47,512 nt of DNA from Methyloceanibacter sp. (GTDB lineage: Bacteria > Pseudomonadota > Alphaproteobacteria > Rhizobiales > Methyloligellaceae). Location: the NCBI GenBank assembly GCA_029287395.1, contig JARFRF010000146.1, positions 1 through 47,512 on the forward strand, given 5' to 3'. The position numbers and the translations under genes were made by a program. Under the pieces are notes generated by a model that was not told the origin of the DNA, searched no databases, and saw only the letters and a program-made list of their open reading frames with translations. Positions 1 to 47,512 of the stretch are shown in pieces. Position 1 is the stretch's first letter; every line of letters starts with the position of its first letter.

Positions 1-122
1 CCCGCCCTCAGCATCACCCCACCACCACCACCCCCGCGCGTTCGGCGCACCGCTGAGCCCTCCCCCGGTACCCCGCGCCAGCCACCCCCCAAGCCTCACC
101 CCCATCCTCGTGCAGGATAGCA

Positions 123-545
123 ATGCCGGCTGCAAGCTGCGCGCCCCTACCCAGCATCCCTCCGACGCTTGCCAACTCGTCCGCGCTTACTACTCAGCTG
201 GGCGGCGCGCGGATCTACAACAAGGCGCCGCAGGCCCAAGCGCTTCCCTACATCACGCTTGGGCAGACAGTGAACCTGGATTGGAGCACTGGCACCGACG
301 ACGGTTTCGAGCACGATCTAACGCTTCATATATGGACCAACGCAGACAGTGACGATCCCGTTCATGAGATCATGGACGGGGTGAGGACGCTGCTTCACGA
401 TCAGCCACTGAGTTTGGACGGCCATTACCTTGTCAACTTACGCCATGCGTTCTCCGAGGCTCGGATTGATCCCGATGGCGAGGCGATGCATGGCATCGTG
501 CGGTTTCGCGCGGTAACAGAGCCGCTCCAGCAAGCTGCGGCTTAA
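123..545 (+). CDS. DUF3168 tail-completion protein, GTA gp8-like
   Basis: This 140-residue protein resembles the DUF3168 family, the tail terminator/completion proteins of phages and of the Rhodobacter-type gene transfer agent (ORFg8). Family features seen are LGGARIYN near residue 30, PYITLGQ near 42, DWSTGTDDG near 54, LHIWT, LDGHYLVNLR and a C-terminal HGIVRFRAVTEP. The part before residue about 18 is poorly conserved. The chosen ATG follows an AGGA five bases upstream, but the frame stays open further upstream, so the start is uncertain. In a gene transfer agent this gene sits between head-closure and major tail genes. Here the downstream neighbour is a TerB-like gene behind a terminator, so the gene is either the end of a cluster lying to the left or a relic. 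The family call is fairly sure; function in this organism is inferred. Confidence 0.7.
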   Translation: MPAASCAPLPSIPPTLANSSALTTQLGGARIYNKAPQAQALPYITLGQTVNLDWSTGTDDGFEHDLTLHIWTNADSDDPVHEIMDGVRTLLHDQPLSLDGHYLVNLRHAFSEARIDPDGEAMHGIVRFRAVTEPLQQAAA

Positions 546-572
546 GCGTCAAAACAGAATTTTTTCTGCAAT

Positions 573-603
573 GGCCGGGCTTGTCCCGGCCTTTGTTGTT
601 TAT
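573..603 (+). terminator. Rho-independent terminator after DUF3168 gene
   Basis: A perfect 7-bp stem GGCCGGG/CCCGGCC (573-579 and 585-591) with a 5-base loop is followed by a T-rich tract (TTTGTTGTTT). It lies 28 bases after the DUF3168 stop and ends transcription before the terB-like gene. Confidence 0.8.
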
Positions 604-642
604 TAGGGGTGTTCGGAGGGAACGCCGACCGACGGGGTCTGA

Positions 643-1107
643 ATGTCGCTTTGGACAAAACTGGTGAACTTCGTCGAGGGTGTCGACGATGAGACGGACC
701 TGAAGGATCTGCATGAAGAAGAGCTGCGGATCGCTTCGGCCGCGTTGTTGATCAATGCCGGCAGCATCGACGGCAACTTCGACAGCAACGAAAGACAGAA
801 GGTCAAGGCGTTGCTCCAGCGCCGGTTTGAGCTGTCGGCGGACGAGCTCAAGCGCTTGTTCCAAGAGGCGACCGCGGAGGAGCGCAATGCCGTGGATCTT
901 TATCGATTCACAAAGGTGCTTACCCGTGAGTTGGATCAGGACGGACGCAAACGGATTGTTGAGATGCTGTGGGAAGTCGTCATGGCCGACGGCGTTGTGG
1001 ATGAGTTTGAATCCAACCTCGTCTGGCGCGTCGCCGAACTCATCGGCGTTTCCACCCGCGACCGTGTGGTCCTGCGCAAGATGGTGGAGGCGCGCCTAGC
1101 AAACTGA
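643..1107 (+). CDS. TerB-family tellurite-resistance-like protein
   Basis: This 154-residue soluble, helix-rich acidic protein matches the TerB (tellurite resistance protein B) fold as used in small stand-alone alphaproteobacterial proteins. Residues about 25-50 (AALLINAGSIDGNFDSNE) and 105-125 (LWEVVMADGVVDEFE) are the two repeated acidic segments of the TerB domain, which bind metal in characterised members. There is no signal peptide or membrane segment. The ATG is preceded by GGGGTCTGA. No other ter genes are nearby, so a tellurite role is not supported; many such proteins are of unknown function. Terminators flank it on both sides, so it is probably transcribed alone. Confidence 0.8.
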   Translation: MSLWTKLVNFVEGVDDETDLKDLHEEELRIASAALLINAGSIDGNFDSNERQKVKALLQRRFELSADELKRLFQEATAEERNAVDLYRFTKVLTRELDQDGRKRIVEMLWEVVMADGVVDEFESNLVWRVAELIGVSTRDRVVLRKMVEARLAN

Positions 1108-1139
1108 CGCTGGCGCACAGCATACACACGAGATTTCGA

Positions 1140-1170
1140 GGAGCGGTCCCCTGGGGCCGCTCCTTTTGTT
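1140..1170 (+). terminator. Rho-independent terminator after terB-like gene
   Basis: A 7-bp stem GGAGCGG/CCGCTCC (1140-1146 and 1157-1163), whose loop can also pair as CCCC/GGGG, is followed by TTTTGTTTGT. It lies about 32 bases after the terB-like stop codon. Confidence 0.85.
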
Positions 1171-1292
1171 TGTCTGGACGCGAGGAAAAAGACGGTGATG
1201 AGTTGCGATGCTCGGGGTAGAGTCGAACCATATTGAGTAAGTTGGAAAAGACGTTTGGGGCCAATGTGTTCAGCGAAGATCAGCCCCGGAAA

Positions 1293-1309
1293 CGTTCAGG
1301 AGCCGTTCA
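1293..1309 (+). promoter_or_regulatory. Direct repeat CGTTCA-N5-CGTTCA, putative response-regulator box
   Basis: Two identical hexamers CGTTCA start 11 bases apart (1293 and 1304), which is the spacing of PhoP-type boxes bound by OmpR-family dimers. A related TGTTCA lies at 1267. The repeat is about 50 bases before the likely start of the PepSY-like gene that precedes feuPQ, so autoregulation by the FeuP-like regulator is possible. Binding is inferred only. Confidence 0.35.
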
Positions 1310-1357
1310 TGGGTGGTGCCTTATGTTTGTGCCCATGATGAGATGTTTGGGACCGGT

Positions 1358-1657
1358 ATGAGCTTTGAGGCGTTCAGAATGTTGGCGGCCATTGTGGTCG
1401 TGGGCCTCGCTGCCATTTCGGCGGCAACGCCGGCTCACGCGCAGTGCATGCCGGTGGGCTCTGCCGGCGGCCTCATCTCAAAGAATGGACTAGTTCCCGG
1501 AAGAGTGGCGGTCAACAAGGCCCAATCCAAGGGTGGAGGGAAGGTGATCAAGATTGTGCTTTGCCAGAACGGCAACAATTTTGTCTATCGTGCCACCGTC
1601 CTCGGCAAACAGGGCGCCGTTAAGAATGTCACGGTGAATGCCAAAACAGGACAGTAG
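1358..1657 (+). CDS. Small exported PepSY-like protein upstream of feuPQ
   Basis: The protein has a signal peptide (hydrophobic LAAIVVVGLAAISAA, cleavage likely after AHA) and a mature part of roughly 70 residues. The C-terminal half (GGGKVIKIVLCQNGNNFVYRA, then VNAKTG) resembles a single PepSY repeat, a fold found in periplasmic inhibitors and chaperones. Rhizobial feuPQ loci carry a small periplasmic protein, FeuN, that restrains the FeuQ kinase, so a similar job is plausible, but I cannot show orthology. Two starts are credible: this ATG with GGGA five bases upstream and an Arg in the n-region, or the ATG at 1379 with GAGG eight bases upstream. Two Cys occur in the mature part. Confidence 0.65.
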   Translation: MSFEAFRMLAAIVVVGLAAISAATPAHAQCMPVGSAGGLISKNGLVPGRVAVNKAQSKGGGKVIKIVLCQNGNNFVYRATVLGKQGAVKNVTVNAKTGQ

Positions 1658-1764
1658 GGTCTTAGCTCGATGCGCGAGGGCGAATGTGTTCCAACAATCG
1701 CCACGAGCCTGAGGCACATGCTTCAGCAATTCCGTAATTCCAGACGCCAAGGGAGGACAGTTCT

Positions 1765-2436
1765 TTGAGGCTTCTCGTCGTAGAGGACGATCCAGATCTC
1801 AATCGTCAGCTCGTCACCGCGCTTGGCGACGCAGGATATGCCGTCGATTCGGCGTTCGATGGCGAAGAGGGTCACTTCCTCGGCGATACGGAGCCCTACG
1901 ACGCGGTCGTCCTCGACATTGGCCTGCCGAAGAAAGACGGTCTCTCGGTCCTCGAGCAATGGCGGCGCGATGACCGCAAGATGCCCGTACTGATTTTGAC
2001 CGCTCGCGAGCGGTGGAGCGACAAGGTGGCAGGCATGGATGCCGGCGCTGATGACTACGTCGCTAAACCGTTCCATATGGAAGAAGTACTGGCCAGAGTT
2101 CGCGCGCTTTTAAGGCGGTCTGCGGGCCACGCGAGCAACGACCTCTCTTGCGGCCCGTTGGTGCTCGATACGAAAGCGGCTCGGGTTACAGTCGATGGTC
2201 GAGCGATCAAACTCACATCGCACGAGTATCGTGTGCTGCACTATCTAATGATGCAGCGCGACCGGGTCGTGTCCCGCACCGAGCTGGTTGAGCACTTGTA
2301 TGAGCAAGACTTCGATCGGGACTCGAACACTGTTGAGGTCTTCATCGGTCGCTTGCGCAAGAAGCTGCCTGTGGATCTGATCAAGACCGTGCGCGGCCTA
2401 GGTTACCGTCTCACGGACGATCCCGATGGGGCCTAG
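1765..2436 (+). CDS. feuP: OmpR-family response regulator, FeuP-like
   Basis: This is a 223-residue two-domain response regulator. The receiver domain (1-115) has the acidic pair EDD at 7-9, phosphoacceptor Asp51 in VVLDIGLP, a Thr in ILTAR and Lys in VAKPF. A winged-helix DNA-binding domain (about 125-220) ends with the typical VEVFIGRLRKKL and TVRGLGYRL. A TTG start is chosen because GGGAGGA sits eight bases before it. The histidine kinase gene overlaps its end by 11 bases. Synteny with the kinase and the ccmIEFH (cycHJKL) genes matches rhizobial feuPQ, which was linked to iron uptake in Rhizobium leguminosarum. The symbol rests on synteny and similarity to PhoP-type regulators. Confidence 0.85.
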   Translation: MRLLVVEDDPDLNRQLVTALGDAGYAVDSAFDGEEGHFLGDTEPYDAVVLDIGLPKKDGLSVLEQWRRDDRKMPVLILTARERWSDKVAGMDAGADDYVAKPFHMEEVLARVRALLRRSAGHASNDLSCGPLVLDTKAARVTVDGRAIKLTSHEYRVLHYLMMQRDRVVSRTELVEHLYEQDFDRDSNTVEVFIGRLRKKLPVDLIKTVRGLGYRLTDDPDGA

Positions 2437-3805
2437 CCCGATGGGGCCAAAATCTCTCGCCTTTCGACTCTTCGTCTCCGCAGCCGCGTGGGTCCTCATG
2501 GTGATTCCGATTGCGGCGATATTGCTGACGTCGCTCTATCGCCAGAGCATTGAGCGCAATTTTGATGCACGGCTCGACGTCTACATGACAAGCTTGATCG
2601 CCGCGAGCACGGCCGAGGGTGGTGACGAACCGGAATCCCCTGAGAGCTTGGGCGCACCACTTTTCGACATTCCATTCTCTGGCTGGTACTGGCAAATCAA
2701 GGCTTTGGACGAAGACGAAGAAGGCCTGCTGTTCGCATCCGAGTCGTTGCTAGACCAGCAGCTCGATCTCCCAAGCGACGACGACATTCTTCCTGACGAG
2801 ACGTTGACTCGGCGTAGCTATGTGCTGGGGCCAGACGATGAGAATTTGCGTATCGAAGAACGTGAAATTCGGCCCGGAGGCCAAGAAGAGCCAGCCTATT
2901 CCTATGCCGTTGCTGGGAACTCTGCCGAGATTGATGAAGATCTCGCGCAGTTCACAACAATGCTTGTGTTGGCGTTGGTCGTTCTTGGTGTGGGCCTTAC
3001 TGTCGCGACATTCTTCCAAGTTCGGTTTGGCCTGCTACCCCTGCGAGCCATCCGCCAAGACCTTGCGGCAATCCGCTCAGGTGACGCCGAGCAGTTGGAG
3101 GGTGAGCTTCCCGATGAGATCAAGCCTCTGCAGACCGAGCTGAATGCACTCATCCAATCAAACCGTGACATTGTCGAACGAGCGAGAACGCATGTGGGCA
3201 ACCTCGCCCATGCGCTCAAAACGCCACTCAGCGTGATTAGCAATGAGGCGCGCGTGCATGACGGGCAGTTTTCGGACAAGGTCGTGGAACAGGCCGAGCT
3301 CATGCGAACCCAGATTACGCATCATCTCGACCGAGCGCGGGTCGCGGCACGCTCTGGGGTCATTGGCGGTGTAACGGAAGTCGAGCCCACATTGATGGCT
3401 CTGAAGCGCGCACTCGATCGCATCTATGGCGAAAAGGGCATCAGGTTGGGTGTCTTCGTCGATCCCGATCTCAAGTTTCAAGGTGAGAAGCAGGATTTCG
3501 AAGAGATGACAGGAAACCTCATCGACAATGCCTGCAAATGGGCTGAAAGCTCTGTCGCGGTCACGGCAAGGTGCTTGGGGGACGACACCATCTGCGTGAT
3601 GGTAGAAGACGATGGTCCAGGTCTCACACGAGAGGAGCGCGAAAAGGCGGTTAAGCGCGGTCAGCGTCTCGATGAGAGCAAGCCGGGCTCGGGCCTTGGC
3701 CTCTCGATCGTTGCGGACTTAGCCCATCTATACAAAGGGCAATTTGTGCTGGAGGACGGGCCCAAGGGGGGCCTTAGCGCTCGGCTAAATCTTCCTGCTG
3801 CCTAA
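2426..3805 (+). CDS. feuQ: Sensor histidine kinase, FeuQ-like
   Basis: This 459-residue inner-membrane kinase is the partner of the preceding regulator. It has an N-terminal membrane segment (about 12-36), a periplasmic sensor region (about 40-175) rich in Asp/Glu, a second membrane segment (about 177-198), a linker, the dimerisation box with His262 (NLAHALKTPLSV) and an ATPase domain with GNLIDNACKW, VEDDGPGL and SGLGLSIV. The acidic periplasmic patch recalls PhoQ-type sensors of divalent cations or envelope state, but the signal is unknown here. Two in-frame ATGs exist (2426 and 2441); the first overlaps the regulator stop and implies translational coupling. Confidence 0.85.
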   Translation: MGPSPMGPKSLAFRLFVSAAAWVLMVIPIAAILLTSLYRQSIERNFDARLDVYMTSLIAASTAEGGDEPESPESLGAPLFDIPFSGWYWQIKALDEDEEGLLFASESLLDQQLDLPSDDDILPDETLTRRSYVLGPDDENLRIEEREIRPGGQEEPAYSYAVAGNSAEIDEDLAQFTTMLVLALVVLGVGLTVATFFQVRFGLLPLRAIRQDLAAIRSGDAEQLEGELPDEIKPLQTELNALIQSNRDIVERARTHVGNLAHALKTPLSVISNEARVHDGQFSDKVVEQAELMRTQITHHLDRARVAARSGVIGGVTEVEPTLMALKRALDRIYGEKGIRLGVFVDPDLKFQGEKQDFEEMTGNLIDNACKWAESSVAVTARCLGDDTICVMVEDDGPGLTREEREKAVKRGQRLDESKPGSGLGLSIVADLAHLYKGQFVLEDGPKGGLSARLNLPAA

Positions 3806-3938
3806 GTTTTTTGCAGAACCGGTCCGAAATCTAATTTAGGCCGATTTTCTATTCTTAACACTCCGATGAGAGGTTACACTTAACATTGCGGCCTTTAGCA
3901 GAGGGACATCTGGGCCCCTCTGAACTCGGAAAAGACCG

Positions 3939-4313
3939 ATGAGAAGCATTCTTGCAATTGTCTTGTTGCCCTTGGGGCTTGCGGCCTGCGGAACCGGAGG
4001 CAACCTCGGCACGGATGCCCTTTGGGGTTCGATGACAGGAAATTCCGGCCCTGCGGGATTGGACGCGCAGGATCAGAAGCTCGCCGCAGAAGCTCAACAA
4101 AAAGCGCTAGAGTTTGGCCAGGCAGGGCAGGCGACGTCGTGGAGCAACCCGGCTAACCAGCACAACGGCCAGATCGTGCCCGGCCAACCTTACAAAAAAG
4201 GCGATTCTTTCTGCCGACCTTTTACGCATACCATGTTCATCAATGGTGCGCCTCAGACCACGAACGGGACGGCCTGCCGGCAACCTGATGGGCGCTGGAG
4301 CCAAGTCGGATAG
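3939..4313 (+). CDS. Lipoprotein with 17-kDa-surface-antigen-like C-terminus
   Basis: This 124-residue protein begins with a lipoprotein signal sequence (hydrophobic core ILAIVLLPLG, lipobox LAAC with the acylated Cys at 17). The middle is Gln/Ala rich and the end (CRPFTHTMFINGAPQ, then GTACRQPDGRW) matches the C-terminal motif shared by rickettsial 17-kDa surface antigen relatives, in which two Cys flank a short beta hairpin. It is therefore probably anchored in the outer membrane, facing the periplasm. It lies between feuQ (133-base gap) and ccmI (122-base gap). Its exact function is unknown. Confidence 0.75.
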   Translation: MRSILAIVLLPLGLAACGTGGNLGTDALWGSMTGNSGPAGLDAQDQKLAAEAQQKALEFGQAGQATSWSNPANQHNGQIVPGQPYKKGDSFCRPFTHTMFINGAPQTTNGTACRQPDGRWSQVG

Positions 4314-4435
4314 GACTTAACGACCAAACATTGCCGCGATTTCATCTTTTCGGCGGGGCCTTCGGCTTGCCCTCGCTAGCACCCCTGTCTTATGCCTAAG
4401 AAACCCGTCTGAACTCTGAAGGTTAGGGCCTGTTC

Positions 4436-5587
4436 GTGCTGCTTTGGGTCATCCTGGCGGCTCTCACCGCCGCCGTCTTGTGCTTCCTGCTCTATCCGCT
4501 CGTTGGCGGCCAAAAAGCCGCCGATGAGCGCAATGCATTTGATGCTGCGGTCTACCGAGATCAGCTCGACGAAATCGAGACTGACCGTGCGCGTGGACTA
4601 ATCGGTGAAGCCGAGGCAGAAGCTGCCCGGCTCGAAGTCTCCCGACGTTTGCTGGCCGCGGATGAGAAGGGTGCGGAAGCTGCGAGCGACGCTGCACGCG
4701 GCGTGCTGCCTCGCGTGGCGTTTGTTGCGGTGGCCGTTGGCTTGCCGCTTGCGGCGTTGAGCGCATACCTCTTCTACGGCTCTCCGCGCTTGCCCGATCA
4801 GCCTTTGGTCGCGCGGTTGACTGATCCCGCAAACGAAAAAGACATCGGTGTTCTCGTCGCTCGAGTCGAGGCGCGGCTGCGCGCGAAGCCGGACGAGGGT
4901 GCTGGGTGGGATGCCATTGCACCAATCTACTTGGGTAGTCAGCGCTATGCAGATGCAGCGGATGCCTATCGCCAGGCTATTCGACTACTTGGCCCTTCGG
5001 CGAAACGCCTCGCGGGGCTTGGCCAAGCCCTTGTGATGGAGCAGCAGGGCCTCGTCACGGAGTCAGCACGCAAAGCGCTTAAGGAGGCGCTCAAGTATGA
5101 CGAGACGCTCGTTGAGCCGCGTATTCTATTGGCCATCGCAAAAGAACAAGGTGGCGAATTCGAAGACGCGCTGACGGACTGGCGTGATCTGCTAAACCTC
5201 CGGCAAGACGATGCGCGCTGGACTGCGATGATTGAGGGGCGCATCGCGAGGGCACAAGCACAACTCTCGGGAGAGGTTCCGAGCGGAGTGGCTCCTCCCG
5301 TCCCTCAACCGGGCCCGTCCGCGGCCGATATCGCCGCGGTGCAGAGCATGAGCCCCGCTGAGCGCCAAGCCATGGTCGATAACATGGTTCAAAGACTGGC
5401 GGAGAGGCTCGAGACGAACGGTGACGATTTGCCAGGTTGGCTTCGCCTCGTTCGCGCGTACTCAGTACTGGGAAGAAGCAATGATGCTAAGGAGGCATTG
5501 GCTCGGGCCAAGGATCAGTTCCGGGGGAACGCGCAGGCAATTGAAGAGCTTGATATCCTTGCGGAAGATTTAGGATTGACTTCATGA
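4436..5587 (+). CDS. ccmI: Cytochrome c maturation protein CcmI (CycH)
   Basis: CcmI holds apocytochrome c for haem attachment by the CcmF/CcmH lyase in the periplasm. The 383-residue protein starts with a membrane helix (1-22), a cytoplasmic loop with a coiled-coil-like [17 protein letters not shown], a second membrane helix (about 95-115) and a long periplasmic TPR domain (about 140-260) with repeats such as [15 protein letters not shown] Pro-rich linker and a second TPR-like part ([20 protein letters not shown]) follow. The start is GTG. Its stop overlaps the ccmE start in ATGA, so the four ccm genes form one coupled operon. Length and domain order fit alphaproteobacterial CcmI/CycH. Confidence 0.93.
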
Positions 5588-6045
5588 CACGCAAACAGCG
5601 CAGGGGGGTATTGATCGGGACATGCCTTGTTGTTTTGGGCGTAGCCGTTGGACTCGTCTTATACGCGATGCGCGACTCCATCGTGTTCTTCTACAGCCCT
5701 AGCGACATTGCGAAGATGGAGATTACGCCGGGACAGCGAATCCGGCTCGGAGGCCTTGTCGAGACCGGCAGCGTGAAACGAGATGAGGGCACCACCGTTC
5801 GCTTCGCGGTAACGGATGGCGCCGAGGTTCTCCCCGTCACCTTTACCGGTGTGCTGCCGGATCTATTTCGGGAGGGGCAGGGGGTCGTGACAGAAGGCGC
5901 ATTAATGCCCGACGGAACCTTCAAGGCCGATAACGTGCTTGCGAAGCATGACGAGAACTACATGCCGCCCGAAGTTGCTGCCAAACTAAAGGAGCAGGGT
6001 ATCTGGCGCCACGGCGACACTAACGCGGAGGTCAAGACGCAATGA
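5584..6045 (+). CDS. ccmE: Haem chaperone CcmE (CycJ)
   Basis: CcmE binds haem covalently in the periplasm and passes it to apocytochrome c. The 153-residue protein has one N-terminal membrane anchor (about 8-30), an OB-fold domain with [13 protein letters not shown] and [18 protein letters not shown], and the haem-binding His122 in [10 protein letters not shown] with the haem-contacting Tyr126 four residues later. The flexible tail after residue 130 is hydrophilic. It overlaps ccmI and ccmF by 4 bases on each side. All diagnostic residues are present, so the call is firm. Confidence 0.96.
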
Positions 6046-8036
6046 TCGCAGAGACCGGCCACTACGCTCTTATCCTCGCGCTTGGTGTTGCCATTGTTCA
6101 GATGGTTCTGCCGATTATCGGAACGCGCCTCAACGATCCTCGGTTAGCGGCCGTTTCGATTCCCGCTGCGCAGCTTCAATTCATTCTCGTCTGTGTCGCC
6201 TTCGTGGCTCTGACGGTCGCCTATGTCACGTCCGACTTCTCTGTTCTGAACGTCTGGCAGAACTCTCATTCGGCCAAGCCGATGATCTATAAGATCTCCG
6301 GCGTGTGGGGAAACCATGAGGGGTCGATGGTCCTTTGGGTGTTGATCCTGGCGTTGTTCGGTGCAGCCGTCGCCACGTTCGGCTCCAACCTTCCCCGTCG
6401 ACTGCAGGCGAACGTGCTGGCGGTTCAGGGCTCTATCGCCGTAGCGTTTCTGCTCTTTATCGTCATGACGTCCAACCCGTTCCTGCGGATCGATCCGGCG
6501 CCATTCGACGGACAGGGGCTGAACCCGGTCCTTCAAGATCCCGCGCTGGCGTTCCATCCGCCATTTCTCTATGCGGGCTACGTCGGCTTCTCCATGGCAT
6601 TCTCTTTCGCGGTTGCCGCACTTATCGACGGCCGTATCGATGCAGCCTGGGCGCGCTGGGTTCGGCCGTGGACGCTCGCGGCGTGGATGTTTCTGACACT
6701 TGGAATCGCGATGGGCTCTTGGTGGGCCTATTACGAGCTCGGCTGGGGCGGGTTCTGGTTCTGGGATCCAGTTGAGAATGCCTCCTTCATGCCTTGGCTT
6801 GCGGGAACAGCGCTTCTTCACTCCGCGCTTGTTATGGAGAAGCGGGACGCACTAAAGGTCTGGACGGTACTGCTGGCCATCATCACGTTTTCTCTGAGTT
6901 TGATGGGTGCGTTTTTGGTTCGCTCAGGCGTGCTGACATCCGTTCACGCCTTTGCAGTGGATCCCGAACGTGGTGTCTTCATTCTGGGCATAATGGCTGT
7001 CTTTATCGGAGGCTCCTTCGCGTTGTTTGCCTGGCGTGCCCCGACATTGTCGCAAGGCGGCTTGTTTGCGCCCATCAGCCGCGAGGGTGCGCTGGTCTTA
7101 AACAACCTTCTGCTGACAGTCTCGTGTGCGGCTGTCTTCGTCGGCACGCTCTACCCCCTCGCTTTGGAGGCTGTGAGCGGGGAAAAGATCTCGGTTGGTG
7201 CTCCGTTCTTCAACCTCACTTTTGTGCCGTTGATGATACCTCTTCTTATGGCCGTACCATTCGGCCCGCTACTTGCCTGGAAGCGCGGTGATCTACTCGC
7301 GGCCGCGCAGCGCCTGACGGTTGCGGCAGTCGTGAGTCTCGCCGCGATGATTGCCATCCTCGCTACGCATCAAAGTGGCCCATGGCTGGCGCCGCTCGGT
7401 ATCGGTCTTGGCTTGTGGCTCATCGTTGGCGCCGCGACCGAACTCGCCACGCGGTCAAAGCTGACGGAGGTGAGCTTGGCGGAAAGCTGGCGGCGCTTGC
7501 GCAATCTTCCCCGCGCGGCCTATGGGACAGCCTTGGCTCATGCGGGACTTGGCGTGATGGTGCTGGGTCTCGTCGGAACCACGGCCTGGCGGAGCGAGCG
7601 GATTGAGGCCCTTGTGCCGGGCGGCACTGTCAATATCGCAGGCTATGAGCTCACCTTCCAAGGTGTGAAAGAGAGGCAGGGGCCGAACTATAAGGAATTG
7701 GCCGGCCCCTTTAGTGTGACACGGGCCGGCCAGCCGGTTACCACGCTGATCCCGTCCAAACGTGCCTATTCTGTCGAGAAGAGTGCGACCACCGAGGCCG
7801 GGATCTACAACAGCTGGCGCGGCGATCTCTACATCGTGCTTGGTGACCCGTTGAAAGATGGTGGCTACAGCGTGAGGGTTTATTTTAACCCGCTAGTACG
7901 GCTCATCTGGCTTGGCGCGTTGCTCATGTTCTTGGGTGGGGGCGTGTCGCTGTCAGACCGTCGACTGCGGGTAGGGGCCCCCAAACGCGCCAAGCCAAAG
8001 ACGCAATCGGCCCTATCGGCGGGCAACTCACCATGA
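6042..8036 (+). CDS. ccmF: Cytochrome c haem lyase subunit CcmF (CycK)
   Basis: CcmF is the integral-membrane core of the haem lyase that joins haem from CcmE to the CXXCH motif of apocytochrome c. The 664-residue protein has about 14-15 hydrophobic segments and the tryptophan-rich WWD domain around residues 230-250 ([15 protein letters not shown], first Trp at 235), with conserved His such as in [12 protein letters not shown] and the [14 protein letters not shown] segment. Length is normal for the family. The gene overlaps ccmE and ccmH by 4 bases each. Confidence 0.97.
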
Positions 8037-8530
8037 GCAACCGCCTGTCGCTGGTTCTCGCGGTTTTTGCGGCATTCATACTCGCTGCGCCAAGCGCGCA
8101 CGCCGTTCAGCCGGACGAGGTGTTGAAGGACCCAGCGCTAGAAGAGCGGGCGCGGGCGTTGTCTGCGGGATTGCGCTGCCTCGTTTGTCAAAATCAGTCA
8201 ATCGACGATTCCGACGCTCCTCTAGCGAAAGACTTGCGTGTTCTTGTGCGCGAGCGGCTCTTGGCGGGAGATAACGACGAAGAGATCATTGCATTCGTGG
8301 TTTCGCGCTATGGGGAGTTTGTGCTGCTGAAGCCGAGGTTTACGCCCTATACGTGGGTGCTGTGGCTGGCGACCCCGCTTCTGCTAATCCTGGCCATCGG
8401 CGGCATACTTTACGCCTACATCCGGCGCGCAACGGCCACAGCGACCCCGTCGGCTTTGACGGAGAGCGAGCAGGCCCAGTTAAACCGACTGCTTGACAAG
8501 AGGGCCGTCAACGGAGCCGACAAGATGTGA
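8033..8530 (+). CDS. ccmH: Cytochrome c maturation thioredoxin-like CcmH (CycL)
   Basis: CcmH reduces or handles the cysteines of apocytochrome c during haem ligation. The 165-residue protein has a signal peptide (cleavage probably after SAHA), the redox motif LRCLVCQ with Cys49 and Cys52, the SIDDSDAPLAKDLR segment and one C-terminal membrane helix (about 105-128). It is the short, N-terminal-type CcmH; the TPR part found in E. coli CcmH is supplied by CcmI, as in rhizobia. No ccmG lies in the cluster. The next gene is 166 bases away, so the operon probably ends here. Confidence 0.95.
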   Translation: MSNRLSLVLAVFAAFILAAPSAHAVQPDEVLKDPALEERARALSAGLRCLVCQNQSIDDSDAPLAKDLRVLVRERLLAGDNDEEIIAFVVSRYGEFVLLKPRFTPYTWVLWLATPLLLILAIGGILYAYIRRATATATPSALTESEQAQLNRLLDKRAVNGADKM

Positions 8531-8696
8531 TCGCAACTTTTTCCCAAGACAATTGCGCGCTCAACCTTACTGAAAATTAATGACGCCGAAACCGCAGCGT
8601 AATTGGCGGTTCCCTATATTCCTAAGATCACGATGAATTTCCGGCTTGTCGCAGCACTGCCGGAGTGGTTTTGCCGTCCCAAGAGAGGGGAATCGA

Positions 8697-10259
8697 ATGA
8701 CATCTCATACGAACCCAGCAGCGAACGAGAACAACCGGTCGCGGAAGTTGGTTCGAAGGCCCGTTATCCTTGCCGCTACGGCGCTGGTCGCCGCAGGGGC
8801 GATTGGCCTTTCGTTCAACCCGCGTGTGCCATTGGCCGTCGCCGAAACGGCCCAGATGCAGCAGACGATCGAGACGCCCTATGGACGCGCTCCACTGTCG
8901 TTCGCAGATCTGGTGCAAAAGGTGAAGCCAGCAGTCGTTAGCATCAATGTTAAAGGCGAGACCAAGACGGCATCCAACGACGATTCACCCATTCCTGGAA
9001 TGCCAAACCTGCCGGAAGGCATCCCGCGGGACTTCTTCGAAAAGTTCTTCAAGGGGCAGCCCAAGGGGCCGTCGAGGCGCATGCCGAGTCTTGCGCAGGG
9101 ATCCGGCTTCTTCATCTCTGAGGATGGGTTCGTTGTCACCAACAACCACGTCGTTGAGGATGCAGAGGACATCACCGTCACGATGGAAGATGGCGAGAAG
9201 TTCGATGCAAAGATGATCGGGTCAGATCCACGCACGGACCTCGCGCTCATTAAGGTCACTGACGGAAACGGAAAGAAGTTCCCCTTCGTAAACATGTCGG
9301 AGAAGTACCCCCGAGTTGGCGACTGGGTGCTCGCGGTCGGAAACCCGTTCGGCCTTGGCGGGACGGTTACAGCCGGCATCGTATCGGCGCGTAGCCGCGA
9401 CATTGGCTCTGGCCCCTATGACTATCTCCAGATCGATGCTGCGGTGAACCGCGGCAACTCAGGTGGCCCAAGCTTTGACCTCGACGGCAATGTTGTCGGC
9501 GTCAACACGGCGATCTTCTCGCCGTCCGGCGGCAATGTTGGTATCGCGTTTGCCGTGCCGGCCGCGCTTGTCAAGGAAGTCATCGCCGATCTGAAAGATG
9601 ACGGTAGCGTCGATCGCGGTTGGCTCGGTGTGGTTATTCAAAACGTGAATGACGATATCGCCGACTCGGTAGGCTTAGCCAAGGCGAAGGGCGCTATGAT
9701 CACGAAGGTGACCGAGGATGGCCCTGCCGCCGACCAGGATATCAAGGCTGGCGATGTCATCGTTGAGGTGAATGGCAATGAGGTCAAAGACTCACGCGAT
9801 CTTGCTCGTAAGATCGCCGACCTGGAGCCTGACACGACGGTGAACCTCGCGATTGTCCGTTATGGCGACCGGCGCGAAGTCAACATGACACTGGGCTCGT
9901 TCCCAAGTGCCAAGAAGTTGGCATCGCTACGGACCGAAGAGCCCGCTGACGAGCCCGAGCAAGTGGAGAAGCTAGGCCTATCGCTTGCGCCGGCTGGTAA
10001 GATCCCGGGCGCCGGCGAAGACGGTGTAGTGATTTTGGAGGTTAACTCCGAAAGTGATGCCGCCGACAAGGGCTTGAAGCCCGGTGACATCATTCTCCAG
10101 GTCGCCGGCGTGGCCGTCTCAAATCCGAGCGATGTGGCAAAGGGACTAAAGAAGGCGACCGAGTCGGCCAAAGGTGAAAAGGACGAAGTTAAGGTGTTGA
10201 TGCAGGTCAAGACCGGCGACCAAACGCGCTTCGTCGCGCTTTCCCAGAAGAAGGGCTAG
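8697..10259 (+). CDS. degP: Periplasmic Do-type serine protease/chaperone DegP
   Basis: DegP/Do proteases degrade or refold misfolded envelope proteins. The 520-residue precursor has an Arg-rich n-region and signal/anchor (about 12-45), a trypsin-like domain with catalytic His151 (TNNHVV), Asp181 (RTDLAL) and Ser255 (GNSGGP), and two PDZ domains (about 305-400 and 425-515). A loop rich in Pro, Lys and Phe lies around residue 100-130, as in the LA loop. The chosen ATG has AGAGGGGA upstream; an in-frame TTG at 8646 would add 17 residues without a better ribosome site. A strong terminator follows. Placement after the ccm genes matches other Hyphomicrobiales. Confidence 0.95.
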   Translation: MTSHTNPAANENNRSRKLVRRPVILAATALVAAGAIGLSFNPRVPLAVAETAQMQQTIETPYGRAPLSFADLVQKVKPAVVSINVKGETKTASNDDSPIPGMPNLPEGIPRDFFEKFFKGQPKGPSRRMPSLAQGSGFFISEDGFVVTNNHVVEDAEDITVTMEDGEKFDAKMIGSDPRTDLALIKVTDGNGKKFPFVNMSEKYPRVGDWVLAVGNPFGLGGTVTAGIVSARSRDIGSGPYDYLQIDAAVNRGNSGGPSFDLDGNVVGVNTAIFSPSGGNVGIAFAVPAALVKEVIADLKDDGSVDRGWLGVVIQNVNDDIADSVGLAKAKGAMITKVTEDGPAADQDIKAGDVIVEVNGNEVKDSRDLARKIADLEPDTTVNLAIVRYGDRREVNMTLGSFPSAKKLASLRTEEPADEPEQVEKLGLSLAPAGKIPGAGEDGVVILEVNSESDAADKGLKPGDIILQVAGVAVSNPSDVAKGLKKATESAKGEKDEVKVLMQVKTGDQTRFVALSQKKG

Positions 10260-10281
10260 AATCGCCTCTCTTCTGTTGGAC

Positions 10282-10326
10282 GGCGGCGCGGTTTTCCCCC
10301 CCAAACCGCGCCGCCCGCCCTTTTTT
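10282..10326 (+). terminator. Strong Rho-independent terminator after degP
   Basis: A perfect 13-bp stem (10282-10294 with 10303-10315) and an 8-base C-rich loop are followed by CGCCC and six T. It separates degP from the downstream two-component genes. Confidence 0.92.
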
Positions 10327-10388
10327 GCTTCCCCTCGATTGATTAGACTCGAGAGTCCAGACTAAGAGCGAGAGTGAGCTGAGGCGAT

Positions 10389-11069
10389 ATGCGGGTCTTG
10401 GTAATCGAGGATGATCTCGAAACGGCAGCGTTTCTAAAGCGGGCCCTTAAAGAGTCGGGCCACATTGCCGAGCACGCTGCCGATGGTGACTCCGGCCTCG
10501 AGCTTGCAAAGGCGAATGCGTACGACGTCCTGATCGTGGATCGCATGTTGCCAAAGCTCGACGGACTCGGTGTCATAAAAGCTCTGCGTACAGATGAAAT
10601 ACATACTCCGGCCTTGATCCTCTCGGCATTGGGAGAGGTCGACGATCGGGTCAAGGGATTGAGGGCCGGCGGCGACGATTACCTCACGAAGCCGTATGCG
10701 TTCAGCGAATTGCTCGCGCGTGTTGAGGTCCTCGCGCGGCGGACATCGCCTGAAGAGGGTTCCACCCGGCTCGCGGTTGGCGATCTTGTCTTAGATCGCC
10801 TGTCTCACAAGGTGACACGAGCGGGCGAGTCCATCTTATTGCAGCCGCGAGAATTTCGTTTACTTGAGTACTTGATGAAGCACGCGGGACAGGTCGTTAC
10901 ACGCACAATGTTGCTCGAGAACGTCTGGGACTATCACTTCGACCCGCAAACAAATGTTATTGACGTCCACATTTCGAGGCTCCGGTCGAAGATCGATAAG
11001 AACTTCGAACAGCCGCTCCTCCATACGGTTCGCGGTGCCGGTTACACAATCCGTGACAGCGCTCACTAA
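10389..11069 (+). CDS. OmpR-family response regulator beside degP
   Basis: This 226-residue regulator has a receiver domain with acidic EDD (7-9), phosphoacceptor Asp51 (IVDRMLPKLDG) and Lys in LTKPYAF, and a winged-helix output domain ending in IDVHISRLRSKID and TVRGAGYTI. It is most similar in layout to regulators of the CpxR/CusR type and is likely to control envelope or metal genes; its targets are unknown. The kinase gene overlaps its 3' end, so the two are translated together. In Sinorhizobium an equivalent pair also lies between degP and glnE. A partial palindrome GACTC-GA-GAGTC lies about 35 bases before the start. Confidence 0.9.
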   Translation: MRVLVIEDDLETAAFLKRALKESGHIAEHAADGDSGLELAKANAYDVLIVDRMLPKLDGLGVIKALRTDEIHTPALILSALGEVDDRVKGLRAGGDDYLTKPYAFSELLARVEVLARRTSPEEGSTRLAVGDLVLDRLSHKVTRAGESILLQPREFRLLEYLMKHAGQVVTRTMLLENVWDYHFDPQTNVIDVHISRLRSKIDKNFEQPLLHTVRGAGYTIRDSAH

Positions 11070-12510
11070 ATTATTCCGAACGACCACCTTTCGTCTGTCA
11101 CTGACGTATTTCGCCTTATTCAGTGCAGCGGCCATCGTGGCAATCGTATACCTTTATTGGAACACGACTGTTTTGCTGTCCCGCCAGTTGAACCAGACGA
11201 TTGATGCGGAGCTCAAGGGACTAGCAGAGCAGTATCGGGCGGGCGGGCGTGATCAGCTTGTGCGGATCGTCGCGCAACGCAGCCGCACACCCGGCAATAG
11301 CCTCTACCTGGTCGCGGATGGGAACGAGAAGCAACTTGCAGGGAACCTGAGTGCTGTCTCACCTCAGCTCTGGGACAGCGTCGGGCCGGTCGAGTTCTTC
11401 TATAGCCGGCCTGCGCCAGGCGGCATGGAGCAGCGGCTTGCCTTCGCAAATGTCTTCAGGCTTCCTGGTGGCGACCGATTGATTGTCGGCCGTGACATCG
11501 AAGACCGACGAGAACTCTCGAGACTTATCCGGTCCACGATGTTGTGGGGACTTGGCGTGATGGCTCTCGTGGGCCTTGGCGGAGGCTATTGGGTTAGCCG
11601 CCGATTGCTGACCCGAATTGACGACCTCTCCGACACGACGCGTACGATCATGGCGGGTGATCTTTCCCGGCGGCTCCCAGTGAGCGGGTCCGGCGATGAA
11701 TTGGATCGTTTGGCGGAAAGTCTCAACTCTATGCTTGGCCGTATTGAGCAACTCATGGCCGGCATGCGCGAAGTCTCCGACAACATCGCACATGATCTTA
11801 AGACGCCTCTGAACAGGCTGCGCAATCGCGTGGAGGAGGCACTGCGTGAGCCCTCCGATGCCGCAACCTATCGCGATGCACTAGAACGAACAATCGAAGA
11901 GGCTGACGGCCTCATGAAGACATTCAACGCGCTCTTGTCTATTGCGAGGCTCGAAGCTGGGACCGGTGGAGACGACCGGGATAATCTCGATCTATCGGCA
12001 CTTGTCAGCGATGCAGCGGAACTCTATGAGCCCTTTGCCGAAGAGCGGGGTATTGCTCTGAAGGTGGATCTTGCGGGCAATATTCCTGTGCGTGGCAACC
12101 GGCAGCTTCTCGGGCAAGCCATCGCCAATCTCATCGACAACGCATTGAAGTACGGCTTGGTGCCGGCGAGCCAAGCGAACGGTCATGCATCCGAAGTCAT
12201 CGTCCGAACTTGCAGCCATGACGGAGTTGCCGAGGTCGCGGTTTGCGATCGCGGCCCCGGGGTTCCTGAATCGGAGAGAGAACGTGTTCTGAGCCGCTTC
12301 GTGCGTCTTGAAGCTAGCCGTTCGGAACCTGGCAGCGGTCTCGGATTGAGCCTTGTCGCGGCGGTGGCGAGGTTGCATGGTGGGTCCTTGAGGCTTGAGG
12401 ACAATGAGCCCGGCCTCTGTGTCGTGTTTAGCCTTCCGCTAGAGAACGACACACAGCAAGCGAAGACGGCGGACGAACCGTCGCCAGAAGGAGAGCTGAG
12501 GCCGACTTGA
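11053..12510 (+). CDS. HAMP-domain sensor histidine kinase
   Basis: This inner-membrane kinase of about 485 residues is the partner of the preceding regulator. It has a first membrane helix (about 17-37), a short periplasmic domain (about 40-160), a second helix (about 165-185), a HAMP linker (LLTRIDDLSDTTRTIMAGDL), phosphoacceptor His247 in NIAHDLKTPLNRL and an ATPase domain with ANLIDNALKYG, CDRGPGVP and GSGLGLSLV. The GTG start here overlaps the regulator by 17 bases; a GTG at 11035 is the other candidate, and neither has a strong ribosome site. Its end overlaps the glnE start. Confidence 0.87.
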   Translation: MTALTKLFRTTTFRLSLTYFALFSAAAIVAIVYLYWNTTVLLSRQLNQTIDAELKGLAEQYRAGGRDQLVRIVAQRSRTPGNSLYLVADGNEKQLAGNLSAVSPQLWDSVGPVEFFYSRPAPGGMEQRLAFANVFRLPGGDRLIVGRDIEDRRELSRLIRSTMLWGLGVMALVGLGGGYWVSRRLLTRIDDLSDTTRTIMAGDLSRRLPVSGSGDELDRLAESLNSMLGRIEQLMAGMREVSDNIAHDLKTPLNRLRNRVEEALREPSDAATYRDALERTIEEADGLMKTFNALLSIARLEAGTGGDDRDNLDLSALVSDAAELYEPFAEERGIALKVDLAGNIPVRGNRQLLGQAIANLIDNALKYGLVPASQANGHASEVIVRTCSHDGVAEVAVCDRGPGVPESERERVLSRFVRLEASRSEPGSGLGLSLVAAVARLHGGSLRLEDNEPGLCVVFSLPLENDTQQAKTADEPSPEGELRPT

Positions 12511-15413
12511 CGGCGTTCGCCGAGCAGATCTGTGAATCACCCGAAGTTTTCGACGCCGATCGCGGCGCCGATGTGCTGGCGACCGTGCGGGGCGGCTTGG
12601 TCCAAGATCCTGGCTCTGCGCGCGCGATCGAGTTCCTGGATTCGCCGAAGGTTGCTTCGTTCCTCACGGCTGTCTTCTCTGGTTCGCCCTTTCTTGCTGC
12701 TTTGTCAGAGCGCAGCCCGGCTCTTCTTGCTGCGTGCTTGACCGAGGATCCCAGTACACATTTGGAGCAGGCAGGTGCGAAGCTCGAAGCGAGTATTGCC
12801 GAGGCGCCTTCTGAAGCAGCCGCCATGGCTCTCTTACGGGAATTCAAGAAGCGCAGCGCATTATTGACGGCGCTTGCCGATCTTGGCGGTGTCTGGACGA
12901 CAGCCGAAACGCTTTCGGGCTTGAGCTACGCTGCCAATATCTCGATACGGACAGCAGTCCGCTATTTGTTCCGCAGGGCCCACGAGGCGGGGCGATTGTC
13001 TTCGGCCGATGTCGATGGATATTTCGTCATCGCCATGGGAAAGCTCGGAGCCATGGAGCTGAATTACTCATCCGATATCGACATCATCGTTTTTTATGAC
13101 CCAGAACGGGCGGGACTCGCAGAGTCCGAGGAGCCCTCGGCCTTCTTTGTCAAACTAACCCGAGACCTTGTGCGCTTGCTTCAAGAGCAGACCAAGGACG
13201 GCTACGTGTATCGGACCGATCTGCGACTGAGGCCGGATCCCGGTGCAACACAGGTTGCGCTCTCGACCGAGGCGGGTCTGATCTACTACGAGGGCTTCGG
13301 CCAAAACTGGGAACGCGCAGCGCTAATCAAGGCGCGCGTGGTGGCTGGAGATGAGGGGCTCGGAGGTTCCTTCCTTGATCAGCTCTCCCCCTTCATCTGG
13401 CGAAGGTACCTAGATTTTGCAGCCGTGGCTGACATCCATGCGATGAAGCGCCGCGTGCATGCACATAAGGGCCACGGCGCGATCGCTGTGCGCGGTCACG
13501 ATATCAAGCTCGGACGCGGCGGAATTCGCGATATTGAGTTCTTTGCTCAAACGCAGCAATTGATCGCCGGCGGACGTCATCCCGAGCTGCGAACACGCGG
13601 AACCTTGAAGACGCTTGCCCGGCTTGCAGAAGACGGTTGGATAGAATCCGAAGCGGCCGAGGAGCTGTCTGAGGCCTATTTGTTTTTGCGCCGGGTTGAA
13701 AACCGTATTCAGATGATAGGGGACCAGCAAACGCATCTCGTCCCAGCAGAACCTCGTGACTTGGATCGGCTTGCGCGGCTTTGCGGCTTCTCCGACACGG
13801 ACGCATTTGGCGACGCGCTGACTTCACGTTTTGAGTGTGTCGAGAAGCACTATGAGGCGTTGTTCGAAAAGCTCCCTCAGCCTCCGTCTTCGGTTCCCGG
13901 TCTTATTTTAGGAGACGAGTTCGACCCGGAATCCCGCGCGGCCCTTGAGAGCCTTGGTTTTGAGAATCCCAGTGCCGCGATCGAAGCGATCAAGGCCTGG
14001 CAGGCTGGCCGTTATCCCGCCACGCGCAGCGCCAAGGCGCGGGAGCGGCTGACAGAGTTTTTGCCAAATCTTCTCGAAGCCTTCAGTCGAACGGCGCAGC
14101 CCGATCTTGCCTTGTCAACCTTCGACAAGGTTATGGCCAACATGCCTGCAGGCTTGCAGCTTTTTTCACTTCTATCGGCAAATCCAAGTCTGCTTCGGCT
14201 GGTGGCGGACATAATGGGTACAGCGCCTCGGCTCGCCAAGATTCTAGGACGACGGCCTCGTCTATTGGATGCCGTACTGGACCCCGGTTTCTTCGGAGAC
14301 GTTCCGACCAAGGAACAGCTCTCAGCTGTGGTTGGCAGTTCTCTGGCCCGTGCGACAGACTATCAGGATGCCCTTGACCGTGCTCGTATCGTTGGCCGCG
14401 AACAGAGTTTCCTTATCGGCGTTCGTGTAATTTCAGGAACGATTTCCGCAGAGCAGGCGGGTGAGGCCTATGCGGTTCTCGCCGACACTTTGATACAAGC
14501 CTTGTCCGACCGTGTAGGTGAGGAGCTGGTGAGTCAGTACGGTCGTTTGCCCGGTGGTATGGCGGCGGTATTGGCGATGGGCAAGCTTGGCGGTGAAGAG
14601 ATGACCGCCGCGTCGGACCTCGATCTGATCACCGTCTATAACTATATCGGAGAGAATGCGGTATCGGACGGTGCGCGGAGTCTTCAGGGCCCCCAGTACT
14701 ACACTCGGTTTACGCAGCGCTTGATTGCGGCTTTATCGGCGCAGACGGCCGAAGGTGCGCTTTACGAAGTCGATATGCGGCTCCGCCCCTCGGGCAGCCA
14801 GGGACCGGTTGCCACCAAGCTATCTGGGTTCATCGAATACCAAGAGCGGTCCGCCTGGGTCTGGGAGCACTTGGCATTGACTCGCGCGCGCGTGGTTTCA
14901 GGGCCAGATACATTGCGTGAGGCAATCAACGCGGCCACTCGGAATGTACTCACGCGACCGCGCGATCGTAGCGCCGTCGCTGGAGAGGTCCACGAAATGC
15001 GCCGAAAGATCGCGGTTGAAAAGGGGACCAGAGACATTTGGGATCTTAAGCAGGTTCGTGGCGGGATCGTTGATCTGGAGTTCATTACGCAGTTCCTCCA
15101 GCTTGTGAGCGCGGCCCGTCAGCCTGATATTCTGAACCAGAACACCGAAGTCGCTCTTACCAAGCTCGCGGCGGCACATGTTCTTGAACCCGCGGACGCG
15201 GAATTGCTTATACCTGCCGCGCGGCTGTATCAGTCGTTGACGCAAGTTCTGCGGCTTTGCTTGGAAGAGAGTTTCGAGGCCAGTGAGGCGCCGCAAGCGC
15301 TGCGAGATCTGTTGGCTCGGTCCGCCGATATGCCTGATTTTGCGACGTTGGAGGCGACGTTGAAAGAGACGCTGGCGCGCGTACACAGCGCCTTCGATCG
15401 GCTCATTGTATGA
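12507..15413 (+). CDS. glnE: Glutamine-synthetase adenylyltransferase/deadenylase GlnE
   Basis: GlnE adds and removes AMP on type I glutamine synthetase in response to PII proteins. The 968-residue protein has two nucleotidyltransferase domains, the N-terminal deadenylase with KLGAMELNYSSDIDI (Asp190, Asp192) and the C-terminal adenylylase with KLGGEEMTAASDLDLI (Asp704, Asp706), each followed by a helical GlnD-PII-uridylyltransferase-associated segment (GRGGIRDIEFFAQ and VRGGIVDLEFITQ). The TTG start overlaps the kinase stop in TTGA, with AGAAGGAG upstream. Its target would be GlnI-type GS encoded elsewhere; the GlnII in this window lacks the adenylylation system by family knowledge. Confidence 0.95.
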   Translation: MTAFAEQICESPEVFDADRGADVLATVRGGLVQDPGSARAIEFLDSPKVASFLTAVFSGSPFLAALSERSPALLAACLTEDPSTHLEQAGAKLEASIAEAPSEAAAMALLREFKKRSALLTALADLGGVWTTAETLSGLSYAANISIRTAVRYLFRRAHEAGRLSSADVDGYFVIAMGKLGAMELNYSSDIDIIVFYDPERAGLAESEEPSAFFVKLTRDLVRLLQEQTKDGYVYRTDLRLRPDPGATQVALSTEAGLIYYEGFGQNWERAALIKARVVAGDEGLGGSFLDQLSPFIWRRYLDFAAVADIHAMKRRVHAHKGHGAIAVRGHDIKLGRGGIRDIEFFAQTQQLIAGGRHPELRTRGTLKTLARLAEDGWIESEAAEELSEAYLFLRRVENRIQMIGDQQTHLVPAEPRDLDRLARLCGFSDTDAFGDALTSRFECVEKHYEALFEKLPQPPSSVPGLILGDEFDPESRAALESLGFENPSAAIEAIKAWQAGRYPATRSAKARERLTEFLPNLLEAFSRTAQPDLALSTFDKVMANMPAGLQLFSLLSANPSLLRLVADIMGTAPRLAKILGRRPRLLDAVLDPGFFGDVPTKEQLSAVVGSSLARATDYQDALDRARIVGREQSFLIGVRVISGTISAEQAGEAYAVLADTLIQALSDRVGEELVSQYGRLPGGMAAVLAMGKLGGEEMTAASDLDLITVYNYIGENAVSDGARSLQGPQYYTRFTQRLIAALSAQTAEGALYEVDMRLRPSGSQGPVATKLSGFIEYQERSAWVWEHLALTRARVVSGPDTLREAINAATRNVLTRPRDRSAVAGEVHEMRRKIAVEKGTRDIWDLKQVRGGIVDLEFITQFLQLVSAARQPDILNQNTEVALTKLAAAHVLEPADAELLIPAARLYQSLTQVLRLCLEESFEASEAPQALRDLLARSADMPDFATLEATLKETLARVHSAFDRLIV

Positions 15414-15420
15414 GGTTAGC

Positions 15421-17712
15421 TCAGGCGCTCTTCGCCAGCGGTTCCTCAACATTGGCCGGACGTGGAGTGCGGATAGGTAAGGAGCATGTCACCGTCGTGC
15501 CGTAACCTTCGCGACTCTTGATCTCAATTGTCCCCCCGTGGAGTTCCACCAAGGCGCGGGAGATGGCAAGGCCTAGACCGCTCCCCTGATGGCTCTTAGA
15601 GAACTGGTTCTCGACCTGTTCAAAAGGTCGGCCGAGCTTGGCGATATCGGTCTGCGCGATGCCGATACCCGTATCCTTTATGGCGATCTTAAGCTGGCCA
15701 TTGCTGCGCGTGAGCCGAACATCGACGCGACCGCCGTCCTGAGAGAATTTCACAGCGTTAGAGAGTAGATTGAGGAAGATCTGTTTTAGATATCGCCGAT
15801 CCGCTTGGATGGGGAAATGCTCCGGACCTTGACGTTCTAGTGCGATGCCGCGCTCCGCTGCCGCTTGGCTCACGACCTTCATGCTGTCTTGGACAATGTC
15901 GGCTACATCTACGTCACCAAGATCGAGGGTCATGCGGCCAGCTTCGATCTTCGACATGTCTAGGATGTCATTGATGACTTCGAGGAGGTACTCGCCGCTG
16001 GAATAGATGTCCCGCGCATACTCTTGATACTTTTCGTGACCGAGCGGACCGAAGAGTGACTGCTGCATGACTTCGGAAAAGCCAATAATCGCGTTAAGGG
16101 GTGTGCGTAGCTCGTGGCTGATATTGGCGAGGAATTCAGACTTGGCACGGTTTGCGGCTTCAGCTCGGTTTTTCTCCAAAGCGTACTTTTCAGCCAAGTC
16201 CACGAGTTGCTGTTTTTGATGCTCGAGTTCGCGGCGCGACAATCGGAGTTCCGCAACACTTGCGCGGAGTTGGTGTTCGCTCTCTGCATTCTTCGTCTGG
16301 CTTTGTTTAAGGTCTGTGATGTCCGTGCCAACACTCACGTAACCGCCGTCGCGCGTACGACGTTCATTGATGTGCAGCCAGCGGCCGTCCTCAAGCTGAG
16401 CTTCGTATGTTCGCGACTGGTGGTCGTTCTTGTTCGCTACAGCAAAGCGCTTGGATACAATCGGCTCGGAGGCAGCGGCGATGACTTCGTCATAAGAACT
16501 GCCGGGCTGCACCATGTCGTCAGCAAGGCCGTGAAACTGCTGATACTTGCTGTTGCACATCACCAATCTGTTGTGATTGTCCCAAAGGACGAAGGCCTCG
16601 GAGATGGTTTCTACGGCATCGCGCAGTCGGGCGTTAGCGTCCGCGGCTCCTGGAACCGCATTGGGGTCAGCCATCACGGCCATCCCCGTTAGGTAGGGCT
16701 CACCTGTATCTGCGTCGCGCGTAATGTGTCCGCGCAGGCGAGTCGTAACCCAATGACCGTCTGCATGACGCAGCCGGAAGCATTGATCGAAAAGGTTGAG
16801 GCCTTCGCGGAGATGGCGGTCCAACTCGGCCCGTAGGTCGTCATCACGATGCAATTTGCTGGCGAGCGTCCCATAGGACATCATCGATGAGTCGGGTTGT
16901 AGGCCGAGCAGCGCGTACATTGGCGGCGACCAATCGATATGGCCTCGTGCCAGGTTCCAGCGCCATACTCCGCAGCCGGGGATGGCTTCTGTTAGCTCAC
17001 GGGTAAGCGCGTCGGGCTCTCGCGCCTTTCGAATTGGAGCAAAGTACCAGAATGCCCCTGCGAACAGCATGAGGAGCAGGCCACCGCAAATAAGCAGCAA
17101 GACTTCTATTGTGGCGCCGCTACGCCATCCGGCAAGCGCGCTTGCGACTGGCTGAATGAATGTCAACTGCGCGTCGGTACGCGGAACGTTGCGTACCGTT
17201 ACCAGCGCATCCGTGCCGTCGTTTAAAGCTATGCGCATCACGCCCGCGTCAGCGCCCATAATGGTCAAAGGCTGACCTGGGCCGAGGACTGTCAGCAGAT
17301 TGCCCTGATAATGGCTGCCGATCGGTACGCGAGCCTGAATGCTGCCTGCGGCATCAGACAACAGTACGACACGACCCTCGCGCGCGGCGCGAAGAGGCAG
17401 ACTCTGCGCCAGTTCACCTTGCCAATCGGTGCCTGAGGCCAGGACCTCGGCACGGAGTTTCAGAGAGGCAATATCAGCGTTCAGAGCCAGCTGCCGCTGA
17501 GCGGCGGTCATCCGAGCGTCCTTACTGGAACCGATCTGATAGTTAAAGCCGAGGCTTGCGACGATTAGGAAGCCAAAGACGAGGATAGGAACGAGTTGGC
17601 GCAACCTCTCCTGTGATGGGAGGTGTTGATCGACGAGCGCGCGGATGTCCTGCCATCGTGGCCCTGTGATGGAATAGATCCCCGCACCTCGCGCAGGACG
17701 AGCCCGCGCCAT
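15421..17712 (-). CDS. pleC: PAS-domain sensor histidine kinase, PleC-like
   Basis: The 763-residue kinase has two membrane helices (about 42-60 and 200-220) enclosing a periplasmic sensor, two PAS domains (about 240-345 and 360-475), a coiled coil (about 480-520) and the HisKA box with His533 (NISHELRTPLNAIIGFSE), then an ATPase domain (LNLLSNAVKFS, DTGIGI, GSGLGLAIS). The segment FGPLGHEKYQEYARDIY after the His box is typical of the PleC/DivJ/PdhS group that acts on DivK in the CtrA cell-cycle pathway. It converges with glnE (7-base gap); the Sinorhizobium pleC gene also neighbours glnE. The symbol rests on that synteny and on the HisKA region. Confidence 0.75.
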   Translation of the reverse strand: MARARPARGAGIYSITGPRWQDIRALVDQHLPSQERLRQLVPILVFGFLIVASLGFNYQIGSSKDARMTAAQRQLALNADIASLKLRAEVLASGTDWQGELAQSLPLRAAREGRVVLLSDAAGSIQARVPIGSHYQGNLLTVLGPGQPLTIMGADAGVMRIALNDGTDALVTVRNVPRTDAQLTFIQPVASALAGWRSGATIEVLLLICGGLLLMLFAGAFWYFAPIRKAREPDALTRELTEAIPGCGVWRWNLARGHIDWSPPMYALLGLQPDSSMMSYGTLASKLHRDDDLRAELDRHLREGLNLFDQCFRLRHADGHWVTTRLRGHITRDADTGEPYLTGMAVMADPNAVPGAADANARLRDAVETISEAFVLWDNHNRLVMCNSKYQQFHGLADDMVQPGSSYDEVIAAASEPIVSKRFAVANKNDHQSRTYEAQLEDGRWLHINERRTRDGGYVSVGTDITDLKQSQTKNAESEHQLRASVAELRLSRRELEHQKQQLVDLAEKYALEKNRAEAANRAKSEFLANISHELRTPLNAIIGFSEVMQQSLFGPLGHEKYQEYARDIYSSGEYLLEVINDILDMSKIEAGRMTLDLGDVDVADIVQDSMKVVSQAAAERGIALERQGPEHFPIQADRRYLKQIFLNLLSNAVKFSQDGGRVDVRLTRSNGQLKIAIKDTGIGIAQTDIAKLGRPFEQVENQFSKSHQGSGLGLAISRALVELHGGTIEIKSREGYGTTVTCSLPIRTPRPANVEEPLAKSA

Positions 17713-17829
17713 TGGGTCCCCTTTCTTCTCCTGTCGCCGTCTCGGAGAAGTTGCCGCATCTCCGAATCACTTCTGTCCATGGAATCGAGGACTGAAGCAT
17801 CTGTCTAGTAAAAACCTGTGGAAATTAGA

Positions 17830-17844
17830 TTAACAACTCGTTGA
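17830..17844. promoter_or_regulatory. Near-consensus CtrA half-site pair upstream of pleC-like gene
   Basis: TTAA-N7-TTGA differs by one base from the CtrA consensus TTAA-N7-TTAA and lies about 120 bases upstream of the pleC-like start, in the 147-base gap to pepN. One mismatch in an AT-rich gap can arise by chance, so this is weak. Confidence 0.25.
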
Positions 17845-17859
17845 CAGAGAGAAGTGATT

Positions 17860-20511
17860 CTAGCTGCCGCCTAACGTTTTCGTCACGATTTCGTAAGCGT
17901 CGGTCGACAAACTCGCTGAAGAGAGGCTCTGAAGAGCCTTTTTCGCACGGGACTGCCGCCCTTGCTCCAGGGTTTTCCAGCTTTCGAAGGCGCCCAGTAA
18001 GCGCGCGGCGACATGCGGATTGAAACCGTCGATCTCGAGCGCCTGCTCCGCCAAGAAATCATAGCCAGCGCCGTCGGCTCGATTGAAGCCAGATGGGTTC
18101 GCCATGGCAAAGGACCCGATCAGGGCTCGGACACGGTTCGGGTTTTTCAGCGAGAACTTTGGATGGCCAAGAAGTCGGCGAACGGTTTCGACCGAGTCGG
18201 GCCTGCCCGCACGCGCCTGCACTGCGAACCATTTGTCGAGCACGAGCGGATCGTTTTCCCAGCGCGTGTAGAAGTCGTGGAGCGCCTCGTCGCAAGCATC
18301 CGACGGTATATGTGAGAGCGTCGACAGCGCCATGATGGAGTCGGTCATGTTTGTCGCGCTGCGATAGTGCTGAAATGCGAGGTCTATGGCGTCATCCGTG
18401 CCGGTTGCAGCAATGAGATCCAGCGCTGCGTTGCGGAGCGCCCGCAGGCCGGCACTTTCCGGATCCGGCGAGTAGGGCCCCTGCGTTGCGTTGCGTTGAT
18501 AGATGTCTGACAGCGTATCGGCCATGCCTGCGCTCAACGTTGCGCGCAGCGTGTTGCGGGCTACTAGAATGGCGTCCGTATCAACATTGCGCGCAAGTTC
18601 ACGTGCAATGTCAGACTCGCTCGGCAGTTTCAAAGTCTCGGCACGGTATGTTGGCGCTAATGTCTCGTCACGGAGCGTTGGTTCCAGAGCTTGAGCTAGG
18701 CGTGTTGCCTGGGGGCCGCTGACAGCTTCGGCGTCGAGACCGTCTCTTGATGCAGCCGCGATTAAGTCTGTCGCATAGGTCTGAGCCGCCTGCCAGCGAT
18801 TGAAGGGATCGCTGTCGTGGACCATCAGGAACTCGATCTGTTCCGGCTTCAGACTTGTTGTTACCCGCACGGGCGCAGAGAAATCGCGCAAGATGGACGG
18901 CGTTGGCGGGGCAGGAATATCTTCAAACTCGAAGATTTGCTCTCGATCCGTGACTTCCAATAGGCCGTCGGGAACGAGTTCTCCATTTAGCTTGAGTGGC
19001 AGTTCGTCGCCATTGGCGCCAATAAGACCTACCTTCAGGGGGATGTGCATGGGCTCTTTGCTGCCCTGACCAGGGGTTGGCGGGACTACCTGGCTTACCT
19101 TCAGCCGCGCCGTCTTGCCGTACTCATCGTAATCGAGCGTGCAAGCGATCTCTGGCGTCCCACTCTGCGTGTACCAGCGCATGAACTGGGTGAGATCGCG
19201 GCCCGACGCATCTGACATGGCGGAGACGAAGTCCTCTACGGTCGCGGCCATTCCGTCATTGCGCTCGAAGTACAAAGCGATTCCCTGTCGGAACGCGTCC
19301 TTGCCCAAAAGTGTCTGTAGCATCCGACAGAGCTCGGCGCCTTTCTCATAGACCGTCGCCGTGTAGAAATTGTTGATCTCGATGTACGAGGCAGGCCGGA
19401 CAGGGTGCGAGAGTGGTCCTGCATCTTCCGGAAACTGGCGGGCCTTTAGCAACCGCGCCGTAAGAATGCGCATCACAGGGCCCATGCGGACATCGTCAGT
19501 GAACTCCTGATCGCGGAAGACTGTCAGTCCCTCTTTAAGGCAAAGCTGAAACCAGTCGCGGCACGTGACGCGGTTGCCGGTCCAGTTGTGAAAGTACTCG
19601 TGTGCGATCACACTTTCGATGGAGGTATAATCCCCGTCGCTCGCTGTATCGGGCCGGGCGAGTACGAGCTTATCGTTGAAGATGTTGAGACCCTTATTCT
19701 CCATCGCTCCCATGTTGAAATCGGAGACGGCAACGATGTTGAACACGTCGAGATCGTATTCGAGACCGAACCGTTCCTCATCCCAGCGCATGGCGCGCTT
19801 CAAGGACTCCATCGCCCAGTCGCAGCGATCTTCCTTGCCGGGCTCCACATAAACACCAAGTGCAACCTCGCGCCCCGAGGCTGTTGTGAATGTATCGTGG
19901 ATCGACGAAAGCCGACCGCCGACGAGCGCAAAAAGGTAAGAGGGTTTAGGGTGTGGGTCGTGCCAGATCGCATAGTGCCGGCCAGGTCCTGCGACATCGC
20001 CTGCGTCGACTGGATTGCCGTTCGAGAGCAATACCGGGACCGCATCTCGGTCCGCTTCAATGCGTACAGTGTAAGTTGCCAGTACGTCCGGACGATCGAC
20101 GAAATATGTGATTCGACGAAAACCCTCCGGTTCACACTGTGTGCAGTACGTTCCGTTGGAAAGGTAGAGGCCCGATAACTCCAAGTTCGCTTCGGGGTTG
20201 CACACCGTTGTGATGTCGAGGGTGAATGATTCCACAGGCGGATTTGGTATCGTGAGCTTTCCGGACGAGAGTGCATAGCGACCGGCCTCGAGCGCCTGAC
20301 CGTTGACCGCGATGCTCTCGAGTGTCAGCTCCTCACCGTCCAGGACGAGCGGTGTACCGGCCACTGTTCCCGCATTCGGCTCGATTGCGAGACTCGATGA
20401 GATACGCGTGTTCTCTGGTGCCAATTGCACGTCGAGGGTCACATCCCTGATCAGGTAGTCTGGCGGCGCGTAGTCCTTGAGAAACTTCGTGGTGCGACTC
20501 TCGGCGCTCAT
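17860..20511 (-). CDS. pepN: Aminopeptidase N (M1 zinc metallopeptidase)
   Basis: PepN removes N-terminal residues from peptides in the cytoplasm. The 883-residue length fits the E. coli-type family. The exopeptidase motif GAMEN lies near residue 265 and the zinc site is His304-Glu-x-x-His308 with Glu327, the same 23-residue spacing as in E. coli PepN (His297 to Glu320). C-terminal alpha-solenoid domains follow (DUF3458-type, about 440-880). There is no signal peptide. It begins 15 bases after copA on the same strand, so the two are probably co-transcribed, an unexpected pairing with no obvious functional link. Confidence 0.95.
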   Translation of the reverse strand: MSAESRTTKFLKDYAPPDYLIRDVTLDVQLAPENTRISSSLAIEPNAGTVAGTPLVLDGEELTLESIAVNGQALEAGRYALSSGKLTIPNPPVESFTLDITTVCNPEANLELSGLYLSNGTYCTQCEPEGFRRITYFVDRPDVLATYTVRIEADRDAVPVLLSNGNPVDAGDVAGPGRHYAIWHDPHPKPSYLFALVGGRLSSIHDTFTTASGREVALGVYVEPGKEDRCDWAMESLKRAMRWDEERFGLEYDLDVFNIVAVSDFNMGAMENKGLNIFNDKLVLARPDTASDGDYTSIESVIAHEYFHNWTGNRVTCRDWFQLCLKEGLTVFRDQEFTDDVRMGPVMRILTARLLKARQFPEDAGPLSHPVRPASYIEINNFYTATVYEKGAELCRMLQTLLGKDAFRQGIALYFERNDGMAATVEDFVSAMSDASGRDLTQFMRWYTQSGTPEIACTLDYDEYGKTARLKVSQVVPPTPGQGSKEPMHIPLKVGLIGANGDELPLKLNGELVPDGLLEVTDREQIFEFEDIPAPPTPSILRDFSAPVRVTTSLKPEQIEFLMVHDSDPFNRWQAAQTYATDLIAAASRDGLDAEAVSGPQATRLAQALEPTLRDETLAPTYRAETLKLPSESDIARELARNVDTDAILVARNTLRATLSAGMADTLSDIYQRNATQGPYSPDPESAGLRALRNAALDLIAATGTDDAIDLAFQHYRSATNMTDSIMALSTLSHIPSDACDEALHDFYTRWENDPLVLDKWFAVQARAGRPDSVETVRRLLGHPKFSLKNPNRVRALIGSFAMANPSGFNRADGAGYDFLAEQALEIDGFNPHVAARLLGAFESWKTLEQGRQSRAKKALQSLSSASLSTDAYEIVTKTLGGS

Positions 20512-20526
20512 CCGTGGGGCCTCCGG

Positions 20527-22854
20527 TTACAATTCGACACGACGTAGGCGAAGGGCGTTCCCGATGACGGAAACGGACGAAAGGCTCATGGCCGCGGCCG
20601 CAATCATCGGTGACAAAACAATGCCGGCGACAGGGTAGAGCACACCAGCGGCAATAGGGACACCAATTGCATTATAGACGAATGCAAAGAAGAGATTCTG
20701 TCTGATGTTGCGCATGGTAGCTCGAGCCAGTTTTGTGCCGCGTGCGACACCGCGCAAATCGCTCCTCAGTAGGGTGATGTCTGCGCTCTCAACCGCGACA
20801 TCGGCGCCTGTGCCTATGGCGATGCCCACATCTGCTTTCGCGAGCGCTGGGGCATCGTTGATGCCGTCTCCCGCCATGGCGACGACTGCGCCTTGTTTCT
20901 GGAGATCTTCAACCAGTTCCAGCTTCTGGCCCGGCGTCAGGCCAGCATGGACCTCGTCGATCCCAAGCTTGCTTGCCACCGTTTTGGCCGTCGTCGCGTT
21001 ATCGCCCGTCGCCATCACGACCCGCAGACCCAAATCATGCAGCATCGATATTGAGTCCGACGTGCCCTCCCGGATCGAATCAGCTACCGCGACGATTCCC
21101 GCGAGCCGATTGTCCACCGCGAGAAACATCACGGTTTTTCCCTCTCCGCGGAGTCGCGCGACCGAATCCTTCACGCTGAGAATATTGATGCGGTGGTCAT
21201 CCATTAGGAGGCTGTTGCCCAGCCGAGCCGCATGACCGCCAATGCTCCCGCCAACCCGGCCAACAACGCCTTTGCCAGTAACGGACTCAAAATCCCGCGC
21301 TTTCTCCACCTTGATCTTCTTGTCTGCAGCGCCCTTGAGAATAGCGACAGCTAGCGGATGCTCGCTGCCACTCTCAAGCGCTGCTGCAAATCCAAGCACT
21401 TGGCTTTCTGTGTAGCCGTTCACGGCCTCCACATCGGTCACCGTAGGCTTGCCTTCGGTCAACGTCCCGGTCTTGTCAACGATGAGGGTGTCGACTTTGG
21501 CTAGTCCTTCGAGTGCAGCCGCGTTGCGAATGAGCACACCGGCTTGTGCGCCGCGCCCGGTCGCTACCATGATCGAAATCGGGGTCGCAAGTCCAAGCGC
21601 GCACGGACATGCGATAATCAGCACACTGACCGCAGCCACGAGTGCATAGGCGAGCTGCGGCGCCGGGCCAACAAGCAGCCAGGCGACGAAGGCAAGAACA
21701 GCAATTGCGATGACCGCTGGGACGAAGTAGCCGGCAACGTTGTCCGCGAGACGTTGGATAGGAGCACGGGAGCGCTGCGCCTCCGCGACCATGTTCACGA
21801 CCTGAGACAGCGTCGTCTCGGCGCCGGTCCGGTCCACGCGCATGTCGAAGGAGCCCGTGCCATTCAGCGTACCGCCCGTGACCGTATCGTTCTGCGATTT
21901 AGCCACGGGAATAGGTTCACCCGTCAGCATCGACTCGTCGACCTGACTACGACCGTCGACAACGGTCCCATCGATTGGCACCTGATCGCCAGGACGGACG
22001 CGTAGCACGTCGCCGACCTCTACATCGCCAAGCGGCACGGTCTCGGTCTCGCCATCAGGGCGCAGGCGCAGCGCTGTCTTGGGTGCCAGGTCGAGCAGGG
22101 CCCGGATTGCGCCGCCCGTCTTTTCCCGGGCACGCAGCTCCAGAACTTGTCCTAGCAGCACCAGAGCAATAATGACCGCCGCCGCTTCGAAGTAAACGGG
22201 CACCAGTCCGTGAGCATCCAGCATGGTCGCCGGGAAGAGACCCGGCGCGATTGTTCCGACGACGCTATAAATATAGGCGGCACCCGTCCCCAGACCGATC
22301 AGGGTGAACATATTCAGGTTGCCCGTACGCACGGAGTGTGCGCCTCGGCTGAAGAAGGGCCAACCGCACCACAGCACGACTGGCGTAGCGAATACGAGCA
22401 GCAGCCATTGCTTGGCACTGGGCGAAAGGAAAGGCAGAAGGTTGAGTCCGAACAGATGTCCGCTCATTTCGATCACGGCTATGACGAGCGCAAGCGGTGC
22501 GGCCACCCAGAAGCGTCGGGTGAAGTCCACGAGTTCCGGATTGGGTGCGTCTTCCTCCGGAATGCCCATTGGCTCTAGCGCCATACCGCATATGGGGCAT
22601 ACGCCCGGACCCTCTTGGACAATCTCTGGGTGCATGGGGCATGTGTAGAGCACGCTGGCGGGTGCCCGGTCAGACACAAGGAGAGCGTGTCGATCGGATT
22701 TTGGTTTCGCTGCAGATTTCTCAGGGCACGCGTCTGACGAGAAGTGATAGTCTTTGCCCTCATGCTTCGCATCATCGCTGGCCTGCAGGTCTTCGGTCGT
22801 GCAGCCAGCGTGGTTGTGAGCAGTCTTTGAAATTGTCAGCTTTTTCACTGTCAT
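20527..22854 (-). CDS. copA: Copper-translocating P-type ATPase with HMBD N-terminus
   Basis: This is a 775-residue P1B-type ATPase that would export Cu+ from the cytoplasm. The N-terminus carries a His/Cys-rich degenerate YHS-like stretch (about 15-50, HEGKDYHFSSDAC) and then a heavy-metal-binding domain YTCPMHPEIV...CPICGM (about 70-100) instead of an HMA domain. The core has eight membrane helices, the transport motif Cys416-Pro-Cys418, the actuator TGE in MLTGEPIP, phosphorylated Asp460 in DKTGTLTEG, an HP locus (SEHPLA) and GDGINDAPAL. MALT-type residues near the C-terminus fit the Cu+ subgroup (P1B-1). It is divergent from the TsdA-like gene and heads a unit with pepN. Confidence 0.93.
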   Translation of the reverse strand: MTVKKLTISKTAHNHAGCTTEDLQASDDAKHEGKDYHFSSDACPEKSAAKPKSDRHALLVSDRAPASVLYTCPMHPEIVQEGPGVCPICGMALEPMGIPEEDAPNPELVDFTRRFWVAAPLALVIAVIEMSGHLFGLNLLPFLSPSAKQWLLLVFATPVVLWCGWPFFSRGAHSVRTGNLNMFTLIGLGTGAAYIYSVVGTIAPGLFPATMLDAHGLVPVYFEAAAVIIALVLLGQVLELRAREKTGGAIRALLDLAPKTALRLRPDGETETVPLGDVEVGDVLRVRPGDQVPIDGTVVDGRSQVDESMLTGEPIPVAKSQNDTVTGGTLNGTGSFDMRVDRTGAETTLSQVVNMVAEAQRSRAPIQRLADNVAGYFVPAVIAIAVLAFVAWLLVGPAPQLAYALVAAVSVLIIACPCALGLATPISIMVATGRGAQAGVLIRNAAALEGLAKVDTLIVDKTGTLTEGKPTVTDVEAVNGYTESQVLGFAAALESGSEHPLAVAILKGAADKKIKVEKARDFESVTGKGVVGRVGGSIGGHAARLGNSLLMDDHRINILSVKDSVARLRGEGKTVMFLAVDNRLAGIVAVADSIREGTSDSISMLHDLGLRVVMATGDNATTAKTVASKLGIDEVHAGLTPGQKLELVEDLQKQGAVVAMAGDGINDAPALAKADVGIAIGTGADVAVESADITLLRSDLRGVARGTKLARATMRNIRQNLFFAFVYNAIGVPIAAGVLYPVAGIVLSPMIAAAAMSLSSVSVIGNALRLRRVEL

Positions 22855-22905
22855 GTTTGCAAGATCGTGATCGCGTCAGGCTCATATATTCGTGTGTACG
22901 CGTAA

Positions 22906-22917
22906 CCGCATCTGCGG
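22906..22917. repeat. 12-bp inverted repeat between copA and tsdA-like gene
   Basis: CCGCA-TC-TGCGG lies in the 117-base divergent intergenic region, about 55 bases from each start codon. It could be an operator for either gene. I do not recognise it as a CueR or CsoR site. Confidence 0.3.
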
Positions 22918-22971
22918 AACGAAGCAGCGGGTGTCATACGCGCTATGTAGGGTGATAGGGGACCATCCGGG

Positions 22972-23925
22972 TTGAAAACAGTTGCTTGGGAATTATGCAT
23001 TGCATTGGCTGCAGTCGCGGGCGTGGGTGCAGGATACTTGTTATCGGAAAGCGGTACTACGGCGCGTTACCCTTCAAACGTTCCCGAAAAGATCGCCGAG
23101 TTGCCGCCGGGCCCCAAGACCGACTTAATCAGATACGGTCGGGATCTCGTGGAGGATACGCCTCGATTGATCGGTAAGGGCGCGCAAAACCCCGCACTTG
23201 CTTATGGCGGCAACAACTTATCTTGTCAGAACTGTCACTTGAACGGAGGGCTGCGTCCCTTCGCTGCCCCATTCGTCTCGACGGCCGCGTCATTTCCGAT
23301 GCTCGTGGACAATCGTGCTATCGCGCTGCACGACCGTATAAATTCGTGTGTGAGGCTCGGGCTGAATGGCAAGCCATTGCCTGAAGACGGTCGCGAGATG
23401 GCAGCGTTGATCGCCTATATCGAGTTCCTCGGCAAGGATACGCCGGAGGGTGTTAGATTGCCGGGCTCGGGACTGATGCCTATCGCGCTGCCCAGCGAAC
23501 TCCCAAGCGCACGGCGCGGTGTTACGGTCTATGCGCAGCACTGCCAGAGCTGCCATGGCCAAAATGGGGAAGGCGCGCGGAAGTTGCCCCCAGAGATTGG
23601 CTATTATGTACCGCCACTTTGGGGGGAGGCGAGCTTCAACGGCGGTGCGGGAATGGGCCAGATCGCTTACGCGGCCTCATACATCCGCGCGAACATGCCT
23701 ATCGGCGTAGACCACGAGAATCCTGTCTTGAGTGTCCAAGAAGCCTGGGACGTTGCCGCTTACATGATCGTGCACCCAAGGCCCATTGCACCCGCTCAAG
23801 GACCCGCCGAACCAATGATCATTGAAGAACTCCCGGTCTCACCGCCACCGGATGCTGCTGGCGGGCCACCGGTACAAGAGTTCGTTCCCGACCGGACGCC
23901 GCGGCCCGCCAATGCGGGGCCCTAG
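22972..23925 (+). CDS. tsdA: Dihaem cytochrome c, TsdA-like thiosulfate dehydrogenase
   Basis: TsdA enzymes oxidise thiosulfate to tetrathionate, or the reverse, in the periplasm. The 317-residue protein has an uncleaved-looking N-terminal hydrophobic segment (about 4-24), a first haem site C85-x-x-C88-H89 (LSCQNCHL), then RINSCVRLGLNGKPLP with Cys126 at the place of the axial Cys ligand of TsdA, and a second haem site C191-x-x-C194-H195 with Met242 in RANMPIG as likely distal ligand. The C-terminal tail is Pro-rich. The TTG start has only a weak ribosome site, so the start is uncertain. Haem attachment would need the ccm genes nearby. Other tsd or sox genes are not in the window. Confidence 0.75.
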   Translation: MKTVAWELCIALAAVAGVGAGYLLSESGTTARYPSNVPEKIAELPPGPKTDLIRYGRDLVEDTPRLIGKGAQNPALAYGGNNLSCQNCHLNGGLRPFAAPFVSTAASFPMLVDNRAIALHDRINSCVRLGLNGKPLPEDGREMAALIAYIEFLGKDTPEGVRLPGSGLMPIALPSELPSARRGVTVYAQHCQSCHGQNGEGARKLPPEIGYYVPPLWGEASFNGGAGMGQIAYAASYIRANMPIGVDHENPVLSVQEAWDVAAYMIVHPRPIAPAQGPAEPMIIEELPVSPPPDAAGGPPVQEFVPDRTPRPANAGP

Positions 23926-24339
23926 GCAACGCACGGCAGTTCTGTATCGCGTTCGGCCCGCCTACTCGGCGCAGCCTTGTATTACGTAATAGTTCCATTA
24001 TTCTCGATATATAGAATTGAAATAGCCCTCTCTCGGTGGGCTCGGCACCTGGCCGGGAGGCGTCGGTCGAATTGTTTTGTCTCCTGATCTCGGACTGGCT
24101 TCGGTGTATGTAGGCGCGGGAGACTGTAGAGGCACCGAACGCACGGCAGGACCCAATATTGGCCAATCCGGGTGAGCGCGTGCGCACGGCTTTGATATTC
24201 AATGGTTGCGAAAGCAGAAATGCTTCGAAGTTGTTCGAGGCCCAAGTGGTTGTTTGATCGCGGCGTTCTGCGGGGACATAGCGAAACGCCACTCGATCAC
24301 CCCGATTAAGATCATTAGCGAGTGCGGAGGAAAAGAAAA
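23926..24339. other. 414-base gap with no convincing gene
   Basis: The stretch between the TsdA-like gene and arsC is less GC-rich in places than its neighbours (for example around 23980-24020). Reading frames on both strands have no family resemblance that I can defend, and there is no clear hairpin with a T-run. It should hold the arsC promoter. A decayed gene is possible. Confidence 0.5.
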
Positions 24340-24750
24340 GTGACTGCTGTTATCCATCACAACCCAAATTGCGGTACGTCCCGTAATACCCTGAAGATGA
24401 TCGAGGCCTCGGGTGAAGATATGCATGTCATTGAGTATTTAGAGACCGGATGGACACGGCCGCAATTGCTTGCCCTGTTCGCAGGGGCCAAACTTACGCC
24501 GCGCTTGGCTTTGCGGACAAGCAAGTCGCCTGCCGAGGAGCTTGGGCTAACTGACCCTTCTGTATCCGACGAGACGCTGCTGGATGCGATGTTGGAGCAC
24601 CCGATTCTCGTCAATCGGCCAATCGTGGTTACGCCGAAAGGTATCCGTCTATGCCGGCCGAGCGAAGTTGTTTTGGAGCTCCTTGAAAAACCACACTTCG
24701 GCATTTTCACAAAAGAAGACGGTGAGATGATTGATACGGGGAGGGCGTAG
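24340..24750 (+). CDS. arsC: Glutaredoxin-dependent arsenate reductase ArsC
   Basis: ArsC reduces arsenate to arsenite using glutathione/glutaredoxin. The protein of about 136 residues has catalytic Cys11 in HNPNCGTSRN, matching Cys12 of the plasmid R773 enzyme, and the conserved VNRPIVVTPKG and RLCRPSE segments that carry the anion-binding Arg residues. The GTG start is chosen because GGAGG lies nine bases upstream; an in-frame GTG at 24322 has no such site. arsH follows after 3 bases. No arsR, arsB or acr3 is seen beside it, so arsenite export must be encoded elsewhere. The close relatives YffB/Spx-like proteins are excluded by the Arg motifs. Confidence 0.9.
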   Translation: MTAVIHHNPNCGTSRNTLKMIEASGEDMHVIEYLETGWTRPQLLALFAGAKLTPRLALRTSKSPAEELGLTDPSVSDETLLDAMLEHPILVNRPIVVTPKGIRLCRPSEVVLELLEKPHFGIFTKEDGEMIDTGRA

Positions 24751-24753
24751 GCA

Positions 24754-25482
24754 TTGGCAAAGAGCCAGGACTGTCATGACCTTCCGAACGTCGACTTCGC
24801 GCATATGCAGCCAGTGAATGCAGAGTACTACGCGGGTACGGACGATCCTCTTCACCCTCCGCGCATTCTCATACTCTACGGTTCGCTTCGAGAGAGGTCG
24901 TTTTCAAAACTTTTGGCTCTCGAAGCCGAACGCTTACTGAAATGGCACAGCTGCGAGACTCGTGTTTTCGACCCGAGCGGTTTGCCGTTGCCGGACTCCG
25001 AAGAGATAGACCATCCCAAAGTCCAGGAACTGCGCGAACTTGCGGCTTGGTCGGAGGGGATGGTCTGGGTTTCGCCGGAACGTCACGGCGCGATGACTGG
25101 CATCATGAAGGCGCAGATCGATTGGATCCCCTTGGCGCTGGGAGCGGTTCGACCCACTCAAGGCAAAACGCTCGCTGTGATGCAAGTCTGTGGTGGTTCG
25201 CAGAGTTTCAACACGGTCAACCAAATGCGTGTCCTCGGGCGATGGATGCGTATGGTAACGATCCCGAACCAATCTTCGGTGGCAAAGGCCTTTCTTGAGT
25301 TCGACGACAACGATCGCATGAAACCATCCGCGTATTACAATCGTATGGTCGATGTCATCGAAGAACTCGTGAAGTTTACCTACATGGTTCGTAGTCGCTC
25401 GGAGCCGCTGGTCGATCGCTACTCCGAGCGTGTCGAAAGCGCTGAAGCACTTTCAAGGCGCGTGAATCAGCGGAGCCTTTAA
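24754..25482 (+). CDS. arsH: ArsH NADPH-dependent FMN reductase
   Basis: ArsH is a flavodoxin-fold reductase that oxidises trivalent organoarsenicals or reduces quinones and other acceptors with NADPH. The 242-residue protein has the family N-terminus [18 protein letters not shown], the FMN-binding loop [14 protein letters not shown] (about 46-60), [18 protein letters not shown] (about 108-125) and [21 protein letters not shown] is taken as start, since GGGAGGG lies just upstream inside the end of arsC and the conserved N-terminal motif would be lost from the next ATG. It is translationally linked to arsC. Confidence 0.92.
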
Positions 25483-25597
25483 CAACTTCTTTGCGTGGGC
25501 TTGTGTAGATGCCCTTTCGACGGCCAATTGCTGCCTTGCGATTGCCGCACTGCATCACCAGTTAGAGCCTGTCTTTCCGATAAGTGAGCATAAGTCT

Positions 25598-26611
25598 TTG
25601 AAACCAAATTCGCACCGTTTCTGCGTCGCGCCAATGATGGAATGGACCGACCGACACTGCCGCACCTTTTTGCGGCTCATATCAGCGCGTGCCTTTCTCT
25701 ATACCGAGATGGTCACCGCCGATGCGGTGCTCCATGGCGACCGTGTTCGCGTGCTTGGTTTCAACGCGGCAGAACACCCCGTCGGCCTGCAGCTGGGCGG
25801 TTGCGATCCCGCACGCCTGGCAGAGGCCGCCCGGATCGGCGCCGAATGGGGCTATGACGAGATCAACTTGAACGTTGGCTGCCCTTCGGACCGCGTTCAG
25901 TCCGGCCGCTTTGGAGCTTGCCTCATGGCCGAGCCGGCCTTGGTGGCGGACTGCGTCCGGGCCATGGCCGATGCTGTCAGCGTTCCCGTTACGGTCAAAT
26001 GTCGGATCGGTATCGACGATCAAGATATTGAGGAGAGCCTTGATCGTTTTGTGGACACTGTAGCGGATGCGGGTTGCATGATGTTCATCGTGCATGCACG
26101 CAAGGCTTGGCTCAAGGGACTTAGCCCAAAAGAAAACCGCGAGGTTCCGCCGCTCGATTATGACCGCGTCCATCGCCTGAAGACTCGCCGTAGTGAACTG
26201 GCGATTGTAATGAATGGCGGTCTTGCATCGCTGCCCCACGCCGCGCCGCATCTTGTTCACGTCGACGGTGTGATGTTGGGCCGGGCGGTGTATGCGGATC
26301 CGTATCTTTTGTCAGGTGTAGACCAAATGCTCTATGGCGAAGCTGAGCCGCCGCTTACGCGCCTTGAGGTGCTCGATCGCTATACTGACTACGTGGAGAG
26401 TGAGCTTGACCGCGGCGCACGCCTCACCGCGATGACTCGTCATATTCTCGGTCTATTCCACGGTCAGCCACGAGCGCGGGCCTTTCGGCGGAACATCGCC
26501 GAGAATGCGCATTTGCCTGGAGCTGGTATCGAAGTGCTTCGGCGTGCTCAAGACATCGTGAGCGTCGTGCCGGCGGACCATCAATTTGCCGAGAACCGAA
26601 CTGCGGCATAG
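25598..26611 (+). CDS. dusA: tRNA-dihydrouridine synthase A
   Basis: DusA reduces uridines 20/20a in the tRNA D-loop with FMN and NADPH. The 337-residue protein has the TIM-barrel start FCVAPMMEWTDRHCR, LQLGGCDP, the NLNVGCPSDRVQSGRFG motif with catalytic Cys95, VKCRIGIDD, and HARKAWLKGLSPKENREVPPL, a signature of the DusA branch. The helical C-terminal domain includes TRHILGLFHG and RNIAENAH. A TTG start is used. It is preceded by a 115-base gap after arsH and is probably transcribed alone. Confidence 0.94.
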   Translation: MKPNSHRFCVAPMMEWTDRHCRTFLRLISARAFLYTEMVTADAVLHGDRVRVLGFNAAEHPVGLQLGGCDPARLAEAARIGAEWGYDEINLNVGCPSDRVQSGRFGACLMAEPALVADCVRAMADAVSVPVTVKCRIGIDDQDIEESLDRFVDTVADAGCMMFIVHARKAWLKGLSPKENREVPPLDYDRVHRLKTRRSELAIVMNGGLASLPHAAPHLVHVDGVMLGRAVYADPYLLSGVDQMLYGEAEPPLTRLEVLDRYTDYVESELDRGARLTAMTRHILGLFHGQPRARAFRRNIAENAHLPGAGIEVLRRAQDIVSVVPADHQFAENRTAA

Positions 26612-26634
26612 AGCGCGGTCAACCTCGATAAACG

Positions 26635-27642
26635 TTATTTTACGTTCTGTACCTTCTCGTCTTGCTCTTCAGGAGCCGGGTCCCGCTGGGTTTTCCAAAG
26701 CGAGTAAAGAACGCCGCCGACGATCAATGACACGGTGACGCTTAGCGACACCGCTGCTGGAAACTTCTCCATTCCCAAGAGATCGGCGACAAAGATCTTG
26801 GAACCAATGAACACGAGGATCATTGCCAACGCGGGTTTCAGATAGGCAAACCGGTCAATGATGGCTGCGAGCGCGAAATAGAGTGCGCGAAGGCCAAGAA
26901 TGGCAAAGATATTGGACGTGTAGACGACGAACGTATCCGTGGTGATCGCGAAGATGGCGGGGATGCTGTCGAGTGCGAAGATCACGTCGACGATCTCGAT
27001 CAAGATCATGGCCACAAAGAGTGGCGTGACCCAAGTAACAATTTTCCCGATCTTTTCGTCTGGCGCACGGATGAAGAAGCGTTGCCCGTATAGCTTCGGC
27101 GTGATGCGCAGGAAGCGCCGCATGATCTTCAGAGCCAGGTTGTCCTTGATATCCGGTTCGTCGTCGCCGGGGAGCAGCATCTTGACCCCGGTGAAGATGA
27201 GCAAGAGCGCGAAGATGTAGAGGACCCAATGGAAACTGGCCACGAGCCATGCTCCCAACGCAATCACAATGCCACGCAGCACGATCACACCGAGAATGCC
27301 GTAGAACAGCACGCGGTGCTGGTAGATCCGAGGGATGCCGAAGTAAGAGAAGACAAGCGAGATAACGAAGATGTTGTCCATAGACAACGTCTTCTCGACA
27401 AGAAAACCGGTGAGATACTCCTTGCCGCTTGTCGGGCCCACATTGACCCAGACCCATGCACCGAACCCTAGGCCAATCGCAATGTAGAACGCACTGAGAA
27501 CCAGACTTTCCCTGACGCCGATTTCACGAGACTTCCGATGAAATAGGCCCAGATCGAGTGCGAGCAGGACGACCACGATGGTCATGAAGACAGCCCACAT
27601 CCACACGGGCTTACCCATGACCAGGGTGTCGATGAAGTCCAT
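26635..27642 (-). CDS. TerC/Alx-family integral membrane protein
   Basis: TerC-family proteins are inner-membrane proteins linked to manganese export and metalation of secreted proteins. The 335-residue protein has about nine hydrophobic helices and the two family motifs with buried acidic residues, ALDLGLFHRKSREI near residue 30 and FALDSIPAIFAIT near residue 225, plus KTLSMDNIFVI and LGLRALYF. It follows the OxyR-like gene after 33 bases on the same strand, so both are probably one transcript. No yybP-ykoY riboswitch fits in that short gap. Alx and TerC orthologues are hard to tell apart by eye, so no symbol is given. Confidence 0.9.
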   Translation of the reverse strand: MDFIDTLVMGKPVWMWAVFMTIVVVLLALDLGLFHRKSREIGVRESLVLSAFYIAIGLGFGAWVWVNVGPTSGKEYLTGFLVEKTLSMDNIFVISLVFSYFGIPRIYQHRVLFYGILGVIVLRGIVIALGAWLVASFHWVLYIFALLLIFTGVKMLLPGDDEPDIKDNLALKIMRRFLRITPKLYGQRFFIRAPDEKIGKIVTWVTPLFVAMILIEIVDVIFALDSIPAIFAITTDTFVVYTSNIFAILGLRALYFALAAIIDRFAYLKPALAMILVFIGSKIFVADLLGMEKFPAAVSLSVTVSLIVGGVLYSLWKTQRDPAPEEQDEKVQNVK

Positions 27643-27675
27643 TAAGTGAAACTCCGGAAAGTCGTGATTTCGCCG

Positions 27676-28614
27676 CTAGGCGACTGGCTCCGCGTGTGTC
27701 TTAGCACGGTTGGAGCCAAATTCACCTCTTACGAGGTCCCGGATCACTACGGCGAGATTGTCGAAATTATGTTGCGCGCTTTTTGTCTTGCGCCAAATCA
27801 TGCCAATTGTTCTGCTCAGCCCACGCGTTCCGATATCGAAAGTCTTGAAGCGTGGATCTTTGCTGACGACGCTACGGGCATAGAGTCCAGGCATTAGGCT
27901 CACACCAAGTCCCGTGGCCATCATTTCGCGCAGCGTATCGAGACTGGTACCTTCATAGTCGTAGCGCAGGTTGGCGCCGCACTCAGCGGCCAGATTGACG
28001 ACCAAGTCCCGGAGCTGGTGCCCAGGGCCCAAGGCAAGCAGATCCACGCCTTCAAGGTCGGATGGCTTGATACTGGCCCGTTCCGCCAACTCATGGTCGG
28101 TCGGGACGGCGAGGTAGAGCGGCTCCTCAAACAGTACGGCATCCTTCAATCCGCCCTGATTTACAGGGAGCGGCGCGATGATCACGTCGTGAATACCCTC
28201 AGCCAACTCGCGGGGCAAAGCGTGAGGCAGTTCTTCGCGCACGTAGAGCTTTAGTTTGGGATAGGTGGCGTGAAGGCTGGGCATTACACGCGGCAAGAGG
28301 TACGGCCCAATCGTAGGCGGCAGCCCCAGGCGAATGACGCCAGCAATTCCAGCACCAACGTGTCCGGTCACGTCCACAATGCGCTGGGCGTCCCGAAGCA
28401 TACGTCGCGCGATCTCGACGACCTCAAAACCGAGGGGCGTGACCACGACGTTCGAGCGAGACCGTTCGACGAGCTCCACGCCTAAGCGCTGCTCCAACGT
28501 CCGAAGCTGTTCACTTAACGTAGGTTGTGTGACATTCACCCGTTCTGCAGCCCGTCCAAAGTGACGGCTGTCAGCCACAGCGACCAAATACTCTAATTGT
28601 CTCAGTGTGGGCAT
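27676..28614 (-). CDS. OxyR-like LysR regulator lacking the redox cysteines
   Basis: This 312-residue LysR-type regulator has an N-terminal helix-turn-helix (RQLEYLVAVADSRHFGRAAE, VTQPTLSEQ) and an effector domain very like OxyR (GLPPTIGPYLLPRVMP, TDHELAE, EGTSLDTLREMMATGLGVSLMP). In OxyR the peroxide-sensing pair is Cys199 in GHCLRD and Cys208. Here the first position is Gln200 (GHQLRD) and the second is Ala209; the only nearby Cys is 212. The protein therefore cannot form the canonical disulfide. The ATG was chosen because AAGGGGAT precedes it; an upstream in-frame start at 28665 would add 17 residues and run through an inverted repeat. terC follows directly. Confidence 0.85.
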   Translation of the reverse strand: MPTLRQLEYLVAVADSRHFGRAAERVNVTQPTLSEQLRTLEQRLGVELVERSRSNVVVTPLGFEVVEIARRMLRDAQRIVDVTGHVGAGIAGVIRLGLPPTIGPYLLPRVMPSLHATYPKLKLYVREELPHALPRELAEGIHDVIIAPLPVNQGGLKDAVLFEEPLYLAVPTDHELAERASIKPSDLEGVDLLALGPGHQLRDLVVNLAAECGANLRYDYEGTSLDTLREMMATGLGVSLMPGLYARSVVSKDPRFKTFDIGTRGLSRTIGMIWRKTKSAQHNFDNLAVVIRDLVRGEFGSNRAKTHAEPVA

Positions 28615-28653
28615 GGCACGATCCCCTTCCATACGCTCATGTAGGGTACTGCT

Positions 28654-28678
28654 TTTCCTATGCAACTATCATAGGAAA
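28654..28678. promoter_or_regulatory. Perfect 9-bp inverted repeat upstream of oxyR-like gene, putative operator
   Basis: TTTCCTATG-N7-CATAGGAAA is a perfect dyad 40-64 bases before the oxyR-like start, the usual place for LysR autoregulation. A further half-copy TTCCTATG occurs at 28701. The ATAG/CTAT elements recall OxyR operators. Confidence 0.6.
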
Positions 28679-28736
28679 TTTTTATCGGGTCGGTGCGCGC
28701 TTCCTATGGCTGAACATCAATACAATTGAAGATTGT

Positions 28737-28750
28737 TCACGTCGACGTGA
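28737..28750. repeat. 14-bp perfect palindrome
   Basis: TCACGTCGACGTGA is a perfect palindrome in the gap between the oxyR-like gene and the methyltransferase-like gene. Its role is unknown; it could be an operator further upstream of oxyR. Confidence 0.5.
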
Positions 28751-28868
28751 TGGGAAACGCGGCAGCGGCTGTTCGGAATGCGCTTTCCAGCCGGATCCCG
28801 GCGTCGTTAAGGGAGCGACAGGGCGTCCCTTTGGAAGAACCGGGGCCGCCTTATTTCACGAAGATGGA

Positions 28869-29492
28869 CTAGCCTGTGCGCCGAGAGGGTTGCGTCTTTC
28901 CTACCAGGTACTGCAGGAAGCCCTGCAAATCGAAGAATCGCGCCGTGCGATTCTTATACTCGAGGTATGTCGCGCCGTACCGGTCCTCAAGCCATTGTTC
29001 TTCGGTCAGTGCCATCAGCACGTAGACGCAGCTCGCCGAGAACGCCAAGGGGACGGTGAGCCAAGAGTCGGCCATGATCACCGTTCCGATCAGGCCCAAG
29101 ATCGATGACGCATATTGAGGGTTCCGGCTGAACCGGTAGAGGCCGTGGCTCACGAGGCCGTCTTCCCCGCAATAGGTGTTGCCGAGGCCGAGGTTGAAGT
29201 AGCCGAATACCGTGATGCCGAAACCAACAAGGAACAGCGGAAGGCCAATGATGAGACGACTAAGGTCGACCAGGCCAGCGCTATTCCAATCCAAAATCGC
29301 CATGACGAATGTTAGAACCATGCCGGCGCGGAACAATGTCCAGAACGTTACACTTTGCCATGTCCCGGGACCGGGCGTCGGCCAAATGCGGAACGGCGGA
29401 AAGAACAAGGTCCGCAGCATCAGTGCGTTCAGCGTGATGCCGACGATGAGACCCGCCACGAAAACGGCGTGTGTGTAACTGAAATCAGCCAT
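28869..29492 (-). CDS. Isoprenylcysteine carboxyl methyltransferase-like membrane protein
   Basis: This protein of about 207 residues has five hydrophobic helices and the C-terminal signature of the ICMT/PEMT family of membrane methyltransferases: GEDGLVSHGLYRFSRNPQY (about 118-136) and the acidic EEQWLEDRYGATYLEYKNRTARF near the end, which bind S-adenosylmethionine. The true substrate of bacterial members is usually unknown, since bacteria lack prenylated CAAX proteins; lipids or small isoprenoids are candidates. The ATG is the second possible start and gives MADFSYTHAVFV; a longer start at 29537 is less likely. It lies 84 bases after the phosphomannomutase gene and may be co-transcribed. 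Confidence 0.8.
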   Translation of the reverse strand: MADFSYTHAVFVAGLIVGITLNALMLRTLFFPPFRIWPTPGPGTWQSVTFWTLFRAGMVLTFVMAILDWNSAGLVDLSRLIIGLPLFLVGFGITVFGYFNLGLGNTYCGEDGLVSHGLYRFSRNPQYASSILGLIGTVIMADSWLTVPLAFSASCVYVLMALTEEQWLEDRYGATYLEYKNRTARFFDLQGFLQYLVGKTQPSRRTG

Positions 29493-29576
29493 GTCAATCG
29501 CGGACCAGACCAGACTCGAATTGCAGATTTGCGACACTACGCTAACGGTTTTGTTGCGTTGTCGCGCAGCAGTTTT

Positions 29577-31079
29577 CTAGATCTTCTGGTTATACTCGCC
29601 AACTTCGGGATGCTTGGCGAGTTCTTCGTCAATTACCGCAAAAATGGCCCGCATATTGGCCTCAGATGTGGGGCTTTCGACCACGACCACGAGTTCCGGC
29701 TTGTTTGATGAGGCGCGTACAAGCCCCCAGGTGCCATCTTCAAGCACAATACGGATGCCGTTCACCGTAATCAGCTCACGGATTTGCTGCCCAGCTAGCG
29801 TTTCGCCCCGCTCCGCTACTCCCTCAAAGTGCTTAACGACTGCGCCGACGACGCCATACTTGGTTTCGTCGGCGCAGTGCGGCGACATGGTCGGAGACTG
29901 CCAGGTCCGCGGCAGAGCGTCCTTGAGTTCGGCAAGTGTCTTCGTGGGATTGCGCTCCAACATGTCGAGCACCGCTATGGCTGAGACGAGCCCGTCGTCG
30001 TAGCCACGCCCTATCGGCTTGTTGAAGAAGAAGTGTCCCGACTTCTCAAAGCCAACCAAGGCGCCATTCTCGTGGCTATACCGCTTAATGTAGGAGTGGC
30101 CGGTCTTCCAATAGGCGGTGTGCGCGCCGTTCTCAGCTAGAACAGGGTCTGTTTGGAAAAGGCCGGTAGATTTTACGTCAACAACGAAATGGGCGTCCTT
30201 ATAGAGCGCCGATATATCCCGCGCGAGCATAACACCGACCTTGTCGGCGAAGATTGCGTTGCCCGTATTGTCGACGACTCCGCACCGGTCTCCATCGCCA
30301 TCGAAGACGAGAGCAAGATCGGCGTTGTGCTCCACGACCGCATCTCGAGTCGCGTTCAGCATGGCCAAGTCTTCAGGGTTTGGGTTGTGTGCCGGAAAGC
30401 TATGATCGAGCTCACAATTGAGCGGAACCACCTCGCAGCCAAGTTCTGCGAGAACATGGGGCGCGAACGCCGCGGCCGTGCCGTTTCCGCAAGACACGAC
30501 AACCTTCATCTTGCGCTCGTATTTTGGGTGTTTCAGCAGATCGGCCATGTAGCGTTCTGGCAGATCGGGGACATAGATAAATCGGCCGCCGCCTTGGTCG
30601 TCGCTGAAGTCTGCGTTCATGACGATCTCTTTGAGGCGGCTCATCTCATCGGGTGAGAATGTTAGAGGGCGATCTATCCCCATCTTGATGCCTGTCCAGC
30701 CATTGTCATTGTGGCTGGCCGTGACCATTGCAACGCATTCCACGTCGAGATCAAACTGCGCGAAATACGCCATCGGCGACAAAGCAAGGCCGATGTCGTG
30801 AACTTCCGCCCCACCCGCCAGCAAGCCCGTCGTGAGCGCTGCCTTGATGGCCGAGGAATAAGACCGGAAGTCATGGCCAACAACGATCCGCATAGGCACG
30901 CCGCGTTCGCGCATTAGCGTTGACAGGCCAAGGCCAACTGCTTCCACGCCGAGTAGGTTAATTTCGTCCGGATAAAGCCAGCGCGCATCGTATTCGCGAA
31001 AGCCCGTCGCCTTGACGAGGGGTAGCCGCTCAAAGGCAGCGGTATTTGGAACGAGGTCTTGGCGTGGCTTCGGGAACAT
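29577..31079 (-). CDS. Phosphomannomutase/phosphoglucomutase
   Basis: This 500-residue alpha-D-phosphohexomutase interconverts sugar 6- and 1-phosphates for surface polysaccharide precursors. It carries the phosphoserine loop TASHNDNGW with Ser122, the metal loop FDGDGDRCG (near 255), the sugar-specificity loop GFEKSGHF (near 343) and the phosphate-binding loop RASSNKPELV near the C-terminus. Length and motifs fit the AlgC/ManB group rather than GlmM, which has a different serine loop. GAGGAGA precedes the ATG. AlgC-type enzymes often use both mannose and glucose, so I give no symbol. Confidence 0.92.
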   Translation of the reverse strand: MFPKPRQDLVPNTAAFERLPLVKATGFREYDARWLYPDEINLLGVEAVGLGLSTLMRERGVPMRIVVGHDFRSYSSAIKAALTTGLLAGGAEVHDIGLALSPMAYFAQFDLDVECVAMVTASHNDNGWTGIKMGIDRPLTFSPDEMSRLKEIVMNADFSDDQGGGRFIYVPDLPERYMADLLKHPKYERKMKVVVSCGNGTAAAFAPHVLAELGCEVVPLNCELDHSFPAHNPNPEDLAMLNATRDAVVEHNADLALVFDGDGDRCGVVDNTGNAIFADKVGVMLARDISALYKDAHFVVDVKSTGLFQTDPVLAENGAHTAYWKTGHSYIKRYSHENGALVGFEKSGHFFFNKPIGRGYDDGLVSAIAVLDMLERNPTKTLAELKDALPRTWQSPTMSPHCADETKYGVVGAVVKHFEGVAERGETLAGQQIRELITVNGIRIVLEDGTWGLVRASSNKPELVVVVESPTSEANMRAIFAVIDEELAKHPEVGEYNQKI

Positions 31080-31277
31080 ACTGTCTCCTCGCGAACGATG
31101 GTTCAGTGGCTCGGATTTGAAGACCGGGCCGGACGGAGGAAGCCCATAGCAGAGTTTCTAGTGCGTCCACTAGCCCTGATGGTCTAACGGGCCAGCGGCC
31201 GTGGCTTCCCTCAACTTGAAGCGTCCCACGCGCAGACCGCGCAGTGCGGCGCGTGACCCATGTTTTTGCGGCGCATG

Positions 31278-31979
31278 TCAGCCGCGCAATGTCAGGTAGT
31301 CTCCGGAGAATTCATAGGAACGTAGGCGGCTCAAGAAACTCATACCGAGGAGACTTTGCGAGAGCGCCCCCGGCTGAGCAATGAGAGCCTCGACCCTTGA
31401 GCGGTCCAGCGGGCCGATAGAGACGTCGTCGAGCCAAACGCGTGCTGCCATCGTTCGACCATTGGCTGTCAAGACTGGCACTCGAAAGGTCATCTCCTCG
31501 ACATTGATCCCTGCTGCGCGGGCATCCTCGGGTCTCAGGACAATCGACGAGGCGCCGGTGTCCACGAGCATCGAGACCGGCTTGCCGTTGACTGCCACAT
31601 TCGCCGTGAAATGGCCGTTGAGCCGCTTTCTGAGCTTAATTTCCGTGAGCCCGCCAGTGCTCGTCTCAACGGTCATGATGGTGCCAGGCAAAAGCTCACC
31701 CGCCACGCGCGAGGCGATGGGTGTGAGTTCGTCTTTGTAGGCATAGATCGTTACGAGCCCGAGCCCGATCGCCAGCCAAGTGACTGCGTCGCGGGCAATT
31801 GTCGCTGCGCCACCGCCGTAGCGACCAAGTACGCTTCCGCCGAGGTAGATCAGCAGCGCAACGAGGAACACCCCATAGCCGAAGGTGGTCTCGTCGACGC
31901 CTGCGATCATCCCAGAATCGTTGCCGACAAGAAGCATGCCCCCGAGCGCCAATACGAACAGGGCCACCCAAGTGGTCAT
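31278..31979 (-). CDS. Membrane-anchored retropepsin-like aspartic protease (TIGR02281 type)
   Basis: The 233-residue protein has three N-terminal hydrophobic segments (about 3-18, 30-50 and 62-82) followed by a periplasmic clan AA aspartic protease domain. The single catalytic motif MLVDTGASSIVL (Asp near 140) and the LGMSFLSRLRSYEFSGDYLTL end are typical of the TIGR02281 family, which acts as dimers. Its substrate is unknown. The start overlaps the DUF1289 stop by 4 bases, so the two are translationally coupled in this family order common to Alphaproteobacteria. Confidence 0.9.
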   Translation of the reverse strand: MTTWVALFVLALGGMLLVGNDSGMIAGVDETTFGYGVFLVALLIYLGGSVLGRYGGGAATIARDAVTWLAIGLGLVTIYAYKDELTPIASRVAGELLPGTIMTVETSTGGLTEIKLRKRLNGHFTANVAVNGKPVSMLVDTGASSIVLRPEDARAAGINVEEMTFRVPVLTANGRTMAARVWLDDVSIGPLDRSRVEALIAQPGALSQSLLGMSFLSRLRSYEFSGDYLTLRG

Positions 31980-32170
31980 GATTTGGCCCCGCCAGCCCCG
32001 CTCTCGCGCTCGAGTTCAAGCAGCCGTCCGGGCAGCGCAGCCATAATGGAACGGCGCTCTGTCGGACTCATATCGACCCAGCCGGCGATTTCGTCGCCGC
32101 TTCGGCCACAGCCGACGCAAAGGCCCGACAAGTCGTCGATCATGCAAATATTGACGCAAGGCGAATCCAA
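31976..32170 (-). CDS. DUF1289 small cysteine-rich protein
   Basis: This 64-residue cytosolic protein has the DUF1289 pattern SPCVNICMIDDLSGLCVGCGR, with four Cys arranged to bind a metal or Fe-S cluster, followed by DEIAGWVDMSPTERRSIM. The function of the family is not known; it is often fused or adjacent to redox enzymes. It sits between the histidine kinase gene (88 bases upstream) and the aspartic protease gene (4-base overlap). Confidence 0.92.
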   Translation of the reverse strand: MDSPCVNICMIDDLSGLCVGCGRSGDEIAGWVDMSPTERRSIMAALPGRLLELERESGAGGAKS

Positions 32171-32258
32171 AAGACCCTCTCTTGTTGGGATTTCTCCTCA
32201 CTTATTTAATCACTAGGATAGGGCAGGGCAATGAGTGCCGTTCGGCCGCGTGGGTGTC

Positions 32259-33815
32259 TTAGACCGCATGCGCCCTTCGTTTGGCCCGCGTTGGGGCAGT
32301 ACGATCCCGCCCCGTTTCGCCGGGTTCGGTCGCGTCGGAGAGGTCCTCCATGACGCGTGCGGGCGGAAGCGTGATGGTGACTTCCGTTCCACAACGAAGC
32401 TCGCTATTGAGCTCGAAGCTGCCGCCGTGTAGCTCGATCAAGCCCTTCGTGATCGGAAGTCCAAGGCCGGTACCCCCCTCGGCCGTCTCATGGGCTAAGG
32501 AGCCTTGGCCGAAGCTACTCAGCACGCGGGGGATCTCATCGCCCGGGATGCCTGGGCCGGTGTCCTTGATCGTCAGAGCGATCCCGCCATCTTCGGTTCG
32601 TGCCGTCGTGAGCGTGATCGTGCCTTTAGGTGGCGTGAACTTGATCGCGTTGGAGAGGAGGTTAAGGCAAATTTGTCGCAAGGCACGTTCGTCGGCCCAC
32701 ACATTCGGAAGGTTGTCCTCAAAGGCTTGGCGAATCTCCAGACCCTTGTTTTCTGCCCGGACGCGCATCAGGCGATGACAGTCGTCCGCGATATCTGTGA
32801 GCGACACAGAGGCATCGTGAAGCTCGTAGCGCCCGGCCTCAATACGGCTGATGTCAAGAATCTCGTCGATCAGAGTCAGAAGGTGCTTGCCGCTATTATG
32901 GATGTCTCTCGCATATTCTTTATAGGTTGGGTTGGCATGAGCACCAAAAGCCTCGTCGCGCATGATTTCGGAGAAACCGAGAATAGCGTTGAGAGGTGTT
33001 CTCAATTCGTGGCTCATGGTTGCCAAGAAACGCGACTTGGCCAGATTTGCCTCTTCTGCCCGGAGTCGCGCTTGATCCGAAATGGATTTCGACTGTTCAA
33101 GTTCTCCAATCAACGCGTCCTTTTCCGCGCGAAACTCAAGCATGGACAGCACTGTGGTGCTGAAGCCGTGCATCAGCCAAACAAAGTAGAGATGCACAGC
33201 CACGGCCATGATTGCCATAGCCCAATAGAACGGATCGTTGAGCAGTACAAAGCGGATCACAATCGCAGTGGTTATCGGCAGGGTGCCTGCATATACGATA
33301 GGCATCGCGGTCGAGGCGAAGAGCATCCGCATTGAGATGACAACAAGCAGCGCCGCGAAGATGAATGTATAGCCAGCGACTTCATCCCTCAGTGGGCTGA
33401 TGAAGAGAACTGACGCCCAAGTAAGTCCGTAGAGGAACTCGGCTGACGTGATCTTACGCTGCCACACCTCGACGTCGGCCTGTTCGCGCGGCACCTTGGC
33501 GAATTGACGGCAAACCGCAATGAGGATGCCTTTGGTCACGAAGATACCGCACAGCCAGATGAGTAGCTCGTGTGGCGGAGACCAAAACATGGCGCCCATC
33601 GCGACGACAACGGCGAGCAGCGGTGTTGTGATGGCGGCCGACAGCTCGTTTTTGACGAACATCGTCAGCAGTTCGTAATTGAACGCTGACTTCGTGGGTG
33701 ATTTGTAGGTGAGCCTGTCTGGTGGATCTTGGACGCTGCGGAACGCGCGTCGCGCTTGTGGGCTTCTCGTGCCTGTGTCTGCCACAGGGGTTTCTGCCGG
33801 AGCACCACTCAACAT
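32259..33815 (-). CDS. Multi-pass sensor histidine kinase of the PleC/DivJ group
   Basis: This 518-residue kinase has a hydrophilic N-terminus with Pro/Arg, about six membrane helices (about 57-215) with very short loops, a coiled coil (about 225-255), the HisKA box with His269 (TMSHELRTPLNAILGFSE) and an ATPase domain (LNLLSNAIKFTP, DTGPGIPGDEI, GTGLGLPIT). The stretch YKEYARDIHNSGKHLL after the His box is very close to that of the PleC-like kinase at 15.4-17.7 kb, so it may act on the same DivK-type regulator; DivJ kinases have the same membrane layout and size. No response regulator is adjacent. DUF1289 and the protease follow on the same strand. Confidence 0.85.
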   Translation of the reverse strand: MLSGAPAETPVADTGTRSPQARRAFRSVQDPPDRLTYKSPTKSAFNYELLTMFVKNELSAAITTPLLAVVVAMGAMFWSPPHELLIWLCGIFVTKGILIAVCRQFAKVPREQADVEVWQRKITSAEFLYGLTWASVLFISPLRDEVAGYTFIFAALLVVISMRMLFASTAMPIVYAGTLPITTAIVIRFVLLNDPFYWAMAIMAVAVHLYFVWLMHGFSTTVLSMLEFRAEKDALIGELEQSKSISDQARLRAEEANLAKSRFLATMSHELRTPLNAILGFSEIMRDEAFGAHANPTYKEYARDIHNSGKHLLTLIDEILDISRIEAGRYELHDASVSLTDIADDCHRLMRVRAENKGLEIRQAFEDNLPNVWADERALRQICLNLLSNAIKFTPPKGTITLTTARTEDGGIALTIKDTGPGIPGDEIPRVLSSFGQGSLAHETAEGGTGLGLPITKGLIELHGGSFELNSELRCGTEVTITLPPARVMEDLSDATEPGETGRDRTAPTRAKRRAHAV

Positions 33816-34052
33816 CTTTTATGGAACCCGTACCCTGACTGCAGACAAAGAACACTGTGCGGGGTGCGAGCGGATGCGCGACAACGACAAGCCCGACCCC
33901 CAAATTTAGGCTTAACAAGAAGTATCCAGAGAAAACCCTAATGAGGCGTTTACTCTCGCTCCGGCCTGACACTGCTCTTGAAGTCAAACATCGAGAGACC
34001 ACATGAATCCTGAGCCTATTGCTCGGGCAGGGGGGAAATAAATGGAAGTACC

Positions 34053-34796
34053 ATGCAACTGACTGTGGTCGGATGCGGCGACGCTTTTGGCGCCGGAAAT
34101 CGGCTGCAAACTGCGTTTTTCGTCCGTTCCGAAACATCTTCTTTTCTCATCGATTGTGGCGCGACAACGCTGATCGGCCTTGGCAGGGTCGGCTTGTCGC
34201 CAAACGATATCGATGCGGTGTTCGTGTCGCATCTGCACGGCGATCACATGGGCGGTCTGCCTTGGCTTCTGATTCACGCGAAGTACGTGGGTCTACGCCA
34301 GCGGCCCCTTGTGATCGTAGGTCCTAAGACGATCGAGGCCCGCTTCGCGGAGCTAACCGAGGCAGTTTATCCCGGCACCTTGGAGACCGGTGTCGACTTC
34401 GATCTCGAATTTGTCGAACACAAAGAGCAAGCGCTTCTCGAATTGAATGGTGTCTCTGTAACGCCCTTCGAAGTCCACCATCCTTCCGGTGCACCGCCTT
34501 ACGCCATGCGTTTTGATATTGACGGCAAGGTCGTCTCGTTCACTGGCGATACCGGTTGGGTCGATGTTCTGCCGACTGTGTCTGAGGGTGCGGACTTATT
34601 CATTTCCGAATGCTTCCAGTACGATCACAAAATGCCGATGCATCTCGACTACAAGACGATCGAGGCCAACTACGATCGCTTCTTGGCTAAGCGGGTCTTG
34701 TTGACTCACATGGGGCGGGAGATGCTCGATGAGCTCTCGGAGGTCGACCGCACGCGCTATGAGCTTGCTGAAGACGGCATGAGGATCGATCTCTAG
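34053..34796 (+). CDS. Metallo-beta-lactamase-fold hydrolase
   Basis: This 247-residue soluble protein has the zinc motif HLHGDHMGG (His60, His62, Asp64, His65) and further ligands in FEVHHPSG, FTGDTGW and LTHMGREM, which is the layout of the RNase Z/PhnP-like group. It lacks the RNase Z exosite, so tRNA processing is doubtful; small phosphodiesters or nucleotides are possible substrates. The ATG follows GGAAGT. Its stop is next to a possible TTG start of the UDG-like gene, so the two form one unit. Confidence 0.85.
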   Translation: MQLTVVGCGDAFGAGNRLQTAFFVRSETSSFLIDCGATTLIGLGRVGLSPNDIDAVFVSHLHGDHMGGLPWLLIHAKYVGLRQRPLVIVGPKTIEARFAELTEAVYPGTLETGVDFDLEFVEHKEQALLELNGVSVTPFEVHHPSGAPPYAMRFDIDGKVVSFTGDTGWVDVLPTVSEGADLFISECFQYDHKMPMHLDYKTIEANYDRFLAKRVLLTHMGREMLDELSEVDRTRYELAEDGMRIDL

Positions 34797-34847
34797 TTGT
34801 CAACGCCATTCGTGGCTGGGTTCGTGAAACGCAATCGGCAGGGTCCT

Positions 34848-35459
34848 ATGTCCGACCTCAACGCGATGTTGAGTGCAATTCGGCAATGCCGTGTTTGCGT
34901 GGACACGCCCAGTGGTCGGCCGTTGCCTCACGAGCCTCGCCCCGTGCTCCGAGCCAGCACAACCGCGCGCCTCGCAATTTGCGGTCAGGCGCCAGGAACC
35001 CGGGTGCACCTATCCGGGATGCCCTTCACGGATCCCTCCGGCGATCGTCTGCGGTCTTGGCTGCATATGACGTCAGAGACCTTTTACGATGAGGCCCGGG
35101 TCGCCATTGTCCCTATGGGCTTCTGCTTCCCTGGCCTCGACTCGAAAGGCGGGGACCTGCCGCCTCGGCGAGAATGCGCCAGACTTTGGCATCGCGACCT
35201 CTTTGCGGCGTTGCCGAATGTCGAGTTGATCCTCGCGGTTGGAGCCTACGCCCAAGCATTTCATCTAGGGGACAATAGGGGGAAGACGTTGCGAGACACG
35301 ATGCTCGCCTGGCGGACACATCTTCAGGAGCGTCGGACACCACGCGTTTTCCCGTTGCCGCATCCGTCTTGGCGGAACAATGCATGGCTTAACAAAAATC
35401 CCTGGTTCGAAGACGAGTTGCTCCCGGTGCTACGCCGGGAGGTGCGCAAAGTGGTGTGA
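34848..35459 (+). CDS. Uracil-DNA glycosylase-family protein
   Basis: The protein (about 203 residues from this ATG) shows the UDG-superfamily pattern: motif 1 GQAPGTRVHLSGMPF, DPSGDRLRSW, a central VPMGFCFPG and motif 3 LPHPSWRN near the C-terminus. An N-terminal CRVC pair recalls the Fe-S ligands of family 4/5 enzymes, but I cannot find a complete cluster set. It probably removes uracil or another damaged base, or is a relative of unproved activity. An in-frame TTG directly after the previous stop (34797) is another start; this ATG has AGGG upstream. It ends the two-gene unit. Confidence 0.8.
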   Translation: MSDLNAMLSAIRQCRVCVDTPSGRPLPHEPRPVLRASTTARLAICGQAPGTRVHLSGMPFTDPSGDRLRSWLHMTSETFYDEARVAIVPMGFCFPGLDSKGGDLPPRRECARLWHRDLFAALPNVELILAVGAYAQAFHLGDNRGKTLRDTMLAWRTHLQERRTPRVFPLPHPSWRNNAWLNKNPWFEDELLPVLRREVRKVV

Positions 35460-35518
35460 CTCAGCTTGTGAGATTTGGAACAATTATCTAGTCTCTCAGC
35501 CCACGAGGCCGAATTTTA

Positions 35519-35529
35519 GAACAATGTTC
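35519..35529. promoter_or_regulatory. Palindrome GAACA-A-TGTTC upstream of lrp-like gene
   Basis: A perfect 5-bp dyad about 43 bases before the Lrp-like start, with a related GGAACAAT 42 bases further upstream at 35477. Position suits autoregulation, but the match to Lrp/AsnC sites is only generic. Confidence 0.35.
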
Positions 35530-35571
35530 CCATCGGGGCGGTAACCGCTGCAAGTTTCTCGGACGGGTCAC

Positions 35572-36051
35572 ATGTTGGATCGGATGGACCGCAAGATCCT
35601 AGAAATCTTGCAGGAAGATTGCACCTTACCGGTCGCTGAGATCGGGAAGCGGATCGGGCTCTCCACAACCCCATGCTGGCGGCGGATCCAAAAGTTGGAA
35701 GAGCAAGGCGTCATCGAACGTCGTGTGGCGCTTCTCAATCCCAAGCAGGTCAACGCCGGCGTGACCGTGTTCGTCTTTATCTCCACCAGTAATCACACCA
35801 AGGACTGGCTTGAACGCTTTCACGCGGCGCTTTCGGATTTCCCGGAGGTCGTCGAGTTCTACCGTATGAGTGGCCAGATCGACTACTTGTTGCGTGTGGT
35901 GGTTCCCGACATTGAACGCTACGACTCGTTTTACAAGCGGCTCATCGCCAAAATCGAGCTCACTGATGTGAGCTCGGCCTTTGCCATGGAGCAGATCAAG
36001 TTCACGACGGCCTTGCCGCTCAGCTACGCCGCCGAAGAGGGGCGTACATGA
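35572..36051 (+). CDS. Lrp/AsnC-family transcriptional regulator
   Basis: This 159-residue regulator has an N-terminal winged helix (MDRKILEILQEDCTLPVAEIGKRIGLSTTPCWRRIQKLE) and a C-terminal RAM/effector domain (about 70-150) with the amino-acid-binding loop region GQIDYLLRVVVPDIERYDSF. Such proteins form octamers and commonly control amino-acid uptake or catabolism. The motif TTPCWRRIQKLEEQGVI is typical of the Lrp subgroup with a conserved Cys. It is convergent with the following dehydrogenase gene, so its targets cannot be guessed from context. Confidence 0.92.
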   Translation: MLDRMDRKILEILQEDCTLPVAEIGKRIGLSTTPCWRRIQKLEEQGVIERRVALLNPKQVNAGVTVFVFISTSNHTKDWLERFHAALSDFPEVVEFYRMSGQIDYLLRVVVPDIERYDSFYKRLIAKIELTDVSSAFAMEQIKFTTALPLSYAAEEGRT

Positions 36052-36087
36052 TTTGCGTCTGAGCTATGTGGACGTCGACTCGTGGGA

Positions 36088-36969
36088 CTAGGGCTTCGAA
36101 AGATCTCGGTTGAGTCGAGCAATGAGACTGGACGTATCCCAGCGTCGCCCACCCATTTCCTGAACATCGGCATAGAACTGGTCGACGAGCGCCGTCACCG
36201 GCAGCGTCGCACCATTGTGGCGCGCTTCGTCTAGGCAGATGCTAAAGTCCTTACGGACCCAATCGACGGCAAAGCCGAACTCGAACTCGCCTGCGATCAT
36301 TGTTTTCCAGCGATTGTCCATCTGCCAAGACTGTGCGGCGCCTTGAGAGATCGTTGCGACCACTTTCTCCATGTCGAGGCCCGCGCGCATGCCGAAGTTT
36401 AGCGCCTCTGCTAGCCCCTGAATCAGGCCACCGATGCATATCTGGTTCACCATCTTGGTGAGCTGTCCGGCACCTGAGGGACCAATCAGATTCACGGCTT
36501 TAGCGAACGACTCGATCACGGGCTTTGCGCCGGCAAAGTCTGCTTGATCGCCTCCGGTCATGACGGTGAGCGTGCCGTTCTCCGCCCCCGCCTGACCGCC
36601 AGACACCGGCGCATCGAGCGCGCCTGCGCCGCTACTCTTTGCGACTTTATGGAGCTCACGCGCAATTTCCGCCGAAGCGGTGGTGTGATCCACATGAACA
36701 GCCCCAGTCTTCATCCAACGATAGAAGCCGTCTGGGCCCAATGTCACCGAGCTCAGGTCGTCGTCATTTCCAACGCAGGTGAAGACGAAATCGGCCTCCG
36801 CTGCAGCCTCTGCCGGTGTCGCTGCGTGCGCTCCTCCGTGTTCCTTGACCCATTTCTCAGCCTTTTCGTGGGTGCGGTTGAAGACGGTGACATCATGCCC
36901 GTTGCTCTTGATATGACCTGCCATCGGGTAGCCCATCACACCAAGCCCGATCCACGCTACTTTACTCAT
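36088..36969 (-). CDS. Beta-hydroxyacid dehydrogenase (3-hydroxyisobutyrate/tartronate semialdehyde type)
   Basis: This 293-residue NAD(P)-dependent oxidoreductase has the dinucleotide motif GLGVMGYPMAGHI at the N-terminus followed by FNRT, where Arg favours NADPH, then the substrate motif DAPVSGGQAGAENGTL (about 120) and catalytic Lys172 in GQLTKMVNQI. It is close to GarR/MmsB and to glyoxylate/succinic-semialdehyde reductases; the exact substrate cannot be decided. No valine or glycerate pathway gene is next to it. A hairpin lies just upstream. Confidence 0.88.
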   Translation of the reverse strand: MSKVAWIGLGVMGYPMAGHIKSNGHDVTVFNRTHEKAEKWVKEHGGAHAATPAEAAAEADFVFTCVGNDDDLSSVTLGPDGFYRWMKTGAVHVDHTTASAEIARELHKVAKSSGAGALDAPVSGGQAGAENGTLTVMTGGDQADFAGAKPVIESFAKAVNLIGPSGAGQLTKMVNQICIGGLIQGLAEALNFGMRAGLDMEKVVATISQGAAQSWQMDNRWKTMIAGEFEFGFAVDWVRKDFSICLDEARHNGATLPVTALVDQFYADVQEMGGRRWDTSSLIARLNRDLSKP

Positions 36970-37023
36970 GTGGCTTTCCCCATCGTCGCTCGATCAATCC
37001 GATTTTCGAGAACCATAACGGAA

Positions 37024-37046
37024 ATGGCCGGGACGAACCCGGCCAT
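37024..37046 (-). terminator. Hairpin between oxygenase and dehydrogenase genes
   Basis: Perfect 9-bp stem ATGGCCGGG/CCCGGCCAT with a 5-base loop. On the minus strand it follows the oxygenase gene by about 48 bases and is trailed by TTTCCGTTAT, a weak T-tract, so it probably ends that transcript. Confidence 0.6.
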
Positions 37047-37093
37047 TCTCTCGTTTACTAATCTGATTGGTAACGCGTCTTAGCGCGGACGCC

Positions 37094-37804
37094 CTAGTCA
37101 ATCGGCGCCTCGGGGAAGGCAAGCTGTTCGCGCGCGCGCCATTCATCCGTGACGTAGTTGATAATCAGTGACTTCCGGACGCCTTTGATGGGGCGCCGCT
37201 CAAAGCCGTGATAGGTGTCGCCGCCAGGCACGAAGACAAATGCAAGATTGGGCGCAAACGGTGAGCGGGCAACATGCTTTTTGTTGGCGTCGTAGACATC
37301 GGTTCCGAGATCGTCATGCCCTTCTTCGTCGGACAGGTAGAGGAGCATTGTGAAAGACTTCACACCCAAATCAGTATGGGGCTCCAACCAAAAGCCATCC
37401 GTATCTTGCGCGAATTCAATACGCAAATACGTGCCCGCCAAGTCGGTACCAAACACCTTCTCGATCGTGTCCGTAATCCGCTTGTCCTGAAACGCCTCTG
37501 AAATGGCATTCACGGAGTCGTGCTTGTCACGGTTCTCGATATCGAAGTATTTGCGGGTCGCGTTGTGAAGCTCGCGCTTGCCGGATACGCCATCAAGTGA
37601 CGGAGCGGGGAAGGGCAGGCTCTGGATGTCTTGGATCGTGTCCTCAGGAAAACAGTTCTTCAGCACCCAGTGCGGATAGGGTGTGCTGTCGTGATCGCCA
37701 TTGGCGATGCTCTCGGTGAAGCAGCGTATAATGTCTTCAGCCGAACTCTTTGCTTCGACATCCGCTGGCTTCAAGGCTGCGCTCTCCCTCATAATGTCGG
37801 TCAA
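37094..37804 (-). CDS. 2-oxoglutarate/Fe(II)-dependent oxygenase
   Basis: This 236-residue protein has a jelly-roll oxygenase domain with the iron facial triad His143-x-Asp145 (PHTDLG) and His199 (TYHGFERR), and Arg210 (GVRKSL) placed to bind 2-oxoglutarate. The N-terminal 90 residues are helical and Lys/Asp-rich. Homologues hydroxylate proteins, sugars or lipids; the substrate here is unknown and no biosynthetic cluster surrounds it. It is transcribed alone, with a terminator-like hairpin downstream. Confidence 0.82.
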   Translation of the reverse strand: MTDIMRESAALKPADVEAKSSAEDIIRCFTESIANGDHDSTPYPHWVLKNCFPEDTIQDIQSLPFPAPSLDGVSGKRELHNATRKYFDIENRDKHDSVNAISEAFQDKRITDTIEKVFGTDLAGTYLRIEFAQDTDGFWLEPHTDLGVKSFTMLLYLSDEEGHDDLGTDVYDANKKHVARSPFAPNLAFVFVPGGDTYHGFERRPIKGVRKSLIINYVTDEWRAREQLAFPEAPID

Positions 37805-38043
37805 CTCCTAGAGATTGGGTCGAAAAATGCTGGTTTCTACAGCGCCCAGGCGATCCCATCTAGCTGCTCAATTAGCACCCTCAGTCCCTTGCGTGCAAAT
37901 GAACCGGGTCGATTGGCGATAAGCCATAAGAACCTAGCAGTTACCGCAGGTGCACATTCGAACTTCAAGCGAAAAGAGCGGGTTGGCGTTGATGCGGCTC
38001 AAGTCCGTCCAAGATGGCCGCGGTCGAATGTTAAGTTTCCGGG

Positions 38044-38223
38044 TTAGTTGATCGATATCCCGATTATGTCCCCAAAATCAGCGAAATCGTCATCAGTTGC
38101 GACCTGCTCGTTCCGCAAGCACTTCGCCAGCAATTCCAAGAGTGAGGCGTGAAGTTCGCACTCACCCTCCTGGTGTGGAGGATTTTCGGCGAGAAAAGAT
38201 AGAATTTCAGCGTAGTTAGGCAT
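38044..38223 (-). CDS. Small hypothetical protein, 59 residues
   Basis: A short acidic protein starting MPNYAEILSFLAENPP and ending DFADFGDIIGISIN. CAGGGGATTCC ahead of the ATG makes a good ribosome site, which decides this start over an upstream frame extension to 38316. It has two Cys and no membrane segment. I do not recognise a family. It lies 92 bases downstream of the DUF1045 gene on the same strand and may share its transcript. Confidence 0.55.
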   Translation of the reverse strand: MPNYAEILSFLAENPPHQEGECELHASLLELLAKCLRNEQVATDDDFADFGDIIGISIN

Positions 38224-38315
38224 TGGAATCCCCTGTTCCCCCAATGTCCACAAACTGGGCGATGCCTGTGTCAAAACTGAGGCTGTGACGGGACCCGCTT
38301 GACCCCAGCAAAACA

Positions 38316-39092
38316 TCAGCCCGCGAGGGAATACCGGCCAAGGAGCCGGACTGGCCTCCCGGAATTGGTTGCCAGAGGTTGGCCTGCAGTCTGTTCCTTC
38401 ACGCTGCCTATCAATGAAAGTCCATCTACCCGAATGCCAACGTCGCAGACATCTGAGACCAACGGGCGCAGGGCATTTGAGAGACGCTCACTTTGATCTT
38501 CCTCCAGTGGTCCGGTCAGCGTGAGCGAGAAACGGTATTCGCTCATCACATTTGGCTGACCAAAACTCCTGAGGAGTAGGCGTTGGTGAGGATTTAGATG
38601 GGGCTGCTCGCCCTCGATCGTTTCCGGCCTATCGGCATATGAGTCGAACGCGTTGAAACACTGCAGCGCCAGCCAGTCGAGTTCCGGGCGTGGCTTAGTT
38701 GGCCTCAGGGTCAAAGTACGGTGAGTCCGTGTAAGCTGAAGCGGACCGGTTTCAATCGGCTGTCTGTTGGCCGCAAAGCTCGCAAGGTGCGTTGTGACCT
38801 CGTCGAGCCTCACACCTTTTCGAAGCGGCGCGGGTGCGAAAAACGGCGCGTGTAGTCCGAGATGGCGCCCGGGCATCGGCGCACTGCCGATTGATGCAAC
38901 GCCCGCGAGACCAGACATGGAGAATGCTTGAAGCGTCGCGCCGCCGTTTACCCGACCAAACCAGGAGCGGCCGAATTGCGCGAGAGCGCTGCCGGGGCGT
39001 GAGGTGAAGCAAATGGAAAACAGCGTCCGTTCGCTTGAGAGCGGCTCGGCGCTTGTTCCTTGTTGTTGCTCCCGTTCTGTTGGATTGAGCAT
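38316..39092 (-). CDS. DUF1045 (2H phosphoesterase-like) protein with altered motifs
   Basis: The 258-residue protein matches DUF1045, the family found in phosphonate operons and related to 2H phosphoesterases: RTLFSICFTSRPGSALAQFG at the start, a central LDWLALQCFNAFDSYAD, HLNPHQRLLLRSFGQPNVM and YRFSLTLTG. Family members carry two HxTx motifs. The first is His77-Leu-Gly-Leu (Thr replaced by Gly), and in the second the His is Ser189 (SLTL). It probably lacks phosphodiesterase activity. No phn genes are nearby. The ATG was chosen because GAGGGGG lies six bases upstream. Composition is unremarkable. Confidence 0.75.
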   Translation of the reverse strand: MLNPTEREQQQGTSAEPLSSERTLFSICFTSRPGSALAQFGRSWFGRVNGGATLQAFSMSGLAGVASIGSAPMPGRHLGLHAPFFAPAPLRKGVRLDEVTTHLASFAANRQPIETGPLQLTRTHRTLTLRPTKPRPELDWLALQCFNAFDSYADRPETIEGEQPHLNPHQRLLLRSFGQPNVMSEYRFSLTLTGPLEEDQSERLSNALRPLVSDVCDVGIRVDGLSLIGSVKEQTAGQPLATNSGRPVRLLGRYSLAG

Positions 39093-39245
39093 ACCCATCC
39101 CCCTCAAGCTGGCGCCACGCTCACTCGGCCATACTCCATTGGCTAAACATGCGCTGTGACCTTGACGCGACCTGTTTCAGGCGATACCGCGGCGAAGCGG
39201 TGAAGACTTAATGAGTCAGACCGGGAATTTCGAAGAGTTACCTGA

Positions 39246-39896
39246 ATGTATAAAGGGATTGAGCGCGTGATCGACCTCTACACATGGATGACACCCAATG
39301 GGCAGAAGGCTTCGATCATGCTTGAGGAGATCGAGTTGCCGTACAGAGTGCACCGCATTGACATCGAGAACGGCGCGCAGTTCGATCCCGAATTCCTCAA
39401 GATCTCTCCGAACAACAAGATCCCAGCTATCGTCGATCACGACAACGGACTGCAGCTAATGGAGTCGGGCGCGATATTGCTCTATCTCGCAGAGAAGTCA
39501 GGCCTGCTCATGCCGAGTGACTTCGAGGGCAAATGGCGGACGCATGAGTGGCTGATGTGGCAGATGGGCGGCGCCGGCCCGTTTCTAGGTCAAGTGCATC
39601 ACTTCGTTTCGTATCACCCAGGCAAAAGCCCGTATGCTGAAGAGCGCTACACGACCGAGGCTCGTCGTCTCTGGGGCGTTCTTGAGAAGCGTTTGGGCGA
39701 TGTCGAGTACGTGGCGGGTGACTATACTGTCGCCGATATAGCGATCTGGCCCTGGATCGCGAGGTATCCAATCCAGCCGGTGGATGTTCAAGACTACCCC
39801 AACATCAAGCGATGGTACCATGCCATCGCCGCACGGCCCGCAGTGCAAAGGGGTTGGGATGTGGTGGGCGCCGGAAGAGAGTTGCCGTTACCGTGA
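39246..39896 (+). CDS. Glutathione S-transferase family protein (YfcG-like)
   Basis: This 216-residue protein has a thioredoxin-fold N-terminal domain (IDLYTWMTPNGQKASIMLEE, NNKIPAIVD, LMESGAILLYLAEK) and an all-helical C-terminal domain with YTVADIAIWPW. The TPNGQK motif with Asn at the active site is that of the Nu-class YfcG/YghU disulfide-bond reductases, which bind two glutathiones. It probably reduces disulfides or conjugates small electrophiles in the cytosol. An internal GTG start seven codons on is possible. The cytochrome gene follows after 34 bases. Confidence 0.9.
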   Translation: MYKGIERVIDLYTWMTPNGQKASIMLEEIELPYRVHRIDIENGAQFDPEFLKISPNNKIPAIVDHDNGLQLMESGAILLYLAEKSGLLMPSDFEGKWRTHEWLMWQMGGAGPFLGQVHHFVSYHPGKSPYAEERYTTEARRLWGVLEKRLGDVEYVAGDYTVADIAIWPWIARYPIQPVDVQDYPNIKRWYHAIAARPAVQRGWDVVGAGRELPLP

Positions 39897-39930
39897 CTCG
39901 ATAAAGCAGGCTTATGGAGGTTGAGTGGCG

Positions 39931-40866
39931 ATGCGAACGCTCCTTGTTCTCGGGTTAGCGTTCGTTGCAGCCGCAGGGGCTGCGTTCTACATCCTCACGA
40001 TACCTGTTGTGTTCACGGCTTCGGACCTGCCGGATCACGCACCGGATGTTTCGAACGGCAAAAACTTATTCATCGCTGGTGGGTGCGCGGAGTGCCATGC
40101 CGTGCCCGTCGGGGCCTGCGACAGTCTCGACATCGAGGACGAGACGCAGCTTGCCGGCGGTCGCTGTCTCAGGACAGATGTGGGCACATTCTATGCGCCG
40201 AATATCTCTCCGGATCCAGAGAGTGGCATCGGAGGCTGGTCCACGCTGGATTTTGTGAACGCGATGAAACGCGGCGTCGCCCCTGGCGGCGTTCATCTGT
40301 ATTTGGTATTTCCGTATACATCGTATCAACGCATGCGCTTTTCGGATCTCATTGACCTCAAGGCCTGTCTCGACACGTTGCCTCCGGTGCGAAGCGCGGT
40401 TCGCGATAACGACCTTCGCTTCCCATACAACATTCGCCGAGGCGTGGGTATCTTTCAGCGACTCTATGTAGACGGGAAAACTTTTGTGCCTGACCCTGAT
40501 ACGACCGAATCCGTCAATCGAGGCGGGTACCTGGTGTTGGGGCCAGGCCATTGCACGGAGTGCCACAGCCCTCGAAATGCCTTGGGGGGCGTTATTGCGC
40601 GCGAAGCGTTTGCTGGCGCGAAGAGTCCGGAGGGCAGGGGCGATGCGCCCAACATCACAACCAGCCCGGAGGGCATAGGGGACTGGAGCCAGCAGGATAT
40701 CGTCTACTTCCTTGAGACAGGGTCGGACCCTGACTTCGATGTGGTTGGGGAGTCCATGATACCAGTCCAGGAAAACATGGCGCGGCTGCCCGCTAGCGAC
40801 CGGGAGGCTATCGCTGCTTTTCTCAAAACGTTGCCTGCGCGACCGGATTCGGCAGAGACGCCTTGA
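39931..40866 (+). CDS. Dihaem cytochrome c, alcohol-dehydrogenase-subunit type
   Basis: The protein of about 311 residues has an N-terminal membrane anchor (about 3-22) and two class I cytochrome c domains with C52-x-x-C55-H56 (GGCAECHA) and C208-x-x-C211-H212 (HCTECHSPR). Segments FYAPNISPDPESGIGGWS and APNITTSPEGIGDWS are the paired distal-ligand regions of the cytochrome subunits of periplasmic alcohol/aldehyde or sorbitol dehydrogenases, which have three haems when complete; this one has two. It would pass electrons from a dehydrogenase to the respiratory chain. GGAGG lies 10 bases upstream; a GTG two codons earlier is also possible. A caspase-like gene follows after 55 bases. Confidence 0.85.
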   Translation: MRTLLVLGLAFVAAAGAAFYILTIPVVFTASDLPDHAPDVSNGKNLFIAGGCAECHAVPVGACDSLDIEDETQLAGGRCLRTDVGTFYAPNISPDPESGIGGWSTLDFVNAMKRGVAPGGVHLYLVFPYTSYQRMRFSDLIDLKACLDTLPPVRSAVRDNDLRFPYNIRRGVGIFQRLYVDGKTFVPDPDTTESVNRGGYLVLGPGHCTECHSPRNALGGVIAREAFAGAKSPEGRGDAPNITTSPEGIGDWSQQDIVYFLETGSDPDFDVVGESMIPVQENMARLPASDREAIAAFLKTLPARPDSAETP

Positions 40867-40921
40867 AGACTTTGCGCGGTCGCTCTAGCGTGCTTCGCGA
40901 ACATAAGGCTTCAGGATTACG

Positions 40922-42361
40922 ATGGCGGGGAACTCCAGAAATCAAAGTTTGCTGTTTTTCTGCGTTGCCGCAGCGATTGCAGGCGCCGCGTATGCAGTGC
41001 CCGTCTCGCAAGGCGCTGCGCAGGGTATGGAAGTGATGGGGGATAGCGCAGCTCAAACAGGGGCCGTCATCAGTTCTGAAGCAGATACGACCATCGCTGA
41101 TCTGGCGCCCGATGTAGACACCCCAGTGGTACCCGCCGCGGAAGCCGTGCCGGAAAACCCCGCCACACCCCTGGCCCCACCTGCGTTTCGACAAGAGGGT
41201 CAACTCGACATCGACTGCCTACCGGAAGATCTGCTGGCGAAGCTGCGTGACGCGCACGGGCCGTCCGTGATGGCAAGGGCCTGCCTGCCTGAATGCTTGC
41301 CTCCACCTTACGGACTTAGTCAAAAACAGTTGGACGACCTGTACAGCCGCTACGGCGTTGTTTGGTGCCGTTCTTGTGTGCAGATCTCTGGGCATCTGCC
41401 CTTGAAGGATGTGTGGCGCATCGAGGAGGAGGGGGATATCCAGTTGTGCAGCACGCCGCCAAGCCAAATGCCGCGGCCGGGTAGCTTAAGCGGCAACGTG
41501 GTGAAGTCGTTTAGCCGCATTCGCGAGCTATACCGCGCGATGCCGACGATGCGCGAAGACGAGAATGCGATCGCGGTGGTTATTGGCAACCACACCTATG
41601 AGAATCTGCCGACCGCCCGTACTGCACGGCATGATGCAGGTGCGATGTACTTGTTTCTCACCGAGCATATGGGTTTCCGACAGGACCAAGTCATCGATCT
41701 GCAAAATGCGGGGCGGGCTGATTTGGAGCGCGTGTTTGGACCCGTTCCCGGTTCGGATGGAGAACTGAAGCGCCTTGTACAGGCACGTCCTAACGCGAGG
41801 GTCTTCGTCTATTTTTCGGGTCACGGAGCCGTCAACGCCTCCCAGGACGAAGCCTATTTGCTACCCGTCGAAGCCGAGGCTTATCGCGAGGAGCGGCGGG
41901 GCTATCCGCTTTCAACTCTCTACGCCAACCTCGCAGAGTTAGGCGCAGAGCAGGTCGTCGTTCTGCTGGAGAGCTCGTTTGGCCGAGACCACGGAAACTA
42001 TATCCTCCCGCCGAATATTCCGGAGACAAAGCGCAGCGCGCTTCCTGGGAAGGCCCAGTCGCCTCTAACAGTGTTGGTATCAGCAGATCGCGGTCAGCGT
42101 GCTCTCATAGATCTTGAGTACGACATTGGTCTGTTCACGCGCTATCTGATTGAAGGCCTCTCTGGCAACGCAGATCTTGCGCCCGTCGGCAATGGGGACG
42201 GAGCAGTCGATAGCGCCGAACTCCATGCTTACACGGCTGCAATGGTGCGCCTCGCCGCGCAGAAGACATTTGGGCTGCTGCAAAGTCCAGAACTCTCAAG
42301 TGCTGGAGCGGCCGTGTTGAAGGCCCCGAAGCGTACCTCCGACAGCGCTAAGCAAGGCTAG
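40922..42361 (+). CDS. Exported caspase-like (peptidase C14) protein lacking the catalytic Cys
   Basis: This 479-residue protein has an N-terminal hydrophobic segment (about 9-27, signal peptide or anchor), a region with six Cys (about 95-180), and a caspase-fold domain (about 215-455) with AIAVVIGNHTYENLP, catalytic His301 in FVYFSGHGAV and a C-terminal GLFTRYLIEGLSG and DGAVDSAELHAYT. At the place where active members have the DACFSG motif it reads ESSFGR (Glu350-Ser351-Ser352), so the nucleophilic Cys is Ser. It is probably a pseudo-protease or scaffold. Its spacing (55 bases) to the cytochrome c gene suggests one transcript. Some bacterial C14 proteins have a regulatory role, but none is known for this type. 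Confidence 0.82.
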   Translation: MAGNSRNQSLLFFCVAAAIAGAAYAVPVSQGAAQGMEVMGDSAAQTGAVISSEADTTIADLAPDVDTPVVPAAEAVPENPATPLAPPAFRQEGQLDIDCLPEDLLAKLRDAHGPSVMARACLPECLPPPYGLSQKQLDDLYSRYGVVWCRSCVQISGHLPLKDVWRIEEEGDIQLCSTPPSQMPRPGSLSGNVVKSFSRIRELYRAMPTMREDENAIAVVIGNHTYENLPTARTARHDAGAMYLFLTEHMGFRQDQVIDLQNAGRADLERVFGPVPGSDGELKRLVQARPNARVFVYFSGHGAVNASQDEAYLLPVEAEAYREERRGYPLSTLYANLAELGAEQVVVLLESSFGRDHGNYILPPNIPETKRSALPGKAQSPLTVLVSADRGQRALIDLEYDIGLFTRYLIEGLSGNADLAPVGNGDGAVDSAELHAYTAAMVRLAAQKTFGLLQSPELSSAGAAVLKAPKRTSDSAKQG

Positions 42362-42543
42362 GCGTGAGGTGCCGAAACGGCTTTACAAGGCTGCATGGAC
42401 CAAATACGCAGGGCTGCTTGGCCTGACGACTTGGGCCCCGAAGACGGGCTAAAGGCGCTTGGCCTGGCGCCTCATATAGAGGTTATCCGGTAAGGGCTCG
42501 CTTGCTGTGGCGGCCCGGCACCTTCGCGGGATGAGATTTTCAA

Positions 42544-43737
42544 ATGAAAGTGTTTTCCTGTGCGGAAGACTATCTTCGGCATCATCGCCCGGAGCGCCCC
42601 GTCTTGGCGTTTAGGCCCCACGCGGCGACCCGCGCGACAAAATGGTTTCTCGATAACTTCCCGGGGCGCGTGCTTTACGCAACCAAGGCCAATGACTCGC
42701 AACCTATTCTCGATGCTGTGGCTGCAGCCGGCATTCGCGGTTTTGACGTCGCCTCGCTCGCCGAGATCGAGCGCGTCAAATCCATCGAGGGCGCAGAGCT
42801 TTATTACATGAACCCAATAAAGTCGCGCGGAGCCATCGCGCGGGCCTATTACGAGTTTGGCGCGCGGTGTTTCGCCTTCGACTCTCACGATGAACTGGGC
42901 AAGATACTCGTGGCGACGGGCGGAGCGGAGGACTTGACGCTCTTCTTGCGGATTGCCTATCCCAACACACACAGTCTTATCCCGCTGGAAGGAAAGTATG
43001 GGGCCAGCGCTGAAGAGGTGCCTTCTCTTCTCTTGAGAGCGCGCCAGCATGCAGCACGCCTTGGCATAGCCTTCCACGTTGGGTCGCAGGCTGTGGTTCC
43101 AGCTGCATTTGGGGAAGCGCTGAACCAAGTTGGGCAACTTATCGTCGCGTCCGGTGTCATGGTGGATGCAGTCAATCTTGGCGGCGGCTTCCCAGCGCGC
43201 TATCCACATTCAGACCCGCCGGGTCTCGATTGTTATATCGGCGAGATTGCTAAGGCCGCGAATGTGTTAGTGGTCAAGCACGCTTGCGAATTGTTGTGCG
43301 AGCCGGGGCGCGCGCTAGTTGCCGAGGCCGAGGCCGTGATTGTGCGCGTTGATGCGCGCCGTGGAAATGCGCTCTATATCAATGATGGCGCCTTTGGCTC
43401 TCTGTTCGATGCCGCTTATTCTGGTTTTCGGTTCCCCGTCCGCTGTGTCACTCCCGACCGCGAAGATGTTGGGGCGGCAGAGACAGCTTTCAGCTGCTAC
43501 GGTCCAACTTGCGACAGCGCCGATTATCTGCCGGGGCCATTCGTTTTGCCTGATGCTGTCGGGGAGGGTGATTACCTAGAGATTGGCCAAGTCGGCGCGT
43601 ATGGCCGCGTGCTCGCAAACCGCTTCAATGGCTTTGGTGACTTTGAAGAGGTAAGGCTGACCGACGAACCCATGCTGTCGATGTTCGCGCAGATGGAGCC
43701 GCGTAAACCGCACGTTTTGCGCTCCGCAAGAATCTGA
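42544..43737 (+). CDS. Type III PLP-dependent ornithine/lysine decarboxylase
   Basis: This 397-residue enzyme decarboxylates ornithine (and/or lysine, diaminopimelate-related substrates) to putrescine or cadaverine. The alanine-racemase-fold barrel has the PLP Lys48 in YATKAND, the FDVASLAEIE segment, FHVGSQ, GGGFPARYP, and the phosphate motif CEPGRALVAEA. The beta domain carries the substrate-side Cys323 in GPTCDSADYL. These are hallmarks of the ODC group IV (type III fold) as in alphaproteobacterial bifunctional lysine/ornithine decarboxylases. The pyridoxal phosphate fold is not the inducible E. coli SpeF type. Gene symbols differ between species, so none is given. Confidence 0.9.
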   Translation: MKVFSCAEDYLRHHRPERPVLAFRPHAATRATKWFLDNFPGRVLYATKANDSQPILDAVAAAGIRGFDVASLAEIERVKSIEGAELYYMNPIKSRGAIARAYYEFGARCFAFDSHDELGKILVATGGAEDLTLFLRIAYPNTHSLIPLEGKYGASAEEVPSLLLRARQHAARLGIAFHVGSQAVVPAAFGEALNQVGQLIVASGVMVDAVNLGGGFPARYPHSDPPGLDCYIGEIAKAANVLVVKHACELLCEPGRALVAEAEAVIVRVDARRGNALYINDGAFGSLFDAAYSGFRFPVRCVTPDREDVGAAETAFSCYGPTCDSADYLPGPFVLPDAVGEGDYLEIGQVGAYGRVLANRFNGFGDFEEVRLTDEPMLSMFAQMEPRKPHVLRSARI

Positions 43738-43809
43738 ATGTCTCGACAATCTGTATGGGGCCCTTTGCCTCAAAAGAAACGGCTGCGGCTAGTCTTGGGC
43801 GGGCTCCCT

Positions 43810-43840
43810 CAGTGACGGGGCTAATTGTTACCCGTCACTG
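43810..43840. terminator. Perfect 10-bp hairpin between convergent genes
   Basis: CAGTGACGGG (43810-43819) and CCCGTCACTG (43831-43840) form a perfect stem with an 11-base loop. It overlaps the stop codon of the DUF2735 gene and lies 73 bases after the decarboxylase gene. There is no T-run on either strand, so a bidirectional stop or RNA-stabilising hairpin is inferred. Confidence 0.5.
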
Positions 43841-44038
43841 CTCGTGGGAATGCTGCCGTGCGTCTTGAATGGCCGCCTCGTGATAGGAGCCGCTCCCATA
43901 GTCCACATAGGCGACGCGCATTGACTCCAGAAGATCCTCAGCCGCGTGAACGCCCTGCTGCTCGCCACTCAATCCCGAGCGGCCACCTTTCGGAAAGGGA
44001 ATAATTTTTGCCGTCCTCCCGTGCGCGTTTGCCGTCAT
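43835..44038 (-). CDS. DUF2735 small protein divergent from glnII
   Basis: A protein of about 67 residues with the DUF2735 features RTAKIIPFPKGG near the N-terminus, a central LESMRVAYVDYGSGSYHEAAIQ and a His-rich end. The function is not known; the family is found mostly in Hyphomicrobiales, often next to glnII. GGAGG five bases upstream decides the start; earlier in-frame ATGs give 6 to 20 more residues. It shares a 413-base divergent region with glnII and might be nitrogen regulated. Confidence 0.75.
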   Translation of the reverse strand: MTANAHGRTAKIIPFPKGGRSGLSGEQQGVHAAEDLLESMRVAYVDYGSGSYHEAAIQDARQHSHEQ

Positions 44039-44355
44039 GGTTTCCTCCATTGTCATGTATGCCTTGCGGAAGAATCGCCGCGACACACCTTGGCTCACCT
44101 ATATCGAAACCGTGGCGTGGCTTGCACAAAATAATCGCGAAGTGGCGAACATTTGAGCAGCGCCGCTTCTGCTCTATTGCGTGGCATGAGCTCGCACCAT
44201 CGAGCCAACCCTCTGCTTGCTGAACCGATGCAGAAAAGAGTCAGCAGGCGGCGCGTTACTAAGCAGCTGATAAGGATACATAAAAAGATCTAGAGTCGCG
44301 CACCTTCGGCTTGCACGGCGGTCTGATCCGTTGCGCGTGCGCACGACGTTCGCAC

Positions 44356-44372
44356 TGGCACAAAAAGTGCTT
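44356..44372 (+). promoter_or_regulatory. Sigma-54 promoter of glnII
   Basis: TGGCAC-N5-GTGCTT has GG and GC exactly 12 bases apart (44357-44358 and 44369-44370), as sigma-54 -24/-12 elements require, with only the first T of TTGC changed. Transcription would start near 44382, about 70 bases before the glnII ATG. glnII genes of rhizobia are known to be NtrC/sigma-54 dependent. Confidence 0.85.
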
Positions 44373-44384
44373 TTGAGTACTAAC

Positions 44385-44405
44385 GGCCGCTAGCCTCTCG
44401 CGGCC
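44385..44405 (+). repeat. GC-rich inverted repeat at the 5' end of glnII mRNA
   Basis: GGCCGC-N9-GCGGCC can form a hairpin starting about three bases after the predicted sigma-54 start point. It may stabilise the transcript or be a regulator site. Confidence 0.45.
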
Positions 44406-44451
44406 ATGGTGGGATTCATCCGAACTGTCGATTAACTCAGAAGGACTCACA

Positions 44452-45483
44452 ATGACCAAGTTTAAGCTCGAGTACATTTGGCTGGATGGCTATACGCCCG
44501 TGCCTAACCTGCGCGGCAAGACCCAGATCAAAGAGTACGATAGCTTTCCAACACTGGAGCAGCTCCCGGAATGGGGCTTTGATGGCAGCTCAACGTTGCA
44601 GGCCGATGGCAGCAACTCCGATTGCGTCTTGAAGCCAGTACGCATTTTCGAAGATCCATCTCGTACCAATGGCGCACTTGTTCTGTGCGAGGTGATGAAC
44701 CCGGACGGCACGCCGCACGAGTCGAACAAGCGCGCGACCATTCTTGACGATGAAGGCGCGTGGTTCGGTTTCGAGCAGGAGTACTTCTTCTACAAAGAAG
44801 GCCGCCCGCTCGGCTTCCCTGATAACGGTTTTCCGGAGCCGCAGGGCAAATACTACACCGGTGTCGGCCACAGCCAGGTCGGTTCGATCGCGCGCCAGAT
44901 CGTTGAGGAGCATCTCGATCTGTGCCTCGAGTGCGGCATCAACCACGAGGGCATCAATGCCGAAGTGGCCAAAGGCCAGTGGGAGTTCCAGATCTTCGGC
45001 AAGGGCTCCAAAAAAGCTGCCGATGAAATGTGGATGGCGCGCTACCTACTCGAGCGCCTGACTGAGAAATACGGTGTCGATATCGAGTATCACTGTAAAC
45101 CGCTCGGCGACACTGACTGGAACGGCTCAGGAATGCACGCGAACTTCTCCACCGCCTATCTGCGTGAAGTTGGCGGCGAAGAGTACTTCAAGGCGCTCAT
45201 GGCTCAGTTTGAGAAGAACCTTGAGGACCACATCGCCGTTTACGGTCCAGACAACCATATGCGTCTGACTGGCAAGCACGAGACCGCACCATGGAACAAG
45301 TTTTCCTATGGCGTTGCCGACCGTGGCGCTTCCATCCGCGTGCCGCATAGTTTCGTCAGGAACGGCTATAGAGGCTATCTGGAGGATCGTCGTCCGAATT
45401 CGCAGGGCGATCCCTACGCCATTGCGTCTCAGATCCTCAAGACCGTCGCCGAAGTTCCGACACGCGTGACGGCAGCCGCCTAG
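44452..45483 (+). CDS. glnII: Glutamine synthetase type II (eukaryote-like)
   Basis: GlnII makes glutamine from glutamate, ammonia and ATP in the cytoplasm. The 343-residue length and motifs (WGFDGSSTLQADGSNSDC, FGFEQEYFFY, GQWEFQIFG, NGSGMHANFST, HETAPWNKFSYGVADRGASIR) are those of GSII, with the metal-binding Glu and Arg residues in place. GSII is not adenylylated by GlnE and is instead controlled by transcription. The sigma-54 promoter upstream fits expression under nitrogen limitation through NtrC. A terminator follows, so the gene is monocistronic. Confidence 0.98.
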   Translation: MTKFKLEYIWLDGYTPVPNLRGKTQIKEYDSFPTLEQLPEWGFDGSSTLQADGSNSDCVLKPVRIFEDPSRTNGALVLCEVMNPDGTPHESNKRATILDDEGAWFGFEQEYFFYKEGRPLGFPDNGFPEPQGKYYTGVGHSQVGSIARQIVEEHLDLCLECGINHEGINAEVAKGQWEFQIFGKGSKKAADEMWMARYLLERLTEKYGVDIEYHCKPLGDTDWNGSGMHANFSTAYLREVGGEEYFKALMAQFEKNLEDHIAVYGPDNHMRLTGKHETAPWNKFSYGVADRGASIRVPHSFVRNGYRGYLEDRRPNSQGDPYAIASQILKTVAEVPTRVTAAA

Positions 45484-45532
45484 CACCGCGGGCGGTCGCG
45501 CGAAACGCGCGGCGACACGAACAAATGTGAAA

Positions 45533-45559
45533 GGGGAGCCCTTTGAGCTCCCCTTTTTT
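45533..45559 (+). terminator. Rho-independent terminator after glnII
   Basis: GGGGAGC/GCTCCCC stem (45533-45539 and 45547-45553), 7-base loop and six T. It lies about 50 bases after the glnII stop codon. Confidence 0.93.
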
Positions 45560-45665
45560 CATATTCTGGGTTGCCAACTTCTCATACCCTCATGACATGA
45601 CGGACTGACTTCTGCGGGCTAAGCTCGCAGGAGTTCGCATGTAATTCTTGGGAGGGAACGCTAAT

Positions 45666-46064
45666 ATGGCCGACAAACTTCAAACTGAGTGGGCTCCGCG
45701 CATTCTAAGCATCGTGCGCATTGTCTCCGCGCTGATCTTCATGGCGCACGGGACGGCCAAGATTTTCAATTTTCCGGCGACAGAACGCGGGGCACCTGAG
45801 TTTATGTCTCAGATGTGGATCGGCGGGTGGTTGGAGATCATCGGCGGTATCTTGCTCGTCCTCGGCCTCTTCACGCGGCCCACGGCCTTCATCCTTTCTG
45901 GCATGATGGCAGTGGCCTACTGGCAGTTCCATGCACCCCAGAGCATCTATCCGCTGCAAAACGGGGGCGATGCCGCCATCCTCTACTGCTTCATCTTTCT
46001 TTATATCGCCTTCGCAGGCGGCGGACCGTGGAGCGTGGATGAGCTGCGGAAGCGTGACGGCTAG
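45666..46064 (+). CDS. DoxX-family membrane protein
   Basis: This protein of about 132 residues has four hydrophobic helices and DoxX features: RIVSALIFMAHGTAKIF in helix 1, GGWLEIIGGILLVLGLFTRPTAF in helix 2, AVAYWQFHAP, and a polar C-terminal GGGPWSVDEL. DoxX proteins are small inner-membrane proteins with suggested links to thiosulfate:quinone or oxidative-stress complexes; the function here is unknown. The ATG follows GGGAGGGA; an in-frame start at 45648 would add six residues and lacks such a site. Confidence 0.9.
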   Translation: MADKLQTEWAPRILSIVRIVSALIFMAHGTAKIFNFPATERGAPEFMSQMWIGGWLEIIGGILLVLGLFTRPTAFILSGMMAVAYWQFHAPQSIYPLQNGGDAAILYCFIFLYIAFAGGGPWSVDELRKRDG

Positions 46065-46223
46065 TGGCGCCGCTCGGATGGGTTCGGAAGCCGACGCCGA
46101 AGGCACCGGCAAGTCTGCTGATCTCGAGAATCCGTGAAAGAGTGCCAACATGTATGAAGGCACGCTTTTCCTGAAGCTGTCGAGCGGACGTTAGATAGAT
46201 TGACCAAGTGTTGGGGGGACAAG

Positions 46224-46400
46224 ATGCGAAAATTGACTATTGGCCTTGTTGGATTTGGGTTTCTGGTTGCGGCGGCCGTTGCCCCCAATAGGGCTGAGGC
46301 GGCATCTGCTGGAGCGGCCGTTGCGTCGGCTGCCGTGCCAGCGGCCGCACCTGCGCCTCTTGTCGAAGAAAGTGCGCTGGCGCCGTGCCCGAGTTGTTAA
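46224..46400 (+). CDS. Small exported Ala-rich protein, possibly frameshifted
   Basis: A 58-residue protein with a signal peptide (KLTIGLVGFGFLVAAAVA, cleavage probably after AEA) and an Ala/Pro-rich mature part ending PCPSC. GGGGGGACAAG precedes the ATG. Directly beyond, frame +1 stays open to a stop at 46477-46479 and encodes an Arg-rich tail with RRVVRRSVRRPVRR and WRW at its end, typical of the C-termini of small secreted Hyphomicrobiales proteins. The visible stop may thus come from a frameshift in the gene or the sequence. Function unknown. Confidence 0.5.
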   Translation: MRKLTIGLVGFGFLVAAAVAPNRAEAASAGAAVASAAVPAAAPAPLVEESALAPCPSC

Positions 46401-46477
46401 TCGCCGCGTCGTACGCCGGTCGGTGCGTCGTCCAGTTCGACGAACGTGGCGGCGGGTGACCCGTCCTTGGCGCTGGT

Positions 46478-46514
46478 AAAAAAGAAACGGGCTCCGGCGA
46501 TAAGCCGCAGCCCG
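46478..46514 (-). terminator. Rho-independent terminator after fasciclin gene
   Basis: On the minus strand CGGGCT and CGGC pair with GCCG and AGCCCG across one C-C mismatch, loop TTATC, followed by TTTCTTTTTT. It begins 3 bases after the fasciclin stop codon and abuts the stop of the Arg-rich frame on the plus strand. Confidence 0.85.
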
Positions 46515-46516
46515 CT

Positions 46517-47020
46517 TCATTCATCGATTGTTAGCCGGACTAAGCTCGGCATTACGACCGTGTCGATGACGTGGATGACACCGTTCGATGTAACGATATC
46601 AGCCTTTACGACTTTGGCCTTGTCGACCATCACACCGTCCTTGGCATTAACGCTGAGCTTGTCACCCTGAACGGTCTTAACCTCAGTTTCCTTGCCGGCG
46701 ATGTCGCCCGACATGATCTTTCCGGGTACGACGTGGTAGGTCAGGATGGAAACCAGCTTGTCCTTGTTTTCCGGCTTCAGCAGATCCTCGACGGTTCCGG
46801 CGGGAAGCTTTTTGAACGCTTCGTCATTCGGCGCAAATACGGTGAAGGGGCCTTTGCCCTTGAGCGTATCGACGAGATCGGCCGCCTTAACTGCGGCAAC
46901 AAGCGTTTCAAACTGACCGGCACCGGCCGCTGTGTCTACAATGTCCTTCTCCGCAGCGCTGGCGGCTGAAGCCGTGAAAAGCGTCAGGGTAAGAACGGCG
47001 ATTAAGCGCAAAACTTTCAT
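46517..47020 (-). CDS. Secreted fasciclin (FAS1) domain protein
   Basis: The 167-residue precursor has a signal peptide ([17 protein letters not shown]) and one FAS1 domain with the conserved H1 motif [17 protein letters not shown], the [12 protein letters not shown]2 box and the C-terminal [11 protein letters not shown]. Single FAS1 proteins of bacteria are secreted or periplasmic adhesion-like proteins of mostly unknown role. GGAGA precedes the ATG. It is transcribed alone, with a terminator immediately after. Confidence 0.95.
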
Positions 47021-47119
47021 AGAAGTCTCCGTTGAGAGATGTTGTTAGGTACACTGCGCTAACGGAAATGTCGCATTCGGCAGATCACCGTGAAGCAATC
47101 ACGTGTCTGTGAGGGAGCT

Positions 47120-47512
47120 CTAAGGCGCCACATCCCCGGCGCCAGCTTTTTTGTCGAACAGCCTCGCGGCAGGTGCTGCTGTCAATCCATGGAGGACGGA
47201 ACTGAACAACACGGCCAATGCGGCAATAGCCAAGATCTCGTCGCGTATCTGCAGGAGGTCGAAGGCATCAAGGACCAGAAGCGCAAATAGTGCAGTGGCC
47301 AGCCCGCGTGGGCCGAACCACCCGTAAAACAGCTTCTCTCCTGGGCGGACCCCGGCACCAAGTAGTGACAACCAGATCGCAGCTGGGCGCACAAGAAACA
47401 GACTCGCCAATACAAGGGCAACCATGGCCCATGTCACGTTTGGCAAGCCCGCGGGGAGCAGGACAGCGCCGATCACGAAGAAGGACAGGACGGCTAGGAT
47501 CTGGCCCTCGGT
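47120..47512 (-). CDS. Na+/H+ antiporter, C-terminal part (cut by window end)
   Basis: About 130 residues of the C-terminal end of a CPA-type cation/proton antiporter are visible, the rest lying beyond the right edge. Hydrophobic helices include LAVLSFFVIGAVLLPAG and WAMVALVLASLFLVRPAAIW, and GWFGPRGLATALFALLVL is the conserved late helix of NhaP/CPA1 exchangers with its Gly-Pro-Arg-Gly. The frame continues unbroken to the last base. The protein ends with a short polar tail. Ion specificity cannot be told. Confidence 0.82.
   Translation of the reverse strand, partial: TEGQILAVLSFFVIGAVLLPAGLPNVTWAMVALVLASLFLVRPAAIWLSLLGAGVRPGEKLFYGWFGPRGLATALFALLVLDAFDLLQIRDEILAIAALAVLFSSVLHGLTAAPAARLFDKKAGAGDVAP

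Follow-up and report, generated by a model that had tools for sequence, protein, structure and literature searches.

What is a caspase fold kept for when the nucleophile of the protease is gone? The question is raised by a gene in a stretch of 47,512 nucleotides from Methyloceanibacter sp. (assembly GCA_029287395.1, contig JARFRF010000146.1), referred to here as the window. NCBI places the genus in the Hyphomicrobiales, and the window's genome (G000) is 81% complete. An earlier note, made from the sequence alone, saw in the product a caspase-fold protein that was either a pseudo-protease or a rare serine variant. The case matters in that selection appears to maintain a caspase fold that lacks its nucleophile, and to do so in genomes that showed no second C14 protein, and the role of a non-cutting bacterial caspase fold becomes testable in cultured methylotrophs.

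The pseudo-orthocaspase gene

The open reading frame is intact over its 479 codons (Table 1). Peptidase_C14 (PF00656) matches residues 217–459 of the protein (E 6.9e-10; 39.4 bits, cut-off 21.4), and the His motif FVYFSGHGAV is complete, with His301 as its histidine. The Cys motif reads LLESSFGRDH: the caspase consensus D-x-C-F-S-G has become ESSFGR while SGHG is intact, and Ser352 (codon TCG) occupies the nucleophile position. The intact His motif and the replaced Cys motif are both as the note had described them. The His-Cys dyad is reduced to its histidine, and a p20 domain with one dyad residue substituted makes the protein a pseudo-orthocaspase. The model caspase_w_EACC1 (NF047832), with a threshold of 140 bits, was not reached by the protein at 48.5 bits. 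A hydrophobic stretch at the N-terminus and A-Y-A before V-P, both recognized by eye, agree with the export proposed earlier, and the protein is probably exported. Between positions 39000 and 42700 there are no promoter-like and three terminator-like sites, and shuffled sequences give no fewer.

Table 1. Features of the window gene and its neighbours; positions are those of the window.
Feature	Coordinates	Strand	Basis
Pseudo-orthocaspase gene, 479 aa, ATG start	40922..42361	+	ORF, PF00656, tree and motif survey
Probable export signal, cleavage after A-Y-A	40922..40996	+	By eye, sequence only
Pro/Ala/Glu-rich linker	40997..41206	+	
Six-Cys module (C, C-x3-C, W-C-x2-C, C), Cys invariant	41207..41545	+	25 of 25 A1 rows and 9 further rows
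Caspase (C14) domain without nucleophile; His301, invariant Glu350, Ser352	41570..42301	+	
Dihaem c-type cytochrome (CAECH, CTECH), dehydrogenase cytochrome-subunit type	39925..40866	+	Cytochrom_C E 1.1e-6
GST-like protein, left neighbour of the cluster in the genus	39246..39896	+	NCBIfam below cut-off
PLP-dependent decarboxylase (Orn/DAP/Arg type), right neighbour in the genus	42544..43737	+	PF02784 E 6.9e-33

The Cys-rich region noticed ahead of the caspase domain proved to be a module of six cysteines (99, 121, 125, 149, 152, and 176), unchanged in all 25 rows of the alignment A1 described below. No Pfam family matched it. Predicted in isolation, the module has a pLDDT of 52, too poor for a structure search, and the structure matches of the larger model (residues 96–479, below) are confined to model residues 115–375. 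In a sample of 385 genomes across the class, the module occurs in one, the window's own; the sample can hold few close kin and therefore says little on its spread within the order. Among six long relatives scanned, PG_binding_1 precedes the module in L040 (1.9e-8) and L041 (7.4e-7), falls below the cut-off in L013 (0.0058), and is not listed in L009, L010, and L034. The Pfam scan does not give it in the window protein.

Loss of the nucleophile across relatives

Relatives were sought in 17 genomes of the window's genus and 30 of its bacterial family (E 0.001), and by a profile search in 397 genomes of the order (E 1e-30, scoring no more than four candidates in any one genome). The pseudo-caspase was found in 15 of the 17 and 25 of the 30, the match in G007 being a fragment of 61 residues, and the order-wide search gave matches in 40 of the 397. 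Twenty-five copies form A1, and nine order-wide matches with the module cysteines extend the set to 34 rows. Split or partial copies were left out of A1 (L017, L019, L016/L020/L027, L018, and L021/L026, from G002, G003, G007, and the second copy of G009). L012 (G016), out of frame near the C-terminus, and L007 (G015), whose frame breaks in the linker ahead of the aligned region, were retained, as were L015 and L030 despite a contig-end cut upstream. L062, the G003 copy, was omitted from both trees, and L006 duplicates L001.

The nucleophile position is readable in 14 genomes of the genus, with Ser in eight (G000, G001, G002, G003, G005, G006, G013, and G015), Glu in six (G004, G008, G009, G011, G012, and G016), and Cys in none. 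Over the 34 clade rows it holds S in 17, E in seven, G in six, N in two, D in two, and Cys in none, and the catalytic His is lost in five (L in three, Y in one, A in one). The variability of the nucleophile column exceeds that of 70% of the 275 p20 columns. Judged from these rows, with Cys absent from every one of them and the fold conserved, the protein is probably non-catalytic. An orthologue with Cys at the same position, which would have spoken for a recent mutation, was looked for and none was found; with Ser common to eight of the 14 readable genomes and Cys in none of them, sequencing error and recent mutation are out. Whether the change from Cys to Ser is fixed in a clade has a divided answer: the absence of Cys is (34/34), Ser itself is not (17/34).

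In a tree of 63 rows, whose root was not inferred, the 34 six-Cys rows form one side of a branch with a support of 100/100. Cys versus not-Cys requires two changes on this tree, most simply read from the sequences as one apparent loss for the six-Cys clade and one for the group of L086, L089, L090, and L091. Within the six-Cys clade the nucleophile residue has changed at least ten times, Ser versus not-Ser at least five times, and the His at least five times. Of the 25 rows of matches that lack the module, 21 retain D/E-x-C, and the other four are L086, L089, L090, and L091. The Cys-less clade is spread over five family codes of the order. The group of L086, L089, L090, and L091 is a second set of pseudo-caspases, with SGRAM (Arg) at the His site, Ser or Ala at the Cys site, and open frames reaching 1,574 codons at most.

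Predicted structure and constraint

An AlphaFold model of residues 96–479, made from A1, has a mean pLDDT of 80 and a pTM of 0.84. Its best solved match is MALT1 (3uo8; Z 21.3, rmsd 3.0, 211 residues aligned), and the plant metacaspase 6w8r gives Z 20.7 and rmsd 2.4 with 210 residues aligned. The model aligns with the caspase domain of MALT1 along its whole length, and the predicted domain of the window protein is therefore a whole caspase fold; sequence and fold match together place the protein in Peptidase C14. All 25 A1 rows and all nine further rows have the Glu of Glu350, two residues before the nucleophile, and in metacaspases and MALT1 this position forms one wall of the basic S1 pocket. 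At the other acid of the supposed pocket, the 25 A1 rows have D in 13, N in six, S in four, and E in two, and this variation leaves a kept pocket half supported.

For 14 of the 15 pairs of six core copies, the p20 region has dN of 0.005–0.13 and dN/dS of 0.04–0.11 (NG86), with many dS values above 1 and several near saturation; the fifteenth pair has dN of 0.149 and saturated dS. This constraint, together with the missing Cys in all 34 rows and in every orthologue found, upholds the pseudo-protease of the earlier note. On the other hand, the gene is split over two or three frames in G002 (L017/L019), G003 (L002:6001-7189, M. methanicus R-67174), G015 (L007), and G016 (L012/L022), through either decay or assembly error. 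Taken with the G007 fragment, the split copies indicate that the gene may be dispensable in some lineages.

A gene cluster with cytochromes c and further caspases

In the window, the GST-like protein, the dihaem cytochrome c, the pseudo-caspase, and the decarboxylase follow one another on the plus strand with gaps of 28, 55, and 182 bases. The cytochrome is similar to those that serve as subunits of fructose, glucose, and alcohol dehydrogenases (7w2j_C, E 1.1e-43), and in several genomes a cytochrome c' gene precedes it. As the cytochromes are of dehydrogenase-subunit and c' types, we draw no direct connection to mitochondrial cytochrome c and apoptosis. The best NCBIfam models for the GST-like protein are glutathione-dependent disulfide oxidoreductases, and for the decarboxylase lysA, all below their cut-offs. 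GST and decarboxylase are the borders of the cluster in genus g1. They adjoin directly in G010, so that both cytochrome and pseudo-caspase are missing there. Genus g6 does not keep these borders: the decarboxylase was not matched in six pieces of 19–20 kb (L096–L099, L104, and L106), and in G029 and G027 the GST is about 4 kb upstream, separated by other genes.

Among the 30 family genomes, 24 have both cytochrome and pseudo-caspase, four have neither (G010, G014, G020, and G021), G004 has the caspase only, and G027 the cytochrome only (Fisher p 0.0009, with relatedness ignored); a likely start of the pseudo-caspase (64 residues, 41%) stands at a contig edge in G027. The cytochrome lies upstream on the same contig and strand in 20 of the 24, 13 from genus g1 and seven from genus g6, and the two genes are on separate contigs in the other four. 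Parts of the cluster at contig ends in G018 and G019, and both genes near ends in G008, make linkage probable in these genomes. In G017, the contig runs several kb beyond the cytochrome without a caspase, the pseudo-caspase is on another contig, and the pair seems really split. G004 carries the pseudo-caspase on a continuous stretch without the cytochrome. As G004 and G017 demonstrate, neither gene requires the other as a neighbour. In G000, G001, G002, G003, G005, G006, G011, G013, and G015, the two matches are separated by 59 to 776 bases, too few for another caspase gene, and in other genomes the interval holds further genes on the same strand.

Two further caspases occur in the cluster. 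Caspase A retains the His-Cys dyad in five genomes (G007, G009, G012, G018, and G019; PF00656 E 1.4e-15 in G009), and the contigs of G018 and G019 that carry it end inside the cluster. In caspase B, all nine copies examined (G018 and G022–G029) have Ser in place of the Cys, and their His is replaced by F, Y, or L. In the one copy scanned, Pfam gave DUF4384 without PF00656; its assignment as a caspase comes from PADLOC (E 7.8e-7), with NCBIfam below cut-off, and other copies are 24–27% identical to caspase A over 166–250 residues. In G020 and G021 (genus g5), the interval between GST and decarboxylase holds small proteins that look PG-binding-like by eye, no cytochrome, and a relative of caspase A (L125:2960-4453 and L123:1879-3417, respectively) in which Lys stands for the His and Ser for the Cys, apparently through an independent loss. 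The dyad is accordingly missing from three caspase lineages at this locus, wholly in the six-Cys type and B and in part in A. In addition, an 893-aa protein (L107:7899-10580) has two CxxCH haem motifs and a C-terminal DUF4384, with relatives in G007, G012, G016 (two frames), G018, and G019 and a remnant in G004; a sequence search of the PDB with it gave no match. Canonical caspases adjoin the six-Cys pseudo-caspase in L102:6425-8281, L103:9866-11641, and L105:9346-11253, and their C-terminus, also judged by eye, is presumably formylglycine-enzyme-like. Gene order ties caspase-fold proteins to c-type cytochromes directly in two genera and probably, across contig ends, in two more.

Possible roles of the window protein

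The loss of the nucleophile in every relative found with this architecture, together with the usual adjacency to cytochrome c genes, suggests that the caspase fold is kept for a job other than cutting. The window protein is rather probably an exported, non-catalytic binding or scaffold unit with a partner likely to come from the cluster. The Cys would have been lost at the base of the six-Cys clade, and the position would then have drifted among S, E, G, N, and D. After export, the six cysteines would form disulfides and the protein would act in the periplasm, its partner held by the old substrate groove with the invariant Glu or by another surface. Gene order makes a product of the cluster, such as the dihaem cytochrome, the most likely partner, and the pseudo-caspase would have no protease action. 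Binding of peptides by it is possible, and the linkage with cytochrome c may also reflect shared regulation only.

A different role would be that of a regulator like c-FLIP, which dimerises with an active caspase of the same cell or withholds substrate from it. The His-Cys caspase A of five genomes would be such a caspase in the same cluster, and in L102 and L103, both distant, the adjacent gene encodes a canonical caspase. However, no active caspase turned up in ten genomes of the genus, the window's included. A survey for PF00656 (E 0.01), with other clan CD families outside its scope, found no second C14 gene in G000, G001, G003, G005, G006, G008, G011, G013, and G015, and the two matches in G002 are pieces of one gene; G001 and G006 are single-contig, and G000, G002, G008, and G011 are 80–85% complete. 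The local caspase of G020 and G021, moreover, has Lys and Ser at its dyad. With no other C14 gene found in the window's lineage, regulation of an active C14 caspase is not expected there, and this role is unlikely though not far-fetched.

On a larger scale, an unnamed periplasmic cytochrome c-caspase system of the Hyphomicrobiales can be imagined, in which cytochromes would report the haem, redox, or respiratory state to envelope-bound proteins of the caspase fold. The response would at first have been proteolysis, as by caspase A, and later binding alone, after dyad loss in three lineages, with the cytochrome and pseudo-caspase of the window as the minimal surviving form. We regard this as a doubtful proposal.

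It is more doubtful still that the protein is on its way out, constraint having relaxed after catalysis was lost and the cluster eroding slowly. The gene is split, fragmentary, or undetected in G002, G003, G007, G010, G014, G015, and G016 of the 17 genus genomes, and the caspase neighbours of G007, G009, and G012 are gone in the window's lineage. Even so, the low dN/dS of the p20 region between core copies, the invariance of the six Cys and the Glu throughout A1, and the five family codes covered by the Cys-less clade all speak against it. Least of all does a Ser-nucleophile hydrolase commend itself, a very improbable reading in which the core clade would still hydrolyse peptides or esters with its His-Ser pair: His, Ser, and the surrounding motif are kept in the window's own clade, yet Glu replaces Ser in six of the 14 readable genus genomes, G, N, and D occur more widely across at least ten changes, and the His is lost in five of 34 rows. 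With S/E/G/N/D at the nucleophile position, a Ser protease as a family property is out, and the rare serine variant of the earlier note falls with it.

Comparison with known systems

Pseudo-orthocaspases are described in the available part of Klemencic et al. 2019 (PMC6426788) as p20 caspase folds with a substituted His-Cys dyad, presumed non-catalytic; orthocaspases lack the p10 domain, unlike metacaspases. Of 582 alphaproteobacterial pseudo-orthocaspases counted there, 561 are from Rhizobiales, with Tyr-Ser, Tyr-Ala, Phe-Ser, Gln-Cys, and His-Ala as common dyads, and within the Alphaproteobacteria they are claimed to occur in photosynthetic organisms only. The available part of another paper (PMC3501461) gives the conservation of the dyad in Alphaproteobacteria as 75%.

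In the bacterial family studied here, the link with photosynthesis is not supported. Reaction-centre genes (PF00124) occur in two of 30 family genomes (G000 and G029) and in one of the 17 good-quality ones, whereas the pseudo-caspase occurs in 25 of 30 and 14 of 17. As G000 and G029 both carry the gene, 23 of 25 carriers have no PF00124, and these many genomes are counter-examples to the printed proposal of a photosynthetic role for such proteins in Alphaproteobacteria. The window's own genome does have PF00124, with two matches at G000:C32:8203-9900; a search of the 16 remaining genus genomes gave none. Anti-phage defence was likewise considered and rejected, PADLOC giving for the window protein a generic caspase model only (E 0.0009).

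Among pseudo-caspases of other organisms, c-FLIP-L and TbMC4, as presented in the available part of PMC6426788, have a caspase fold without catalysis like the window protein. In contrast to it, they act with active relatives, while the ten genomes surveyed here show no other C14 gene. SyOC of Synechocystis is closer in this respect, being a pseudo-orthocaspase and the sole orthocaspase of its genome according to the available part of PMC7889975, where its deletion gives a higher tolerance of oxidative stress. It differs in its Tyr-Gly dyad and cyanobacterial host, and the word cytochrome is absent from the main text of that paper. Among open-licence papers, searched by titles and abstract starts, none joining orthocaspases with cytochrome c genes was found.

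With the proteins of PMC6426788, the window clade shares the p20 caspase fold and the substituted dyad. Unlike the Rhizobiales dyads given there, the six-Cys clade usually keeps the His and combines it with S, E, G, N, or D, and the available part of that paper makes no mention of the six-Cys module, the PG-binding part, or the cytochrome cluster. The pseudo-orthocaspase kind is already known; what is new here is the six-Cys module with its gene cluster.
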